A stretch of DNA of 53,668 bases from Terriglobia bacterium (GTDB taxonomy: Bacteria > Acidobacteriota > Terriglobia > Bryobacterales > Bryobacteraceae): NCBI GenBank assembly GCA_021324185.1, contig JAJPJN010000145.1, positions 1 through 53,668 of the forward strand, written 5' to 3'. The position numbers were made by a program, and so were the translations under genes. Positions within the stretch are counted from its first letter, which is position 1, and each line of letters starts with the position of its first letter. The notes below the pieces were generated by a model, which saw only the letters and a list, made by a program, of their open reading frames with translations, did no database searches and was not told where the DNA came from. Positions 1-53,668 of the stretch are shown here, one piece after another.

Positions 1-154
1 GGTTATGACCTTCGATGTCGTATCGCAGAGGTTCCACCGGCGGTGCAGGCGGGTAATACGCCGCACCGCTCCCACCGCCCACCGCCTGCCCGCAATTCAG
101 GCAAAATTTTGCGCTATCTCCAAGCTGAGTTCCGCAATTCGTGCAAAACGCCAT
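1..154 (-). CDS. zinc-ribbon domain protein, N-terminal part (runs off the left edge)
   Basis: The ATG on the minus strand at 154 opens a frame that stays open to the window edge, giving about 51 residues. It begins [12 protein letters not shown] and carries two CxxC pairs (CTNC near residues 4-7 and CLNC near 18-21), which is the layout of a short N-terminal zinc ribbon. A Gly/Ser/Pro-rich linker with a PPAPP stretch follows. Proteins of this design usually join the ribbon to a membrane or other C-terminal domain, but that part lies outside the window, so no function can be assigned. It lies 45 bp downstream of the OmpH-like gene on the same strand and may be cotranscribed with it. Confidence 0.75.
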
Positions 155-199
155 AGTGTCTATGCTAACGAAATTCGGCCGCCCAAAGTTCGCAGGCGA

Positions 200-727
200 T
201 TACTTGGCGGGGTAGGCTTTGTCGTAGGCCGCAGTGGCGTCGGCGGTGATGTCCAGCGCAGGCTTGAAGTAAATCGTGTTGGTGATGTCGATGACCACAT
301 CGATGCCGCGCTCTTCGGCAATCTTCTTCACGACGTCCGTCATCTGGCGGCCGGCGCGCGTAAGAATATCCTGGCGTTCATAATTCACGTCGGCATTCAA
401 GTCGTCCGACAGGCGCTGTAATTCCTTTTGCTTCTGGGCGGCGTCGGCGCGCAATTGTGCTTCGCGGTCGGGCGGCAGGTTGGGCGTGTTCAACTGTCTG
501 CCGATGGATTCGAGTTGCGTCTGCAGATTCTGAATCGCCTGTTGCCGTGGCTTGTACTTCGCTTCCAAAGTAGCCTGCGCTTTCTTGATTTCAGCGGTAT
601 CTGCGACGGCCTTTTGCGCATTGATGATAGCGATCTTGGCGGGCTGTAACGCTTGCGCCCCCAGTTGCGAAACGGAAAGAGCAATGAACGCAGCGGTAAA
701 CAGGGCACTCCGGATTCGGCAGAACAT
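200..727 (-). CDS. OmpH/Skp family periplasmic chaperone
   Basis: A 175-residue exported protein. The N-terminus is a signal peptide (MFCRIRSALFTAAF..., cleavage probably after LGAQA). The body starts with the beta strand KIAIINAQKAV and continues with a long Gln/Lys/Glu-rich alpha-helical region of about 80 residues, then VDVVIDITN-like strands near the end. This is the tentacle-and-core plan of OmpH/Skp chaperones, which hold unfolded outer-membrane proteins in the periplasm. The start at 727 is chosen because AGGAG lies 10 bases upstream; a start 11 codons further up lacks a ribosome binding site. It follows the hopanoid genes on the same strand after a 100-bp gap. Acidobacteria often carry several OmpH paralogs, so its exact client is unknown. 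Confidence 0.85.
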   Translation of the reverse strand: MFCRIRSALFTAAFIALSVSQLGAQALQPAKIAIINAQKAVADTAEIKKAQATLEAKYKPRQQAIQNLQTQLESIGRQLNTPNLPPDREAQLRADAAQKQKELQRLSDDLNADVNYERQDILTRAGRQMTDVVKKIAEERGIDVVIDITNTIYFKPALDITADATAAYDKAYPAK

Positions 728-829
728 TAAGCAAAGACTCCTGTGAAATAAAAAGGACACACTCTTACGGCGCCGGCGCGCAAAAACGGTCCGTAATGTT
801 GGGTTATCGCTAACAGGCTAACACGCAGC

Positions 830-1939
830 TCACATTTGGATGCGCCCATCGGAACCGATGGAAAAGACGCGGCTACGCCAACGTACCGTCCGCCCGCCGT
901 AGGATGCCGCCCAGACCGAAAACGCATACAGATCCCAGACGGGCGCCAGCCAGCAGCAGGTTGCAGCTAACCTGCTTTGCAGAATAAAACCGCCGGTCAG
1001 CAAAGCCGAAACGCAGCGCAACACCAAAAGCAGAAAGGCAGGCCACCAGGCGCCCGTCAGGATCGCGGCAAGCGCCCACAATCCGGCGTGCGTAAGCGGC
1101 AGACCTGCATATCCGCGGCCTTTTGAAAAACGGATCGTGCGCGCCCAGCGAAGCTGGTGCTGCCAGACACCGGACCAGGTTGCGTCGCCCAGCGAGGTTT
1201 CCACCGTATAGGTTGACAGCAATGCACGCTTGCCGAGCGCGGTGATGCGCCTTGCGAGCTGGTAGTCGTCGGCCAGATGACCGGCAAGGGCCGCAAAACC
1301 GCCTGCACATTCCAGATCGCCGGCACGAAAGGCCAGCGTCGACCCAAAGCCGAATTCACGCACGCCCACCTGTTGTGCAACCAAAGTGCTGGGCATGAAA
1401 TCGGTGGCAATCCCGAGCGATTCCCACGCCGCTGCGAGCGTGTGAGCGCGCGCCCGATAGGGGCAGGTGACAACTCCAATAGACGGATCAGCCAGTGGCG
1501 CAACAACGCGAGATAAATAGTCCGGCCCCACTTTGATGTCGCTGTCGTTTACAACCCAGATGGGATAGCGGGCATGCGGGGCGAGATTCATCAGAACGCC
1601 GACTTTGCCGTTCGGCACCGGTTCAGCGCCTATGATGAGCCGCACCGGAGCGCGAGGGAACTCCTGCCGTAAGCGGCGAACCTCGCTCGCAGCCGGATCG
1701 TTTTCATCGCGAGCGCCGAACAGAATTTCAAATTCCGGGTAGTCTTGCTGGATCTGCGATACGAAAGCATTGTGCGTATCGGGATCAATACCGTATAGAG
1801 GTTTGAGAACAGAAACGCCGGGACAGAACTTGGCATGAGCGGTTGGGCGCAGCCGCTTCGCAAGATGCCCCAAAGCCGCCACAATCGCCAGCAGTTGATA
1901 AACAGCCGCGGGAAGAAAAACGATCCAGAAAAGGTGCAC
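830..1939 (-). CDS. hpnI: HpnI-like hopanoid glycosyltransferase (GT2/GT21 type)
   Basis: A 369-residue membrane-bound glycosyltransferase. A membrane segment at residues 1-25 is followed by a GT-A domain with VSVLKPLYG (about 43-51), the metal/nucleotide motif NDSDI (about 132), an acidic HLADDYQLARR (about 223) and the QLRWAR processive-type motif (about 263). Two or three C-terminal membrane helices come next. This is the ceramide-glucosyltransferase-like plan of HpnI, which transfers N-acetylglucosamine from UDP-GlcNAc to bacteriohopanetetrol. The assignment rests on this plan and on hpnJ in the same gene string. The start is a GTG without a clear ribosome binding site. No hpnK deacetylase is visible in the window. 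A ceramide-type glucosyltransferase acting on another lipid is the alternative. Confidence 0.8.
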   Translation of the reverse strand: MHLFWIVFLPAAVYQLLAIVAALGHLAKRLRPTAHAKFCPGVSVLKPLYGIDPDTHNAFVSQIQQDYPEFEILFGARDENDPAASEVRRLRQEFPRAPVRLIIGAEPVPNGKVGVLMNLAPHARYPIWVVNDSDIKVGPDYLSRVVAPLADPSIGVVTCPYRARAHTLAAAWESLGIATDFMPSTLVAQQVGVREFGFGSTLAFRAGDLECAGGFAALAGHLADDYQLARRITALGKRALLSTYTVETSLGDATWSGVWQHQLRWARTIRFSKGRGYAGLPLTHAGLWALAAILTGAWWPAFLLLVLRCVSALLTGGFILQSRLAATCCWLAPVWDLYAFSVWAASYGGRTVRWRSRVFSIGSDGRIQM

Positions 1940-1981
1940 AGTGTTTAAACGTGCACAACGGGCGCGAGATGCGCTGTGCGC

Positions 1982-2341
1982 TTAACGTGCAAGGAGCAGG
2001 ACGCCGCTAAAAACGAGAATGGCGCCGGCCGCCCGGCGTTTTCCGACGCGTTCATGCAGGACGAATCGCGCAAGCAGAGTTTCTAAGATAAACGTCGATG
2101 CGGAAGCCGGAACCGCAAAGCTGAGCGGTGCGATTTGCAGCAGCGCCATAAACGCGAAAAACGAGACGGCCATGCAAAAAATCGACAGCAGCAGATACCG
2201 CCGGCTGACGATCATGCGCAGCAAGCGAGCTACGCCGCGGGCATCCACCCTCTGCGCGCCGCTGCGCTTCATCTCATAGCTCTGCAGCATATCGGCCAAC
2301 ACCGTCGCCACCACAATGACGAATAAAAGCAGCCACTTCAT
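1982..2341 (-). CDS. small DMT/EamA half-transporter, second of a pair
   Basis: A 119-residue hydrophobic protein with about four membrane helices, one half of a normal ten-helix EamA transporter. It begins MKWLLLFVIVVA and contains the typical PLSFAVPASASTFILETLLARFVLHERVG segment in helices 3-4 (shown only in part: PLSFAVP and LHERVG). Its ATG overlaps the TGA of the preceding half-transporter (ATGA at 2338-2341), so the two are almost certainly translated together and may form a heterodimer. Small paired DMT proteins of this size include ArnE/ArnF, which flip an aminosugar lipid across the inner membrane. The position between hpnJ and hpnI suggests, by inference, flipping of a hopanoid-linked sugar or its precursor. 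The substrate cannot be read from sequence. Confidence 0.8.
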   Translation of the reverse strand: MKWLLLFVIVVATVLADMLQSYEMKRSGAQRVDARGVARLLRMIVSRRYLLLSIFCMAVSFFAFMALLQIAPLSFAVPASASTFILETLLARFVLHERVGKRRAAGAILVFSGVLLLAR

Positions 2342-2769
2342 CGGCCAACTCCCGTCGAGGTTCGCTGATTCGTGCTGCCCACCATCGCGGTGCCCGCAAA
2401 AATCAAAATGGTGCCGATCCAGTGCGCGGGCGTAACCGTTTCCCCCAGAAACCAATTGCCGAATACTGCTGCCAGGATGTAGCCGACGCCGGTGAGCGGG
2501 AGTACAAAACTCAGATCCGCCCAGCTCAGCAACGCCATGCGGGCGAGCAGCCAGCAAATCAGTAGCACGATACCGATCGCCACATAGGGATTTGCCATGG
2601 CGCGGATGTAATCAACAGGATTCAGCGCCATAGGGCTCACGTGTCTCATGCCCCAGGCAAGCGAGAGATTGCCCAACGCGTTGAAGAGCACAACCGCCAG
2701 CAGCAAAAGGAACGTGTGGATACGCGTAACGGGGGAATGCCTGGAGTGAACCGGCCGGTTTCCAAGCAC
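2338..2769 (-). CDS. small DMT/EamA half-transporter, first of a pair
   Basis: A 143-residue protein with about four membrane helices. It has FNALGNLSLAWGM in helix 1 and the family motif FVLPLTGVGYILAAVFG, followed by GETVTPAHWIG, the usual conserved Glu-containing turn of EamA/SMR proteins. The best available start is the GTG at 2769; no strong ribosome binding site precedes it and the first dozen residues are not hydrophobic, so the true start could be later. It is translationally coupled to the next half-transporter through an ATGA overlap. It starts 32 bp after hpnJ ends. A paired flippase in the style of ArnE/ArnF is the simplest reading. Confidence 0.8.
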   Translation of the reverse strand: MLGNRPVHSRHSPVTRIHTFLLLLAVVLFNALGNLSLAWGMRHVSPMALNPVDYIRAMANPYVAIGIVLLICWLLARMALLSWADLSFVLPLTGVGYILAAVFGNWFLGETVTPAHWIGTILIFAGTAMVGSTNQRTSTGVGR

Positions 2770-2800
2770 CGCTAGCGTAGATGTATCGCCAACAGCCAGG

Positions 2801-4270
2801 TCAGTCTCCCGCCGTCATGACAGCAGCCTGTTCCTTCTGCTCTTTCTGCTGTTTAACGAACTGCTTTCGTTTCGAACGCAGCGACAGATATTCGCGCGCT
2901 TCTTTATACAGGCGCTTGCGTTCGGCATTATTAAACATTGCCTTGCCTACCAGCCGCAGAGCCACCTTGGGACGGAAATAGAATTCGGCGTAGAAGCGCT
3001 CTACCCAATCCACCAGCTCCGCGCGATCCAGTCCCGGATATTGATAATTCGGAAGCTGATGGCCGGCCTCATCGCACATGGCGCCGTCGATGGTGATCAG
3101 GCCGTTCTTAACGATGTGCTCGTAGTATTCGGTGCCGGGGAAGGCGTGGCCGATGGAGACCTGAATGGTTTCGACATCCAACTCCTTGGCGAAATCGATG
3201 CTCTTGCGGATGGTCTCGCGCGTTTCGCCGGGCAGGCCGACAATGAAGTCGCCGTGGATGGTAATCCCGAGTTTCTTGCAGTTGGCCGTGAAGCGGCGCG
3301 CCATATCGATGGTGGCGCCCTTCTTGATGTTTTTCAGAATCTGCTGGTCACCCGATTCGTAACCCACGATAAGCAGCCGGCAACCGGCATCTTTCATCGC
3401 CTTGAGCGTGTCGTAATCGGTCGTCACGCGCGAGGTGCAGCTCCAGGTGAAGTTGAGCTTTTTCAGCTTGGAGCAGAGTTCTATAGTGCGGGCTTTCTGG
3501 TAATTGAAGGTGTCGTCGTCGAAAAAGATTTCTTTCAGGCCCGGGAAGTTCTCCAACGCCCACTTGCACTCGTTATAAACGTCTTCGGAGGAACGCAGGC
3601 GCCAGCGGTGGCCCGAATGCGTCTGCGGCCATAAGCAGAAGGTGCACTGGGCCGGACAACCGCGCGTGGTGTAGAACGCGATGTACGGGTTCAGCAGGAA
3701 GGGAACGTTGTAGCGGCGGAAATCCAGATCGCGCTTATAGACTTTTGTGACCCAAGGCAACGCGTCCAGGTCTTCAATCACCGGGCCCTCGGGATTGTGC
3801 TGAAAACCACCGTTCTTGCGGAACACAACGCTGGGGATTTCTTCGAGCGGCTTGCCCATGGCGAAGTCGCGTATCGGGTAATCGAATTCTTTCTTGACGA
3901 CGAAGTCGATCGCCTTCGAAGCGAGCAGGCTCTTTTCAGGCTCGATAGTCACCGGCGGCCCGACAAAAGCGACCTTCAGCTTCGGATTGAGGTCCTTCAT
4001 CATCTCGGCGATTCGCACGTCGACATGAAAGCCGGGCGTGGAGGTAAACAGCACCAGCAGCTCGAAGTCGGAAGCCATCGCCACAGTCTGATCAATAGAG
4101 ATCTTGTGCGGCGGCGCGTCCACGACTTTGCTGTCCGGAATCATACCGGCCGGGTAGCAGAGCCAGACCGGATACCAGTAAGATTCAATTTCCCGCGAGG
4201 CTGGCCAGCGTGACCCCGCACCACCATCAAATCCTTCAAAAGAAGGAGGGTTTAAAAAAAGCGTTCTCAT
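2801..4270 (-). CDS. hpnJ: HpnJ-like B12-binding radical SAM protein of hopanoid modification
   Basis: A 489-residue radical SAM enzyme. Residues about 1-140 form a cobalamin-binding-like domain. The radical SAM domain follows with TTRGCPAQCTFC (about 201-212), the CxxxCxxC cluster that holds the 4Fe-4S centre, then FFDDDTF and GLPGET. The sequence FCLWPQT after the cluster is characteristic of the HpnJ subgroup. In the known pathway HpnJ contracts the sugar of glucosaminyl-bacteriohopanetetrol to the cyclitol ether head group of hopanoids. The C-terminal 30 residues are rich in Lys/Gln/Glu. It leads the minus-strand hopanoid string (hpnJ, two half-transporters, hpnI). An imperfect inverted repeat (TAACC at 4283 and GGTTA at 4292) lies just upstream. 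Confidence 0.85.
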   Translation of the reverse strand: MRTLFLNPPSFEGFDGGAGSRWPASREIESYWYPVWLCYPAGMIPDSKVVDAPPHKISIDQTVAMASDFELLVLFTSTPGFHVDVRIAEMMKDLNPKLKVAFVGPPVTIEPEKSLLASKAIDFVVKKEFDYPIRDFAMGKPLEEIPSVVFRKNGGFQHNPEGPVIEDLDALPWVTKVYKRDLDFRRYNVPFLLNPYIAFYTTRGCPAQCTFCLWPQTHSGHRWRLRSSEDVYNECKWALENFPGLKEIFFDDDTFNYQKARTIELCSKLKKLNFTWSCTSRVTTDYDTLKAMKDAGCRLLIVGYESGDQQILKNIKKGATIDMARRFTANCKKLGITIHGDFIVGLPGETRETIRKSIDFAKELDVETIQVSIGHAFPGTEYYEHIVKNGLITIDGAMCDEAGHQLPNYQYPGLDRAELVDWVERFYAEFYFRPKVALRLVGKAMFNNAERKRLYKEAREYLSLRSKRKQFVKQQKEQKEQAAVMTAGD

Positions 4271-4340
4271 GATGTCCGGAACTAACCTCTAGGTTACTGT
4301 GTTTCAGGCATATTACTCAACTGCGGGGTAAGAGAAATCC

Positions 4341-5192
4341 CTAGTTGCGCCGCGCGGGAACCGCTGCTGTTTGAGGCGCGGCGCCGGTTTGATCGGCTTC
4401 GGCGCCGTTGGGCGTGAAGTTTGAGTAGTCGACATTCAGTTCCACTTTTCCGATAAGGCGAGCGTCGATTGTGCTGCACATCTTCTGCGGAACAGCGATG
4501 CCGTTTTGGATAGTGAACGTTCGCTCGAAATCCACTTTCTTAAAAAAAATGCTCGGGTTTTTCACGAAGCGGCCCTTTTCGAAAACTGGCAGATAGGTAG
4601 CGGCGTCCAACTCAATTTCGCCTTTAAACAAGCCGGGCTTTTTCTTTCTGGGAGTCACCTGAAACACATATACAGGCTTGCCGTCGGGGCCGGTTTGCTC
4701 GCCTTTATACTTGAACTTGTAATTGGCGGGAATCACCGCCAGGCTGACATCGCCCTGGCTCTGCTGTTCGGCCTCAAGATAGCGGCCAATCACCTGATTC
4801 TTGATCGTGTTATCACCTTGAAAGCCCAGAACTTTGTAGGTGATCTGTCCGACCTTTGAAATCTTGCGCAGCGCTTGCAGCTTGCCGTGCTCTTTGAGCT
4901 TTGGAATGGAGGCATCGATGGCAACGTCCATGGAGGCGCCGCGCAAATCGTCTTCATGCGTCTGTTCAGCCTGAACGTATTTATCCAGAATCACTGCCGA
5001 GGGCTTCTCCTGTTGGTCGCCTGCGTCCTTGGGAAAAGCAGATACGGGCAGCAGAAAAAGGGCGGAAAAAATGGCAATGGTCTTCCGCTTCCAATCCAGA
5101 TACACAGAGGAATGGCGATCCGCATAGGCGGGACCGATGGCCCAGTTTAACAGATGAACCGCGCGCGCCAATCTCCTTCCTCGTCCCCCCAT
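4341..5192 (-). CDS. exported protein of unknown function, LolA-like beta-rich fold possible
   Basis: About 283 residues from the ATG at 5192. A convincing signal peptide (WKRKTIAIFSALFLLPVSAFP) begins only some 30 residues in, so the true start may be the GTG at 5105. The mature part alternates short beta strands (TYKVLGFQGD, YVFQVTPRKK, FKGEIELDAATYLPVFEKG, RTFTIQNGIAVPQKM). This resembles proteins built like the lipoprotein-sorting factor LolA, with a strand that reads a lipid-or-protein modification state. I do not recognise a named family, and the fold idea is an inference. It ends in a low-complexity Ala/Thr/Gln tail. It is separated from hpnJ by 70 bp on the same strand and is divergent from the ligase operon. 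Confidence 0.7.
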   Translation of the reverse strand: MGGRGRRLARAVHLLNWAIGPAYADRHSSVYLDWKRKTIAIFSALFLLPVSAFPKDAGDQQEKPSAVILDKYVQAEQTHEDDLRGASMDVAIDASIPKLKEHGKLQALRKISKVGQITYKVLGFQGDNTIKNQVIGRYLEAEQQSQGDVSLAVIPANYKFKYKGEQTGPDGKPVYVFQVTPRKKKPGLFKGEIELDAATYLPVFEKGRFVKNPSIFFKKVDFERTFTIQNGIAVPQKMCSTIDARLIGKVELNVDYSNFTPNGAEADQTGAAPQTAAVPARRN

Positions 5193-5308
5193 TTTGTTTT
5201 TATTAGATGAAACCGGGCAGCGTGCCAGTTGCAACTTACATGCCAAGCCGGCAGGTGTGTCCGGAGCTAGCTGCAACAATATGATGAACGTAGACGATCG
5301 ACCGCAAC

Positions 5309-6019
5309 ATGCGCCGTGACTATCACAATTGGTACAGCCAGCGGCTGGGCCGCAACATGGAACTGCTCGCGTATGGGCACACAGGCCTGCCGGTGCTTGT
5401 ATTCCCGACTTCGCAGGGCAAGTTTTATGAATACGAAAACAACGGCATGATCCATGCCATCTGGCAGAAAATCGAGCGCGGCGAGTTGATGGTGTTCTGT
5501 GTCGACAGCGTCGATTCTGAAAGCTGGTACAACCGCAGCATCCATCCACACGATCGTGTGATGCGGCACGTTGCCTACGAAAACTACATACTGTACGAAG
5601 TCACGCCATTGATGAAGAATCTGAGCGGCCAGGGGCAGATTTGCACCACCGGCTGCAGCTTCGGGGCGTATCATGCGCTGAATTTCGGGCTGCGGCATCC
5701 TGATTTGACATCTACCTGCATCGCGATGAGCGGCTCGTACGACATGAAGCGGTTTATGGACGGCTATTACGATATGGATTTCTATTTTCAGAATCCGGTG
5801 GATTACGTGCCCAATCAGAACGATCCCTGGTTTCTCGATCGCTACCGCGCCATGAAAATCGTGCTTGCCGCCGGAGACTGGGATATTTGTCTAGGCGACA
5901 ACTTCAGGATGGCGAACATCCTGGGAGAAAAAGGAATCCCGCACTGGCTGGATGTATGGACCGGCGGCGAGAAGCACGATTGGCCGCTGTGGCAGCGGAT
6001 GGCGGTAAAATTCTTTTGA
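5309..6019 (+). CDS. esterase-family alpha/beta hydrolase
   Basis: A 236-residue alpha/beta hydrolase of the esterase D type, without a signal peptide, so cytoplasmic. It shows GLPVLVFPTSQGKFYEY near the N-terminus, the nucleophile elbow GCSFGAYHA with Ser about 117, and GGEKHDWPLW near the C-terminus supplying the catalytic His. The acid is probably the Asp of AAGDWD. It is the first gene of five closely spaced plus-strand genes with two ATP-grasp-type ligases, a YbdK-type ligase and an aminopeptidase. In that setting it probably hydrolyses or transfers an ester or amide of the operon's product. The start has no ribosome binding site; a TATGAT hexamer at 5280-5285 may be the -10 element, which would leave a very short leader. 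Confidence 0.85.
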   Translation: MRRDYHNWYSQRLGRNMELLAYGHTGLPVLVFPTSQGKFYEYENNGMIHAIWQKIERGELMVFCVDSVDSESWYNRSIHPHDRVMRHVAYENYILYEVTPLMKNLSGQGQICTTGCSFGAYHALNFGLRHPDLTSTCIAMSGSYDMKRFMDGYYDMDFYFQNPVDYVPNQNDPWFLDRYRAMKIVLAAGDWDICLGDNFRMANILGEKGIPHWLDVWTGGEKHDWPLWQRMAVKFF

Positions 6020-6072
6020 TTTTGCCGGGTGCGTCTAACCGGCTGTGGGCTGGCTTTCCAAGGGGGTGAAGA

Positions 6073-7032
6073 TTGCCGAAGATCGGAATTCTGTATGGGA
6101 TGGAGAACACGTTCCCGGCCGCGCTGGTGGATCGAATCAACAGCAAGCGAATACCCGGCATAACGGCTGAACACATCCGGATCGGTGGCGTGAAAATGGC
6201 CGAGCCGAGCGGCTACCGGGTGATTATCGACCGCATCTCCCAGGACATCGAGTTTTACCGCGCCTATCTGAAGAACGCCGTGCTTGGCGGAACGATTGTA
6301 GTCAACAATCCGTTTTGGTGGACGGCTGATGATAAGTTCTTCAACTATGCGCTGGCGAGCAAAATTGGCGTGGCGGTGCCGAATACCGTCATTCTTCCGC
6401 ACAAAGAACATCCGCCCGGAACCACGGTGCAATCGATGCGCAATCTGATGTTTCCACTGAACTGGGAAGAAGTTTTCGATTATGTCAAATTCCCGGCGTT
6501 TCTAAAGCCGTTTAGCGGCGGCGGCTGGAAGAACGTGTACAAGATCAATTCACGGGAAGAGTTTTTTGCCGCCTACGATCAGACCGGAACGCTGTGCATG
6601 ACCTTGCAGACAGCCGTCAACTTCACCGAGTACTTTCGCTGCTATTGCATCGGGCAGCAGAAGGTACACGTGATGAAATACGACCCGAAACAACCCCACC
6701 ATCTTCGCTACGTGAAAGACAACACGGCCAGCTCCCGCGAGCTGTATGACCGCGTGGTTCGGGATGCCCAGACGCTTTGCCAGGCGCTCGGTTACGACAT
6801 CAATACGGTGGAGTTCGCGGTGGAAAACGGTATTCCATACGCGATTGACTTTTTGAACCCGGCGCCGGACGCCGATGTTCATTCGGTGGGCGAGCAGAAC
6901 TTCGAGTGGGTGGTTGAAAACGTAGCCCAACTGGCGATCGACAAAGCGCGCAGTGATGAGCAGCCCCAGACCCAGTACCACTGGAGCCACTTCCTCGCGC
7001 ATGGCACGGCGAAATCGGCAGGATCAAAATAG
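6073..7032 (+). CDS. ATP-grasp carboxylate-amine ligase
   Basis: A 319-residue ATP-grasp enzyme. The N-terminal pre-ATP-grasp domain (KIGILYGMENTFP) is followed by the ATP-grasp core, with FPAFLKPFSGGGWKNVY as the lysine plus glycine-rich ATP loop (about 140-156). Further on come TEYFRCYCIG, the metal-binding segment TVEFAVENG and IDFLNPAPDAD. Such enzymes activate a carboxylate as an acyl phosphate and join it to an amine or thiol. The TTG start is preceded by GGGGGTGA five to six bases upstream, a near-perfect complement of the 16S tail, so the rare start codon is well supported. It lies second in the ligase operon. The acyl donor and the amine are unknown. Confidence 0.85.
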   Translation: MPKIGILYGMENTFPAALVDRINSKRIPGITAEHIRIGGVKMAEPSGYRVIIDRISQDIEFYRAYLKNAVLGGTIVVNNPFWWTADDKFFNYALASKIGVAVPNTVILPHKEHPPGTTVQSMRNLMFPLNWEEVFDYVKFPAFLKPFSGGGWKNVYKINSREEFFAAYDQTGTLCMTLQTAVNFTEYFRCYCIGQQKVHVMKYDPKQPHHLRYVKDNTASSRELYDRVVRDAQTLCQALGYDINTVEFAVENGIPYAIDFLNPAPDADVHSVGEQNFEWVVENVAQLAIDKARSDEQPQTQYHWSHFLAHGTAKSAGSK

Positions 7033-7064
7033 AAGTAAGCGACTAGCTTGTCGGAAGAGGCGCA

Positions 7065-8201
7065 ATGAAACCCAGTTTCACGATTGGGATCGAAGAGGAA
7101 TATCAGACGGTTGATCCCAACACCAAGGATCTGCGCTCGCACATCGGAACCGAGATTCTGTCCAAAGGCAAACTGCTATTGCATGAGGCCGTCAAAGCCG
7201 AGATGCATCAGTCGGTTGTCGAGGTCGGCACGGGCATTTGCAAGGACATCAAAAGCGCCGGCCGTGAACTGAAGGACCTGCGGCTGCACATCTGCGATCT
7301 GGCCAAGCAGAACGGGCTTCGTTTGGCATCAGCAGCTACCCATCCGTTCGCCGATTGGCGCAACCAGGATATTTATCCCGATCCCCGCTATCACACCATC
7401 GTTCAGGATCTGAAGATGGTGGCGCGCGCCAACCTGATCTTCGGGCTGCACGTACACGTCGGGATCGAGGATCGCGAGACCGCTATTCACCTGATGAACC
7501 AGGCGCGGTATTTTCTGCCGCATATTCTGGTGCTCTCCACCAATTCGCCTTTCTGGCTGGGGATGGATACCGGATTGAAGTCTTACCGCTGCAAAGTTTT
7601 CGACAAATTCCCGCGCACCAATATTCCCGATACATTTTCGAGCTATAGCGAGTACCAAAACTTCGTAGATCTTCTAGTCAAGACAAATTGCATCGATAAT
7701 GCAAAGAAGATCTGGTGGGATATCCGGCTGCATCCGAACTTTCCAACGCTCGAGGTCCGCATCTGCGATGTACCGCTGCGGGCCGACGAAACGCTGGCGA
7801 TTGCCGCGCTTATACAGGCCACGATGGCCAAGCTGTACCGGCTGCATGAATCGAACATGAGTTATCGCGTCTACCCGCGGGCCTTGATTATGGAGAATAA
7901 GTGGCGCGCCGCGCGCTACGGGCTGGATGGCAAGTTAATCGATTTCGGCAAGCAAACCGAAGTGCCGATTCGCGATCTAATATACGAGTATTTGAATTTT
8001 GTGGACGATGTAGTCGACGAACTCGGCTCGCGCCAGGCGATCAACTATATTCATTGGATTCTCGAAAACGGCACAGGAGCCGACCGGCAACTGCGCATCT
8101 TTCAGGAAACGGGAGACTTAACCAAGGTGATGGATTATATCGTTTATGAGACCGAAACCGGGCTGGTGCCCGAGGCAGCCGGTGCAGGAGCAGCGGTTTG
8201 A
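7065..8201 (+). CDS. YbdK-type carboxylate-amine ligase (GCS2 family)
   Basis: A 378-residue member of the glutamate-cysteine ligase 2 family. It opens with FTIGIEEEYQTVDP, whose acidic cluster binds Mg-ATP, and has HVHVGI (about 134) and WWDIRLHPNFPTLEVRICD, the family's strand with the substrate-binding Arg (not quoted further). GCS2 enzymes join the gamma- or alpha-carboxylate of an amino acid to an amine using ATP. The E. coli YbdK relative has only weak gamma-glutamyl-cysteine ligase activity, so Glu plus Cys should not be assumed here. The C-terminus (about 20 residues) is Ala/Gly-rich. Its TGA overlaps the TTG start of the next gene, showing translational coupling. Confidence 0.9.
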   Translation: MKPSFTIGIEEEYQTVDPNTKDLRSHIGTEILSKGKLLLHEAVKAEMHQSVVEVGTGICKDIKSAGRELKDLRLHICDLAKQNGLRLASAATHPFADWRNQDIYPDPRYHTIVQDLKMVARANLIFGLHVHVGIEDRETAIHLMNQARYFLPHILVLSTNSPFWLGMDTGLKSYRCKVFDKFPRTNIPDTFSSYSEYQNFVDLLVKTNCIDNAKKIWWDIRLHPNFPTLEVRICDVPLRADETLAIAALIQATMAKLYRLHESNMSYRVYPRALIMENKWRAARYGLDGKLIDFGKQTEVPIRDLIYEYLNFVDDVVDELGSRQAINYIHWILENGTGADRQLRIFQETGDLTKVMDYIVYETETGLVPEAAGAGAAV

Positions 8202-9217
8202 AAACCGATCTCAGCAATATTCCCTTTGATCAGGAGCTGAGCCCAGGCGCGCACAACGCCGTTTTTGTGTGCCTGAAGGTGCAGCCGTCTGAGAAAGTGA
8301 CTGTCATTACAGACCGGGCATGCGAAGAGATTGCGGCCAGCCTGGTAGCCGAGCTGAATGCCTGCGGCTGCAACTACCAAACGTTCCTACTCGAAGAGCT
8401 GGCGCCGAGACCGCTCATCGACATGCCGCAAGCCGTGCTCGATGACATGGCAACCAGCCAGGTAAGCATCTTCGCGGTGCAGGCGCAAGCGAATGAGCTG
8501 CGGACGCGAATGCAAATGTGCGCAGTGGTCAACGAGAAGAAGCTACGGCACGCGCATATGGTCAACATCGAGAAGAAGATCATGCTGGCGGGCATGCGCG
8601 CCGATTTCGCCAAAGTTGACGAACTGACGCTGCGCGTGATGAACATTGTGAACAAAGCGCAGAGCATTCACGCCGTCACACCCGCAGGAACAGATATTCG
8701 CGCCCGGTTGACCCCTGAATACAAATGGATCAAGACCAGCGGAATTATCAGCCGCGATAAATGGGGCAATCTGCCGGGCGGCGAAACCTTTACTTCGCCG
8801 CTGGAAGTGAACGGAACGTTTGTGGTGGATGGCGTGGTGGGTGATTACCTTTGCGCCAAGTATGGCGATTTGAAAGCCACTCCGCTTACTTTAACCGTGG
8901 AACGCAATCGTCTGACGAACGCGTTCTGTGACAACAAGGAACTGCAGGAAGAGTTCTGGCGCTATACTCACCGGGACGAGAATAGCGACCGGGTGGGCGA
9001 GTTCGCGATTGGGACGAATATTGCGTGCCAGGACGTAGTCGGCAACATTCTGCAAGATGAAAAAATTCCCGGGGTACACATGGCCTTTGGCGATCCGTAC
9101 GGAGCGCACACAGGCGCCCAGTGGACCTCTACGACGCACATCGACGTGGTTGGCCGCAGGTTCGATATCTGGGCCGACGAGCGCCAGATCATGAGCGAAG
9201 GCCAGTTCCTTGTCTGA
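8198..9217 (+). CDS. M29-like aminopeptidase family protein
   Basis: A 339-residue protein resembling thermophilic metalloaminopeptidases (family M29). The C-terminal half holds the family's metal and catalytic pattern: GEFAIGTN (Glu), GVHMAFGDPYG (His), then TSTTHIDVV (His and Asp). The N-terminal half has a Rossmann-like segment, VTVITDRACEEIAASLV. M29 enzymes remove N-terminal residues with two metal ions. Here, embedded in an operon of three ligases, it may trim or recycle the peptide made by the others, or act as a synthetase-associated hydrolase. The TTG start overlaps the preceding stop codon and has GGAG eight bases upstream. Compared with true M29 enzymes (about 410 residues) it is short, so activity is not certain. 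Confidence 0.75.
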   Translation: MKTDLSNIPFDQELSPGAHNAVFVCLKVQPSEKVTVITDRACEEIAASLVAELNACGCNYQTFLLEELAPRPLIDMPQAVLDDMATSQVSIFAVQAQANELRTRMQMCAVVNEKKLRHAHMVNIEKKIMLAGMRADFAKVDELTLRVMNIVNKAQSIHAVTPAGTDIRARLTPEYKWIKTSGIISRDKWGNLPGGETFTSPLEVNGTFVVDGVVGDYLCAKYGDLKATPLTLTVERNRLTNAFCDNKELQEEFWRYTHRDENSDRVGEFAIGTNIACQDVVGNILQDEKIPGVHMAFGDPYGAHTGAQWTSTTHIDVVGRRFDIWADERQIMSEGQFLV

Positions 9218-9229
9218 CCGGACTAGCCG

Positions 9230-10420
9230 TTGATTGCGGAACTTCGCGAGCGCTTTAACCGGCAGTGGAGCCCGGATCTCTATGCCCGGTTTCTGCGGCG
9301 AATTGACGAGACCTCCGGTACGCATGTTGAGTTCCGGTGTAGCGAAACACCCGTTTTCTTCCCCCAACCGCTGCTCGAAAAAATGGTGCGCTACGGGAAG
9401 GAACTCTATGAGCAACTGGCTTCCAATCCGGAATACCGCCGTGCTTCGGAAGGGGCGATTCCGCCTGAGTTCAGCGTTCCAAACGAATCGTTGCATCCGC
9501 TTTTTGTGCAGGCCGATTTCGGGCTGGTGCGCTCTGCGGGCGGAAGCCTAGAGCCCAAACTGGTCGAGATTCAAGGCTTTCCCTCCATCTACGGTTTTCA
9601 GGCCGCGCTCGCTAAAGACTATATGCAGGTGTATCGCCTGCATGAAACCGTTTCGCCCCGACTGACCAATTTTCTGGGCGGCTTGGATGAGAAGAGCTAC
9701 TGGGATCTTCTTGGCAAAGCGATTCTGAACGGGCACGCGCCGGAAGAGGCCGTTCTGCTCGAAATCGAGCCGTATAAGCAGAAGACGCTGCCGGATTTTC
9801 TGGTCACGCAAAAGAAGCTCGGCATTCGTATTGCGTGCATCACCCAAGTTAAGAAACAAGGGCGGCGGTTACTGTTTGAAGGCGTCCCGATCAAACGCAT
9901 TTACAATCGCGTGATTGTCGACGAGCTGATACGGAAGAATATTCAACCGGAGTTCCGGCTGGCGGATGATATCGACGTCGAATGGGCCGGGCATCCGAAC
10001 TGGTTCTTCCGGTTGAGCAAATTTTCGCTGCCGTGGTTTCGGCACGCCAGCGTGCCCGAGACGCGCTTTCTCTGCGATGTTGACAGGCTGCCGGAAAATT
10101 TGGACGAGTATGTTCTGAAGCCGCTGTATTCGTTTGCCGGGCTAGGGGTGAAGATCGGGCCCACCCGAGAAGAGATCGAAGCGATTCCGGCCCGCCAGCG
10201 TCACGAATTCGTCCTGCAGAAGAAACTGGATTTCGTGGCTACAGTCGATACGCCCAGCGGCATGACGAAAGTGGAAACGCGCATCATGTATATCCATGAT
10301 GGAAACGAGCTGAAGCCGGTGACGACCGTTATCCGCACCGGGCGCGGAAAAATGATGGGTGTCGATTTCAATAAGAATCTCGATTGGGTCGGCGCATCCG
10401 CCGGATTTTACGAGCGTTGA
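9230..10420 (+). CDS. second ATP-grasp-like ligase of the operon
   Basis: A 396-residue soluble protein. Its C-terminal part reads as an ATP-grasp catalytic half: [17 protein letters not shown] (Lys and glycine-rich loop), [10 protein letters not shown] and [14 protein letters not shown]. The N-terminal half contains [21 protein letters not shown], a substrate-binding segment of the kind seen in glutathionylspermidine-synthase-like and related ATP-grasp proteins. It belongs to a different branch from the ATP-grasp three genes upstream, so the operon seems to make at least two distinct bonds. The start is the TTG 12 bp after the aminopeptidase stop, with only a weak ribosome binding site. It is the last gene of the operon; phosphoglucomutase follows after 34 bp and could be read through. 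Confidence 0.7.
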
Positions 10421-10454
10421 AACAACCCGATCGGGGATAGCATATAAATCACGT

Positions 10455-12122
10455 ATGCCTGCCACCGATCCACGCGCCGGCAAACCGGCAGATCCTGCTC
10501 AACTCGTCAATGTTCCCAGACTGATTACGGGTTATTACGCACTGGAACCGGATGTTGCAATTGCCACGCAGCGAGTCTCATTCGGCACTTCGGGGCATCG
10601 TGGAACTTCGTTCGCGGCCGGATTCAATGAGAATCACATCGTCGCCATTACGCAGGCGATTTGCGAATACCGGGCTGAGCAAGGGACAACTGGTCCGTTA
10701 TTTCTGGGTATGGACACCCATGCTTTATCGGAGCCGGCGTGGGCGAGCGCGCTTGAAGTACTGGCGGCCAATGGAGTCACCACGATGATCGATCAGGACG
10801 GCGGATATACGCCCACGCCGTCGCTATCGCACGCGATTCTTAAACACAACCGCGGGCGGGGCGAAGGGCTGGCAGATGGCATTGTCATTACGCCCTCGCA
10901 TAATCCTCCGGAAGACGGAGGGTTCAAATACAATCCGCCTTCGGGCGGCCCTGCCGATACGACGGCCACCAAGTGGATCGAGAACCGCGCCAACGATCAC
11001 CTGAAAAGCGGTCTGAAGGCCGTCAAGCGCATGCCGTATGAACGCGCGCTCAAAGCGGGCTCTACGCACAAATACGATTACCTGTCGAACTATGTCGACG
11101 ACCTTTGCGCCGTGATCGACATGGAAGCAATTGCGGCCGCGGGATTGCGTTTGGCAGTTGATCCGCTGGGCGGCGCTGGAGTGGCTTATTGGCCGCGAAT
11201 CGGCGAGCGCTACAAGCTCAATTTGGCTGTAGTGAACACCACGGTCGATCCGACTTTCCGCTTCATGACCTGCGATTGGGATGGCAAGATTCGCATGGAC
11301 TGCTCTTCGCCGTATGCCATGGCGGGTCTGATTGCGCTCAAGGACAAGTTCGATGTAGCGTTTGCCTGCGACACGGATCACGACCGGCACGGCGTAGTGA
11401 CGCCGAGCGCAGGGCTTATGAATCCGAATCACTACCTGGCTGTGGCGATTGACTATTTGTTTCGCAACCGGCCGCAATGGAAAGCGGATGCCGGTGTGGG
11501 CAAAACGCTGGTATCGAGCAGCATCATTGACCGGGTGGCGCGCGATTTGGGGCGCAGGCTGGATGAAGTGCCCGTCGGGTTCAAGTGGTTTGTTGACGGG
11601 CTGCTCGACGGCTCACTGGGATTTGGCGGTGAAGAGAGCGCAGGAGCGTCGTTCCTGCGGCGCGATGGCGGCTCCTGGAGCACCGATAAAGACGGCATCA
11701 TCATGGGCCTGCTTTCGGCGGAGATTACGGCCAGGACGCAGCAAGATCCGGGCGTGCGGTACCGGGAGCTGACGGCCCGCTTTGGCGCGCCGGTCTACGA
11801 GCGCATCGACGCCCCGGCAACGCCGGAGGAGAAAGCGATTCTGGCGAAGCTTTCGCCCGAACAGGTTTCGGCCAAAGAGCTGGCCGGCGAACCGATTGAA
11901 GCGATGCTGACTAAAGCGCCGGCGAATAATGCACCGATTGGCGGCTTGAAAGTAGCAACGAAAAACGGCTGGTTTGCCGCGCGGCCCTCCGGGACGGAGA
12001 ACGTGTACAAGATCTACGCCGAAAGCTTTTTAGGTGAAGAACACTTGCGCCGCATTCAGAAAGAAGCTCAGGCGCTGATTTCGAAGACGTTCGAATCGGC
12101 TGCAGCGGTCGGGGCGCGGTAG
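10455..12122 (+). CDS. pgm: phosphoglucomutase (alpha-D-glucose phosphate-specific)
   Basis: A 555-residue alpha-D-phosphohexomutase, the usual length for E. coli-type Pgm. It interconverts glucose 1-phosphate and glucose 6-phosphate. The four domains are marked by FGTSGHRG near the start, the phosphoserine loop [11 protein letters not shown] (about 150), the Mg loop DTDHDRHG (about 310), the sugar-recognition GGEESAG (about 395) and the phosphate-binding RPSGTE (about 515). All key residues are present. The start is the ATG at 10455; the frame is open further upstream but overlaps the preceding gene. It may supply UDP-sugar precursors. A functional link to the ligase operon is suggested only by the 34-bp spacing. 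Confidence 0.95.
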
Positions 12123-12154
12123 TTTCTCAAAGCCATTGCTACACTGCGAAGCAA

Positions 12155-13918
12155 ATGGGTGGTTACATCAGCCGCAGAGCAGCATTGGGGCTGTTGGGAG
12201 TGCCGGTCGTGAAGGCGCTCGCACAGGGCGTTTCCTCGCGCGGAGTGAAGCCGCAGCCGCGCGGAAAGTTTTCGGGGCTGCCGTTCCACGCCTGCTTTAC
12301 CGACATCGCCGCACAGGCAGGATTACGCGCGCCGCTGATCTATGGCGGCGCCGAAAAGAAGACCTACATTCTGGAAGCAGTAGGCTGCGGCTGCGCCTTT
12401 ATCGATTACGACAATGACGGCTGGCTCGATATTTTTTTGCTGAGCGGCCAGTTGCTCGAGAACACACCGCAAAGCGCCACCAACCGCCTCTATCACAACA
12501 ACCGGGACGGCACCTTTACCGATGTGACCGATAAGGCCGGGCTGCGCAAGACCGGTTGGGCTTCCGCGGTCGCAATCGGCGACTACAACAACGACGGCTT
12601 TGAGGATTTGTTCGTCACCTATTGGGGACAGAATGTCCTCTACCGCAATAACGGCGACGGCACATTTACCGACGTAACCGCGCAGGCGGGGCTATTGCAC
12701 GACGGCACGCTCTGGGGATCGGGCTGTACGTTTATCGATTACGATCGTGACGGCAAGCTGGATCTTTTGGCCGCCAATTATTTGCAGTTCGATTTCGCAA
12801 AGGTGCCTAAACCGGGCGAGAACCCGAACTGCAACTGGAAAGGCTTTCCGGTCAATTGCGGGCCACGCGGCTTGCCGCCCGGCCGCGTCTGGCTCTATCA
12901 CAACAACGGCGATGGCACATTTCGCGATGTGAGCGATGCCTCCGGTGTTTCAAAAGCGAAAGGCAGCTATTGCATGACCACAGCGGCAGCCGATTTCGAT
13001 AACGACGGCTGGCCGGATATCTATGTCGCCTGCGATTCGACACCAAGCTTTCTGTTCAGGAACAATCACGACGGCACGTTTTCGGAGATCGGGTTGGAGA
13101 GCGGAGCCGCATTGAATGAAGACGGGATGGAGCAGGCCGGCATGGGCCTCGGCATCGGAGATTACAACCTGGATGGAAGTTTAGACATCCTCAAGACGCA
13201 CTTTGCCGACGACACCGCCATCCTGTACCGCAACGACGGCAAAGGCGATTTCGAAGACGTCACGAATGCGGCCGGCCTGGGCGTTGAGACGCGCTATCTG
13301 GGATGGGGCGCGGCGATCTTCGATCCCGACAATGATGGGTATCCGGATCTGTTCTGGGTGACCGGCAGCGTGTATCCGGAACTGGAAAAAGATCTGCCGA
13401 GCTATCCGTTCAAGGGCCCGCGGATTCTGTTCCGCAATCTGAAGAACGGGAAGTTCGAAGAGTTATTGGATCAGGCCGGCCCCGGCGTGGCCGCGCTGCA
13501 CTCCAGCCGCGGATGCGCTTTCGGCGACTTCGACAATGATGGCGATATCGACATTCTGGTGATGAACATGAACGAGCCGCCGTCGCTGCTGCGAAATGAT
13601 GTGAGCGGAGCAAATCACTGGATAAAGGTGAAGCTGGTGGGAACGAAATCGAACCGCAGCGCCATCGGCGCGCGCGTGACGGCCCGCTACGGCGGCCACG
13701 TGCAGGCACAGGAAGTCTTGAGCCAATCGAGCTTCTATTCGGCCAGCGATCTGCGGCTGCATTTCGGATTAGCGGATGCGGCCAAGGTCGATTTAGAAGT
13801 GCGCTGGCCGAATGGCAGTGTCGAGAAAATTGCCGGTGTTGCGGCAGACCATCTGGTTACGATACGCGAAGGCGCCGGCATCGTGAAAACAGAAGCTTTC
13901 GGCAACAAAAAGGTGTGA
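12155..13918 (+). CDS. exported FG-GAP repeat protein with ASPIC/UnbV C-terminal domain
   Basis: A 587-residue exported protein. The N-terminus SRRAALGLLGVPVV looks like a twin-arginine signal. The body has repeated VCBS/FG-GAP blades, each with a calcium-type loop such as DYDNDGWLDIF, DYNNDGFEDLF, DFDNDGWPDIY and DFDNDGDIDIL, spaced by about 50-70 residues and interleaved with LYHNNGDGTF strands: a beta-propeller. The last 100 residues carry the ASPIC/UnbV domain (NHWIKVKLVG, SRAIGARV-like, LHFGLADAAKVDLEVRWPNG). Proteins of this kind are very abundant in Acidobacteria, but their role is not established; carbohydrate or surface binding is likely. It starts 32 bp after pgm on the same strand. 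Confidence 0.9.
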   Translation: MGGYISRRAALGLLGVPVVKALAQGVSSRGVKPQPRGKFSGLPFHACFTDIAAQAGLRAPLIYGGAEKKTYILEAVGCGCAFIDYDNDGWLDIFLLSGQLLENTPQSATNRLYHNNRDGTFTDVTDKAGLRKTGWASAVAIGDYNNDGFEDLFVTYWGQNVLYRNNGDGTFTDVTAQAGLLHDGTLWGSGCTFIDYDRDGKLDLLAANYLQFDFAKVPKPGENPNCNWKGFPVNCGPRGLPPGRVWLYHNNGDGTFRDVSDASGVSKAKGSYCMTTAAADFDNDGWPDIYVACDSTPSFLFRNNHDGTFSEIGLESGAALNEDGMEQAGMGLGIGDYNLDGSLDILKTHFADDTAILYRNDGKGDFEDVTNAAGLGVETRYLGWGAAIFDPDNDGYPDLFWVTGSVYPELEKDLPSYPFKGPRILFRNLKNGKFEELLDQAGPGVAALHSSRGCAFGDFDNDGDIDILVMNMNEPPSLLRNDVSGANHWIKVKLVGTKSNRSAIGARVTARYGGHVQAQEVLSQSSFYSASDLRLHFGLADAAKVDLEVRWPNGSVEKIAGVAADHLVTIREGAGIVKTEAFGNKKV

Positions 13919-14033
13919 GCTAGCCAACCATTTCCTTCGGGTGTAGCCGCCCTTAACCCGTGACGGTTAGTACTTTCGATTCGGATAACTCCGGAGCTAT
14001 CGCTGCGTCACTAATTTGCCGAGGAGCAAAGTA

Positions 14034-14591
14034 GTGAAACGGGTTGGATGGCTCATTTTACTGGCGGTAACGGCGAAAGCCGATATCCTCTATACTTGGA
14101 CGGTTTTCGGAAACGGGAACCAAACCGTCAGCTATGCCTTTTCGCTGCCCGATTTTCCAACCGGCTCGGTGGCAAGCTCAAGTAATCTGTCGCTATCCGG
14201 ATACCTCGGCGGGCTGCCAAACTACTCTTGTAATCAACTGAGCGCCGAGGATTGCACGTGGTCCGTTGCGCTGGAATCGGCGCCGAACTCGATCAGCGAT
14301 CTGGGAACGAATTTCGGCCAGGCGGCGCTGTATGTGTGCTGGGATGCAGGCGCCTTCGGGTGCAGCACGGGAATCAATGTCGAGCAGGGCGCCACATTCC
14401 CCAACCTCGATATCAATCAGTTTGGTACGTATTGGGGAACGATGGATTATTGGGGCTACCGAACTGAGCTGGTAATTACCGACCCGCCGAGTGTTCCGGA
14501 ACCGGGTTCGGCAGGGTTGATGCTTACGGCTGCCGGTCTTTTAGGCTTTTGCGCATTTGTGCGCCGGGCCAGGACGGTAAGAGCGCAGTAG
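14034..14591 (+). CDS. PEP-CTERM sorting domain protein
   Basis: A 185-residue exported protein. The start is the GTG at 14034, with GAGGAG seven bases upstream; this gives MKRVGWLILLAVTAKA as signal peptide. The middle is a beta-rich, Cys-containing domain (paired CNQ/CTW and CWD/CST cysteines) with no family I recognise. The C-terminus has the sorting signal VPEPGS, a hydrophobic helix and the basic stop RRAR, which marks proteins processed by an exosortase. No exosortase gene is in the window. It stands alone between the FG-GAP protein and the decayed island. An extracellular matrix or surface role is typical of the class. Confidence 0.85.
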   Translation: MKRVGWLILLAVTAKADILYTWTVFGNGNQTVSYAFSLPDFPTGSVASSSNLSLSGYLGGLPNYSCNQLSAEDCTWSVALESAPNSISDLGTNFGQAALYVCWDAGAFGCSTGINVEQGATFPNLDINQFGTYWGTMDYWGYRTELVITDPPSVPEPGSAGLMLTAAGLLGFCAFVRRARTVRAQ

Positions 14592-14604
14592 CATCTACTT
14601 GCCC

Positions 14605-15218
14605 TCAGCTCGTGATGCGCCGCGCAACACAGTTCTGAGCAGCATAGACGAGCTTCTTGAATACTCTTGCCTCGTAACAGGACCTGCTTCCCATCGCTTG
14701 AAGAATTCTGGGTCTCGCTTTCTGCAGATCTGTATACACGGCCAGAACCTCGTTGATCGTAGGGTCTGGCCCACTTTCCCGCACGAGCGCATTCCCGATT
14801 TGCCGGAGAACTCCTTTCGGGCGCCCATCGTGCTGTAGACGTCCGTTCCGGCGAGGTCGCTCAGCGACTTCTGCGTGCGCCGATAACTCTTCTCGAAGAC
14901 GCACCAAGTGTGGCGCTTTGGATTATGGTACGAGGCCATGACCGTCAAGCCAAGCTCGAAAGGCATATTCATACGCGGCGTGCGAGGTCGGTGCAAGTCT
15001 AATTCAACGCGCGATAGGTCGTGGAAGGAATATCGGCAGCTTTCAATGAGATCCACAATGCGATCAAGCCGTCTCTCTCCACCTGGAATTTCCAAAGCCG
15101 CGCGAGGGACCAAACCATAGGAGCAAACACCCGCAACATACGCCAGGAACAGCGGTTCAAATTGGCGATCATACGGGAAATTGAGAAAAACTGTTTTAAG
15201 CTTTAAACTACTTGGCAC
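14605..15218 (-). pseudogene. frameshifted TIR/nucleoside-deoxyribosyltransferase-like protein
   Basis: Read from a GTG at 15218, the frame gives LKTVFLNFPYDRQFEPL, GLVPRAALEIPGGERRLDRI and YSFHDLSRVELD, then MNMPFELGLTV. This order (strand, small loop, PxA...E, then DLSR and PFELG) is that of TIR-like and deoxyribosyltransferase-like folds. Around 14835-14850, after GTDVYS, the similarity jumps to the next minus frame (KGVLRQIGNALVRESG to the stop at 14605), so a single-base frameshift splits the gene. The GTG overlaps the end of the small upstream gene by 11 bp, so the two formed a coupled pair. It could be a real inactivation or a sequencing error. A role in defence is possible for TIR-like folds but is not shown. 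Confidence 0.65.
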
Positions 15219-15441
15219 GCCGGCGGACCTTTGTACCGGTTCGGCGATGGCTTCGTGCCTTAGGGCTGGTAACCAGCGATCCATTCCCTTGCTGGAAGTA
15301 CGCGTCCATAATCTCGTCCAACTGCTTGGTCTCGCGATGCGACAGCCCGAGTATTGCGGCAACTTCGTCCGCCGTCGGATACGGTTCCCTTAACACGATG
15401 GGACGATGTGCCGCGCTCTTCATGCTCTTCTCTTCAAGCAT
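15208..15441 (-). CDS. small protein paired with the TIR-like gene
   Basis: 77 residues from the ATG at 15441, or 71 from the ATG at 15423, which has a purine-rich GAAGAGAAG just upstream and may be the better start. The middle reads YPTADEVAAILGLSHRETKQLDEIMDAY (shown here only as its ends, YPTADEV and DEIMDAY), a helix-turn-helix-like pattern of the sort used by small DNA-binding or antitoxin proteins. The C-terminus is strongly basic (RSHRRTGTKVRRRAK). It is translationally coupled to the frameshifted TIR-like gene. I do not recognise the family; function unknown. Confidence 0.55.
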   Translation of the reverse strand: MLEEKSMKSAAHRPIVLREPYPTADEVAAILGLSHRETKQLDEIMDAYFQQGNGSLVTSPKARSHRRTGTKVRRRAK

Positions 15442-15533
15442 AACGTCCGGACCGGGTCAGCGGGTCGCAACCATCTCCTAAAAGATAATCCATCCATTCT
15501 TGTCAGGCAGCCACTTAAGTTAGCCGTACCGTT

Positions 15534-15746
15534 CTAAGCTGTCGTATCCGTTCGTTTCGGCCGGATGCGGTTGTACAAGTCCAGCAGTAGGTCGCCACTC
15601 TCGGTACGCCACTTGACCCAGCCATTTGCTGTTTTCCTAGGACTCCCGGTCTTCTGGATACAATACAGCGCGGCGTAGCTCGGAGAAAACACCTTCCCGT
15701 CCACCTCGATACCGTCCGAGCGGAGTGTGCCCTCAAATGTTCGCCG
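15534..15746 (-). pseudogene. decayed gene remnant with an SPSYAAL...NGWVKW domain
   Basis: This frame has no start codon and begins directly after an in-frame TAG at 15747-15749. It translates to RRTFEGTLRSDG, IEVDGKVFSPSYAALYC, then TANGWVKWRTESGD and ends LLLDLYNRIRPK before a TAG. The SPS-x-AAL and NGWxxW spacing resembles the C-terminal domains (RAMA/DUF4357 type) of restriction-modification and related DNA-acting proteins. The same frame above the stop reads NLVGSRLKLDYCVRG and stays open to about 15950, so a nonsense mutation probably split one gene that once covered 15534-15950. The rest of 15442-15964 shows nothing else beyond the leader of the mannosidase gene. Confidence 0.5.
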
Positions 15747-15964
15747 CTAGCCTCGTACGCAGTAGTCCAACTTTAGACGGCTTCCTACTAAATTCGGCAT
15801 AGCCGAAATCAATTCTTGAAATGGACGCGATCCGGTGCTCCGAACGTCACTGATGCCGCCACTCTGTTCAGAAGATGTGGATAATGTCGGGAAATTCTCG
15901 TCGCGCAGCGCGGCAGAAAGCTCCCGCCCGGTTCCTGCATGGTATATTGCGAGCCGGCGCTCCT

Positions 15965-18900
15965 ATGCGATTCACAGCCGTGCTCCTCGGATTAGTGGTT
16001 TTCTCGGGACTCCACGCTCAGACGATGAAGGCTCCCGATATCACGAAAGACCCCACATTATACGTCGTCCCTTACGCGCACCTCGATACCCAGTGGCGCT
16101 GGGAATTTCCGCAAACCATCAGCGAATATCTGCTGAAGACAATGCGGATCAATTTCGACTACATCGATAAATATCCGCACTACGTTTTCAACTGGACCGG
16201 GGCAAATCGTTACCGGCTGATGAAAGAGTACTTCCCGGCCGACTACGCGCGCATGAAGCAGTACGTTGCCGCGGGGCGCTGGTTTCCTGCCGGTTCGTCC
16301 ATGGAAGAAGGCGATGTCAATCTGCCCAGCGCGGAGGGCATCATCCGGCAGATTCTTTATGGCAACACCTACTTCCGGAACGAATTCGGCAAAGCGAGTT
16401 CCGAGTACATGCTGCCCGATTGCTTCGGCTTTCCGGCTTCGCTGCCAAGCATTCTGGCGCACGCGGGCGTGAAAGGATTCTCCACCCAAAAGCTAAGTTC
16501 GGGATGGCAGCCGGCGCCGAAAGTGGGCGGGCCCGATTCGCCGGAACAAACGCCGGAGGGCATTCCGTACAACGTCGGAATCTGGATTGGGCCGGACGGC
16601 AAGACGGTGATTGCTGCGCTGAATCCGGGTAGTTACGGAAGCAACGTGTACACGGATTTGAGTAAAGAGCCTGGCCCGCCGCCTCCTCCGCCCATGTTGA
16701 CTCCGGAAGAGCGCGCGCGGCTTACTCCGCAGCAGTTGCAATTTCTGCAGCGCCCCAGGCAAATAGAGCAGGATTGGGTGAAACGCATCGAGCTCGACGG
16801 CAAAGTCACGGGCGTGTATGCCGATTATCACTACGTCGGCACAGGCGACACCGGGGGCGCTACGCAGGAATCGACGGTGAAGCTGCTGGAAGCGATCGTA
16901 ACCAAGAGCATGACCGTGCTACCGGTACCGCCGCGCTTTGGCCGGGGTGCCCAGCAGCAGCAAGCGCAGGCAACGGGACCGGAAGTGCGAGTGGGCGATG
17001 GTCCCGTGCACGTGATCGAGTCGGCGGCCGACCAGATGTTTAACGACATCACGCCCGAGATGACGTCGCGCATGCCGACCTACAAGGGTGATCTCGAGTT
17101 GATCAATCATTCTGCCGGCTCGCTCACGTCGGAGGCGTATCACAAGCGCTGGATCATCAAAGGCGAGTTGCTGGCGGATGCGGCTGAGAAAGCATCGGTC
17201 GCGGCGAACTGGATGGGCGGGCGACGCTATCCCCAGAGGCGGCTCAACGATGCCTGGACGCTGATGATGGGTGGCCATTTTCATGACACAGCGGCGGGTA
17301 CGGCCACGCCGCGCGCCTATGAATTCGCCTGGAACGACGACATTATCGCCTTGAATCAATTTGCCAGCGTTCTGAATAGCGCGACGGAAGCCATCGTCTC
17401 CGGCATGAACACGCAAGCGCGCGGGATTCCGGTCGTGGTCTATAACCCACTGAACATCGCCCGCGAGGATCTGGTGGAAGCGGCAGTGGCATTTCCGGGC
17501 GGCGCGCCGCGCGCTGTGCGCGTGTACGGCCCGGACGGGCAGGAAGTTCCGGCTCAGATGGATGGCGACAACGTTCTGTTCGTGGCGAAAGCGCCCTCGG
17601 TGGGATACAGCGTTTACGAGGTCCAGCCGGCGCGCAGTGAGGCTGCTTCCGAATTGAAAATCAACGACACATCGCTTGAAAATGCGCGCTATCGGGTGCA
17701 CCTGAATCAGGACGGCGATGTCTCCAGCATTTACGACAAACAACTGAGGAAAGAACTGCTCTCCAACCCCATCCGGCTGGCTATTTCGACCGACCGGCCG
17801 CGTCAATGGCCGGCCTGGAACATGGATTTCGATCAGGAGCAAGCTGCTCCGCGTGCCTATGTCGCAGGGCCGGGACAGATTCGGATTACCGAGCGCGGCC
17901 CGGCCCGTGTCTCTCTGGAAGTCACGCGCGAGGCGGAAGGATCGAAGTTTGTCCAGACCATCAGCCTGTCGGCTGGCGATGCGGGAAATCGAGTTGAGTT
18001 TCGAAACGCCATTGATTGGAAAACGCTGGCGGCCAATTTGAAGGCTACGTTCCCGCTGAGCGCGAGCAATGAAAACGCAACGTACAACTGGGACATCGGC
18101 ACGATTCAGCGGCCGTCTGCACAAGAGCGCCAGTTCGAAGTGGGCTCGCACCGGTGGATCGATCTGACGGATAAAAGCGGCGCCGACGGAGTCACGATTC
18201 TAACTGATTGCAAGAACGGATCGGATAAGCGCGACGACCACACCATCCGGTTGACTTTGCTGCGGTCGCCGGGGCTGCAGCCATCGCAGAACGGCCGCCC
18301 GGTGGCCTATAGCGATCAGGCGAATCAGGATTGGGGTCATCATGACTTCGTGTTCGGGCTGGCGGCACACGCAGGCGATTGGCGGAAAGCACAGACCGAC
18401 TGGCAGGCCTACCGCTTGAACGATCCATTGATTGCTTTTGAAACACCAAAACATGTTGGCGCGTTGGGGAAAAATTTCTCGCTATTGCGAATCGACAACC
18501 CGCGCATCCGCGTGCTGGCGCTGAAGAAGGCTGAGTCGGGTGACGAGGTGATCCTGCGCATGGTGGAACTGGATGGCGCTTCCGCGCAAGCTGTGAAGGT
18601 CTCGTTTGCAGGCCCCATCGCCTCGGCGCGCGAAGTGAACGGCCAGGAGCAGCCGTTAGGACCTGCGACCGTTCAATCGGGTGCGCTGGTGATTTCGTTT
18701 GGCGCGTATCAGCCGCGAACGTTCGCCATCCGTTTGGGCGCCGCGCCGGTGGCATTGAAACCGGTGCAATCGGAGACGGTGCCGCTCGCTTACGATCTGG
18801 CGGCGGCGAGCAATGACGACACCAAAACGGAAGGCGGCGGCTTCGATGGAAAAGGAGATGCGCTGCCGGCTGAAATGCTGCCGCAAGAGATCGAGTATCG

Positions 18901-19504
18901 AGGCGTGGAGTTCAAACTGGGCCCCGCGAAAACAGGGACACCTGACGCAGTGATCGCCAAAGGCCAGACCATTGCGCTTCCCTCCGGCACATACAATCGC
19001 GTTTACATTTTGGCCGCCTCGGCAAACGGTGACGAGCCGGCGAAGTTCCGTGTGGGCAATGCCGCTGCCGAATTGAAGATTGAAAACTGGGGCGGATTTA
19101 TCGGCCAGTGGGATACACGTGTGTGGAAGAACGAGCCTGTGCGCGACTGGGCTTTTTCGGCGAATCACCAGCCTTGGCCGCCGCCGCCGGACTGGCCGAA
19201 AGGGTGGTCGCCCAGGTATCCAGATGATTATGTAGGTTTGCGCGCGGGCTATGTGAAACCGGCTGAGCTGGGCTGGTATGCGTCGCATCACCATACGGCG
19301 CAAGGCTTGAATGAGCCCTACCAGTATTCGTATCTCTTTGCGTATTCCATCGCTGTTCCGCCGGGCGCGAAAACGTTGAGGCTGCCGAATGATGAAAACA
19401 TCCGGATCTTCGCTGTATCCGTGGCAGAAGAAAATCCGGTTATCACTCCGGCCCAGCCCTTGTATGACACGTTGGGGCGCACTGAACCAGGACCAATGCA
19501 ATAA
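15965..19504 (+). CDS. secreted GH38-family alpha-mannosidase
   Basis: A 1179-residue exported glycoside hydrolase. The signal peptide is MRFTAVLLGLVVFSGLHAQ; the ATG at 15965 is chosen because upstream codons in the frame do not look coding. The GH38 catalytic domain has VPYAHLDTQWRW (zinc-binding His and Asp), the nucleophile region LPDCFGFPASLP and GGHFHDTAAGTATP (zinc His). A GPPPPPPM proline run near residue 237 marks a loop inserted in the catalytic domain. Beta-sandwich domains follow and a C-terminal region from about 960 looks like an extra carbohydrate-binding sandwich. The enzyme cleaves terminal alpha-mannosides. Its neighbours (DUF1080, S9 peptidase, on the other strand) suggest extracellular glycoprotein or polysaccharide breakdown. 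Confidence 0.9.
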   Translation: MRFTAVLLGLVVFSGLHAQTMKAPDITKDPTLYVVPYAHLDTQWRWEFPQTISEYLLKTMRINFDYIDKYPHYVFNWTGANRYRLMKEYFPADYARMKQYVAAGRWFPAGSSMEEGDVNLPSAEGIIRQILYGNTYFRNEFGKASSEYMLPDCFGFPASLPSILAHAGVKGFSTQKLSSGWQPAPKVGGPDSPEQTPEGIPYNVGIWIGPDGKTVIAALNPGSYGSNVYTDLSKEPGPPPPPPMLTPEERARLTPQQLQFLQRPRQIEQDWVKRIELDGKVTGVYADYHYVGTGDTGGATQESTVKLLEAIVTKSMTVLPVPPRFGRGAQQQQAQATGPEVRVGDGPVHVIESAADQMFNDITPEMTSRMPTYKGDLELINHSAGSLTSEAYHKRWIIKGELLADAAEKASVAANWMGGRRYPQRRLNDAWTLMMGGHFHDTAAGTATPRAYEFAWNDDIIALNQFASVLNSATEAIVSGMNTQARGIPVVVYNPLNIAREDLVEAAVAFPGGAPRAVRVYGPDGQEVPAQMDGDNVLFVAKAPSVGYSVYEVQPARSEAASELKINDTSLENARYRVHLNQDGDVSSIYDKQLRKELLSNPIRLAISTDRPRQWPAWNMDFDQEQAAPRAYVAGPGQIRITERGPARVSLEVTREAEGSKFVQTISLSAGDAGNRVEFRNAIDWKTLAANLKATFPLSASNENATYNWDIGTIQRPSAQERQFEVGSHRWIDLTDKSGADGVTILTDCKNGSDKRDDHTIRLTLLRSPGLQPSQNGRPVAYSDQANQDWGHHDFVFGLAAHAGDWRKAQTDWQAYRLNDPLIAFETPKHVGALGKNFSLLRIDNPRIRVLALKKAESGDEVILRMVELDGASAQAVKVSFAGPIASAREVNGQEQPLGPATVQSGALVISFGAYQPRTFAIRLGAAPVALKPVQSETVPLAYDLAAASNDDTKTEGGGFDGKGDALPAEMLPQEIEYRGVEFKLGPAKTGTPDAVIAKGQTIALPSGTYNRVYILAASANGDEPAKFRVGNAAAELKIENWGGFIGQWDTRVWKNEPVRDWAFSANHQPWPPPPDWPKGWSPRYPDDYVGLRAGYVKPAELGWYASHHHTAQGLNEPYQYSYLFAYSIAVPPGAKTLRLPNDENIRIFAVSVAEENPVITPAQPLYDTLGRTEPGPMQ

Positions 19505-19515
19505 CGAACCGGCAC

Positions 19516-20298
19516 TTAACTTAGCGGCCGCACCCAGATGTTGCGGAAGCTGATGGGTTCGCTCTTATCGCCGTGCGCTTGCAGCTTAATGGGAGCCGCT
19601 GTATACGCTTTATAGAACGGCTTGCCGATGTAAAGCGTCTCGCCTTTCAGTTCGAAATGGTTCTGAACCAGGACGCCGTTGAATAAGACCGTCACATAGG
19701 CCGGTGTTTTGAGACTCCCATCCGGGTTAAAACGAGGAGCGGTCCAGACCACGTCGTACGTTTGCCATTCGCCCGGAGGCCGGCAGGGATTCACCAGCGG
19801 GGGAGATTGCTTGTAAATGCTGCCCGCTTGCCCGTTGACATAGGTCGGATTGTTGTAGGAATCGAGAATCTGCAGTTCATAGCCGTCATCTTTTGGTCCG
19901 GTAGAGGCCAGAAAAAGACCGCTATTTCCCCGCGCCTGGCCGCTGCCGGTGATGTTCGACGGAACTTTCCATTCCAGGTGAAGTTGGTAATCCGTAAACG
20001 ATCGTTTCGTTTCGATATTCCCGGCCGCCTTGTTCACGGTGAGCACGCCATCGGCTACGATCCACTTGGCAGGCGAGTGGTCCTGGGCCGATACCCACTC
20101 GTCTTCGTTCTTGCCGTCAAACAGAATGATCGCGTCCGAAGGAGGCGCGCCGCAGGTTGCGCCCGGCGTCACCACCTTGGGGACGGGTGTCCATTGTTCG
20201 GTGTCTTCGGGCTTAGGTGCGGATTGCTGCTGGGCGGAGACGAGCAGAGCGGCCCCGATCAGGGCGGCGAATGTGACGAATTTGAAATGCATGGCCAT
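19516..20298 (-). CDS. exported DUF1080 (3-keto-disaccharide hydrolase domain) protein
   Basis: A 260-residue secreted protein with signal peptide MHFKFVTFAALIGAALLVSAQ; the ATG at 20298 and the one at 20292 are both possible starts. The DUF1080 domain begins at AIILFDGKNEDEWVS and includes YQLHLEWKVP, RGNSGLFLAS, GYELQILDSYNNPTY, GEWQTYDVVW and a final FRNIWVRPL strand: a concanavalin-like jelly roll. Members are known as 3-keto-glucoside hydrolases or sugar-binding proteins. It ends 12 bp from the mannosidase stop in the convergent direction and is followed upstream by the S9 peptidase on the same strand, 37 bp away. Confidence 0.9.
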   Translation of the reverse strand: MAMHFKFVTFAALIGAALLVSAQQQSAPKPEDTEQWTPVPKVVTPGATCGAPPSDAIILFDGKNEDEWVSAQDHSPAKWIVADGVLTVNKAAGNIETKRSFTDYQLHLEWKVPSNITGSGQARGNSGLFLASTGPKDDGYELQILDSYNNPTYVNGQAGSIYKQSPPLVNPCRPPGEWQTYDVVWTAPRFNPDGSLKTPAYVTVLFNGVLVQNHFELKGETLYIGKPFYKAYTAAPIKLQAHGDKSEPISFRNIWVRPLS

Positions 20299-20335
20299 CA
20301 CTTAGATGAGAATACATCGGGCTTTTGCCCGCCGG

Positions 20336-22279
20336 TTATGGGTTGTAGCGCTTGAGCCAATCCGCAATTTCCTGGAAGACGTTTTCGCGCTGCTCCCAGA
20401 GCACGGGGAAATGCGGTGAGCCGGGATATTCGACCATACGCGTCGTTTTGCCGTGGGCCAGAATCGCTTCGAAAAATTCGCGGCCTTGATACGTCGGCAC
20501 CCGAAAATCGGCGCCGCCGTGAAGGATCAGGGTGGGCGTTTTGATGTTCTCCACGAAATCGACGGCTGAGAATTTGCGGAACGCTTCGGGGTCCTGCGCC
20601 GGCCAGCGCGCATCATAATCGATCTGCTGTACATCGCTCGTCCAGAGAAAGCTGGCCCAATCCGTTATGCCTGCGCCCTCGATGGCAGCTTTGTAGCGGC
20701 TGGTTTGTGTAACAGTCCAGGAGGTCATGAAACCGCCGGCGCTCCAGCCGAAGATGGCGAGGCGATTCGGATCGGCCCAGCCTTGCGCGATGGCATAATC
20801 GGTGGCGCTATCGACGTCGCGATAGGCGCGATCGCCGAAATGCTGATAAATCGAATCGAGAAACTTATCGCCGTACCCCGTAGAACCGCGATATTCCGGC
20901 TGCAGGACCACATAGCCGAGGCCAGCGATAATGCGACAGAAGGGATCGAGCACCAGCAGATCGTTCGCTTCCGGGCCGCCGTGGGGCAGGACAAGATATG
21001 GATATTTCACGCCCTCGCGATAGCCTGCCGGAAATGTTGCGATGCCTTCGAGATTGATGCCTTCCTTGCTGGTCCAGTGCACATCGCGCACGGAGCCGAG
21101 ATCGATTTTCGCGATGAGATCATCACCTTCTGAGGTGATCTTGTGAAGAGCGCCTGATTGCGGCACGGCCACGTTCGACGTGTGAGTGGGATCGCCTACT
21201 GTGAAGGCGAGTTGTTGAGCCGAGGACGAATACGGCGAGAAGACAGGTGGCCCGGCGATGGCGCCATCAGCCCATTTATATGCGGGAACGAGCGTGCTGC
21301 CGCGAAACTCCATGGTTTCGGAGCGGACGCCGCGATTGACTTCGACCCATACATGGCCGTGGGGGTCGGAGTCCAGGCTGATCGCGCTTGCATCCAGATT
21401 TGGGGTCCGGTTGGCGGGCTTGCCTCCGCGCGCGGGAATTGTGTAGAGCTCATCGGGAGTCAGCACGGAATTCGCTGTGCTGAGAAACGCCAGATCCCCA
21501 TCGCTCGTCCAGGCGATGCCGCTGACCGTGTTCGAAATCTCTGCTAAGCGGTGCGTGCCGGATGCGGAGCAGGTGTCAATCCACGAGCGCACATAATGGA
21601 AACCGATTTTGGGCGTCATCGACACAACCGCGAGTTCAGAGCCTTGTGGCGACCAGGCGATGGGCGAATTGGCCCCGCCCACAACAGGTGCGCCAGCAAT
21701 CCACTTCAGATCGCTACACCACCATTGGCCCGCGGCGCCGTCCGATTTGACAATGTAAAGACTCACCTCATCGGGCTCAATGACGCTGCGCGTTGTGGCC
21801 AGATTGTCCGGCGGGCGCGGGTCAGCGAGCAACGCATAGCGGGACCCATCCGGCGAAGGTACGGCGCCCTGTATGCCGCGCGGCAGAAGCACGGTGGTTT
21901 GCGGCACCGATATCTCTGTGAGCCCGTTGAGAGCGAATACTGCAAACTGGCCGATATTGTTGATCTTGTATGAGCCATATAAAGCGGCGCCGTTTTGAGT
22001 GAAACCGAAAGGTGTGAAATCGGCCGGCGCATCCAGCTTTTTCGAAGTCGCGCCACTTGGATTGACGATGTGCCACTCCGTCGTAGTGCGGCCTTTGGCG
22101 CTGCCGAATGAGACGGAATAAAGGATCGCTTGGCCGTCCGGGTTGACGGCAATGGCGCGCGCGGCGCGCAACGCAGCCCAATCGCTGAACTGAAACGGAT
22201 GCTTCCCTGAAGATGCTGTCTGCGTATTTGCGATGTGAGCTAAAACGCAGACCGCGGCGGCACAAGCGGCTATTCGCAT
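20336..22279 (-). CDS. S9 (prolyl oligopeptidase) family serine peptidase
   Basis: A 647-residue secreted peptidase with a signal peptide (MRIAACAAAVCVLAHIANTQ). Residues about 30-380 form a WD-like beta-propeller with TolB-type repeats (for example GIAWTSDGDLAFLST). The C-terminal alpha/beta hydrolase carries the catalytic triad: Ser in IFGWSAGGF (about 511), Asp in LHGGADFRVP (about 589) and His in PGSPHFPVL (about 621). HGGPEAND matches the oxyanion-hole motif. It cleaves peptides, acting as dipeptidyl or oligopeptidase. It probably shares a transcript with the DUF1080 gene below it. A strong terminator of the upstream BON gene lies at 22318-22351, so this gene must have its own promoter in about 22280-22317. 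Confidence 0.9.
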   Translation of the reverse strand: MRIAACAAAVCVLAHIANTQTASSGKHPFQFSDWAALRAARAIAVNPDGQAILYSVSFGSAKGRTTTEWHIVNPSGATSKKLDAPADFTPFGFTQNGAALYGSYKINNIGQFAVFALNGLTEISVPQTTVLLPRGIQGAVPSPDGSRYALLADPRPPDNLATTRSVIEPDEVSLYIVKSDGAAGQWWCSDLKWIAGAPVVGGANSPIAWSPQGSELAVVSMTPKIGFHYVRSWIDTCSASGTHRLAEISNTVSGIAWTSDGDLAFLSTANSVLTPDELYTIPARGGKPANRTPNLDASAISLDSDPHGHVWVEVNRGVRSETMEFRGSTLVPAYKWADGAIAGPPVFSPYSSSAQQLAFTVGDPTHTSNVAVPQSGALHKITSEGDDLIAKIDLGSVRDVHWTSKEGINLEGIATFPAGYREGVKYPYLVLPHGGPEANDLLVLDPFCRIIAGLGYVVLQPEYRGSTGYGDKFLDSIYQHFGDRAYRDVDSATDYAIAQGWADPNRLAIFGWSAGGFMTSWTVTQTSRYKAAIEGAGITDWASFLWTSDVQQIDYDARWPAQDPEAFRKFSAVDFVENIKTPTLILHGGADFRVPTYQGREFFEAILAHGKTTRMVEYPGSPHFPVLWEQRENVFQEIADWLKRYNP

Positions 22280-22317
22280 GAGGTCAACATATCAGCAGTT
22301 ACAGACCGGCAAATGAA

Positions 22318-22351
22318 AAAACGGCCGCACGATTTCTCGTGCGACCGTTTT
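22318..22351 (-). terminator. rho-independent terminator downstream of the BON gene
   Basis: Arms 22318-22332 and 22337-22351 pair over 15 positions with one mismatch around a four-base loop. On the minus strand the hairpin is followed by TTTTTT (22316-22321 on the plus strand), the full signature of an intrinsic terminator. It lies 33 bp after the BON protein stop codon and before the S9 peptidase gene. Confidence 0.9.
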
Positions 22352-22383
22352 CCGCGACTTATGAATCGCCACCTGGTAAGCGA

Positions 22384-23037
22384 TCAGCTATCCACTCGCA
22401 GATTGTTCGTCACCGAAAATACACCGGGAACAGCATTTGCCTGGATGTTGGCAATATCTCTATCGCCATTTGCTCCCACTGCGCCCTCCAGAGTGACATG
22501 GCCGTTCTTCACGACGATGTGTATGGCGTGGTAGCCAACAGGCGGGTCGTTTGTGATTCCCGTCCACCAGGCAAGGCGGCTTTGGAAGATAGGACCGGTT
22601 CGATTGGAAGTGTACTTCTGCAACACCGGCGTTCTGTAGATCCGCGCGTAAACCGCCGCCCGGATGCGGTCATCGTTCGGCGAGAGAGGCAGCACGTCAA
22701 TTTTGTTGTGCACCTTGCGAACTCCTTCGATTCGTTTCACGGCTTTTTCTGCCGCGCTCTTGAGCATTGGCCGTGAGGCTTGGCCTAAAAGCGTCACGTT
22801 GCAACCGTCCACTCGATATTCGAGGTTGTCGAATACGCCGTAATACGGCAGCATCGCGAGTTCATGATGTACCTGGCTCGCGATGCGCGCTTCTGTATCG
22901 CGGCTGAACGCGGCTGAAGCGTGCTTGTTACTGCACGCGTGCTTCGCTTCGGCGTGTAAGTTAGCCGGGAGAATTGTCGCGAACGCGATCGCACCCAGCA
23001 GTGCAGATCGTTTCAAGTGTTTATAGATCATGGTCAT
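22384..23037 (-). CDS. periplasmic double BON-domain protein
   Basis: A 217-residue exported protein: signal peptide MIYKHLKRSALLGAIAFATILPA, a linker, then two BON domains. The first covers about 60-120 (RIASQVHHELAMLPYYGVFDNLEY, VTLLGQASRPMLKSAAEKAV; given as separate pieces) and the second about 135-215 (IRAAVYARIYR, GHVTLEGAVGANGDRDIAN, VFSVTNNLRV). BON domains bind phospholipid and stabilise the envelope under osmotic or other stress, as OsmY does. The start is the ATG at 23037, 25 bases after the transcription start predicted by the sigma-54 promoter at 23073-23089. A paired enhancer-like site lies further up. It stands alone, closed by its own terminator. Confidence 0.85.
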   Translation of the reverse strand: MTMIYKHLKRSALLGAIAFATILPANLHAEAKHACSNKHASAAFSRDTEARIASQVHHELAMLPYYGVFDNLEYRVDGCNVTLLGQASRPMLKSAAEKAVKRIEGVRKVHNKIDVLPLSPNDDRIRAAVYARIYRTPVLQKYTSNRTGPIFQSRLAWWTGITNDPPVGYHAIHIVVKNGHVTLEGAVGANGDRDIANIQANAVPGVFSVTNNLRVDS

Positions 23038-23072
23038 TTGTTTCTCGATTGATTTCTTTCGTAATCGATAAG

Positions 23073-23089
23073 AGCACCCCGGCGGCCAA
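23073..23089 (-). promoter_or_regulatory. sigma-54 (-24/-12) promoter of the BON gene
   Basis: On the minus strand the sequence is TTGGCCGCCGGGGTGCT. The invariant GG and GC are 12 bp apart and the flanking bases fit the YTGGCAYGNNNNTTGCW consensus in most positions. The predicted start of transcription is about 25 bases from the ATG. Confidence 0.65.
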
Positions 23090-23149
23090 TTAGTCATGTC
23101 GGGAAGTTATTGATAACACGTTCGGCGGAAAAGCCATGGAGTGCTGGAA

Positions 23150-23185
23150 TGCCCGAAAAGCGCCTCTGATGCCTCTTTTCGCACA
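23150..23185. promoter_or_regulatory. paired enhancer-like dyad upstream of the BON gene
   Basis: Two 16-bp sites, TGCCCGAAAAGCGCCT and TGCCTCTTTTCGCACA, start 20 bp apart (two helical turns). Each is an imperfect dyad of G/C-rich arms around a four-base A/T core. The pair lies about 60 bp upstream of the -24/-12 promoter. The same arrangement recurs at 27123, 31779 and 36022. Confidence 0.6.
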
Positions 23186-23211
23186 AGCTGCGCGGTGCTA
23201 ATTAGCGGGGG

Positions 23212-24816
23212 TTAGCGAGAGCCGGTCTTCAATGCCAGCGGCTCCTCTAGCGGTAAATCCACGGTCAGCGGTGGGTGATCTGAAATGCGATCCTCAACCG
23301 CCTGATTTAGTTGGTTCATCGTGATGGCGAAGTGTGGCGCGAAGCGATAGCTTTGTTGCGGAGCGCGCGGATCGCGGATGAACGGCTTCACAAAAAACCA
23401 GTCGAGCTTGAAATTGCCAATCCAGCCGCCATAATTCCTTTCAAAAGCATAGGTCGGAACGAATCCTTTACGCCCTCGCTGGTTACTGTTGGCAAGGGTT
23501 CCTTGTTTGTTGTTAAGAGTTCGCTCGGTCGTCCCACGAAAATCAAATGCGTAGCCATCGCTGAACCGGAATTTCTCTACAGACCGAAAAAGGCCGCGTT
23601 CGCGGTTTTCCCAAAAAAATGGAAAATGAAACGCCGTGGGATCAAGATATTGATGAAAGTAGCGAAGAGGAACAATCGCGTAGTGGGGAATGCTTATGGG
23701 GCTGCCCCAGAAGATCGCCTGATTAACCCAGAAACGATAGTCGGTAACCCTTTTCATGATTTCGTTTCTCACGGAAGTGGGAGTTGCATCACTCCCGGAA
23801 GTGTTGAGATCTCCGGCGAGCACTATGGGATTATCGATCGATTGAATGACACGAAGAAGGGCTTTCATCTGGCGTTGACGGCATCCGGGCGGGCACTTAT
23901 TTTCGAGGTGTACCGAGATAACAGTCAGTCTTCCGGTGGGAAATGCCGGCACCGCAAGATCAACGATAAGCGCCATACGTCCTCCGCGCCGCACTTCGCG
24001 CTTGACGCGCTCGCGGAATAGCTTGCTGGCAGACCAGCGCTTGCCTTGCTCCAGCGTGGCGATCGCCTTGGTTTCTTTGCCGTACCAGTCATAGCAGACT
24101 GGAAGCCGGACGATGCGTGCCCGCTCAATTGGATAACGGCTTAGAATGGCGTTCCCGTGCAGGCCGTGATATCGCGCCGGATCGACCTTCAAATCTTCTT
24201 CCAAACGCCGTTCCTCGTCTTTGTCCGGCAGGTCGATCTTTTCAATGCCGAGATCGAATAGCGGGTCTACCTCGACAAACTCGACTCCGTACGCATAATT
24301 CATATGCAGGGCAGCAGCCAAATCGCGCGAAACATCGCGGTACTCAGTGCGTTTCATTCCCAGGTCGACTTCATTCAGAATTAGAACGTCGGTTTCCTGT
24401 AGCGCGCTGAGCTGCGCCTGAACCACTTGATCGCCCGCGCGATTTTCATATCCCGCTTCTCGCCGGAACTGTTCGGGATTTCCAAGTGCCGATTCGATCA
24501 GATGGAAATTGAGGCCGCGCTCTATATTCCACGATGCCGCCCGGACAATGCTGCCCAGACCTTCAACCGTGGGCCGATGCGGGTGAATGTCATTTATGGT
24601 CGCATCGTTTCCTATGAATGGCGTGGTAAGTACCTCGTTCAGCTTTCCCGCCAGTATGTCTTTCGGCTCGGCTACCGCCGCCAGAACTTTCAACTCGTCG
24701 AAGGAGAGAAACCCGGGTGCCGAAGCTTTTGCGACAGCATGCGATTCGTTTTGTGGAAAGGTCGCGACGGGGAGGCAAGCCAGCAACAGGCACGCGATCC
24801 TCAGCTTCATCGTCAT
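23212..24816 (-). CDS. exported endonuclease/exonuclease/phosphatase (EEP) family protein
   Basis: A 534-residue protein with a signal peptide (KLRIACLLLACLPVATF). The EEP fold is shown by VRAASWNIERGL (about 94), DVLILNEVDLGM (metal Glu, about 145), LHGNAILSRYPI, TVISVHLENKCPPGCR, VLAGDLNTSGSD (Asp/Asn, about 335) and ISDHPPLTVDL (His, near the C-terminus). It is a metal-dependent phosphodiesterase or nuclease of unknown substrate, probably periplasmic. The ATG at 24816 has GCAGG about nine bases upstream. It is convergent with nothing and ends about 65 bp from the BON enhancer. Its codons about 27-157 are duplicated at 28272-28662. Confidence 0.85.
   Translation of the reverse strand: MTMKLRIACLLLACLPVATFPQNESHAVAKASAPGFLSFDELKVLAAVAEPKDILAGKLNEVLTTPFIGNDATINDIHPHRPTVEGLGSIVRAASWNIERGLNFHLIESALGNPEQFRREAGYENRAGDQVVQAQLSALQETDVLILNEVDLGMKRTEYRDVSRDLAAALHMNYAYGVEFVEVDPLFDLGIEKIDLPDKDEERRLEEDLKVDPARYHGLHGNAILSRYPIERARIVRLPVCYDWYGKETKAIATLEQGKRWSASKLFRERVKREVRRGGRMALIVDLAVPAFPTGRLTVISVHLENKCPPGCRQRQMKALLRVIQSIDNPIVLAGDLNTSGSDATPTSVRNEIMKRVTDYRFWVNQAIFWGSPISIPHYAIVPLRYFHQYLDPTAFHFPFFWENRERGLFRSVEKFRFSDGYAFDFRGTTERTLNNKQGTLANSNQRGRKGFVPTYAFERNYGGWIGNFKLDWFFVKPFIRDPRAPQQSYRFAPHFAITMNQLNQAVEDRISDHPPLTVDLPLEEPLALKTGSR
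24347..24739. repeat. copy A of a ~390-bp direct repeat (intact EEP gene)
   Basis: This stretch of the EEP gene matches 28272-28662 at about 94% identity by eye, with a net loss of two bases in the second copy. Both copies have the same orientation. Confidence 0.9.
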
Positions 24817-25007
24817 AGCGTACAACCTGCTTATCCTGACTCATTGGTATCGCAGATCTAAAAGATCAAGTTCACCTTCCAGCCTCCGCAATACTGAATC
24901 GTTAATCGCATTCTCGTTGCGGAGCTTCCTGCTCGACAAGTGGAGCCATATTGCTTCACAGCGACTCTTGTTTGATCGGAGGAGATGATCAATGCGCGAG
25001 TGTATCC

Positions 25008-25157
25008 TCAGGGCTGAGTTTCGGCTTCGTGTGACTCGACTTCTCGTTCTGCTTCAAACCAGTCCCCTTCCGCAGATCCGTCCGGACGACCTCGATCTCC
25101 CCAGCGATGATAGGCCCGAGATGCAAAAGCACGCCGCAACCACTCACCATTAGCCAC
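25008..25157 (-). CDS. short DUF2934 protein (49 residues)
   Basis: The GTG at 25157 has AAGGA nine bases upstream and opens a 49-residue frame. It contains ASRAYHRWGDRGRPDGSAEGDWFEAE in pieces (ASRAYHRW, GRPDGSA, DWFEAEREV), the DUF2934 helix pair. The frame continues above the GTG without family similarity, so this could instead be a truncated copy. The homolog at 31377-31598 has about 25 extra N-terminal residues. The DNA around it (24817-25007 and 25158-25467) shows no other gene. A sigma-54-like site with an 11-bp spacing lies at about 25183-25199, one base short of functional spacing. Confidence 0.5.
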   Translation of the reverse strand: MANGEWLRRAFASRAYHRWGDRGRPDGSAEGDWFEAEREVESHEAETQP

Positions 25158-25467
25158 AGAGGTAATCCTTGGACTTATCGCTGGCACCAAATTGCCATTC
25201 CTGTCCCCTTTGGGGCAGCGGAGAAACCGGCCAGAGCCTATGTGAAATTGCAATACTGCATTTCTGTCCGACTTCTTTCTCGCGCCCAAGCACGGCGTAA
25301 CGAGAGCACATGGTCACTTGACTTTACCTGACGACAGCAAAGCAGAGACTGAGTTGACCCAGCTTAAGAATACTTACGGAACAGATCCGAGATGAATTGC
25401 TGGTCACCGATAAACCTATCGATACATGGCAGCGATGCGCCGATTTCTCTCGATGGCCAAAGTCCAA

Positions 25468-25484
25468 TTGGTATGGCACATGCA
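25468..25484 (+). promoter_or_regulatory. possible sigma-54 promoter of the cupin gene
   Basis: TTGGTATGGCACATGCA has GG and GC 12 bp apart and is about 73 bp upstream of the cupin ATG. No paired enhancer dyad was seen within 200 bp upstream, so it is weaker than the others. Confidence 0.4.
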
Positions 25485-25556
25485 GCGTCGATAGCGATTG
25501 CTGGCGGCGCACCGGCAATTCGCTACAAGTCACCTGGATCAGAAGAGGAACACACA

Positions 25557-26120
25557 ATGAGCAAATCGAAAGAAAAAGAGGACATGATGAAGGCGATCGC
25601 CGCGAAGATAGTCGGGCCGCGCGATGGCCGGGTGGGATTTTTGGGAAGCATCGGGGTCCGGTTGATGATCGGCGGCGAGGAGGCGCGCGGAGGGTTTACG
25701 CTCGTGGAACACCCGATGTCGCCGCGCGCGCTGGCTGCGCCGCTGCACCGGCACACACACGAAGACGAGTACAGCTACGTCCTGGAAGGGCGCGTTGGTG
25801 CGCTCTTGGGCGAAGAAGTGCTGATTGCCAGTCCCGGCGATCTGGTCTTTAAGCCCCGGCGCCAATGGCACACTTTCTGGAACGCCGGCGATGAGCCGGC
25901 ACGGATACTGGAGATCATTTCCCCAGTCGGTTTCGAGCAGTTCTTCGTCGAGCTCATCGACCTGGGAGGAGTCATGCAAGCCGATTCGCAGTCCCTGGCC
26001 GACCTCTGTGCCCGCTATGGTCTCGAGATGGACCCCGGGAGCGTGCCGGATCTCGTCGAGCGCTTCCATGTGCGCTTCCCCGGCGAGCCGATCTCGGACC
26101 AGTTCTATGGCTCCGATTGA
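25557..26120 (+). CDS. cupin-domain protein
   Basis: A 187-residue cytoplasmic protein. The ATG at 25557 is preceded by GAGGAA eight bases upstream. The single cupin barrel shows HRHTHEDEYSYVLEGRVGALLG in pieces (HRHTHEDEYSYV then GRVGALLG), giving the metal-binding His, His and Glu of motif 1, and RRQWHTFWNAGDEPARILEI with the motif-2 His. Its overall form resembles quercetin-dioxygenase-like cupins, but the substrate is unknown. The last 50 residues (YGLEMDPGSVPDLVERF) form helices. It points toward the next minus-strand gene, with an inverted repeat between. Confidence 0.85.
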   Translation: MSKSKEKEDMMKAIAAKIVGPRDGRVGFLGSIGVRLMIGGEEARGGFTLVEHPMSPRALAAPLHRHTHEDEYSYVLEGRVGALLGEEVLIASPGDLVFKPRRQWHTFWNAGDEPARILEIISPVGFEQFFVELIDLGGVMQADSQSLADLCARYGLEMDPGSVPDLVERFHVRFPGEPISDQFYGSD

Positions 26121-26311
26121 GGAGAAGCGCAGTGGCAAATACGGCAAACGGCTTGATTCATCTTTCAAATCGGATTTAATCATGTTAGGCGAGGTCGCTT
26201 CCGGGTATCGGAGATCCTGCGCAACGGAACCAGGCGCATCCAGCAGCTCGGCCGAATTGCCAGCGAACTAATGGGGTAAGTCGTCTCAGGATAAGGCACT
26301 TCTCTGGATCA

Positions 26312-26361
26312 GTCGCTCGCTCAATCGCTCACGCCGGATCGAGTGTGAGCGACTGAGCGAC
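26312..26361. terminator. long inverted repeat between convergent genes
   Basis: Arms 26312-26318 with 26355-26361 and 26325-26332 with 26345-26352 can form an interrupted 15-bp stem with a 12-base loop. It lies between the stops of the cupin gene and the exported protein. There is no clear U-run on either strand, so it is a probable bidirectional terminator or simply a structured repeat. The remainder of 26121-26373 shows nothing. Confidence 0.45.
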
Positions 26362-26373
26362 ACACATCTTCGT

Positions 26374-26793
26374 TCACTTGGCCGGAATCGTGATAGAAAC
26401 CACGCGCGTCTCGAAGTTCAATTCACGCTCGCGTGCGGGCTGAGGCACTTCCAACCGTCGATTCCCGCTGATGTTCCCCTGCCATACCTGTGCCAGATAG
26501 CACGCGTTCTGACGGCACTGAAACACCAGCTTTGCGGATTGCTTGGAAGCTCCAGGCGCACTCTCAGGTCTTACGGGCAGAAATGCGCCGCCCGATGTGC
26601 CTTCCACGCCTCGGACATACAGGAGGTGTGCGGTATCGCTGTACGTCAGCCGATAGTTACCGGCTGCAAAAGTGGCGCCCTGCGCGGTGAAGGCGAACGG
26701 AACTTGGGCTTCAATCGGCTGGGTTGATTGCGCATAAGCCGTCGAAATCACGGCCAATGCTGAAGCAACTATCGTCGAAAATGCCTTACTCAT
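26374..26793 (-). CDS. small exported protein of an acidobacterial beta-rich family
   Basis: A 139-residue secreted protein with signal peptide SKAFSTIVASALAVISTAYAQ. The mature part has VPFAFTAQGATFAAGNYRLTY and two cysteines in QCRQNACYLAQVW, then strands to RVVSITIP. Short exported proteins of this shape (an N-terminal pattern P-F-x-F followed by L/F-x-A-G-x-Y) are common in Acidobacteria; no function is known to me. Two starts in the same frame each have a strong ribosome binding site: ATG 26793 (AAGGAG) and ATG 26850 (AAAGGAG), the latter adding a 19-residue polar leader before the signal peptide. I chose 26793 because the signal peptide begins there. Confidence 0.75.
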   Translation of the reverse strand: MSKAFSTIVASALAVISTAYAQSTQPIEAQVPFAFTAQGATFAAGNYRLTYSDTAHLLYVRGVEGTSGGAFLPVRPESAPGASKQSAKLVFQCRQNACYLAQVWQGNISGNRRLEVPQPARERELNFETRVVSITIPAK

Positions 26794-27122
26794 CGGGTCT
26801 CTCCTTGAAATCGGGTTCCTTTGCTGTTTGTGTTGTTGCAGTTCGTCCATTACTGTTTCTCCTTTCGTATGGATTGGTTTGTTAGTCTGCATTTCTTGCG
26901 AACCTACGAAACGTGCAACTCGCGGTTGCCGCTCCGGACACCATGTTGGATGAAAATCCGTATTCCCGCCTAGTAAAAATGCGACAAACTGAGGCGCTTC
27001 AGTCTTGCGAATGTCAACCGTCCAATCAGCCGGTGACCAAAAGCGAGCCCGAGAATCGGCCTCTGTACCGAACAGATGCAATGCCCGAAACGGTGGGAAC
27101 TCTGAATTTTTCAGTAGCGCAC

Positions 27123-27157
27123 TGCCTCAAAAGGATATGCGTGTGCGTTTTGAGGCA
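27123..27157. promoter_or_regulatory. paired enhancer-like dyad between two divergent genes
   Basis: The first site begins TGCCTCAAAAGG and the second is TGTGCGTTTTGAGGCA, whose complement TGCCTCAAAACGCACA matches the sites at 31779 and 36022 closely. It lies between the minus-strand exported protein and the plus-strand AraC gene, in the gene-free stretch 26794-27280. I found no clean -24/-12 promoter on the minus side. Confidence 0.5.
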
Positions 27158-27243
27158 CAGGCACTGTTGCACGCCGTACTGCGCTCGATAGTTCATGCAA
27201 CAATTCCGCGCCAGCAGAGATGTCGGCTCACTTCGTGTGCTGT

Positions 27244-27260
27244 TTGGAAAAAGCGTTGCT
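27244..27260 (+). promoter_or_regulatory. weak candidate sigma-54 promoter of the AraC gene
   Basis: TTGGAAAAAGCGTTGCT has GG and GC 12 bp apart and sits about 85 bp from the dyad pair at 27123-27157. However, the predicted transcription start at about 27271 falls inside the ribosome binding site of the gene, which argues against it. Confidence 0.3.
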
Positions 27261-27280
27261 AGGTAATAGGGAGATTGCAG

Positions 27281-28168
27281 ATGCACACAATTCAGACTGC
27301 AACACCTGACCCGCGTCTGGCGCCATTCGTTCTTTGCTTTGCGCAGCGGGAGATTTCTGCGGACGCTTCGCCGCTAGTTCAAACTGGTCTGGCCCAGCTC
27401 GAACACATTCTGGCGTTTTATCTGCAAGGCCGGGCAACGATGCACTCTTGCTCAGGAACTATCGCCGTTCTTCCTCGCATCCACTTCGTTGGTGCACACA
27501 CGCGCTCTCCAGGTTGGGCTTACTTCACCGGAGCTGTCTCAGCCTTTGGAATTTTTCTCAAGCCATTTGCTTCGTGGCAGTTGTTTCGCATACCGCCGGC
27601 CGAGTTTGCCGGCCAGGACTTCCAGGCCCAGGACGTGTTTGGGCCCTGGATCAACAAACTCTGGCTCAGGCTTGCCGAGCGCAAAAGCTTTCGTGAGCGC
27701 ATCCAGGCGGCAACTGAGGCGCTGTTGCCCTTTGCCGAGTATGCGAGATCTCTGACGACGATAATGAGGGCTGCGCAGAAGGTTTCCGAAAGCCATTTCG
27801 GTGCGCGAATTCAACAGTTGGCGCGCGACTCGTGCATGAGCGTTCGAACCTACGAACGAAAGTTTGTCGGCGAGATGGGCATATCACCGAAGGTTTTTGC
27901 CAGGGTGCGACGCTTTCAAATTGCTCTCCATCAGAAGCGCGTGTTAGGAAGAAGGTGGGTCGACGTCGCGCAGGACTTGGGGTATTTCGATCAGATGCAC
28001 ATGGTGAAAGAGTTTCGAATATTTGGAGGCGAGCCGCCAACCACGCTCGTGGAGAACTGCGGTGATCACCAGCCCTGGTCCATTGGCGTACCACTGTCGC
28101 TAAACGACGTGACGGGTAGGGAGGTTTCGAATCGCTCGTCAATGGAGGGGGAGGACTCGCTTTCTTGA
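27281..28168 (+). CDS. AraC-family transcriptional regulator
   Basis: A 295-residue cytoplasmic regulator. The ATG at 27281 follows GGGAG by seven bases. The N-terminal part (about 1-150) is a sensor domain of the type seen in DUF6597-like AraC proteins (LAFYLQGRATM, FVGAHTRSPG, FGIFLKPFA). The C-terminal AraC DNA-binding domain has two helix-turn-helix units: IQQLARDSCMSVRTYERKFVGEMG, shown in parts (LARDSCMSVRTYERKF), and VAQDLGYFDQMHMVKEF. Regulated targets are unknown; it adjoins the exported protein across a shared upstream region with a dyad pair. Confidence 0.85.
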   Translation: MHTIQTATPDPRLAPFVLCFAQREISADASPLVQTGLAQLEHILAFYLQGRATMHSCSGTIAVLPRIHFVGAHTRSPGWAYFTGAVSAFGIFLKPFASWQLFRIPPAEFAGQDFQAQDVFGPWINKLWLRLAERKSFRERIQAATEALLPFAEYARSLTTIMRAAQKVSESHFGARIQQLARDSCMSVRTYERKFVGEMGISPKVFARVRRFQIALHQKRVLGRRWVDVAQDLGYFDQMHMVKEFRIFGGEPPTTLVENCGDHQPWSIGVPLSLNDVTGREVSNRSSMEGEDSLS

Positions 28169-28178
28169 CATGCTTGAA

Positions 28179-28271
28179 TTCCCGCTTCGGATGCTCCCGG
28201 CGGAGAAATGCACGCAGATGTGAAACGGTGATCTCATTACCGGGAGTCAGCACAATCAAGCGTTCGATGAT
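28179..28271 (-). pseudogene. fossil of a second NtrC-type activator gene
   Basis: The minus strand reads [15 protein letters not shown] then [12 protein letters not shown], which aligns with [15 protein letters not shown] and [12 protein letters not shown] of the activator at 32131-33537. The nucleotide match is about 78% over 80 bp. Only this stretch of the region between the AAA+ domain and the DNA-binding helix is left. It stops abruptly at 28271, where the EEP fragment begins. Confidence 0.7.
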
Positions 28272-28662
28272 GTGCGTTTCATTCCCAGGTCGACTTCATT
28301 CAGAATTAGAACGTCGGTTTCCTGTAGCGCGCTGAGCTGCGCCTGAACCACTTGATCGCCGGCGCGATTTTCATATCCTGCCTCTCGCCGGAACTGTTCC
28401 GGATTTCCAAGTGCTGATTCGATCAGATGGAAATTGAGTCCGCGCTCAATATTCCAAGATGCCGTCCGGACAATGCTACCCAGACCTTCAACCGTGGGCC
28501 GATGCGGGTGAAGGTCATGTACGCTCGCATCGTTTCCTATGAATGCGTTGTAAGTTCTAGTTCAGCTTTCCCGCCAGTATGTCTTTCGGCTCGGCTACCG
28601 TCGCCAGAATTCTCAACTCGTCGAAGGAGAGAAGCCCGGGTGCCGAAGCTTTTGCGACAGCA
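28272..28662 (-). pseudogene. fossil fragment of the EEP-family gene (copy B of the repeat)
   Basis: About 391 bp equal to codons 27-157 of the intact gene at 23212-24816, about 94% identical by eye. Two missing bases near 28540-28560 break the frame, and there is no start, signal peptide or C-terminal half. It lies in the same orientation as the activator fossil with no gap between them. The surrounding gene-free stretch 28169-28686 contains nothing else that I can support. Confidence 0.85.
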
Positions 28663-28686
28663 ATCCGTGCTCGCCGTACACTTACC

Positions 28687-29982
28687 TTACAGTAGAGTTC
28701 CTCTAAGTATCAGGCTGGCGATGCTGAAATAAATAACCAGGCCGGTTACATCAACCAGGGTTGCGACAAACGGCGCCGAGGCGCTGGCTGGATCAAGGCC
28801 GGTGCGGCGCAGCGCAAACGGCAGCATCGATCCCGCAATTGTGCCAAACAGAACGACCCCCACCAGACTGCACGCAACCGTCAACGCTATTACGGCGTAG
28901 TGAGCGCCGTAAGTTTTCCAAATCGCTTGCCAAACCAGGATGCGAGCCATGCCGATCACAGCTAAAACGCTGCCCAGAGCTAAACCGGTAGACAGTTCGC
29001 GGTAAATAACCCGCCACCAGTCGCGCAGACGCACTTCACCCAAGGCCATTGCCCGGATCACAAGCGTTGTCGCCTGCGAACCGGAGTTCCCCCCACTGCT
29101 GATGATCAGCGGCACAAATAGCGCCAGCACGACAGCGCGAGCGATCTCCTGCTCGAAATAGCCCATCGCGGTGGCAGTTAGCATTTCGCCGATAAACAGG
29201 ATGGTGAGCCAGCCCGCCCGCTTTTTCACCATTGGCCAAAACCCGATGTGAAGATAGGGCCCGTCCAGGGCCTCCATTCCACCGACCTTCTGAATATCCT
29301 CGCTTGCCTCTTGCTCCACTACTTCGACGATGTCGTCGGCGGTAACAATTCCCTTCATCCGGCCATCGGAATCAAGTACCGGAATCGCAAGCAGGCGAGA
29401 CTCCGTAAAAAGACGCGCGACCGCTTCCTGATCCATCTGCTCTGAAGCGAACACAAAGTTTGTTCGCATCATGTCGCGGACAAGTTTCGAGCGATCGGCT
29501 GCAAACAAATCCCGGAATCCCGCAACGCCGAGCAAGCGTTGCGCTTCATCGAGCACGTAGGCGTAATAGATCGTCTCGACATGGCTTGCTTGATGCCGGA
29601 CATAACTGATCGCCTCGTCAACAGTCATTTCGGGACGCAGGCGAGCGAAACGAGGACTCATCAAGCCGCCCGCCGCGTCCTCCTTGTAAGCCAAAAGTGC
29701 GTTCACCTCACGCCGCGTGACGTCGTCCAGTTGGGCTGCGAGTTGTTGCCGTTCTTCCGCCGGAGCCAGTTGAAGCAGGTCGGCCGCGTCGTCCGGAGGC
29801 AAAAGCCGTAACCAGATCCGCCTTTCTCCCGCAGGCAGCGCTAATAATAGTCGAAGCTGATCCCGGCTGCTTAGCTGGAGAAAGATGCCGTCAGCCCGGT
29901 CGCGCGGAAGGTTTTCAAATGCTTCCACGCGTTCTGATTCGGATAGATCATTCCATTCTTCAAGCAGCGCGCTGGTCGTCAT
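28687..29982 (-). CDS. mgtE: MgtE-family magnesium transporter
   Basis: A 431-residue inner-membrane magnesium channel/transporter. The cytoplasmic part has the N-domain (LPRDRADGIFLQL, LPPDDAADLLQLAP), then two CBS domains (about 120-240) that sense magnesium. Five membrane helices follow, with PLIISSGGNSGSQATTLVIRA (in parts: GGNSGSQ) and DPASASAPFVATLVDVTG, both hallmarks of MgtE. The length is normal. The stop of the upstream SYLF gene touches the start (TGA then GTG ATG at 29982-29988), so they are translated together. The ATG at 29982 is taken as the start. Confidence 0.95.
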   Translation of the reverse strand: MTTSALLEEWNDLSESERVEAFENLPRDRADGIFLQLSSRDQLRLLLALPAGERRIWLRLLPPDDAADLLQLAPAEERQQLAAQLDDVTRREVNALLAYKEDAAGGLMSPRFARLRPEMTVDEAISYVRHQASHVETIYYAYVLDEAQRLLGVAGFRDLFAADRSKLVRDMMRTNFVFASEQMDQEAVARLFTESRLLAIPVLDSDGRMKGIVTADDIVEVVEQEASEDIQKVGGMEALDGPYLHIGFWPMVKKRAGWLTILFIGEMLTATAMGYFEQEIARAVVLALFVPLIISSGGNSGSQATTLVIRAMALGEVRLRDWWRVIYRELSTGLALGSVLAVIGMARILVWQAIWKTYGAHYAVIALTVACSLVGVVLFGTIAGSMLPFALRRTGLDPASASAPFVATLVDVTGLVIYFSIASLILRGTLL

Positions 29983-29985
29983 CAC

Positions 29986-30663
29986 TCACCGGGAATATCG
30001 GTTTAATGTCGCAATAAACTCCGATGCTGTACGGGGGGCATGGACCTTACCGAGAATGATCTGCTGGTTGCTCCAGCGCTTTCCATACAGCGTCTTGTTC
30101 TCATCCCGATCATCGCGCAGAGTGGCGCCGTTTAGCGAAAGGCCGGCAAAGATGCCGCGCGACCGTGACCACGACAGTATCTGCGCAGTCATCTTTGCAT
30201 CGGTTTCAGCCGCCGCGTTGCGCCCTACCGGCCCGGCGGCCACATCGGCACTCGCTCCCAGAGTAAATTTGCTTTCGAGCAGCCGTCGCATGCCGGTTTC
30301 ATTCATCACCAGCAGAATTACGTCTGTTTCAGAGGCGCCTATCTGCCACCCCACGCTGCCGCCTTCCATTCGCATTGCGCCGGGTGAACTCCAGCGGCCG
30401 TGCCCATCACGGCAAGATATGAATCCGCGGCCATATTTCCCCCCGACGACAAAAGCGGCCTTCTTGACGCCGGGAACAATGACGATGCATTGCGCCTTGT
30501 CCATTAAGTCCTGAGGGATGCCTCTATCGGGCGCTTGCATGATTTCCTTGAGCACGACGGTCGCGCTATTGAGGCGCTCCGAAACGGTTTCCCCGTGCGC
30601 CTGGATCGAGAGGCTAAGCATCGCCATGATGCTCGCGAATAAAAACAAAATACGTTGTTGCAT
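29986..30663 (-). CDS. SYLF/YSC84 lipid-binding domain protein
   Basis: A 225-residue exported protein (signal peptide from QQRILFLFASIMAMLSLSIQA). The SYLF domain covers the rest: DKAQCIVIVPGVKKAAFVVGGKYGRG in parts (CIVIVPGVKKAAF), GSVGWQIGASETDVILLVMN, FTLGASADVAAGPVGR and SWSRSRGIFAGLSLNGA. The family binds phosphoinositides in eukaryotes; the bacterial role is probably envelope or lipid-linked. CAGGAGACAGCAATG gives a clear ribosome binding site. It lies 77 bp downstream of the DksA-like gene with no terminator seen between, so DksA-like, SYLF and MgtE genes may form one transcript driven by the sigma-54 promoter at 31202. Confidence 0.9.
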   Translation of the reverse strand: MQQRILFLFASIMAMLSLSIQAHGETVSERLNSATVVLKEIMQAPDRGIPQDLMDKAQCIVIVPGVKKAAFVVGGKYGRGFISCRDGHGRWSSPGAMRMEGGSVGWQIGASETDVILLVMNETGMRRLLESKFTLGASADVAAGPVGRNAAAETDAKMTAQILSWSRSRGIFAGLSLNGATLRDDRDENKTLYGKRWSNQQIILGKVHAPRTASEFIATLNRYSR

Positions 30664-30740
30664 TGCTGTCTCCTGGAATGTAAATGTTTATGGGTTAATT
30701 TCCGGCTGGGATTTTGCGTCCTTACCGGGGGCGATCTAAG

Positions 30741-31142
30741 TTAGGCGGCTTGGGCGTGAAACGGTTGCGAGCTGTTCCCGTTAGCAAGACTCTCCTGGCA
30801 TTGCAGGCAATAGCCGGTCCACGGAATCGCTTTCAATCGCTTTTCGGAAATCGGCTCCTCACATTCCTCACAGATGCCGTATTCGCCGCGGCTCAGACGT
30901 TCGAGAGCGGCGTCGATTGCCTTGATCTTTTCGTAAGCCAGATTGTTGAATCGTATGGAAACGAACTGCTCATGCAGAACAGGTGCCTGATCTTCCATCG
31001 GCACCTGGCCGCTATGCAGCACATCGAGGCGGCAGCGGAGCTCAGATTCGATCCGTGCTTTCTCCGCAGCCAGCAGCTTGGAATAATGCTCCGACTCGGC
31101 GGATTCGGCGGCAGCGCGGCTGACATCTTGCAAATAAGACAT
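30741..31142 (-). CDS. DksA/TraR-type C4 zinc-finger protein
   Basis: A 133-residue cytoplasmic protein. An alpha-helical coiled coil (about 15-90, ending DAALERLSRGEYG) is followed by the four-cysteine zinc finger CEECEEP...GYCLQCQ. DksA-type proteins reach into the RNA polymerase channel and alter initiation during starvation or stress. The coiled-coil tip lacks an obvious DxxDxA motif, which suggests a specialised member rather than housekeeping DksA. It has GGAAG nine bases before the ATG. A sigma-54 promoter lies 60-76 bp upstream of the ATG. Confidence 0.85.
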   Translation of the reverse strand: MSYLQDVSRAAAESAESEHYSKLLAAEKARIESELRCRLDVLHSGQVPMEDQAPVLHEQFVSIRFNNLAYEKIKAIDAALERLSRGEYGICEECEEPISEKRLKAIPWTGYCLQCQESLANGNSSQPFHAQAA

Positions 31143-31201
31143 GATTGATAACTTCCTTTCTATGCTGGTGTTCGGCCAGCGTTGTTGTTCGAACCTATAA
31201 G

Positions 31202-31218
31202 TGCAATCGCATAGCCAC
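31202..31218 (-). promoter_or_regulatory. sigma-54 promoter of the DksA-like gene
   Basis: On the minus strand GTGGCTATGCGATTGCA has GG and GC 12 bp apart and a perfect TTGCA. The leader would be about 49 bases. A weaker A-rich G/C-flanked site (CCCCAAAAAAGCGGCC) lies 30-45 bp upstream but does not match the dyad well. Confidence 0.65.
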
Positions 31219-31376
31219 TTATGGTCAGGCCCTTGACGCGGATAACATGCGCCCCAAAAAAGCGGCCGCCCGCGTCAGCTACTACGCTTCGGCGGACGGC
31301 CGGTAGGAAAGGGAAATTGTTTCGCTGTCTCGGGTCTGATAATGGGAGGGAAATCAATCAGCGCGAGAGCGAGTGC

Positions 31377-31598
31377 TCAGGGCGCCGCTCCGGTCTCCTG
31401 AGATTTTAGTTCCCGTTCTGCCTCGAACCAGTCCTCTTCGGCCGATCCGTGCGGCTTGCCTCTACGTTGCCATCGTTCATAAGCGCGCGAGGCAACGTCG
31501 AAATCGGTGCACTGCTCCTGATACGCTTCCATGGAGCGCCGGCTTTCGTCCTCTTCCACCGGCGTCTCTGGTGAATAACTGTTTCTCGATTTGCTCAT
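31377..31598 (-). CDS. DUF2934 protein
   Basis: A 73-residue cytoplasmic protein beginning MSKSRNSYSPETPVEEDE. The DUF2934 motif is ASRAYERWQRRGKPHGSAEEDWFEAE in pieces (ASRAYERW, GKPHGSA, DWFEAERELK). AAGGA lies seven bases before the ATG. Proteins of this family are small, charged and of unknown function, often linked to stress. A strong sigma-54 promoter at 31665-31682 and the dyad pair at 31779-31814 stand upstream. Confidence 0.85.
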   Translation of the reverse strand: MSKSRNSYSPETPVEEDESRRSMEAYQEQCTDFDVASRAYERWQRRGKPHGSAEEDWFEAERELKSQETGAAP

Positions 31599-31664
31599 TG
31601 TAAGTTCCTTTCTCTGCTTGGTTCGTAGCAATCTCGGATGACCGCGATTGCTTGCTATGGATAG

Positions 31665-31682
31665 TGCATTCGCCATGCCAAT
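31665..31682 (-). promoter_or_regulatory. sigma-54 promoter of the DUF2934 gene
   Basis: The minus strand has ATTGGCATGGCGAATGCA, a near-ideal match (TTGGCAT then TGCA, GG and GC 12 bp apart). The leader to the ATG at 31598 is about 56 bases. The dyad pair starts about 97 bp further upstream. Confidence 0.75.
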
Positions 31683-31778
31683 GCGGTGCCGCGCCGTTTG
31701 AAACCGCATAATGCTTGGGTCTGCACGCACATTTGCGAAAGCCGATTCTACCGGCAGTGCAGATTTTCAGTTGCCTGC

Positions 31779-31814
31779 TGCCGCAAAAGCGCCATCATTG
31801 TGCGTTTTGAGGCG
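31779..31814. promoter_or_regulatory. paired enhancer-like dyad shared by two divergent promoters
   Basis: TGCCGCAAAAGCGCCA and TGTGCGTTTTGAGGCG start 21 bp apart. It lies 97 bp from the minus-strand promoter and about 74 bp from the plus-strand promoter at 31888, so one activator could serve both. The stretch 31599-31935 holds only these elements. Confidence 0.65.
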
Positions 31815-31887
31815 AGGAGATGTTCTGTTATCTTCTGCTCGACTGTTGCGCATCTCGTTACCGCGTGAAAGCACATGCCTCAAGCAG

Positions 31888-31904
31888 ATGGTCGTCTGAT
31901 TGCA
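31888..31904 (+). promoter_or_regulatory. sigma-54 promoter of the 58-residue membrane protein
   Basis: ATGGTCGTCTGATTGCA has GG and GC 12 bp apart and a good TTGCA -12 element; the -24 element is weaker. The leader to the TTG at 31936 is about 21 bases and contains AAAGGAGA. Confidence 0.55.
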
Positions 31905-31935
31905 CTTATCAGTGCATCGCAGAAAGGAGACCTCT

Positions 31936-32112
31936 TTGATCGAACTCAAAAATACGGAACAGGAGAGCGAACGCTCTCTTCCCTGTGCCGGCGACCATGC
32001 GCCCCGGCAATACCCGTTTCGTACTTCCGTTGCACTCACCGCAAAGCTGCTCATTATCGCCGGCAGCGTATTTGTTTTTATCTGGATGCTCGATGTTTTA
32101 CTCGCACCCTAA
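31936..32112 (+). CDS. 58-residue single-pass membrane protein
   Basis: The TTG at 31936 follows AAAGGAGA at the right distance. The protein has a polar N-terminal 35 residues and one membrane helix (LTAKLLIIAGSVFVFIWML) ending LDVLLAP. No family is recognised. It is divergent from the DUF2934 gene and shares its dyad pair. It ends 18 bp from the convergent activator gene. Its single-pass form suits a small envelope-stress peptide, but this is inference. Confidence 0.6.
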   Translation: MIELKNTEQESERSLPCAGDHAPRQYPFRTSVALTAKLLIIAGSVFVFIWMLDVLLAP

Positions 32113-32130
32113 GACGAACCCGGGCAGGCA

Positions 32131-33537
32131 TCAATCAAGCGCGCGCTCCGCTTCCTCTTCATCCTGCGCGCTGTTACCGCGTTGAATGCCATGCTTCTCC
32201 ATGCGATAAATCAGCGTCTTCCGGCTGATATCGAGATACTTGGCCGCGTGTGTCTGGTTCCAGTTAAACTTCTCCAGCGCTTTCAGGATCAATTCTTTCT
32301 CGATCGCCTCCAGGCTGATTCCCTGGGACGGAAGCTCGATATTCAGGTTGTCGATGGATGGATGCTCGCGGCGAAGAAAAGCGGGCAGATCCGAAATTGT
32401 GATCTCGTTGCCTGGAGTCAGTACCACCAGGCGTTCAATGACATTTTCCAGTTCGCGAATGTTGCCAGGCCACCGGTAGTTACTGAAGTACGGCATCAGT
32501 GAGATCGGCAGCGTGAGACCTTCCCGGCCATGCTTCTGCTTCAGCTTTGAGAAAAAGTGCTGCACAAGTTGCGGTACGTCGTCAGCACGCTCGCGCAACG
32601 GCGGCAGTTCCAGCGGAATTACCGACAAACGGTAATACAGATCCTCGCGAAATGCGCCGTCCTCGATCATGGCTTCCAGATTGCGATGCGTTGCGGCAAT
32701 GATACGCACATCCACCATACTCGCGCTCGGGGCGCCCACCTTCTCTATCTCACCCTGCTGGATCAGCCGGAGCAGCTTCACCTGAAGCTCGAGCGGCATT
32801 TCTCCGATCTCATCGAGAAACAGAGTCCCTCCATCTGCCGACTCCACTTTGCCTTTCCGGTGCGCGACGGCGCCCGTAAACGAGCCCTTCACGTGACCGA
32901 ACAACTCAGATTCGAGCAAATCCTTCGGTATCGCGCCGCAGTTTATCGTGACGAACGGTTTTTCACGGCGGCGGCTGTTGAAGTGGACCGCTTTTGCCAG
33001 CAGTTCCTTGCCTGTACCGGTTTCCCCATGAATTAGCACCGTCGCATCTGTTTGTGCAGCCCGCGATGCCATGTCCAGCACGTAAAGCAGCGATTTAGAT
33101 TGCCCGATGATGTTTTCAAATCCGTACTTTGCATCCAGGCTGCTTCGCAACAGGCGGTTGTCAACCAGAAGCTGCAGGTGCTCGAGCGACCGCCGCACAA
33201 CTAACTCGAGTTCATCCGCATGCACGGGCTTCGTTATATAGTCATACGCGCCCGCTTTCATAGCCTCTACAGCGGTATCGATTGTGCCAAACGCAGTCAG
33301 CATGACAACCGAAATGTCCGGGTACTCCGTGCGTATTCGCTTGAGTAACTCGAGGCCTGAGATTCCGGGCATCTTTAAGTCAGTAATGACAAGATCCACG
33401 GGCGACTTTTGAAGTATGTTCAGCGCTTCCGCGCCGTCGCTGGCCGTTAGTGTTTTGAAGCCCGCTTGCTCCAACTGTACTTGCGTTACCCGCCTGAGGC
33501 TCTCATCGTCGTCCACCACGAGTATGCGGTTCGTCAC
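32131..33537 (-). CDS. NtrC-family sigma-54-dependent response regulator
   Basis: A 468-residue activator. The receiver domain has DDD near residue 9-11 and the phosphoacceptor Asp 53 in ITDLKMPG, with TKPV near 105. The AAA+ domain (about 145-385) carries Walker [11 protein letters not shown], the sigma-54 contact loop GSFTGA (a variant of GAFTGA), and Walker [11 protein letters not shown]. The C-terminal helix-turn-helix is [23 protein letters not shown], shown in part ([15 protein letters not shown]). It activates sigma-54 promoters from upstream sites. The GTG start overlaps the kinase stop by four bases. It probably controls the -24/-12 promoters found on both sides of it. Confidence 0.95.
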
Positions 33538-34622
33538 GTCGCTTCTCTTTCAGTAGACAGCGGAATCTCGAGAGAGAATGTCATGCCTCGATCGGCGTTT
33601 CTCATGGCGCTCAGAACTCCGCCTTGCCGGGCAGCGATCTGGTGCGCGACTGGAAGCCCGAGCCCGGTGCCCGATTCCTTGGTAGTAAAAAATGGGTCAA
33701 AGATCTTTTCCAGATTGTCCTCGCTGATGCCGGTGCCTTGATCGCGCACCTGAATGACTGCATTGCCGTCTTGCCGGTGCGCAGACAACACAACTTCGCC
33801 CCCGTCCGGCATCGCTTGAATCGCATTGATCGTCAGGTTCAGAAGAATTTGCGTGAGCTGCTCTGAATCACATTCCAGTTCTGTCAATTCGCTCGCAATC
33901 TCTTTTCGAAAGACGATGTGATTGCGCCGGCTCGCATGCTCCGCCAGCGCCACCACGGAGTCAAGCATCTGATCAACGCGAACTTTCGCAAACTCGGGTT
34001 CGCGCGGCTTTGCAAAGTTCAGAAAGTTGGTAAGCAGCCGGTTCAAACGCCGGCACTCCTTCTGAATGATCTGCAAAAATTCGATTCTCCGCTCTTCCGA
34101 TGGCGGTTCACGAAGCAGAACGGCCGCCGCTCCCTCGATGCTCGCCAGTGGATTCCTGATCTCGTGCGCCAGGCCGGCCGAGAGCTGGCCTAGAGCGTAG
34201 AGACGCTCGGCTCGCTTCATGCGCTCGAAATTGTCCTGCAGTTCCCGATATACCCGCGACAACTGTTCTGTTGTCTCTTGCAGAACCTTTTTCTGTCTCC
34301 TCTCACGATCGGCAAGCAGTCCAGCCACAATGCCCGCGAGGAAAAAGAACGTTACTTCTGCACACTGATTGATGGAGTAACTCGGATGCAGTTTCCATGT
34401 CGTCACAATCTGCGGCAAATACGCCAGGCCGGCAAGCAGAGCAGCCAGCAGACCGCCACGCCAGCCGAAGTAGAGTCCGGCATACACCACCGGTACATAA
34501 AAAAGTCTTTGGATCAGGTAATGCACCTGAACCATCGAATCCGGCGTAAAGTAATGGACCGTGCTGATCCCGAGGGTGACAGCGATTATGCCTAACGCAC
34601 GTAAGAGGTCCCTGCGCGCCAT
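33534..34622 (-). CDS. membrane histidine kinase partnering the activator
   Basis: A 362-residue kinase from the ATG at 34622 (a TTG at 34640 is possible). The N-terminus has four or so membrane helices (LLRALGIIAVTLGIS, FYVPVVYAGLYFGW, FFLAGIVAGLLA), resembling the DUF4118/MASE-type sensors. A coiled linker leads to the HisKA site GLAHEIRNPLASIE, and the HATPase domain has LNLTINAIQAM (N box), DQGTGISEDNLEKIFDPFFTTK in part (DQGTGIS) and GTGLGLPVA. It phosphorylates the response regulator, to which it is coupled by a four-base overlap. The signal is sensed in or near the membrane and is unknown. Confidence 0.9.
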   Translation of the reverse strand: MARRDLLRALGIIAVTLGISTVHYFTPDSMVQVHYLIQRLFYVPVVYAGLYFGWRGGLLAALLAGLAYLPQIVTTWKLHPSYSINQCAEVTFFFLAGIVAGLLADRERRQKKVLQETTEQLSRVYRELQDNFERMKRAERLYALGQLSAGLAHEIRNPLASIEGAAAVLLREPPSEERRIEFLQIIQKECRRLNRLLTNFLNFAKPREPEFAKVRVDQMLDSVVALAEHASRRNHIVFRKEIASELTELECDSEQLTQILLNLTINAIQAMPDGGEVVLSAHRQDGNAVIQVRDQGTGISEDNLEKIFDPFFTTKESGTGLGLPVAHQIAARQGGVLSAMRNADRGMTFSLEIPLSTEREAT

Positions 34623-34651
34623 TTCGTCTCTACGAACCAATTCTTTCAGAC

Positions 34652-35122
34652 CTACGCCGCGTCTGGTCCGCCGGCCCGTGAAACAGGCTCGCCGCGATCA
34701 AGTATCTCTTCGTTGAAAACTCTTTCTGCGATTCTTCCCAAAGTCCGAAGCACCTGACGCTGAAGATCAAGAACGGGAGCTCTGATGCCGATCGGCAGAT
34801 CGCTTTGTCGAACGTGTTCGAGGTTCAGCATATGGACCAGAGTCCGATTCCCGGATCCCGAAATGACCAGATGCAGAGGTATCAAAGTGCCGGAAGCACG
34901 ATCAATCGCCGTCGTTTCAAGCGAGAATGCCGGATTATCAATCAGCAGAATCCGGCACGGTGCTACGTAGATCTCGAGTGCGCGTCTGACTCTGTGGGCC
35001 GTGTCGATCTCCGCCGCTATAGACAGTTGATCATCGCGTAATGCCCGGCGAATTCGCGACAACGCGGGATCAAACGGGCTCTGGATTATAAACGCGGCTG
35101 TCGAATTGGCGCGGCTTTCCAT
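34652..35122 (-). CDS. DUF302-like protein upstream of the kinase
   Basis: 156 residues from the ATG at 35122, which has AAGGA about 12 bases upstream; the ATG at 35146 is an alternative without one. The body resembles a DUF302 beta/alpha domain: SRIRRALRDDQLSIAAEIDT, RILLIDNPAF, IPLHLVISGSGNRTLVHML (each short part of the fold). The C-terminal 25 residues are basic and Ala-rich. DUF302 proteins are of unknown function. Only 29 bp separate it from the kinase, so DUF302, kinase and activator probably form one operon. A strong terminator precedes it, so the operon's promoter lies in 35123-35154 or transcription is attenuated. Confidence 0.6.
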   Translation of the reverse strand: MESRANSTAAFIIQSPFDPALSRIRRALRDDQLSIAAEIDTAHRVRRALEIYVAPCRILLIDNPAFSLETTAIDRASGTLIPLHLVISGSGNRTLVHMLNLEHVRQSDLPIGIRAPVLDLQRQVLRTLGRIAERVFNEEILDRGEPVSRAGGPDAA

Positions 35123-35154
35123 TGTTATCAGGTTTCCTTGAGGCATTGAATTAG

Positions 35155-35204
35155 AAAAAAAGGAACTCGGGGAGATCGGCCTCCGGAAAGCCGGCCCGAG
35201 TTCC
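35155..35204 (-). terminator. rho-independent terminator
   Basis: GGAACTCGGG (35162-35171) pairs with CCCGAGTTCC (35195-35204), with extra pairing of CCGG around the loop. On the minus strand the stem is followed by seven T residues. It closes the transcript of the coiled-coil gene (stop at 35269) or an RNA starting between the two. Confidence 0.9.
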
Positions 35205-35210
35205 TGGCGG

Positions 35211-35242
35211 GCACAGGACTGGCCCCCGCGACCAGCCTGTGC
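35211..35242 (-). other. second stable hairpin ahead of the terminator
   Basis: GCACAGGACTGG (35211-35222) pairs with CCAGCCTGTGC (35232-35242), with one bulged base. Together with the terminator hairpin it makes a structured segment of about 90 nt between the coiled-coil gene and the DUF302 gene. It could be a long 3' end, a small RNA or a leader that controls the DUF302-kinase-activator operon. Confidence 0.5.
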
Positions 35243-35268
35243 GCTTTTCAACCCCGGACAATCGTTAA

Positions 35269-35877
35269 TTACGATTCAGAGAGACCAATTCTCTCCTGAA
35301 GCCGATCCAGCTTCTTCTGCATTCGATCGAGCTTATCCGAGGTGTCGCCGAACTCTAAAAACAGATCCGCAGATTCCTTCAATTCCGCCGATCGTTCGGC
35401 GATTGAACTCAAGTGATCCGTATACTCCGGCGCGAGGAGACGGTTGCGGTTTTCGTTCAGGTGCTGAATCGCAGCTTCCGTATGGGCTGCCAGATCCGCC
35501 GCCACCGGAACGATCTCCTCAATCGCGCGTTGTTGCCACGGCGCGACTTCGGATCGAATCGCCTGCAAGCGACCCAGCCGCTTGCCGATTTCGTTGATGT
35601 GCTCTCGCGCCAGGTTTAGCCGCTGCGCGTGGGTCTGCCAATGTAACTGGGTTTGCGACTTGTATGACTCCAGAATGCCGGTATCAATCTTCAGTTTTCC
35701 ACTGAGGAATTTGATCTCCTTCAGCAAACCGTTGGCTTCCGCGCCGAAACTCCACACCCGGTATTCCGCGCTATTGACCTTGCTCGTGCTCACTTCCGGC
35801 GCAGCGGATGCGGCAGACGTGGCCACAAGAGCCAGCAACGGCAGGTAAGCGAATTTTCGAAGATGAGTTGAACGCAT
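35269..35877 (-). CDS. exported alpha-helical coiled-coil protein
   Basis: A 202-residue secreted protein. The signal peptide is RKFAYLPLLALVATSAASA. The mature part is all helical and charged, with heptads such as LLKEIKFLSGKLKID, LGRLQAIRSEV and LDRMQKKLDRLQERIG. The ATG at 35877 has AAGGAG nine bases upstream. It is not a family I recognise. It has a sigma-54 promoter (35921-35937) and a dyad pair (36022-36057) upstream, so it belongs to the same predicted regulon as the BON and DUF2934 genes. A periplasmic stress role is likely from context only. Confidence 0.75.
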   Translation of the reverse strand: MRSTHLRKFAYLPLLALVATSAASAAPEVSTSKVNSAEYRVWSFGAEANGLLKEIKFLSGKLKIDTGILESYKSQTQLHWQTHAQRLNLAREHINEIGKRLGRLQAIRSEVAPWQQRAIEEIVPVAADLAAHTEAAIQHLNENRNRLLAPEYTDHLSSIAERSAELKESADLFLEFGDTSDKLDRMQKKLDRLQERIGLSES

Positions 35878-35920
35878 TGTGTCTTGCTCCTTAAGAGGTT
35901 CTGTTTCCGATATGCGTAGG

Positions 35921-35937
35921 GGCAATCCGCATGCCAA
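35921..35937 (-). promoter_or_regulatory. sigma-54 promoter of the coiled-coil gene
   Basis: On the minus strand TTGGCATGCGGATTGCC matches the -24/-12 consensus closely, with GG and GC 12 bp apart. The leader would be about 33 bases. Confidence 0.75.
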
Positions 35938-36021
35938 TGCGTTCCAAGGCGCGCGATCGTTCAAATTGAACGCTTTAGCGAATTTCGCCGGGCACGGCGA
36001 GCGGCGACATTGCGGGCTCGA

Positions 36022-36057
36022 TGCCCGAAAGACGCCATCGCTGTGCCTTTTCAGGCG
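36022..36057. promoter_or_regulatory. paired enhancer-like dyad upstream of the coiled-coil gene
   Basis: TGCCCGAAAGACGCCA and TGTGCCTTTTCAGGCG start 21 bp apart, with the same spacer layout as at 31779-31814. It ends about 55 bp after the TonB receptor stop codon and stands about 85 bp upstream of the -24/-12 promoter. Confidence 0.65.
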
Positions 36058-36111
36058 GCATCCTCGCCGGCCGCTGAAATCGCGGGGCGGCCGTGTTTCT
36101 GCTTCTTCCGC

Positions 36112-39100
36112 TCAGAACTGCAGCCGGAGCGCCAGTTGAATAATGCGCCCCGGACTCGTGGTTGAAATCTGGCCGAAGGTCCCGCTGGTAATCGACGTAT
36201 TCGGCGTCGAAAACTCGGCGTGATTCAGCACATTGAAGAAATCGGAACGAAATTCCATCTTCACTTTCTCGTTCCAAAGCGCTGTCGCTTTCGCCAGGCT
36301 CACGTCGAGGTTGATGTTATCCGGCCCGCGGAACGCGTTCCGCCCCAAAGTGCCGTACGTGTATTGTCCGGCCGGCACCGACGACGGAACCGCGACAAAC
36401 GAATTCGGGTTGAAATAGAAATTGCCCGTTCTGCCGCTGCTGCCGGTTGGACCCGGCCCTGCGGTCTGCACAATCTCGGGATTGTATTCGGCCAGGTTGC
36501 CGAGATAGTTCGCCATCACCAGATTCTGGTCGCCCACTCCGGACGGCCCCGGCCTCGTTGCACTGCGGCTGAGCCGTGAAGTAATGATCAGCGGCAGACC
36601 ATCCCGGTAGCTGACGATCGGCCGCAGGAACCAGCCTCTTGTCAGCCGGCCTGGAGCGCTCGAAAACGCTTTATAAAACGGCAGTTCCCAGTCGGCGCTG
36701 AAATTCAGGTAGTTCGGCAGATCATAATTCGACACCGCCTTGAACAGATCGTGCTGAAAATACGGCACCGTGCTCCAGCTCGAACGGAACCCGGATTCAT
36801 TGTCGATCGACTTGCCATGCGTGTAGTTGCCGGTAAATCCTACTCTGCCCAGAAAGCCCATCTCCGTAGGCCGCCGGTTCAAACCAACAACCAGCGAGTT
36901 GTAGTACGCCTTGCCCACGTTCGCGAATGTCGGCAGATAACTAAAATCGACCGCGCCATTGATTCCAGGCTGGGCATTGAAGATTCGCACATTCGTCCCA
37001 GGCACAAACGGATTGGAATCGATCAGCCCCGTCAGGCCATGCGAGTCGCTTCCGATGTAATCGATCTCGATCACTGTCTGGTGCCCCAGATCCCGTTGCA
37101 CGCTCAAGTTGTAGTCATACGCATACGGACTCTTCAGATTGGGCGAGACAAAATAAACGCCCGCTCCTCCGAACGGCAGAAACCCGGCCGCCGCGAAATT
37201 GATGTTAGGCGATGGAGGCCGAGACGGAAATGGATTCGGCCGGCCGACCGCTCCATAGGGATCTGTCAGGTTCGCAGGCGCGCTCGCGGGATTTCCCGAT
37301 AACGGGCTGAAAATCACGTCCGCAGTGGAAAAAAAAGGCGCCTGTCCATTGAACTGAAAATTATCTTCGGCCTTCAAGATGTCATAGAAAATCCCGAAGC
37401 CGCCGCGAACACTCGTCTTGTTATCGCTTTTTGGATCCCAGGCGAAGCCGAATCGCGGCGCCCAGTCGTGCCGGTCTGGGAAATTGGAGCCGCGCGGCGC
37501 GCCTGGATCGCCCGGAAAAACTAATCCGACAGGCGCGTTCGGAAATCTGGTTGATTTGTCCCCGAGAATTGCAGAAAAAGTCCGCCCTTGCGTGTCGTAC
37601 TTCGGCGAGTTGTATTCCCAGCGAATGCCAAGCGTCAAGGTAAGATTACGGCGCACCTTCCACTCATCTTGAAAGTAAGTCCCGAAATTGTAAGTCCGGA
37701 TGTTACTCGGAGCCGCTGGGGCTTGCAATAACTCATCCGGCAAACCCATCAAAAAATCCGCGAAGTCGTTCTGTGAGTAACTCCCGCCGCCCGTTCCATA
37801 AAAGGAGAACTGGCCGTTAACATAAAAGTCAAACACCTGGTTGTCCTGATACGGCGTGTAAATAAAGCCCGTCTTGAACGTATGCGCGCCTTTGATCCAG
37901 GTAAGATTGTCGGCCCAGGTATACGTGTTATCGATCAGCGTGGACGGCCCCTGCGGGCTAAATCCGATGGTTAAGCCGCTGGCAAACGAAAGAATCGGCG
38001 GCCCGGTCGGATTATCCGGCGTAATTCCGATACCAAGTTGAGCAGGCGTGGGCAACTGCCGGGCCGGTACCGCCTGGAATGTCTCGGTCCTCTGTGCCGT
38101 AAACCGGAAGTCGTTCAGCAGGTTCGCCTGAATCGTCTTCGTATAGTCCACCGAGCCGTAGTAGTTATCCGTTTTGGTCGTGTTTGGATACCCGTTCACA
38201 TTCGCAGTCGCGTACGGAGTTAGTGTTGTGCGCCGGTTCGATCCCAGCGTTGCCGAAATGCGATCGGTTGCGGTAACAGCGAAGTCCAGCCTTTCTGTTA
38301 ACTCGTCGCGATTATCCGTGGAATTCGCTTGCGACAAAAGCGTGCCGGTCGCTGAAGACGGAATCAGCCCCGCCTTGATATAAGCTTGAGCCGCGGGATT
38401 GATCTTACTCGGATCAATAATGCCCTGGCTCGCCAGGTTCGGATTGGGCTGAAAATAGGGATGGCTTAGCAGAAACTTGACTATTTTCGCGTCCGGTCCT
38501 GTACCGGAGGCGTTGGCATGAGAGAAGTCGCCGTTTAACTCAGCCGGCGTAAAGACCGTGACCAGCGCCGTTTGCGCAGACTGTACCTGTCGCTGGCTCT
38601 GCCAGCCAATGAAGAAAAAGAAGCGATCCTTGCCGTGAATCAGCTTAGGAATAGTGATCGGCCCGCCAATCGTCGCGCCGAACTGGTTCCGCTTGAGAAC
38701 CGCTTTGGGAACGTGGTTGGCATTGTTGAAAAATGGGTTCGCGTCAAAATCGTCGTTACGAAGGTAGTCGTAAGCGCTGCCGTGATACTGGTTCGTGCCC
38801 GATTTCGTGACAATGCTGACGATGCCGCCTGCGTTGCGCCCGTACTCGGCTGAGTAGTTGCTCGTCAGAACCCTGAACTCCTCCACTGTGTCCGGATTGG
38901 GGTCAAGCACCACGCCATTGCTCAATAAGTCATTGTTGATGCCGCCATCGAGCAGATAAGTTACCGAATCCTGGCGCTCGCCCGCAATACTGAAAGTGCC
39001 CGTACCGCCGCCGGCTGTCGACGGAATTACACCGGGCGCAAGAAGCGCCAGGCCCAGCGTGTCTCTTCCATTCAGAGGAAGATCATTGATGAATGAGCTG

Positions 39101-39504
39101 GTCACAGCAGTTCCCAATGTCGAACTGACGGTCTCGACCCCCGTCGCCGCCGCCTGCACCTCCACAGTCTGGGTGCTCGAACCGATCTCCAGCTTGACGT
39201 CGATTCGCAGCGACTGGTTGACGTCAAGCGCCTGCGGATTCGTAATGCTCTTGCGAAATCCCGGCGCTTCCACCGTCACCGAATAGTTGCCTACCGGAAG
39301 AGCCGGCACCTGATACGAGCCGTCCGGTCCCGTCGTGGTCGGATACGTGATCTGGGTACCGGCATTTGTAACCGTAACTTTTGCGTTTGGAACAACCGCG
39401 CCAGCCGGGTCGGTCACCGTCCCCACCACCCGGCCTGTCGCCTCCTGAGCAAAACCAACGGGCGAGAATAAAGTGAGTGCACACAGCACAGCCAACAGCT
39501 TCAT
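36112..39504 (-). CDS. Oar-like TonB-dependent receptor with carboxypeptidase-regulatory domain
   Basis: An 1130-residue outer-membrane protein. The signal peptide is [25 protein letters not shown] lies seven bases before the ATG at 39504. An N-terminal carboxypeptidase-regulatory-like domain ([19 protein letters not shown], in part [15 protein letters not shown]) is followed by a plug ([36 protein letters not shown]) and a large beta-barrel ending [11 protein letters not shown], with a terminal Phe. Such receptors import large substrates or anchor surface structures, and are amplified in Acidobacteria. No plug-side TonB box was identified. It is divergent from fumC. Confidence 0.95.
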
Positions 39505-39568
39505 TTGGAACCTCCCTAGTCCCCGGATATTGGAATTACTATATACGATGCTTGGAACAGAACAACGC

Positions 39569-40960
39569 ATGAGCCCCACCCGTACCGAAACCGACAGCAT
39601 GGGCCCAATTGAAGTGGCGGCCGGCTGCTATTGGGGCGCGCAAACCCAGCGCTCGCTGCACCACTTCAACATCGGCGAAGACAAAATGCCGCCCGAGTTG
39701 ATTCGCGCCTTCGGAATTCTCAAAAAAGCCGCAGCGCTGGTCAATCACGATCTGGGCAAGCTCGACGACGAAAAAACACGCCTGATTACCCAGGCAGCCG
39801 GCGAGGTCATCTCCGGAAAGCTAAACGAACATTTCCCGCTACGCATCTGGCAAACCGGCAGCGGCACGCAAACCAACATGAACGCCAACGAAGTGATTTC
39901 GAATCGCGCCATCGAACTCGCAGGCGGTCAGATGGGCAGCAAGAAGCCGGTCCATCCGAATGATCACGTCAACATGTCGCAGTCGTCCAACGACACTTTC
40001 CCGACGGCCATGCATATTGCCGCCGCCGAACGCGTGAAACACAAGCTCATCCCCGCCGTTTGCGAGCTGCGCGACGCGCTCGACGCCAAGGCTAAACAAT
40101 TTGCCGGCGTCGTCAAAATCGGCCGCACTCACCTGCAGGATGCAACGCCATTAACAGTGGGGCAGGAGATCTCCGGCTGGGTGGCCCTGCTCGATCGCGA
40201 TCTCAAGCGCCTGGAGCAGGCCCTCGACGGCCTTTACGACCTCGCCATCGGCGGCACGGCCGTCGGTACCGGCTTAAATGCGCCGCCCGATTTCGGCGAA
40301 CGGGCCGCAGCCAAAATCAGCGAGTTGACGGGTCTGCCGTTCCGGTCCCACCCCAATAAGTTCGCTGCGCTTTCCGCGCACGACGAGCTGGTATTTGCCA
40401 GCGGAGCTTTGAAAACCCTCGCGGCGTCGCTTATGAAGATCGCCAACGATGTGCGCTGGCTCGCCTCCGGCCCCCGCTGCGGGCTGGGCGAGATGACGAT
40501 TCCCGAAAATGAGCCCGGCTCCTCCATCATGCCCGGCAAGGTGAACCCTACCCAGTGCGAAGCCATGACCATGGTGGCCGTGCAGGTTATGGGAAACGAC
40601 GTGGCCATCGGGCTGGCCGGGTCGCAGGGCAATTTTGAATTAAACGTCTACAAGCCGGTCATCATCCATAATTTTCTGCATTCCGTCCGCCTGCTGGCTG
40701 ACACCTGCCACAGCTTTACCGAGTTCTGCGCCAAGGGGATCGAAGTGAATCGAGAAAAACTCGAGCACGACGTCCAGAACTCGCTTATGCTCGTAACCGC
40801 CCTGAGTCCAATTGTGGGGTACGATAAAGCCGCCAAAATCGCCCACACCGCCCACATCGATCATTCGACTTTACGCGAAGCTGCCCTCAAGCTGGGCTAT
40901 ATTTCTGCCGAAGATTTCGATAAGTGGGTCAAACCGGAAGCAATGACCCACCCCGGTTAA
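39569..40960 (+). CDS. fumC: class II fumarate hydratase
   Basis: A 463-residue fumarase: fumarate plus water to L-malate, in the citric acid cycle. It has [24 protein letters not shown] and the superfamily signature [11 protein letters not shown] (about 318-328), with catalytic His and Ser in place. The ATG at 39569 gives the normal class II length; an upstream ATG at 39548 would add seven residues. The gap to the divergent receptor start is only 64 bp. Its TAA shares an A with the ATG of the DUF192 gene. Confidence 0.97.
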
Positions 40961-41361
40961 TGCAGCTATACGAGATTTACAATCTAACTCGCGACATTCC
41001 TGTCGCTCACCGCGTACGCCTCGCCGCAACCAGCGCTGAACGGCGGCGCGGCCTCCTCGGAGTGACGAAATTAGATAAGGAAGAGGGGCTCTGGATTCGG
41101 CCCTGCGAAGCCGTCCATACCTTCGGCATGAAGATCCCCATCGATATCATTTTTCTGGATCGTGAGTACCGGGTCAGAAAAATTCAGCGGGAAGTCGGTC
41201 CCAATCGCATCGCCTTCTGTTTGCTCGCATCTTCTGTCCTCGAGCTGGCGGCTGGAAGCTCGGCCAGCGCGGGTACCGAAGTGAATGATTGGCTAGCCTT
41301 CCTCCCCGAGCCCCGCCGGGATGCATCCCTGCAATCTTGCCACGCCACATCAATCGCATAG
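40960..41361 (+). CDS. DUF192 protein
   Basis: A 133-residue cytoplasmic protein. The DUF192 fold shows AERRRGLLGVTKL, then the conserved VHTFGMKIPIDIIFLD and the VLELAAGSSA strand. Family members are small, of unknown function, and often lie beside Tad-type pilus genes. Its start overlaps the fumC stop by one base. The C-terminus (about 20 residues, Arg/Asp/Ser-rich) is not conserved-looking. Confidence 0.85.
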   Translation: MQLYEIYNLTRDIPVAHRVRLAATSAERRRGLLGVTKLDKEEGLWIRPCEAVHTFGMKIPIDIIFLDREYRVRKIQREVGPNRIAFCLLASSVLELAAGSSASAGTEVNDWLAFLPEPRRDASLQSCHATSIA

Positions 41362-41378
41362 CCGGCCAGAAGCAAGCT

Positions 41379-41399
41379 GAGCCCGTACAGCACGGGCTC
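41379..41399 (+). terminator. hairpin between the DUF192 and prepilin peptidase genes
   Basis: GAGCCCGT and ACGGGCTC pair perfectly around ACAGC. No U-run follows, so it may pause or protect transcripts rather than terminate them. Confidence 0.45.
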
Positions 41400-41425
41400 G
41401 CTGCGGCCGATAAGTTCAGGGAGGT

Positions 41426-41959
41426 ATGCCGGCCGCTCTGACTCTTCCATTAATCGCACTCGTGCTCGCGGCCGCAATTTATGATTTGCGCTTCCGGCGC
41501 ATTCCGAACACACTCACGCTCAGCGGTGCCCTGCTCGGTGTCACTTTAAACACCGTGCTGTTCGGGCAGGAGGGATTCGCGGCCGCCTGGTTCGGCTTCT
41601 TTCTGGCTCTCGCGCTCTATATCCCGCTCTACTTACTCCGCGCCATGGGAGCGGGTGATGTGAAGCTGATGGCCGCTATCGGCTCCATCGTCGGGCCACA
41701 GAACTGGCTCGGCGTATTCCTCTGTACTGCGCTCATCGGCGCCGTCCTGGGATTCGCCGTTGCCGCCAATAAAGGCCGCCTGCATCGCACCTTATTGAAT
41801 GTCGCCGTACTCGCGGGCGAACTCATTCATTTGCGCCGCCCGGCGGACCAGTACGGGGATCTGGACGTTCGCAACAGCCGTTCCATGCGAATGCCTCACG
41901 GCTTGGCTATCGCCGCCGGGTCGCTCGCTTTTCTCGCCCTCAAGCCCTTTGTACATTAG
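41426..41959 (+). CDS. cpaA: A24 family prepilin peptidase (CpaA/TadV type)
   Basis: A 177-residue membrane aspartic peptidase that cleaves the short leader of Flp pilin. The two catalytic Asp are in IYDLRFRRIPN (about 20) and the GAGDVKLMAAIG motif (about 75). It has about six helices and lacks the N-methylase domain, as Tad-type peptidases do. GGGAGG lies just before the ATG. It is the first gene of the Tad locus. Confidence 0.93.
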   Translation: MPAALTLPLIALVLAAAIYDLRFRRIPNTLTLSGALLGVTLNTVLFGQEGFAAAWFGFFLALALYIPLYLLRAMGAGDVKLMAAIGSIVGPQNWLGVFLCTALIGAVLGFAVAANKGRLHRTLLNVAVLAGELIHLRRPADQYGDLDVRNSRSMRMPHGLAIAAGSLAFLALKPFVH

Positions 41960-42066
41960 TCCCCGCCCGAGAACAGTTCTAGCCCGCCGCAGCATAACGA
42001 CATTAATGAAACACGGGGGCTGGCCGATTAGATAGCGTAGGCAGTCCTGACAGTCCCGGGAATAAT

Positions 42067-43641
42067 ATGCAGACCGCGCTCGTTCAGCCTTGGCAAGCAA
42101 CCGGCTCCGCGGAAACGGAGCGCTGGTACGTGCGCCTTCTGCCTTCACTCACCGATTTCGCATTTATTCTGCCGCTTTTCCTGCTCTTCGGCATGATGAC
42201 GGGCGCCACCCGGTTGCTCTCCGATGGCGATACCGGCTGGCATATCCGCACCGGAGATTGGATTCTGGCGCACCGCCAGATCCCAACTACCGATCTGTTT
42301 TCCTTCACCATGCCTGGGCAGCCTTGGTTCGCCTGGGAGTGGGGCTGGGATCTCCTCTTTGCGGCGATTCATCGCACGGCGGGGCTCGCAGGCGTAGTCT
42401 TTCTCAATGTCGTTTTGCTGTCGCTCACGGCCGCGCTCGTCTTCCGGCTCATCCGCCGTTACACAGATAACGACGTTCTATCGTTCGCCTTCATGATGCT
42501 CGCCATGTGCGGCTCCATCGTTCACTGGCTGGCGCGCCCGCACCTCATCTCCTGGGTTTTCGTACTGGTGTTTGCGCATATCATCCTCTCTGCCGAGCGC
42601 GGAGACAGAAAGCCACTCTTCTATGCGCCGGTGTTAATGGTCCTCTGGACGAACCTGCACGGCGGGTTTTTCACTGGCATTTTGCTTCTGGTTACCTACG
42701 CCATCGGTGAAGCGATCCGCACTGCGCTCTCGGTAACCAAGTTCGAACTCGTAGCCTGGCGCAGCTCTTTTGAATATCTGGCGTGCGCGCTCGCCTGCTC
42801 GGCAGCCACGCTGATTAATCCCTACGGCTGGCATCTGCACCAGCACGTCATCAGCTATCTGCGCGATTCGACGCTTCTAGACAATATCTCGGAATTTCAG
42901 AGCATCAGCTTTCACAATTCTGGCTCGGTGTTCTTTGAATGTATGTTGTTCGCCGGCCTCGCCGCCGCGTTTTGGTGTTTTGCACGCGGCCGCGCCGGGC
43001 TCGGCCTAACGGTGTTGTTGTGGGCGCATGCGGCGCTGTTCTCAGGCCGCAATATTCCGGTTTTCATGCTGCTCTCGGCGCCGGCCGCTGCCCTGATGAC
43101 GCAAGCTCTGCTGGGGCGGCTTGGCTCGACGCCGCTGTTTTCAAAAATTTCGGCCGCCGCCGGCGAGATCGTGAGCGAACTCAAGCCGCTCGAGCGCGCC
43201 AATCGTGCTTATCTGCTCTCGGCTTTGGCGCTGTTGTTTGTGGGCGGCAATCTGGCTGGCGGCCAGGGCGTGTTTCGCGCCCGCTTCAATCCCAAAGATT
43301 TTCCTGTCGAGGCTATCCCGATTATCCAAAAAGCCGGATTCGATCGTCTGTTTACCACCGATCAGTGGGCCGATTATCTCATTTACCGGAACTACCCGGC
43401 GCAAAAGACGTTCCTGGACGGCCGCAGCGATTTCTTCGGCGACAGCATGGTGAAAAAGTACCAGCACATCATGAACGCTCAATACGATTGCGAGGATTTG
43501 CTCAAAAAATTTAGCATCGATGGCGTGATGGTAAAGGCGGATACGCCGCTCGCCACAGTGCTTAAACATTCCGCGGGCTGGAAGCTGCTGTTTGACGACG
43601 GCTCAATCATCGTTTTCCAGGCGCGCGCGAGGACATTTTGA
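42067..43641 (+). CDS. GT-C-like polytopic membrane protein
   Basis: A 524-residue inner-membrane protein with about eleven helices. After helix 1 a periplasmic loop has the acidic/His motif LLSDGDTGWHIRTGDWIL and FAWEWGWDLLF, the arrangement of lipid-sugar-dependent (GT-C) glycosyltransferases. The C-terminal 130 residues (FDRLFTTDQWADYLIYRNYP, in parts) form a soluble domain. It lies between the prepilin peptidase and the pilin, which suggests modification of the pilus or of a lipid carrier, but the donor and acceptor are unknown. An alternative is a non-catalytic assembly protein. Confidence 0.7.
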   Translation: MQTALVQPWQATGSAETERWYVRLLPSLTDFAFILPLFLLFGMMTGATRLLSDGDTGWHIRTGDWILAHRQIPTTDLFSFTMPGQPWFAWEWGWDLLFAAIHRTAGLAGVVFLNVVLLSLTAALVFRLIRRYTDNDVLSFAFMMLAMCGSIVHWLARPHLISWVFVLVFAHIILSAERGDRKPLFYAPVLMVLWTNLHGGFFTGILLLVTYAIGEAIRTALSVTKFELVAWRSSFEYLACALACSAATLINPYGWHLHQHVISYLRDSTLLDNISEFQSISFHNSGSVFFECMLFAGLAAAFWCFARGRAGLGLTVLLWAHAALFSGRNIPVFMLLSAPAAALMTQALLGRLGSTPLFSKISAAAGEIVSELKPLERANRAYLLSALALLFVGGNLAGGQGVFRARFNPKDFPVEAIPIIQKAGFDRLFTTDQWADYLIYRNYPAQKTFLDGRSDFFGDSMVKKYQHIMNAQYDCEDLLKKFSIDGVMVKADTPLATVLKHSAGWKLLFDDGSIIVFQARARTF

Positions 43642-43673
43642 CCCTGCTTCCAAAACTGATGAAAGGAGGAAAC

Positions 43674-43862
43674 ATGAACACATCGGCTTTACAAGCATTC
43701 TGGCGCGAAGAGGACGGGCAAGACCTGATCGAATATGCCTTGCTTATGGGCTTCATCGCTCTGGCTGCGGTTGCGGTTTTAGGGAGCTTGCAGACTAACA
43801 TTGGCAAGCTCTGGAACAGCATCAGCGATGCTTTGAGCGACGCAGTCACCGCCGCAGGTTGA
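43674..43862 (+). CDS. flp: Flp-type pilin
   Basis: A 62-residue pilin subunit. The ATG at 43674 follows AAAGGAGGA. The prepilin leader MNTSALQAFWREEDG is cleaved before QDLIEYALLMGFIAL, the hallmark Flp motif (Glu and Tyr in the processed N-terminus). The remaining helix is hydrophobic and the C-terminus is Ser/Asp-rich. It assembles into adhesive Tad pili. Confidence 0.95.
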   Translation: MNTSALQAFWREEDGQDLIEYALLMGFIALAAVAVLGSLQTNIGKLWNSISDALSDAVTAAG

Positions 43863-43886
43863 GGAGGAGACTGGCGAATTTTTAGT

Positions 43887-43920
43887 GGCCGCGGCGTGTT
43901 GTGCAAACATCACCGCGGCC
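43887..43920 (+). terminator. attenuating hairpin after the pilin gene
   Basis: GGCCGCGG and CCGCGGCC pair perfectly around an 18-base loop, 25 bp after the pilin stop and 84 bp before cpaB, followed by CCCCATTTT. Such a hairpin can raise the pilin-to-machinery ratio by partial termination. Confidence 0.6.
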
Positions 43921-44004
43921 CCCATTTTCCGGCTGTTGCATTCGCTTCTTTCTGCCCTCGCGACGGCCGTTTAGTTTCAAACCAACCAGAAAGAAAGTTT
44001 TTCG

Positions 44005-44862
44005 ATGAATCGACGTTTGCTCGCAGTGTTTGTATTTGCGCTCGCAGTAGCGGGCTTGGCCAGCTTCGCTGTCTATCGTGTGCTGCTCACAGAGGTTAAG
44101 ACGGCGCCCTCTGCCGCCGTTCCCTCGAACAAGTTGATTGTCGCCGCGCGCGATCTGCAGGTCGGAGCGCTCATTCACGATAGTGACCTGATCGATGTCA
44201 ACTGGAGCGGCGCCATTCCCGAGCATGCCCTGAGAGTGCGTCAGGACGTACAAGGGCGTGGCGTGGTAGCGCCCATCTACGCCGGTGAACCGATTTTGGA
44301 AAAGCGGCTGGCGCCCAAAGGCGCAGGCGCGGGACTCGCCGCCACGATTCCGGTGGGAATGCGCGCCGTCGCACTGCGGGTGAATGAAGTCGTTGGCCTC
44401 GCCGGCTTTGTCCTGCCGGGCATGCGCGTGGATGTGCTCATCAGCGGCCAACCGCCCGCCGGCTCCGCTCAGACCGGCATGCTGTGCCGGACGGTCCTGC
44501 AGGATATTGAAGTGCTTTCGGCGGGCCAGAAGATCGAGAAAAACGTCGAAGGAAAACCGGAATCGGCGCAGGTGGTGAACCTGCTCGTCTCTCCGGATCA
44601 AGCCGAAGTTTTAAGCCTCGCGAGTGATCAGACCCGGGTGCAACTGGTGCTGCGCAACCCGCTCGACACGCAGGAAAAGCCCACCCCCGGCATTTCGCTC
44701 GCCGGTCTGTTTGGCCAATCGGTGAAAGCGCAAACCAATCCGCCTGTGTTGCCGGCCCCGGTCAGGGCCGCCGCTGCGCCTCCTAAATCGGAGCCGCTGA
44801 CCATTGAGGTCTTCAACGGCAATAAGCGCAGCGAACAAAGGATCGACACTCCGGAGAAATAG
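44005..44862 (+). CDS. cpaB: Flp pilus assembly protein CpaB
   Basis: A 285-residue protein with one N-terminal membrane helix and an SAF-like domain (LIVAARDLQVGALI, then GEPILEKRLAP). The second domain has AVALRVNEVVGLAGFVLPG and MRVDVLI, both CpaB/RcpC marks. It resides in the periplasm and helps the secretin assemble. It is followed after two bases by the secretin gene. Confidence 0.92.
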   Translation: MNRRLLAVFVFALAVAGLASFAVYRVLLTEVKTAPSAAVPSNKLIVAARDLQVGALIHDSDLIDVNWSGAIPEHALRVRQDVQGRGVVAPIYAGEPILEKRLAPKGAGAGLAATIPVGMRAVALRVNEVVGLAGFVLPGMRVDVLISGQPPAGSAQTGMLCRTVLQDIEVLSAGQKIEKNVEGKPESAQVVNLLVSPDQAEVLSLASDQTRVQLVLRNPLDTQEKPTPGISLAGLFGQSVKAQTNPPVLPAPVRAAAAPPKSEPLTIEVFNGNKRSEQRIDTPEK

Positions 44863-44864
44863 TC

Positions 44865-46361
44865 GTGAAAGTCTCATTTGCATTCCTGATATCTTTTTTC
44901 AGCCTGTGCTACGCGGCGGATAACGTTCCGCCGGGTTCCGATCTGACGGTGCCCTTCAACAAATCCATCGTGCTCGAGCGCCCGCTGGGCGTGCGCCGCA
45001 TTTCGGTCACGAACGGTGACATCGTCGAAGCGGTTGCGGTCAGCTCCAACGAAATTCTGTTGAACGGCAAGAATCCGGGCGAGACAACGCTCATTCTCTG
45101 GGACACGAAGGGAAACCGTTCCAACTTCGACGTGCACGTGCTCAACGATCCGGCGGATGTGGAGGGCGTGCGCAAGGAACTCGAGCGCGAGGTCGGCCCC
45201 GGCGTCACGCTCAGCATCGAAGGAAAAACCGTCTTCTTACGCGGCACCGTGAGCGATGCGATTGCAGCCGACCGGGCCTATAGCATCGCCTCGGCACTTG
45301 GCAAAGTCGTCAATCTCTTGCGCGTACAGGTACCGCCGAGCGCGCCGCAAATTCTGCTCAAAGTGCGCTTTGCTACCGTGAGCCGCACCGCCGCCGAGCA
45401 ACTGGGAATCAATATCTTCAGCCTGAACCAGAAGGGCATTGCCAACTCGACCACCACGCAGTTCGGCCAGTATCCGAACATCTCGTATCCGAGTACGAGC
45501 ATGACCTTCCAGGACCTGCTGAACATCTTTTACTTCCGCCCCGACCTCAACATCGGCGCCTTTATCCAGGCTTTGCAAGCCAAAAACATCCTGCAAATTC
45601 TGGCCGAGCCCAATCTGTTGACCGTCAGTGGCGAGCAGGCCAGCTTCTTAGCCGGCGGGGAGTTCCCGTTTCCTACGATTCAGGGCGGCGCGGCCGGAGT
45701 CGGCCAGATCACCGTTCAGTTTAAAGAGTTTGGAATCCGGCTGAACTTTATGCCAATCGTTACCCCGCGCGGCTCTATTTTGCTGAAGGTGCAGCCTGAG
45801 GTCAGCTCGCTCGATTACTCGAACGGCTTGACCGTGAATGGATTTTCCGTGCCGGGTTTGGCGACCCGGCGGGTGCAGACGCAAGTCGAACTTGAAAACG
45901 AGCAGAGCTTTGTCATCGCCGGCCTGCTGGACAAGCAGATCACAGAGCAACTCAACAAAGTCCCCGGCCTGGCGAACATTCCGGTGCTGGGCAAACTGTT
46001 CGAATCGAAATCTCTGCAAAAGAGCGACACCGAGCTGCTGGTGATCATTACGCCCGAACTGGTGCGGCCGATCGCTGCCGGCGCCTCCATCCCGTCGCTC
46101 CAGCCGCTGGTGCCCTGGGGCAAGGATATGCCGGACAAGGTGCCCCAAACGCCGGGCCCCGAGGTAACCGGACCGCCGCCCGCTATACAGAGAATCGACA
46201 CACTGCCGATAGAAGTGTTGAAGAGCTCACCGGACCAGAGCGCCGGGCAGGCGCCTCAGGAGAACAAAGGCAGCGCATCGCCGCCTGCGTTGCCTCCACC
46301 GCCTCCTGCCGCCAGCGGAGCTCCGGGTACACAGCCGGGTTCCGGGACCGTGAAGCCGTGA
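44865..46361 (+). CDS. cpaC: Tad pilus secretin CpaC
   Basis: A 498-residue outer-membrane secretin. The signal peptide is VSFAFLISFFSLCYA from the GTG at 44865, preceded by GGAGAAA. An N-terminal BON-like/pilus-specific domain (RRISVTNGDIVEAVAVSSNEILLNGK, in parts) is followed by the secretin core: ILAEPNLLTVSGEQASFLAGGEFPFP (in parts: EPNLLTVSGEQASF, GGEFPFP), VQTQVELENEQSFVIAGL and ELLVIITPELV. The last 70 residues are a Pro/Ala-rich low-complexity tail. It forms the pore for the pilus. Confidence 0.95.
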   Translation: MKVSFAFLISFFSLCYAADNVPPGSDLTVPFNKSIVLERPLGVRRISVTNGDIVEAVAVSSNEILLNGKNPGETTLILWDTKGNRSNFDVHVLNDPADVEGVRKELEREVGPGVTLSIEGKTVFLRGTVSDAIAADRAYSIASALGKVVNLLRVQVPPSAPQILLKVRFATVSRTAAEQLGINIFSLNQKGIANSTTTQFGQYPNISYPSTSMTFQDLLNIFYFRPDLNIGAFIQALQAKNILQILAEPNLLTVSGEQASFLAGGEFPFPTIQGGAAGVGQITVQFKEFGIRLNFMPIVTPRGSILLKVQPEVSSLDYSNGLTVNGFSVPGLATRRVQTQVELENEQSFVIAGLLDKQITEQLNKVPGLANIPVLGKLFESKSLQKSDTELLVIITPELVRPIAAGASIPSLQPLVPWGKDMPDKVPQTPGPEVTGPPPAIQRIDTLPIEVLKSSPDQSAGQAPQENKGSASPPALPPPPPAASGAPGTQPGSGTVKP

Positions 46362-46375
46362 ATTAGTTGGCGCTA

Positions 46376-47521
46376 ATGACACTTGTGAATGTGCTGGTCT
46401 ACATCAAAGAGGAAGAACTCGAGCGGGACGTTTTAGGCACGCTGAAATCTCAGCGCGTGCCGGTTCTCTTTGATCAGCACAAGGGCGACTGGAACAGCCT
46501 CCTGGACCGGATCTCGAAGACCAAGCCGGCGGTGCTGCTGCTTGATCTGTCCACCGTGCCCTCGGAACTCAACATCGCCATCCGGCAACTGCGTTATCAG
46601 TCGCCCCGCCTGCGGGTAGTCGCATTGCACACGACCCCGGACCCGCAGATCATTTTGTCCGCCATGCGCGCCGGAGCCAACGAATTTCTGCACATCCCCT
46701 TAGGCGAGACGCTCGAACCCGCTTTGCAGCGCATGCTCTCCTCCGCCGATGAGGAAAGCGCTCCGCAGACGCGTGGCAAAATCATCGGATTTTTGTCCGC
46801 CAAAGGCGGCTGCGGCGCAACCACCATCGCCTGTCACATTGCTGCTGAACTGCACAATATCACCCGCAAAAACGTGCTGCTGGTGGATTTGGATCTGGCC
46901 TCCGGATTGGTTGGCTTTCTGATGAAGACGCCCAGTTCCTATTCGGTCCTGGATGCCATCAAGAACCTGTCGCGTTTGGATCAAAGCCTTTGGAAGGCGC
47001 TGATTGTCGAACGGAAGCCCGGACTGTCGGTGATTCCAGGTCCCTCCACTTATACGCGCTGGGATCATCCCGATGAGAACCGGCTTCGCCAGGTACTCCA
47101 GTTCATGCGCACACAGCATGACTGGATTGTGCTTGACTTGGGACGCAGCCTGAACTCCATTGCGACGGCTGTGCTCGACGAAATTGATCAGTTGTTCCTC
47201 GTTTCAACGCTCGAAGTCGTCTCGCTGCACGGCCTCAAATCGATTATTCACGGGCTGTTTGAGCACGGCGAAAAGCTGCAGCTTTTGTTGAACCGCACCC
47301 CCAAGATGATGGACATCAGCACGCAGGAGCTGGAAAAAATTCTCGGGCGCTCGCTGTATGCAGCTCTGCCTAACGACTATATGGGGCTTTACCAATGCTA
47401 TTCGAGCGGCAATCTGCTCGAGTCCGGCTCCCGTTTAGGTCAGGATTTTGTCCAGCTTGCCTCTAAAATCGCCGGGGTTGCGCCCGTCAAGAACAAAAAG
47501 AAATTTGCGCTTTTCGGTTAG
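46376..47521 (+). CDS. cpaE: pilus localisation ATPase CpaE/TadZ
   Basis: A 381-residue MinD-like protein. The N-terminal receiver-like domain (VLLLDLSTVPSELN) lacks the usual phosphorylation pattern. The ATPase domain has the deviant Walker A FLSAKGGCGATT and LLVDLDLASGLVGFL. It positions the pilus machine at the cell pole. The ATG at 46376 is chosen; a TTG at 46367 is also possible. After its stop, the sequence CTTTTCGGTTAGGA is repeated in tandem, one copy within the gene and the second between it and cpaF. Confidence 0.9.
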   Translation: MTLVNVLVYIKEEELERDVLGTLKSQRVPVLFDQHKGDWNSLLDRISKTKPAVLLLDLSTVPSELNIAIRQLRYQSPRLRVVALHTTPDPQIILSAMRAGANEFLHIPLGETLEPALQRMLSSADEESAPQTRGKIIGFLSAKGGCGATTIACHIAAELHNITRKNVLLVDLDLASGLVGFLMKTPSSYSVLDAIKNLSRLDQSLWKALIVERKPGLSVIPGPSTYTRWDHPDENRLRQVLQFMRTQHDWIVLDLGRSLNSIATAVLDEIDQLFLVSTLEVVSLHGLKSIIHGLFEHGEKLQLLLNRTPKMMDISTQELEKILGRSLYAALPNDYMGLYQCYSSGNLLESGSRLGQDFVQLASKIAGVAPVKNKKKFALFG

Positions 47522-47545
47522 GACCTTTTCGGTTAGGAGGAGATG

Positions 47546-48898
47546 ATGTACACTGCCGAGACATCGCGCAATGAAGCGCACAGCGAACCGCCGCGTTTGC
47601 CAGGCGCAACGCGGGACCCGTCGTCCTCGCAATATCAGGAGCTGAAATTTTCGATTCACCGCAAGCTTCTCGACCGCATTAATCTGGAAGCCGTTTATGC
47701 CATGCCTGGAGATCGCGTCCGGCAGGAGATCCGGCCTTCGGTCGCCAAGCTCGTGAGTGAGGAAAAAACTCCGCTCAGCATGGCGGAAAAAGACCGGCTC
47801 ATTGAGGAGGTCCTGGATGAGGTCTTTGGCTTAGGTCCCATCGAGCCGCTGTTACGCGATCGCACGGTCTCCGACATCCTGGTCACAACGCCGCGCCTGA
47901 TCTATGTGGAACGGCGCGGAAAACTCGAGCAGACCAATATTGAATTTAAAGACGATGCCCACCTGATGCGCATCATCGAGCGCGTGGTTTCGCGCGTCGG
48001 ACGGCGCATCGATGAATCATCGCCCATGGTGGACGCGCGCCTGCCCGACGGATCGCGCGTGAACGCTGTTATCCCGCCTCTCGCCGTCGATGGCCCGCTG
48101 CTGTCCATTCGCCGTTTCGGCAGCGACCCGTTGCAGCCGGCCGATCTGCTGCGCAATCTGTCTCTCACCGAAGGCATGCTCGAAGTGCTGAAGGGCTGTG
48201 TCAAGGCGCGGCTGAACATCATCATCTCGGGTGGAACCGGCGCCGGTAAAACCACCTTCCTCAACATGCTCTCCGGCTTCATTCCGAGCAATGAACGGAT
48301 CGTCACCATAGAAGACGCCGCCGAACTGCAGTTGCGCCAGACACACGTGGCGCGGCTCGAAACACGGCCTCCGAACGTGGAAGGCAAAGGCGCTGTGGCG
48401 CAGCGGCAATTGCTCATCAATGCGCTTCGTATGCGGCCCGACCGCATTATCGTGGGTGAGGTTCGCGGCGAAGAAGCGCTCGACATGATGCAGGCCATGA
48501 ACACCGGCCACGACGGATCATTGACGACGATTCACGCCAACAGCCCGCGCGATGCCATCAGCCGCCTCGAGGTCATGATCGGAATGGCGAGCTCCAATCT
48601 GAATGTGCGCTCCATCCGGCAGCAGGTTGCTTCCGCAATCGATCTGTTTATCCAGTGCTCGCGCCTCTCGGACGGTACACGCAAAGTCACCTATATCACG
48701 GAGTGTCTGGGCATGGAGGGCGACCTGGTGACCACGCAGGATATTTTCCTGTTCGAGCGCACCGGCATGAGCGGCGATGGACGCGTTCTCGGCAGATTCC
48801 GCCCCACCGGAGTCCGCCCGAAATTCAGCGAGCGCCTGAAAGCAGCCGGCATCGAACTACCCCCGCATCTGTTCCAAAACGTGGTTGAGGTGCGCTAG
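47546..48898 (+). CDS. cpaF: pilus ATPase CpaF/TadA
   Basis: A 450-residue secretion ATPase. Walker A is GGTGAGKTT (about 229), the Walker B and Asp box are [19 protein letters not shown] (in parts) and the His box is [13 protein letters not shown]. It powers pilus extension and retraction. AGGAGG is just before tandem ATGs; the second, at 47546, has the better spacing. It is followed after four bases by tadB. Confidence 0.95.
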
Positions 48899-48901
48899 CG
48901 C

Positions 48902-49864
48902 ATGCTGGTTTGGCTCGTTGCGCTCTTTCTTGCGGTCTTTCTGACCGTTGTTTTCGTTGTCGGCCTCGGCACAACTTACTTCCGTTCCAAGCAGAAGAAG
49001 CAGATCCGCTCGATGCTGCAGAAGGCGGAAGCCACGCCCGCCGAGCAGCGCTCTGAGCTTCTCCGGCCGGCTGAAGTCGAAGACGCACTGACGAAATTCC
49101 TCAGCCGGTTCGATTTTATGGACCGGCTCCAGCTCATTCTGGAGCAGGCCGGCAATAACGGCACTCCGAGCAAGCTGATTACACTTTCTGTGGTTCTGTT
49201 TATTATCGGGTTCATCGTCGGATTCAAGCTGGCTTTCGTGAGCCAGTGGTTGTGCGCCACAGCCTTCGGGCTCGCAGCCGGCTCCATCCCGTTTTTGTCG
49301 GTACTTTGGAAGCGCAAGAAAACTTTCGATGCTTTCGAGGAGCAGTTGCCCGAGGCCCTGGACTTTCTGTCCCGGTCGATGCGCGCCGGGCATGGTTTTT
49401 CGGTGGCGCTCGAGATGCTCGCCGCCGATTCGCCCGATCCGTTGGGAGCGGCGTTTCGCCGCGTATCGAACGATATCCAGTTGGGAGCGTCTCTCGACGT
49501 GGCGCTCAAAAAAATGGTCACCCTGCTGCCGATCCTCGATGTGCGCTTTTTTGTTTCGGCCGTGCTGCTGCAACAGGAAACCGGCGGTAATCTCGGCGAG
49601 ATCCTGAGCAAGCTGGCGCATATCATTCGCGAACGCTTCCGGGTCAAAGGCCAGGTCAAAGCCGCCAGCGCGCATGGCCGCATTACCGCGCTCGTTTTAA
49701 CGCTCATGCCGGTCGGAGTCGCAGCGTTCATGATGATTCTGAATCCCCAGTACCTCAAAGGTATGCTGGCTAGCGATATAGGCCGTTGGATGATCTACGG
49801 CGCCGCCATTGGCCAGGTGATCGGATACTTCGTCATCCAGAAAATCGTGAATATCAAAGTCTGA
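48902..49864 (+). CDS. tadB: inner-membrane pilus protein TadB
   Basis: A 320-residue membrane protein with helices near 5-25, 90-135 and a C-terminal pair. The T2SF domain holds FEEQLPEALDFLSRSMRAGHGF in parts (LPEALDFLSRSMRAG) and QQETGGNLGEILSKLA. It forms the platform for the ATPase with TadC. The ATG at 48902 is four bases after the cpaF stop. Confidence 0.95.
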   Translation: MLVWLVALFLAVFLTVVFVVGLGTTYFRSKQKKQIRSMLQKAEATPAEQRSELLRPAEVEDALTKFLSRFDFMDRLQLILEQAGNNGTPSKLITLSVVLFIIGFIVGFKLAFVSQWLCATAFGLAAGSIPFLSVLWKRKKTFDAFEEQLPEALDFLSRSMRAGHGFSVALEMLAADSPDPLGAAFRRVSNDIQLGASLDVALKKMVTLLPILDVRFFVSAVLLQQETGGNLGEILSKLAHIIRERFRVKGQVKAASAHGRITALVLTLMPVGVAAFMMILNPQYLKGMLASDIGRWMIYGAAIGQVIGYFVIQKIVNIKV

Positions 49865-49871
49865 GTTTCGA

Positions 49872-50798
49872 ATGATTATCGCGATATTGCTTTTCATCTT
49901 CGTAGCGGTTCTGGTATCCGCATTCGGATATCGCTATTATGTCCGACCGTCGCGATTGCTTGACCAGCTTGCCCGAACCACCTCCGAAACGCTTCCCAAG
50001 CCGATCGAGCCGCGTGCTCCCAAGCAGGACTTCTCGCTTGCCCGGCTGCTAGAACCCATCGGCAACCTGATGCCGGTTTCGCCAGCCGATGCGTCCATTG
50101 CCAAACGGGAGCTGAGCGGCGCAGGCTTCCGCAAAGCCTCGGCCGTTCCTATTTATTACGGAATTAAAATAACGCTCGCCATTGTGCTGGTGGTTGTTGC
50201 GTTGCTGGTCCGCAACAAGCTGGACGGCGGCATGTTGCGGCTGATACTGCCGGTTGCGGCGGCAGGAGTCGGCTTCTTTGGCCCCGCCTTCGGCCTCGGA
50301 TATCTGACCCGCCGCCGCCACGAGAAGATCCGCTTCTCATTGCCCGATGTTCTTGATCTGCTCGTGATCTGTACGGAAGCCGGGTGCGGGCTCGATCAGG
50401 CGATTGTGAATGTCAGCCGCGAATTACAGACTGTCCATCCTCCCATCTGCGAGGAACTGGCGCTGGTGAACATGGAGATGATGGCCGGCAAGAGCCGTGC
50501 GGAGGCCTTGCGTAATTTCGCAAAACGTACCGGCGAAGAGGAAGTAAAAAAGCTGGTCGGCATTCTGATCCAAACCGACCGGTTCGGAACCAGCGTGGCG
50601 GAGGCGCTGCGGACACAATCGGATTTCCTGCGGGTGCGCCGCCGCCAACAAGCCGAAGAACGCGCCGGCAAAGTGGGCGTAAAGCTCGTCTTCCCCATCT
50701 TCTTTTTCTGTTTGCCCTCCATGATGGTGGTCACCGCCGGCCCGGGTCTGCTGCAGGTATTTACCCAGCTCATGCCGGCAATCCGCGGCTTAGGCTAG
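49872..50798 (+). CDS. tadC: inner-membrane pilus protein TadC
   Basis: A 308-residue partner of TadB. The T2SF domain shows LPDVLDLLVICTEAGCGLDQA (in parts: LDLLVICTEAG), IGILIQTDRFGTSVAEALR and FFFCLPSMMVVTAGP. It completes the pilus platform. It ends the long Tad cluster; an imperfect CTAGCC/GGCTAG hairpin overlaps its stop. Confidence 0.95.
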   Translation: MIIAILLFIFVAVLVSAFGYRYYVRPSRLLDQLARTTSETLPKPIEPRAPKQDFSLARLLEPIGNLMPVSPADASIAKRELSGAGFRKASAVPIYYGIKITLAIVLVVVALLVRNKLDGGMLRLILPVAAAGVGFFGPAFGLGYLTRRRHEKIRFSLPDVLDLLVICTEAGCGLDQAIVNVSRELQTVHPPICEELALVNMEMMAGKSRAEALRNFAKRTGEEEVKKLVGILIQTDRFGTSVAEALRTQSDFLRVRRRQQAEERAGKVGVKLVFPIFFFCLPSMMVVTAGPGLLQVFTQLMPAIRGLG

Positions 50799-50941
50799 CC
50801 CTCGGACGGCTAGGGCAGGGAATAGGGACAACTCAATTCTCTGAGCAAGCGGCTAATGTCCACCCGCATTCATGCCGATGTGATGTACAGGCAAGCGGTA
50901 GACGATTTGCTGTTCCAGGAAAGGAGTTCGCAAGGAGACGT

Positions 50942-51040
50942 ATGAGTAACCTGTTTGTGCAAGGTGTGCTGTGGGTGGGCGCTGCCGGGATATTGCTGGT
51001 GTACTTGAAGCGCCGCCGCAACCGGAAAATGCTGCCCTAA
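50942..51040 (+). CDS. 32-residue membrane peptide with strong ribosome binding site
   Basis: ATG at 50942 follows AAGGAGACGT, an excellent ribosome binding site. The product is MSNLFVQGVLWVGAAG then ILLVYLKRRRNRKML and P: one membrane helix and a basic tail. It is too short for gene callers, but the ribosome binding site, the helix with a basic stop and the terminator that overlaps the stop codon argue for a real gene. It follows tadC by about 143 bp. Between them, 50799-50941 shows only a weak hairpin and two AGGA-rich tracts. Function unknown. Confidence 0.6.
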   Translation: MSNLFVQGVLWVGAAGILLVYLKRRRNRKMLP

Positions 51041-51048
51041 CGGGCAGC
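51031..51048 (+). terminator. hairpin terminator after the small peptide gene
   Basis: GCTGCCC and GGGCAGC pair around TAAC; the stop codon of the 32-residue gene lies in the loop. TTCCTTCC follows. Confidence 0.65.
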
Positions 51049-51073
51049 TTCCTTCCGGAACCGCGCTTAACCT

Positions 51074-51580
51074 CTAAATAAACATCTCTTCGTCCGACGT
51101 GGCGTGATCCACCGTCGGTCGCCCGGCCCGGCCAAGATGCGCCAGTGCCGTCCGAATTCCGGCCAGTATCCCATGCACTTCGCGAATTGGGCGCAGTACT
51201 CCCGATTGCACAGAAGATACCGTCTGTTGCACGCGCGTCATCGTGTCGTCTAACACCATCTCAGCCCGTTCCATCTGCACTTTCGCCCGCGTCGTCGCGT
51301 CCGTAAGCAGCTCGTCCACACGCCCGAGCTGCTGTTTCGTCGTCTCCAGAATGGCCGAGGTGGAAGTTCCAATCTGTTCCACATGTTTTTCGACGCGCTC
51401 CACAATGCGCCGTGTCACCCCGACGACCCCTTCCACCTGAGGGATCAGCGGCATGATCTTCTCCTGCAACCGCCGCGCCACCACCAGTAACCCTATCAGC
51501 ATGCACGCCTGAATCAGCAGTGCCACCGCCGATACAATCACAAAAATCGTGAGCACTATCAGGAGCGTGTGATCGTCCAT
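51074..51580 (-). CDS. membrane-anchored coiled-coil protein
   Basis: A 168-residue protein with one N-terminal helix (LIVLTIFVIVSAVALLIQACMLI in part) and then a long amphipathic coiled coil from about 40 to 140, with regular Val/Thr/Arg heptads (VTRRIVERVEKHVEQIG, VQQTVSSVQSG). It resembles DUF948-type membrane proteins. It starts 39 bp from the YtxH-like gene on the same strand, and the two may be an operon. Function unknown; membrane or envelope organisation is likely. Confidence 0.75.
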   Translation of the reverse strand: MDDHTLLIVLTIFVIVSAVALLIQACMLIGLLVVARRLQEKIMPLIPQVEGVVGVTRRIVERVEKHVEQIGTSTSAILETTKQQLGRVDELLTDATTRAKVQMERAEMVLDDTMTRVQQTVSSVQSGVLRPIREVHGILAGIRTALAHLGRAGRPTVDHATSDEEMFI

Positions 51581-51619
51581 TGCTGCCTTTTATTGGATGG
51601 CTTCAGCTTTCGAGTTGCA

Positions 51620-52006
51620 CTAAACGGGAGAACCACTGCTCGAAGTCCCCGGCCCCGAGCTGCCCGCGCCTGATCCGGCGCTCGCGCTCCGAACGTCGCT
51701 TACCGCATCGCGGTAGGCCTGTTTGCCGGCTTCGACAGCGGCATTCAGTGTTTCTTTTTGACGCTGTACGGTAGTACGGCCTTTTTCATACAACTCGGCG
51801 GCCGACTGCTTCAGATCTTCGGTGCGCTGCCGCACATATTCGGTACTTTCCTGCGCGCGCGCCTTCAAATAGTCAGCGCCTTCACCGGCCTTGTCGGCGA
51901 TCAATTGCCGGGTCTCCTCACCCGAGCGCGGCGCCCAAAGAATACCAGCCGCTACTCCTATCCCGAGGCCCAACAAGAAATATCCGAACCCGCTTCTTTC
52001 CTCCAT
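51620..52006 (-). CDS. YtxH-domain protein
   Basis: A 128-residue protein with the YtxH start GYFLLGLGIGVAAGILWAPRSGEETR (in parts: FLLGLGIGVAAG, APRSGEETR), i.e. one membrane helix followed by a charged amphipathic helix (KARAQESTEYVRQ). The C-terminus is Ser/Gly/Ala-rich. Such proteins are linked to general stress in other phyla. It is divergent from recX. Confidence 0.85.
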   Translation of the reverse strand: MEERSGFGYFLLGLGIGVAAGILWAPRSGEETRQLIADKAGEGADYLKARAQESTEYVRQRTEDLKQSAAELYEKGRTTVQRQKETLNAAVEAGKQAYRDAVSDVRSASAGSGAGSSGPGTSSSGSPV

Positions 52007-52061
52007 GACGTTCTCCTTTACAAACTGTAGAGCGTGCTAAAGTGGCAAAAGTTTCAACAAG

Positions 52062-52604
52062 ATGGCTAGCACCCGGGCAGCGAAGAAACTGGCCTCTGAA
52101 GCCCTTTGGGATTATGCCTTACGCCTGCTCGCGCGCCGGCCTTATTCAACCGCTGAACTCAGGCAAAAATTGTTACGGCGCGCCGATTCACCTGCATCCG
52201 CTACCGCAGTCATCGATAAGCTGCGCGAATATGGCTTGGCCGACGACGCCAGGTTTTCCGAGGCATTTGCCTCCGCGCGCTTGCAGAATCAAGGGTTTGG
52301 CCCAATTCGAGTCTTGCGCGATCTGCGCGTCAAACGAGTATCGCCCACAGTTGCGAAAAATGCCGTCAACAAAACCTTTTCCGGCGTCGAGGAGACGGAC
52401 CTCGCCAGGCGCTATCTCGAACGCAAATATCGCGGTCACAAGCTGGCCGAACTGTTCAGTGACCAAAAGAAACTCGCGGCGGCCTACCGCCGCTTGCGAA
52501 CCGCAGGATTCAGCGGAAGGACGTCCCTCGCAGTCTTACGCAGCTACTCGGCAAAAGCAGAGGAACTCGAAGATCTACCGGATGAAGACGCCGCTCAGGA
52601 CTGA
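52062..52604 (+). CDS. recX: regulatory protein RecX
   Basis: A 180-residue helical protein with the three RecX repeats: ALRLLARRPYSTAELRQKL, GLADDARFSEAFASARLQ and ARRYLERKYRG. RecX inhibits or modulates RecA filaments. recA is not in the window. Its 3' end overlaps the LemA gene on the other strand by 10 bp. The ATG at 52062 has no strong ribosome binding site. Confidence 0.9.
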   Translation: MASTRAAKKLASEALWDYALRLLARRPYSTAELRQKLLRRADSPASATAVIDKLREYGLADDARFSEAFASARLQNQGFGPIRVLRDLRVKRVSPTVAKNAVNKTFSGVEETDLARRYLERKYRGHKLAELFSDQKKLAAAYRRLRTAGFSGRTSLAVLRSYSAKAEELEDLPDEDAAQD

Positions 52605-53146
52605 GGTGGTTTGTTCTCTTCTCCCGGCGTCAAAAAGTATGCATCGTCACGCTCGAAATGAAACAGCGCGGCAGTTACGTTCTGCGGGAACAGCAGCCGG
52701 TCGGTATTGTATTTCTTAATCGCCTCGTTGTAGTCCGATCGATCATTGGCGATGTTCTGTTCGGCGTCGGCAAGATCATCCTGAAGGGTCTGATTCGATG
52801 CCAGCCGGCTCAGGTGATCCTGCGGCGCAAGCAAACGGCTGAGCGCTGCGCTAAGCCGGTTATTCGCTTCCATTTCCTCGCGCTTCTCTTTGGCCGCGAG
52901 CAAGGCCGCGCGGTCTCGCTCAATTTCCTCGAGCAGCGCCTTTTCCTGCGGGCTGTATTGGTGAACCGGACGCAACAACTTCGCGGTCAGATCCGCGCGC
53001 TCTTTCATGTCTTTATCGAGCTGCACCCAGCGCGCCTCGATATCGTGCCGTTCGGTAGCGAGCTGGTTGTAATCGCGCGAAATCACGCCAGAGATCGCGG
53101 TCAGCACGATGAGCACCAGCACAAGGGCGATCAGCGCCCCCTTCAT
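52595..53146 (-). CDS. LemA-family protein
   Basis: A 183-residue protein with one N-terminal helix (IALVLVLIVLTAISGVI) and the LemA body: NQLATERHDIEARWVQLDKDM, RADLTAKLLRPV and the C-terminal YNTDRLLFPQNVTAALFHFERDDAYF in parts (FPQNVTAALFHF). It lacks the family's usual YN-x-LV in its exact form but keeps the overall layout. LemA proteins are membrane-anchored coiled coils of unknown function. It overlaps recX at the 3' end. Confidence 0.8.
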   Translation of the reverse strand: MKGALIALVLVLIVLTAISGVISRDYNQLATERHDIEARWVQLDKDMKERADLTAKLLRPVHQYSPQEKALLEEIERDRAALLAAKEKREEMEANNRLSAALSRLLAPQDHLSRLASNQTLQDDLADAEQNIANDRSDYNEAIKKYNTDRLLFPQNVTAALFHFERDDAYFLTPGEENKPPQS

Positions 53147-53195
53147 GTTTGTTTCTCCGTGATGTCACAGTATCGCATCGCCCCGTCCGGCCCGG

Positions 53196-53668
53196 CTAAT
53201 CAGCGGCGGCGCCACTCTCGCGCCCGGCTTCGCCGCTCAAATCACCGCCTGCCATAACCGGAAGCTGATCCATTTGGCGTAGCTGCGGAAACAGCACGGA
53301 CCACACAATCACAATCACCATGGTCCCGATTCCACCCAGCACCACCGCCGGAACCGTGCCGAACCACTGCGCAGTCAAACCCGATTCGAACTGCCCCACT
53401 TCATTCGAAGCGCCAATAAATACGGTATTGACTGCGCTCACCCGGCCGCGCATTTGATCGGGCGTGGAAAGCTGGATCATCGTGTGCCGGACAATGACGC
53501 TGATGGAATCCGAGGCGCCGATCAAAAACAGCATCAGCAGCGAGATCGCAAGATTCCGGGAGATCCCAAACACAACCGTAAATACACCGAAGGCAAACAC
53601 GCAGGCGAGCATCACCAGGCCCGCGCGCCGCTTCAGAGGCCAATGCGCAATCACCAAACCCATCACGA
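53196..53668 (-). CDS. MFS transporter, C-terminal part (runs off the right edge)
   Basis: About 157 residues with four membrane helices and the loop TPDQMRGRVSAVNTVFIGASNE (in part: QMRGRVSAVNTVF), which is the mark of enterobactin-exporter-like MFS proteins (PF05977 type). The start is outside the window; the last 25 residues (GGDLSGEAGRESG) are polar. The substrate cannot be told. Confidence 0.85.
   Translation of the reverse strand, partial: VMGLVIAHWPLKRRAGLVMLACVFAFGVFTVVFGISRNLAISLLMLFLIGASDSISVIVRHTMIQLSTPDQMRGRVSAVNTVFIGASNEVGQFESGLTAQWFGTVPAVVLGGIGTMVIVIVWSVLFPQLRQMDQLPVMAGGDLSGEAGRESGAAAD

Follow-up and report, generated by a model that had tools for sequence, protein, structure and literature searches.

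The 36 bases at 31779-31814 of the window (the whole analyzed stretch of 53,668 nucleotides, from a Terriglobia bacterium genome of 4.7 Mb in 184 contigs) probably form a two-site enhancer of the adjacent NtrC-type response regulator, serving promoters on both sides. Their sequence, TGCCGCAAAAGCGCCATCATTGTGCGTTTTGAGGCG, is composed of TGCCGCAAAAGCGCCA, TCAT, and TGTGCGTTTTGAGGCG: two 16-bp sites in inverted orientation, with a distance of 20 bp, or about two helical turns, between their A/T tracts. The pair and its immediate surroundings comprise the following features, with the -24/-12 sites scored by a matrix built on the sigma-54 consensus:

31779..31814, no strand: inverted 16-bp site pair, proposed shared enhancer; cross-genus matrix score 27.4; counterparts in the relative G050 and in other genera
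31665..31680, minus: -24/-12 site TGGCATGGCGAATGCA facing DUF2934; score 13.8; 99 bp from the pair; 19/20 bases kept in G050
31889..31904, plus: -24/-12 site TGGTCGTCTGATTGCA facing the 58-aa membrane protein; score 9.2; 75 bp from the pair
31377..31598, minus: DUF2934 protein, 73 aa, ATG frame; Pfam PF11154, 53.4 bits, cut-off 22
31936..32112, plus: 58-aa protein starting with TTG, with a single hydrophobic stretch and a -24/-12 site upstream
32131..33537, minus: NtrC-type response regulator, probable activator; Response_reg, Sigma54_activat, and HTH_8 domains

The sequence-only reading had placed the pair between two divergent -24/-12 sites and beside the activator's own gene. The sequence at 31665-31904 bears this out, with two outward -24/-12 elements around one candidate activator site, as in the shared-enhancer class, and the regulator is encoded next to it. 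The distances it gave (97 and 74 bp) measure 99 and 75 bp here. Its "dyad pair" is correct as an inverted pair, but the second 16-mer makes a poor dyad by itself, with 2/16 positions self-complementary compared with 10/16 in the first. Measured against the sigma-54 consensus, the right promoter is weak (9.2, versus 13.8 on the left). An Rfam scan of the window at gathering scores returned no family, and we rejected a terminator reading of 31779-31814, given that divergent starts and outward promoters flank the site.

Judged alone, the inverted repeat is chance-like and ordinary for the window: its arms agree at 10/16 positions, and 135 places in the window, this one included, reach an arm likeness of at least 10/16 at the same spacing. 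The site stands out from chance through the comparison with other genera, not through the strength of the repeat. We scanned 61 loci totaling 880 kb, made up of 40 loci retrieved through homologues of the kinase or the small protein, 20 that are mostly places of the strict motif described below, and the window. At a score of at least 20, the scan returned 42 matches, one of them seen twice, leaving 41 distinct sites spread over 21 genomes and 13 genera, whereas three block shuffles of the same 880 kb gave 0, 0, and 1 matches. Such sites were present in 8/40 of the loci fetched mainly for the kinase homologue and absent from 32/40. The ordinary strength of the repeat would fit a chance inverted repeat between chance promoter-like matches, but this explanation is contradicted by the cross-genus matrix, the shuffles, and the conserved layout, and we consider it very improbable.

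The recurring sites also carry promoters. Counting an outward -24/-12 site with a score of at least 11 at 35-125 bp from the pair, we found one on 42/82 flanks of the 41 sites, compared with 1.9% per flank at 4000 random positions. Both flanks had an outward promoter at 13/41 sites, about 90 times more commonly than at random positions (0.35%); 16/41 had one on a single flank and 12/41 on neither. The window site is itself counted as one-sided, because its right promoter falls below 11. Among the 27 sites outside the training set of the matrix, 29/54 flanks had a promoter, and 11 sites were both-sided.

The same layout is found in G050, a member of the same genus whose kinase and regulator are 80 and 83% identical to those of the window. 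Its pair (L037:4793-4829) lies 63 bp from TGGCATCGCGAATGCA, which faces a TraR/DksA-type gene, and 53 bp from the right promoter TGGTCCGCCGATTGCA (score 13.4), which faces a 59-aa membrane-type protein. We compared the two intergenic regions by an anchored alignment in place of a plain MAFFT alignment, which misplaced the pairs because the spacers differ (96 versus 60 bp on the left, 74 versus 52 bp on the right). The left promoter is identical at 19/20 positions and exceeds shuffled alignments; the right promoter (13/16 by eye, 17/21 aligned) and the dyad block (25/32 aligned bases) show, singly, no clear excess over shuffles, and spacer identity is no higher than in shuffles. The conservation check proposed along with the sequence-only reading thus turned out positive: G050 keeps the pair and both promoters amid diverged spacers, and the layout recurs in other genera. 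The "tight two-gene module" of that reading did not survive, because the left gene is of the TraR/DksA type in G050 and DUF2934 in the window, so that the left promoter was retained while the gene behind it changed. In G016, from another genus, outward promoters stand at 57 and 53 bp from a pair; one leads to a TraR/DksA-type gene and the other to a possible 78-codon frame followed by the kinase-regulator genes. In the records of six relatives (L131-L134, L174, and L192, of 80), the best pair score was not above 16.

These data also bear on whether the pair is a genuine enhancer of the regulator that acts on a single promoter, with a -24/-12 match on the opposite side that is fortuitous or driven from elsewhere. 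The score of 9.2 on the right and the single-flank sites speak for this possibility, but G050 keeps both promoters with a stronger right-hand one, both-sided sites far exceed the random rate, and the small membrane protein has an upstream -24/-12 site in three of the four other genomes where it was found (four weak homologues in 199 other family genomes). We therefore regard service of a single promoter as unlikely and favor an enhancer shared by both. Neither the 58-aa protein nor its counterpart in G050 matched a Pfam family. One-helix relatives of it occur at L054:9169-9282, L052:14363-14521, and L053:11051-11203, and two of these three are preceded by a -24/-12 site.

The distances from the edge of a pair to its promoter cluster at 51-57, 62-63, 71-77, 86-88, 92-99, and 108-109 bp, plus one at 41 bp. 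With all data, the best period was 11.2 bp (R 0.60-0.61), and 0/2000 uniform sets reached this R. When near-equal distances were collapsed per genus, 28 or 25 values were left, and the share of uniform sets that did so was then about 1% (30/3000 or 23/3000). Nine weak best matches gave an R of 0.49 at 11.2 bp, a figure based on nine values only. Phasing of the spacings at about 11 bp is thus likely.

The neighboring regulator has the features of a candidate cognate activator, with a GSFTGA sigma-54 contact motif (a GAFTGA variant), Walker A, TLFLDE, an aspartate at 52-53, and the HTH_8 domain. The window genome holds a single match to the sigma-54 gene (PF04552, 199.2 bits). The regulator ends a probable operon, upstream of which lies a second pair:

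33534..34640, minus: sensor histidine kinase; HisKA and HATPase_c, with DUF4118 below its cut-off
34652..35251, minus: DUF302-like protein; PF03625 at 19.6 bits, below the cut-off of 23 (G050 counterpart 32.1, above)
35269..35877, minus: 202-aa protein, first gene of the probable regulator operon
35921..35936, minus: -24/-12 site TGGCATGCGGATTGCC facing the regulator operon; score 14.1
36022..36057, no strand: second enhancer pair, 86 bp from the promoter at 35936; score 29.6 with the matrix trained without the window's genus

The promoter TGGCATGCGGATTGCC heads four closely packed minus-strand genes, the last ones being the kinase and the regulator; no Pfam family matched the 202-aa protein. 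G050 also has a pair (L037:8238) in front of its DUF302-like, kinase, and regulator genes, at 54 bp from TGGCCTCCTGTTTGCA. The pair at 36022 suggests probable autoregulation of the regulator operon. The closest named matches of the kinase are from Bryobacterales MAGs, and at E 1e-60 the kinase was found in 3/9 other genomes of the sampled genus, indicating that the module is patchy. A fragment at 28188-28289 on the minus strand, outside any intact regulator gene, is 70% identical to regulator residues 357-393 and is the remnant of a second regulator copy.

We also searched with a strict pattern (the 36-mer with 3 mismatches and fixed spacing), which under-counts and misses the 37-bp site of G050. 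It occurred at 17 distinct places in 12/237 family genomes, compared with 0 for the reversed control. Across the phylum (396 genomes, 393 of them outside the family), it was found in 1/393 genomes outside, and the reversed control also gave 1. A loose pattern, GCCNNAAAN{15,18}TTTNNGGC, had 7 places in the window genome, 3/7 within 9 kb on the window contig, and its rearranged control had 10, none on that contig; the loose motif is therefore not enriched genome-wide, and only its clustering is unusual.

The strict places outside the window, found regardless of the regulator, address the possibility that another enhancer-binding protein or a repressor, not the neighboring regulator, binds the pair. 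Genomes of this family encode many sigma-54 activators, and 5/15 of the places had no regulator of this type in the stretch fetched; by contrast, at 10/15 such a regulator, with at least 60% identity to that of the window, was encoded no more than 10 kb away. In a tree of 51 regulators, a sample that was not blind because some loci were chosen for the motif, the site-bearing label follows the tree, needing 4 changes versus 16.4 in shuffles. The helix-turn-helix reads NQTH in 19/21 motif-associated regulators versus 6/30 others. Binding by a different protein is on these grounds quite improbable, and the adjacent regulator remains our candidate. At L038, L040-L051, and other site-less loci, regulators 64-76% identical have other helix-turn-helix residues and no motif in the fetched stretch; these close paralogues may have other targets.

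The matrix used for the window-wide scan was trained on ten sites of other genera, none from the window's genus. It gave 29.6 at 36022, 28.5 at 23150, 27.4 at 31779, 26.5 at 27123, and 20.7 at 25182, with the next score at 9.4. The pair at 31779-31814 is thus among the top four sites (26.5-29.6), all within 13 kb, and the window carries at least four enhancer-like pairs, one of them before the probable regulator operon. The remaining pairs, together with the genes to the left of DUF2934, are as follows:

23150..23185, no strand: enhancer-like pair upstream of the BON-domain protein; score 28.5; -24/-12-like site of 9.4 at 62 bp
22384-23037, minus: BON-domain protein; BON 77 bits
27123..27157, no strand: enhancer-like pair with perfectly inverted outer arms; score 26.5; -24/-12-like site of 11.8 at 88 bp
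25182..25217, no strand: enhancer-like pair with a lower score (20.7), next to a second DUF2934 stretch
31202..31217, minus: -24/-12 site TGGCTATGCGATTGCA facing the TraR/DksA-type gene; score 12.2
30741..31142, minus: TraR/DksA-type zinc-finger protein; PF01258, 45.8 bits
29986..30663, minus: Ysc84-domain (SYLF) protein; PF04366, 126.4 bits
28687..29985, minus: MgtE-type transporter; PF01769, PF03448, and CBS

The -24/-12-like site 88 bp from the 27123-27157 pair faces an AraC-type gene. Adjoining the 25182 pair, DUF2934 similarity was found at 25011-25127 (64% over 39 residues), and a degenerate copy of the module may be present at 25011-25217. No enhancer pair was found near 31202-31217, nor any single arm scoring at least 8 within 29151-31778; in G050, a gene of the TraR/DksA type stands directly under the shared pair. 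By eye, the frames 28427-28732 and 24427-24861 have PRCRPDNA.QTFNRGPMRV in common, which suggests duplication and decay of part of the gene at 23212-24825.

Pfam-supported genes behind the motif encode TraR/DksA-type proteins (L037, L039), an Rnk protein with a GreA/GreB C terminus (L116), Usp (L120), the BON-domain protein of the window (22384-23037), and a Na/H exchanger (L120). At nine both-sided sites from four genera (L072, L113, L116, L118, L121, and L125-L128), a DUF302-like gene is paired with an Rnk-looking gene, as judged by a Pfam scan at L116 and by eye at the rest; the DUF302-like partners score below the Pfam cut-off in the window and L072 and above it in G050. Proteins of 67-73 aa behind the motif (L071:10093-10296, L121:8782-8985, L126:5272-5493, and L115:8297-8509) have a C-terminal four-cysteine, tryptophan-rich pattern, and the one from L071 matched no Pfam family. 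A ribosome-hibernation factor, proposed for the L114 gene by its look, was dropped because there was no Pfam match. The predicted targets suggest a role in stress or slow growth.

We propose that the kinase would phosphorylate the regulator encoded at 32131-33537, which would then assemble on both 16-bp sites at 31779-31814 and make contact with sigma-54 polymerase at each of the two flanking -24/-12 sites. Leftward, this would switch on DUF2934 and perhaps genes beyond it; rightward, it would switch on the 58-aa membrane protein, and the other copy of the pair, at 36022, would provide feedback on the operon that encodes the regulator. The observations are the sequences themselves, their repeated occurrence alongside outward promoters, and their genomic proximity to the regulator; from these we infer binding, control by phosphorylation, looping, and activation of both genes.

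Upstream activator sequences common to divergent sigma-54 promoters are present between nifH and nifJ of Klebsiella, where the activator is NifA and the function is nitrogen fixation. The ZraR site differs in sequence from the motif at 31779-31814. ZraR of Salmonella and E. coli, like the regulator proposed here, is of the NtrC two-component type and controls divergent sigma-54 promoters, those of zraSR and zraP (PMC4987338), one of which is that of the regulator genes, in an envelope-stress setting (PMC4987338; gene table in PMC8743547). Here, in contrast, a separate pair precedes the regulator operon, and the proposed targets of the shared pair are different genes (DUF2934 and the 58-aa protein); none of the nine neighbors scanned matched the Pfam family of ZraP, the periplasmic chaperone encoded by the divergent gene. 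In Desulfovibrio vulgaris, DVU2106 activates the divergent, co-expressed orp1 and orp2 operons through palindromic sites between their sigma-54 promoters, together with IHF; it differs in being a one-component activator with IHF sites in between (PMC3897727). Also in D. vulgaris, a common activator motif has been predicted for divergent type III secretion operons, where the activator and the genes are different ones. The architecture is thus already known from the zraP-zraSR and orp1-orp2 precedents. Our literature searches found no paper on the motif or regulon of 31779-31814, and no assigned sigma-54 activator site for Acidobacteriota came up; the main text of a 2025 survey of sigma-54 regulons (PMC12316311) does not contain "Acidobacteri."

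The motif yields a predicted regulator-site pair and a short list of target genes in Acidobacteriota. Bacteria of this phylum are abundant in soil and encode many NtrC-type regulators. The layout of the site bears on whether one bound activator serves two promoters, and the recurring spacings offer natural variants for the phasing of close, rigid enhancers with sigma-54 polymerase. As a broader and tentative reading, which we hold to be possible but less probable than not, one Acidobacteriota family may use a single exchangeable bidirectional cassette to run a stress regulon. The cassette would consist of a two-site enhancer flanked by two sigma-54 promoters and kept in helical register with them; its targets, exchanged behind promoters that stay in place, would include TraR/DksA-type and Rnk/Gre-type proteins, for which an action on RNA polymerase itself is expected. 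If this were true, the transcription machinery as a whole would be retuned by a two-component sigma-54 system.
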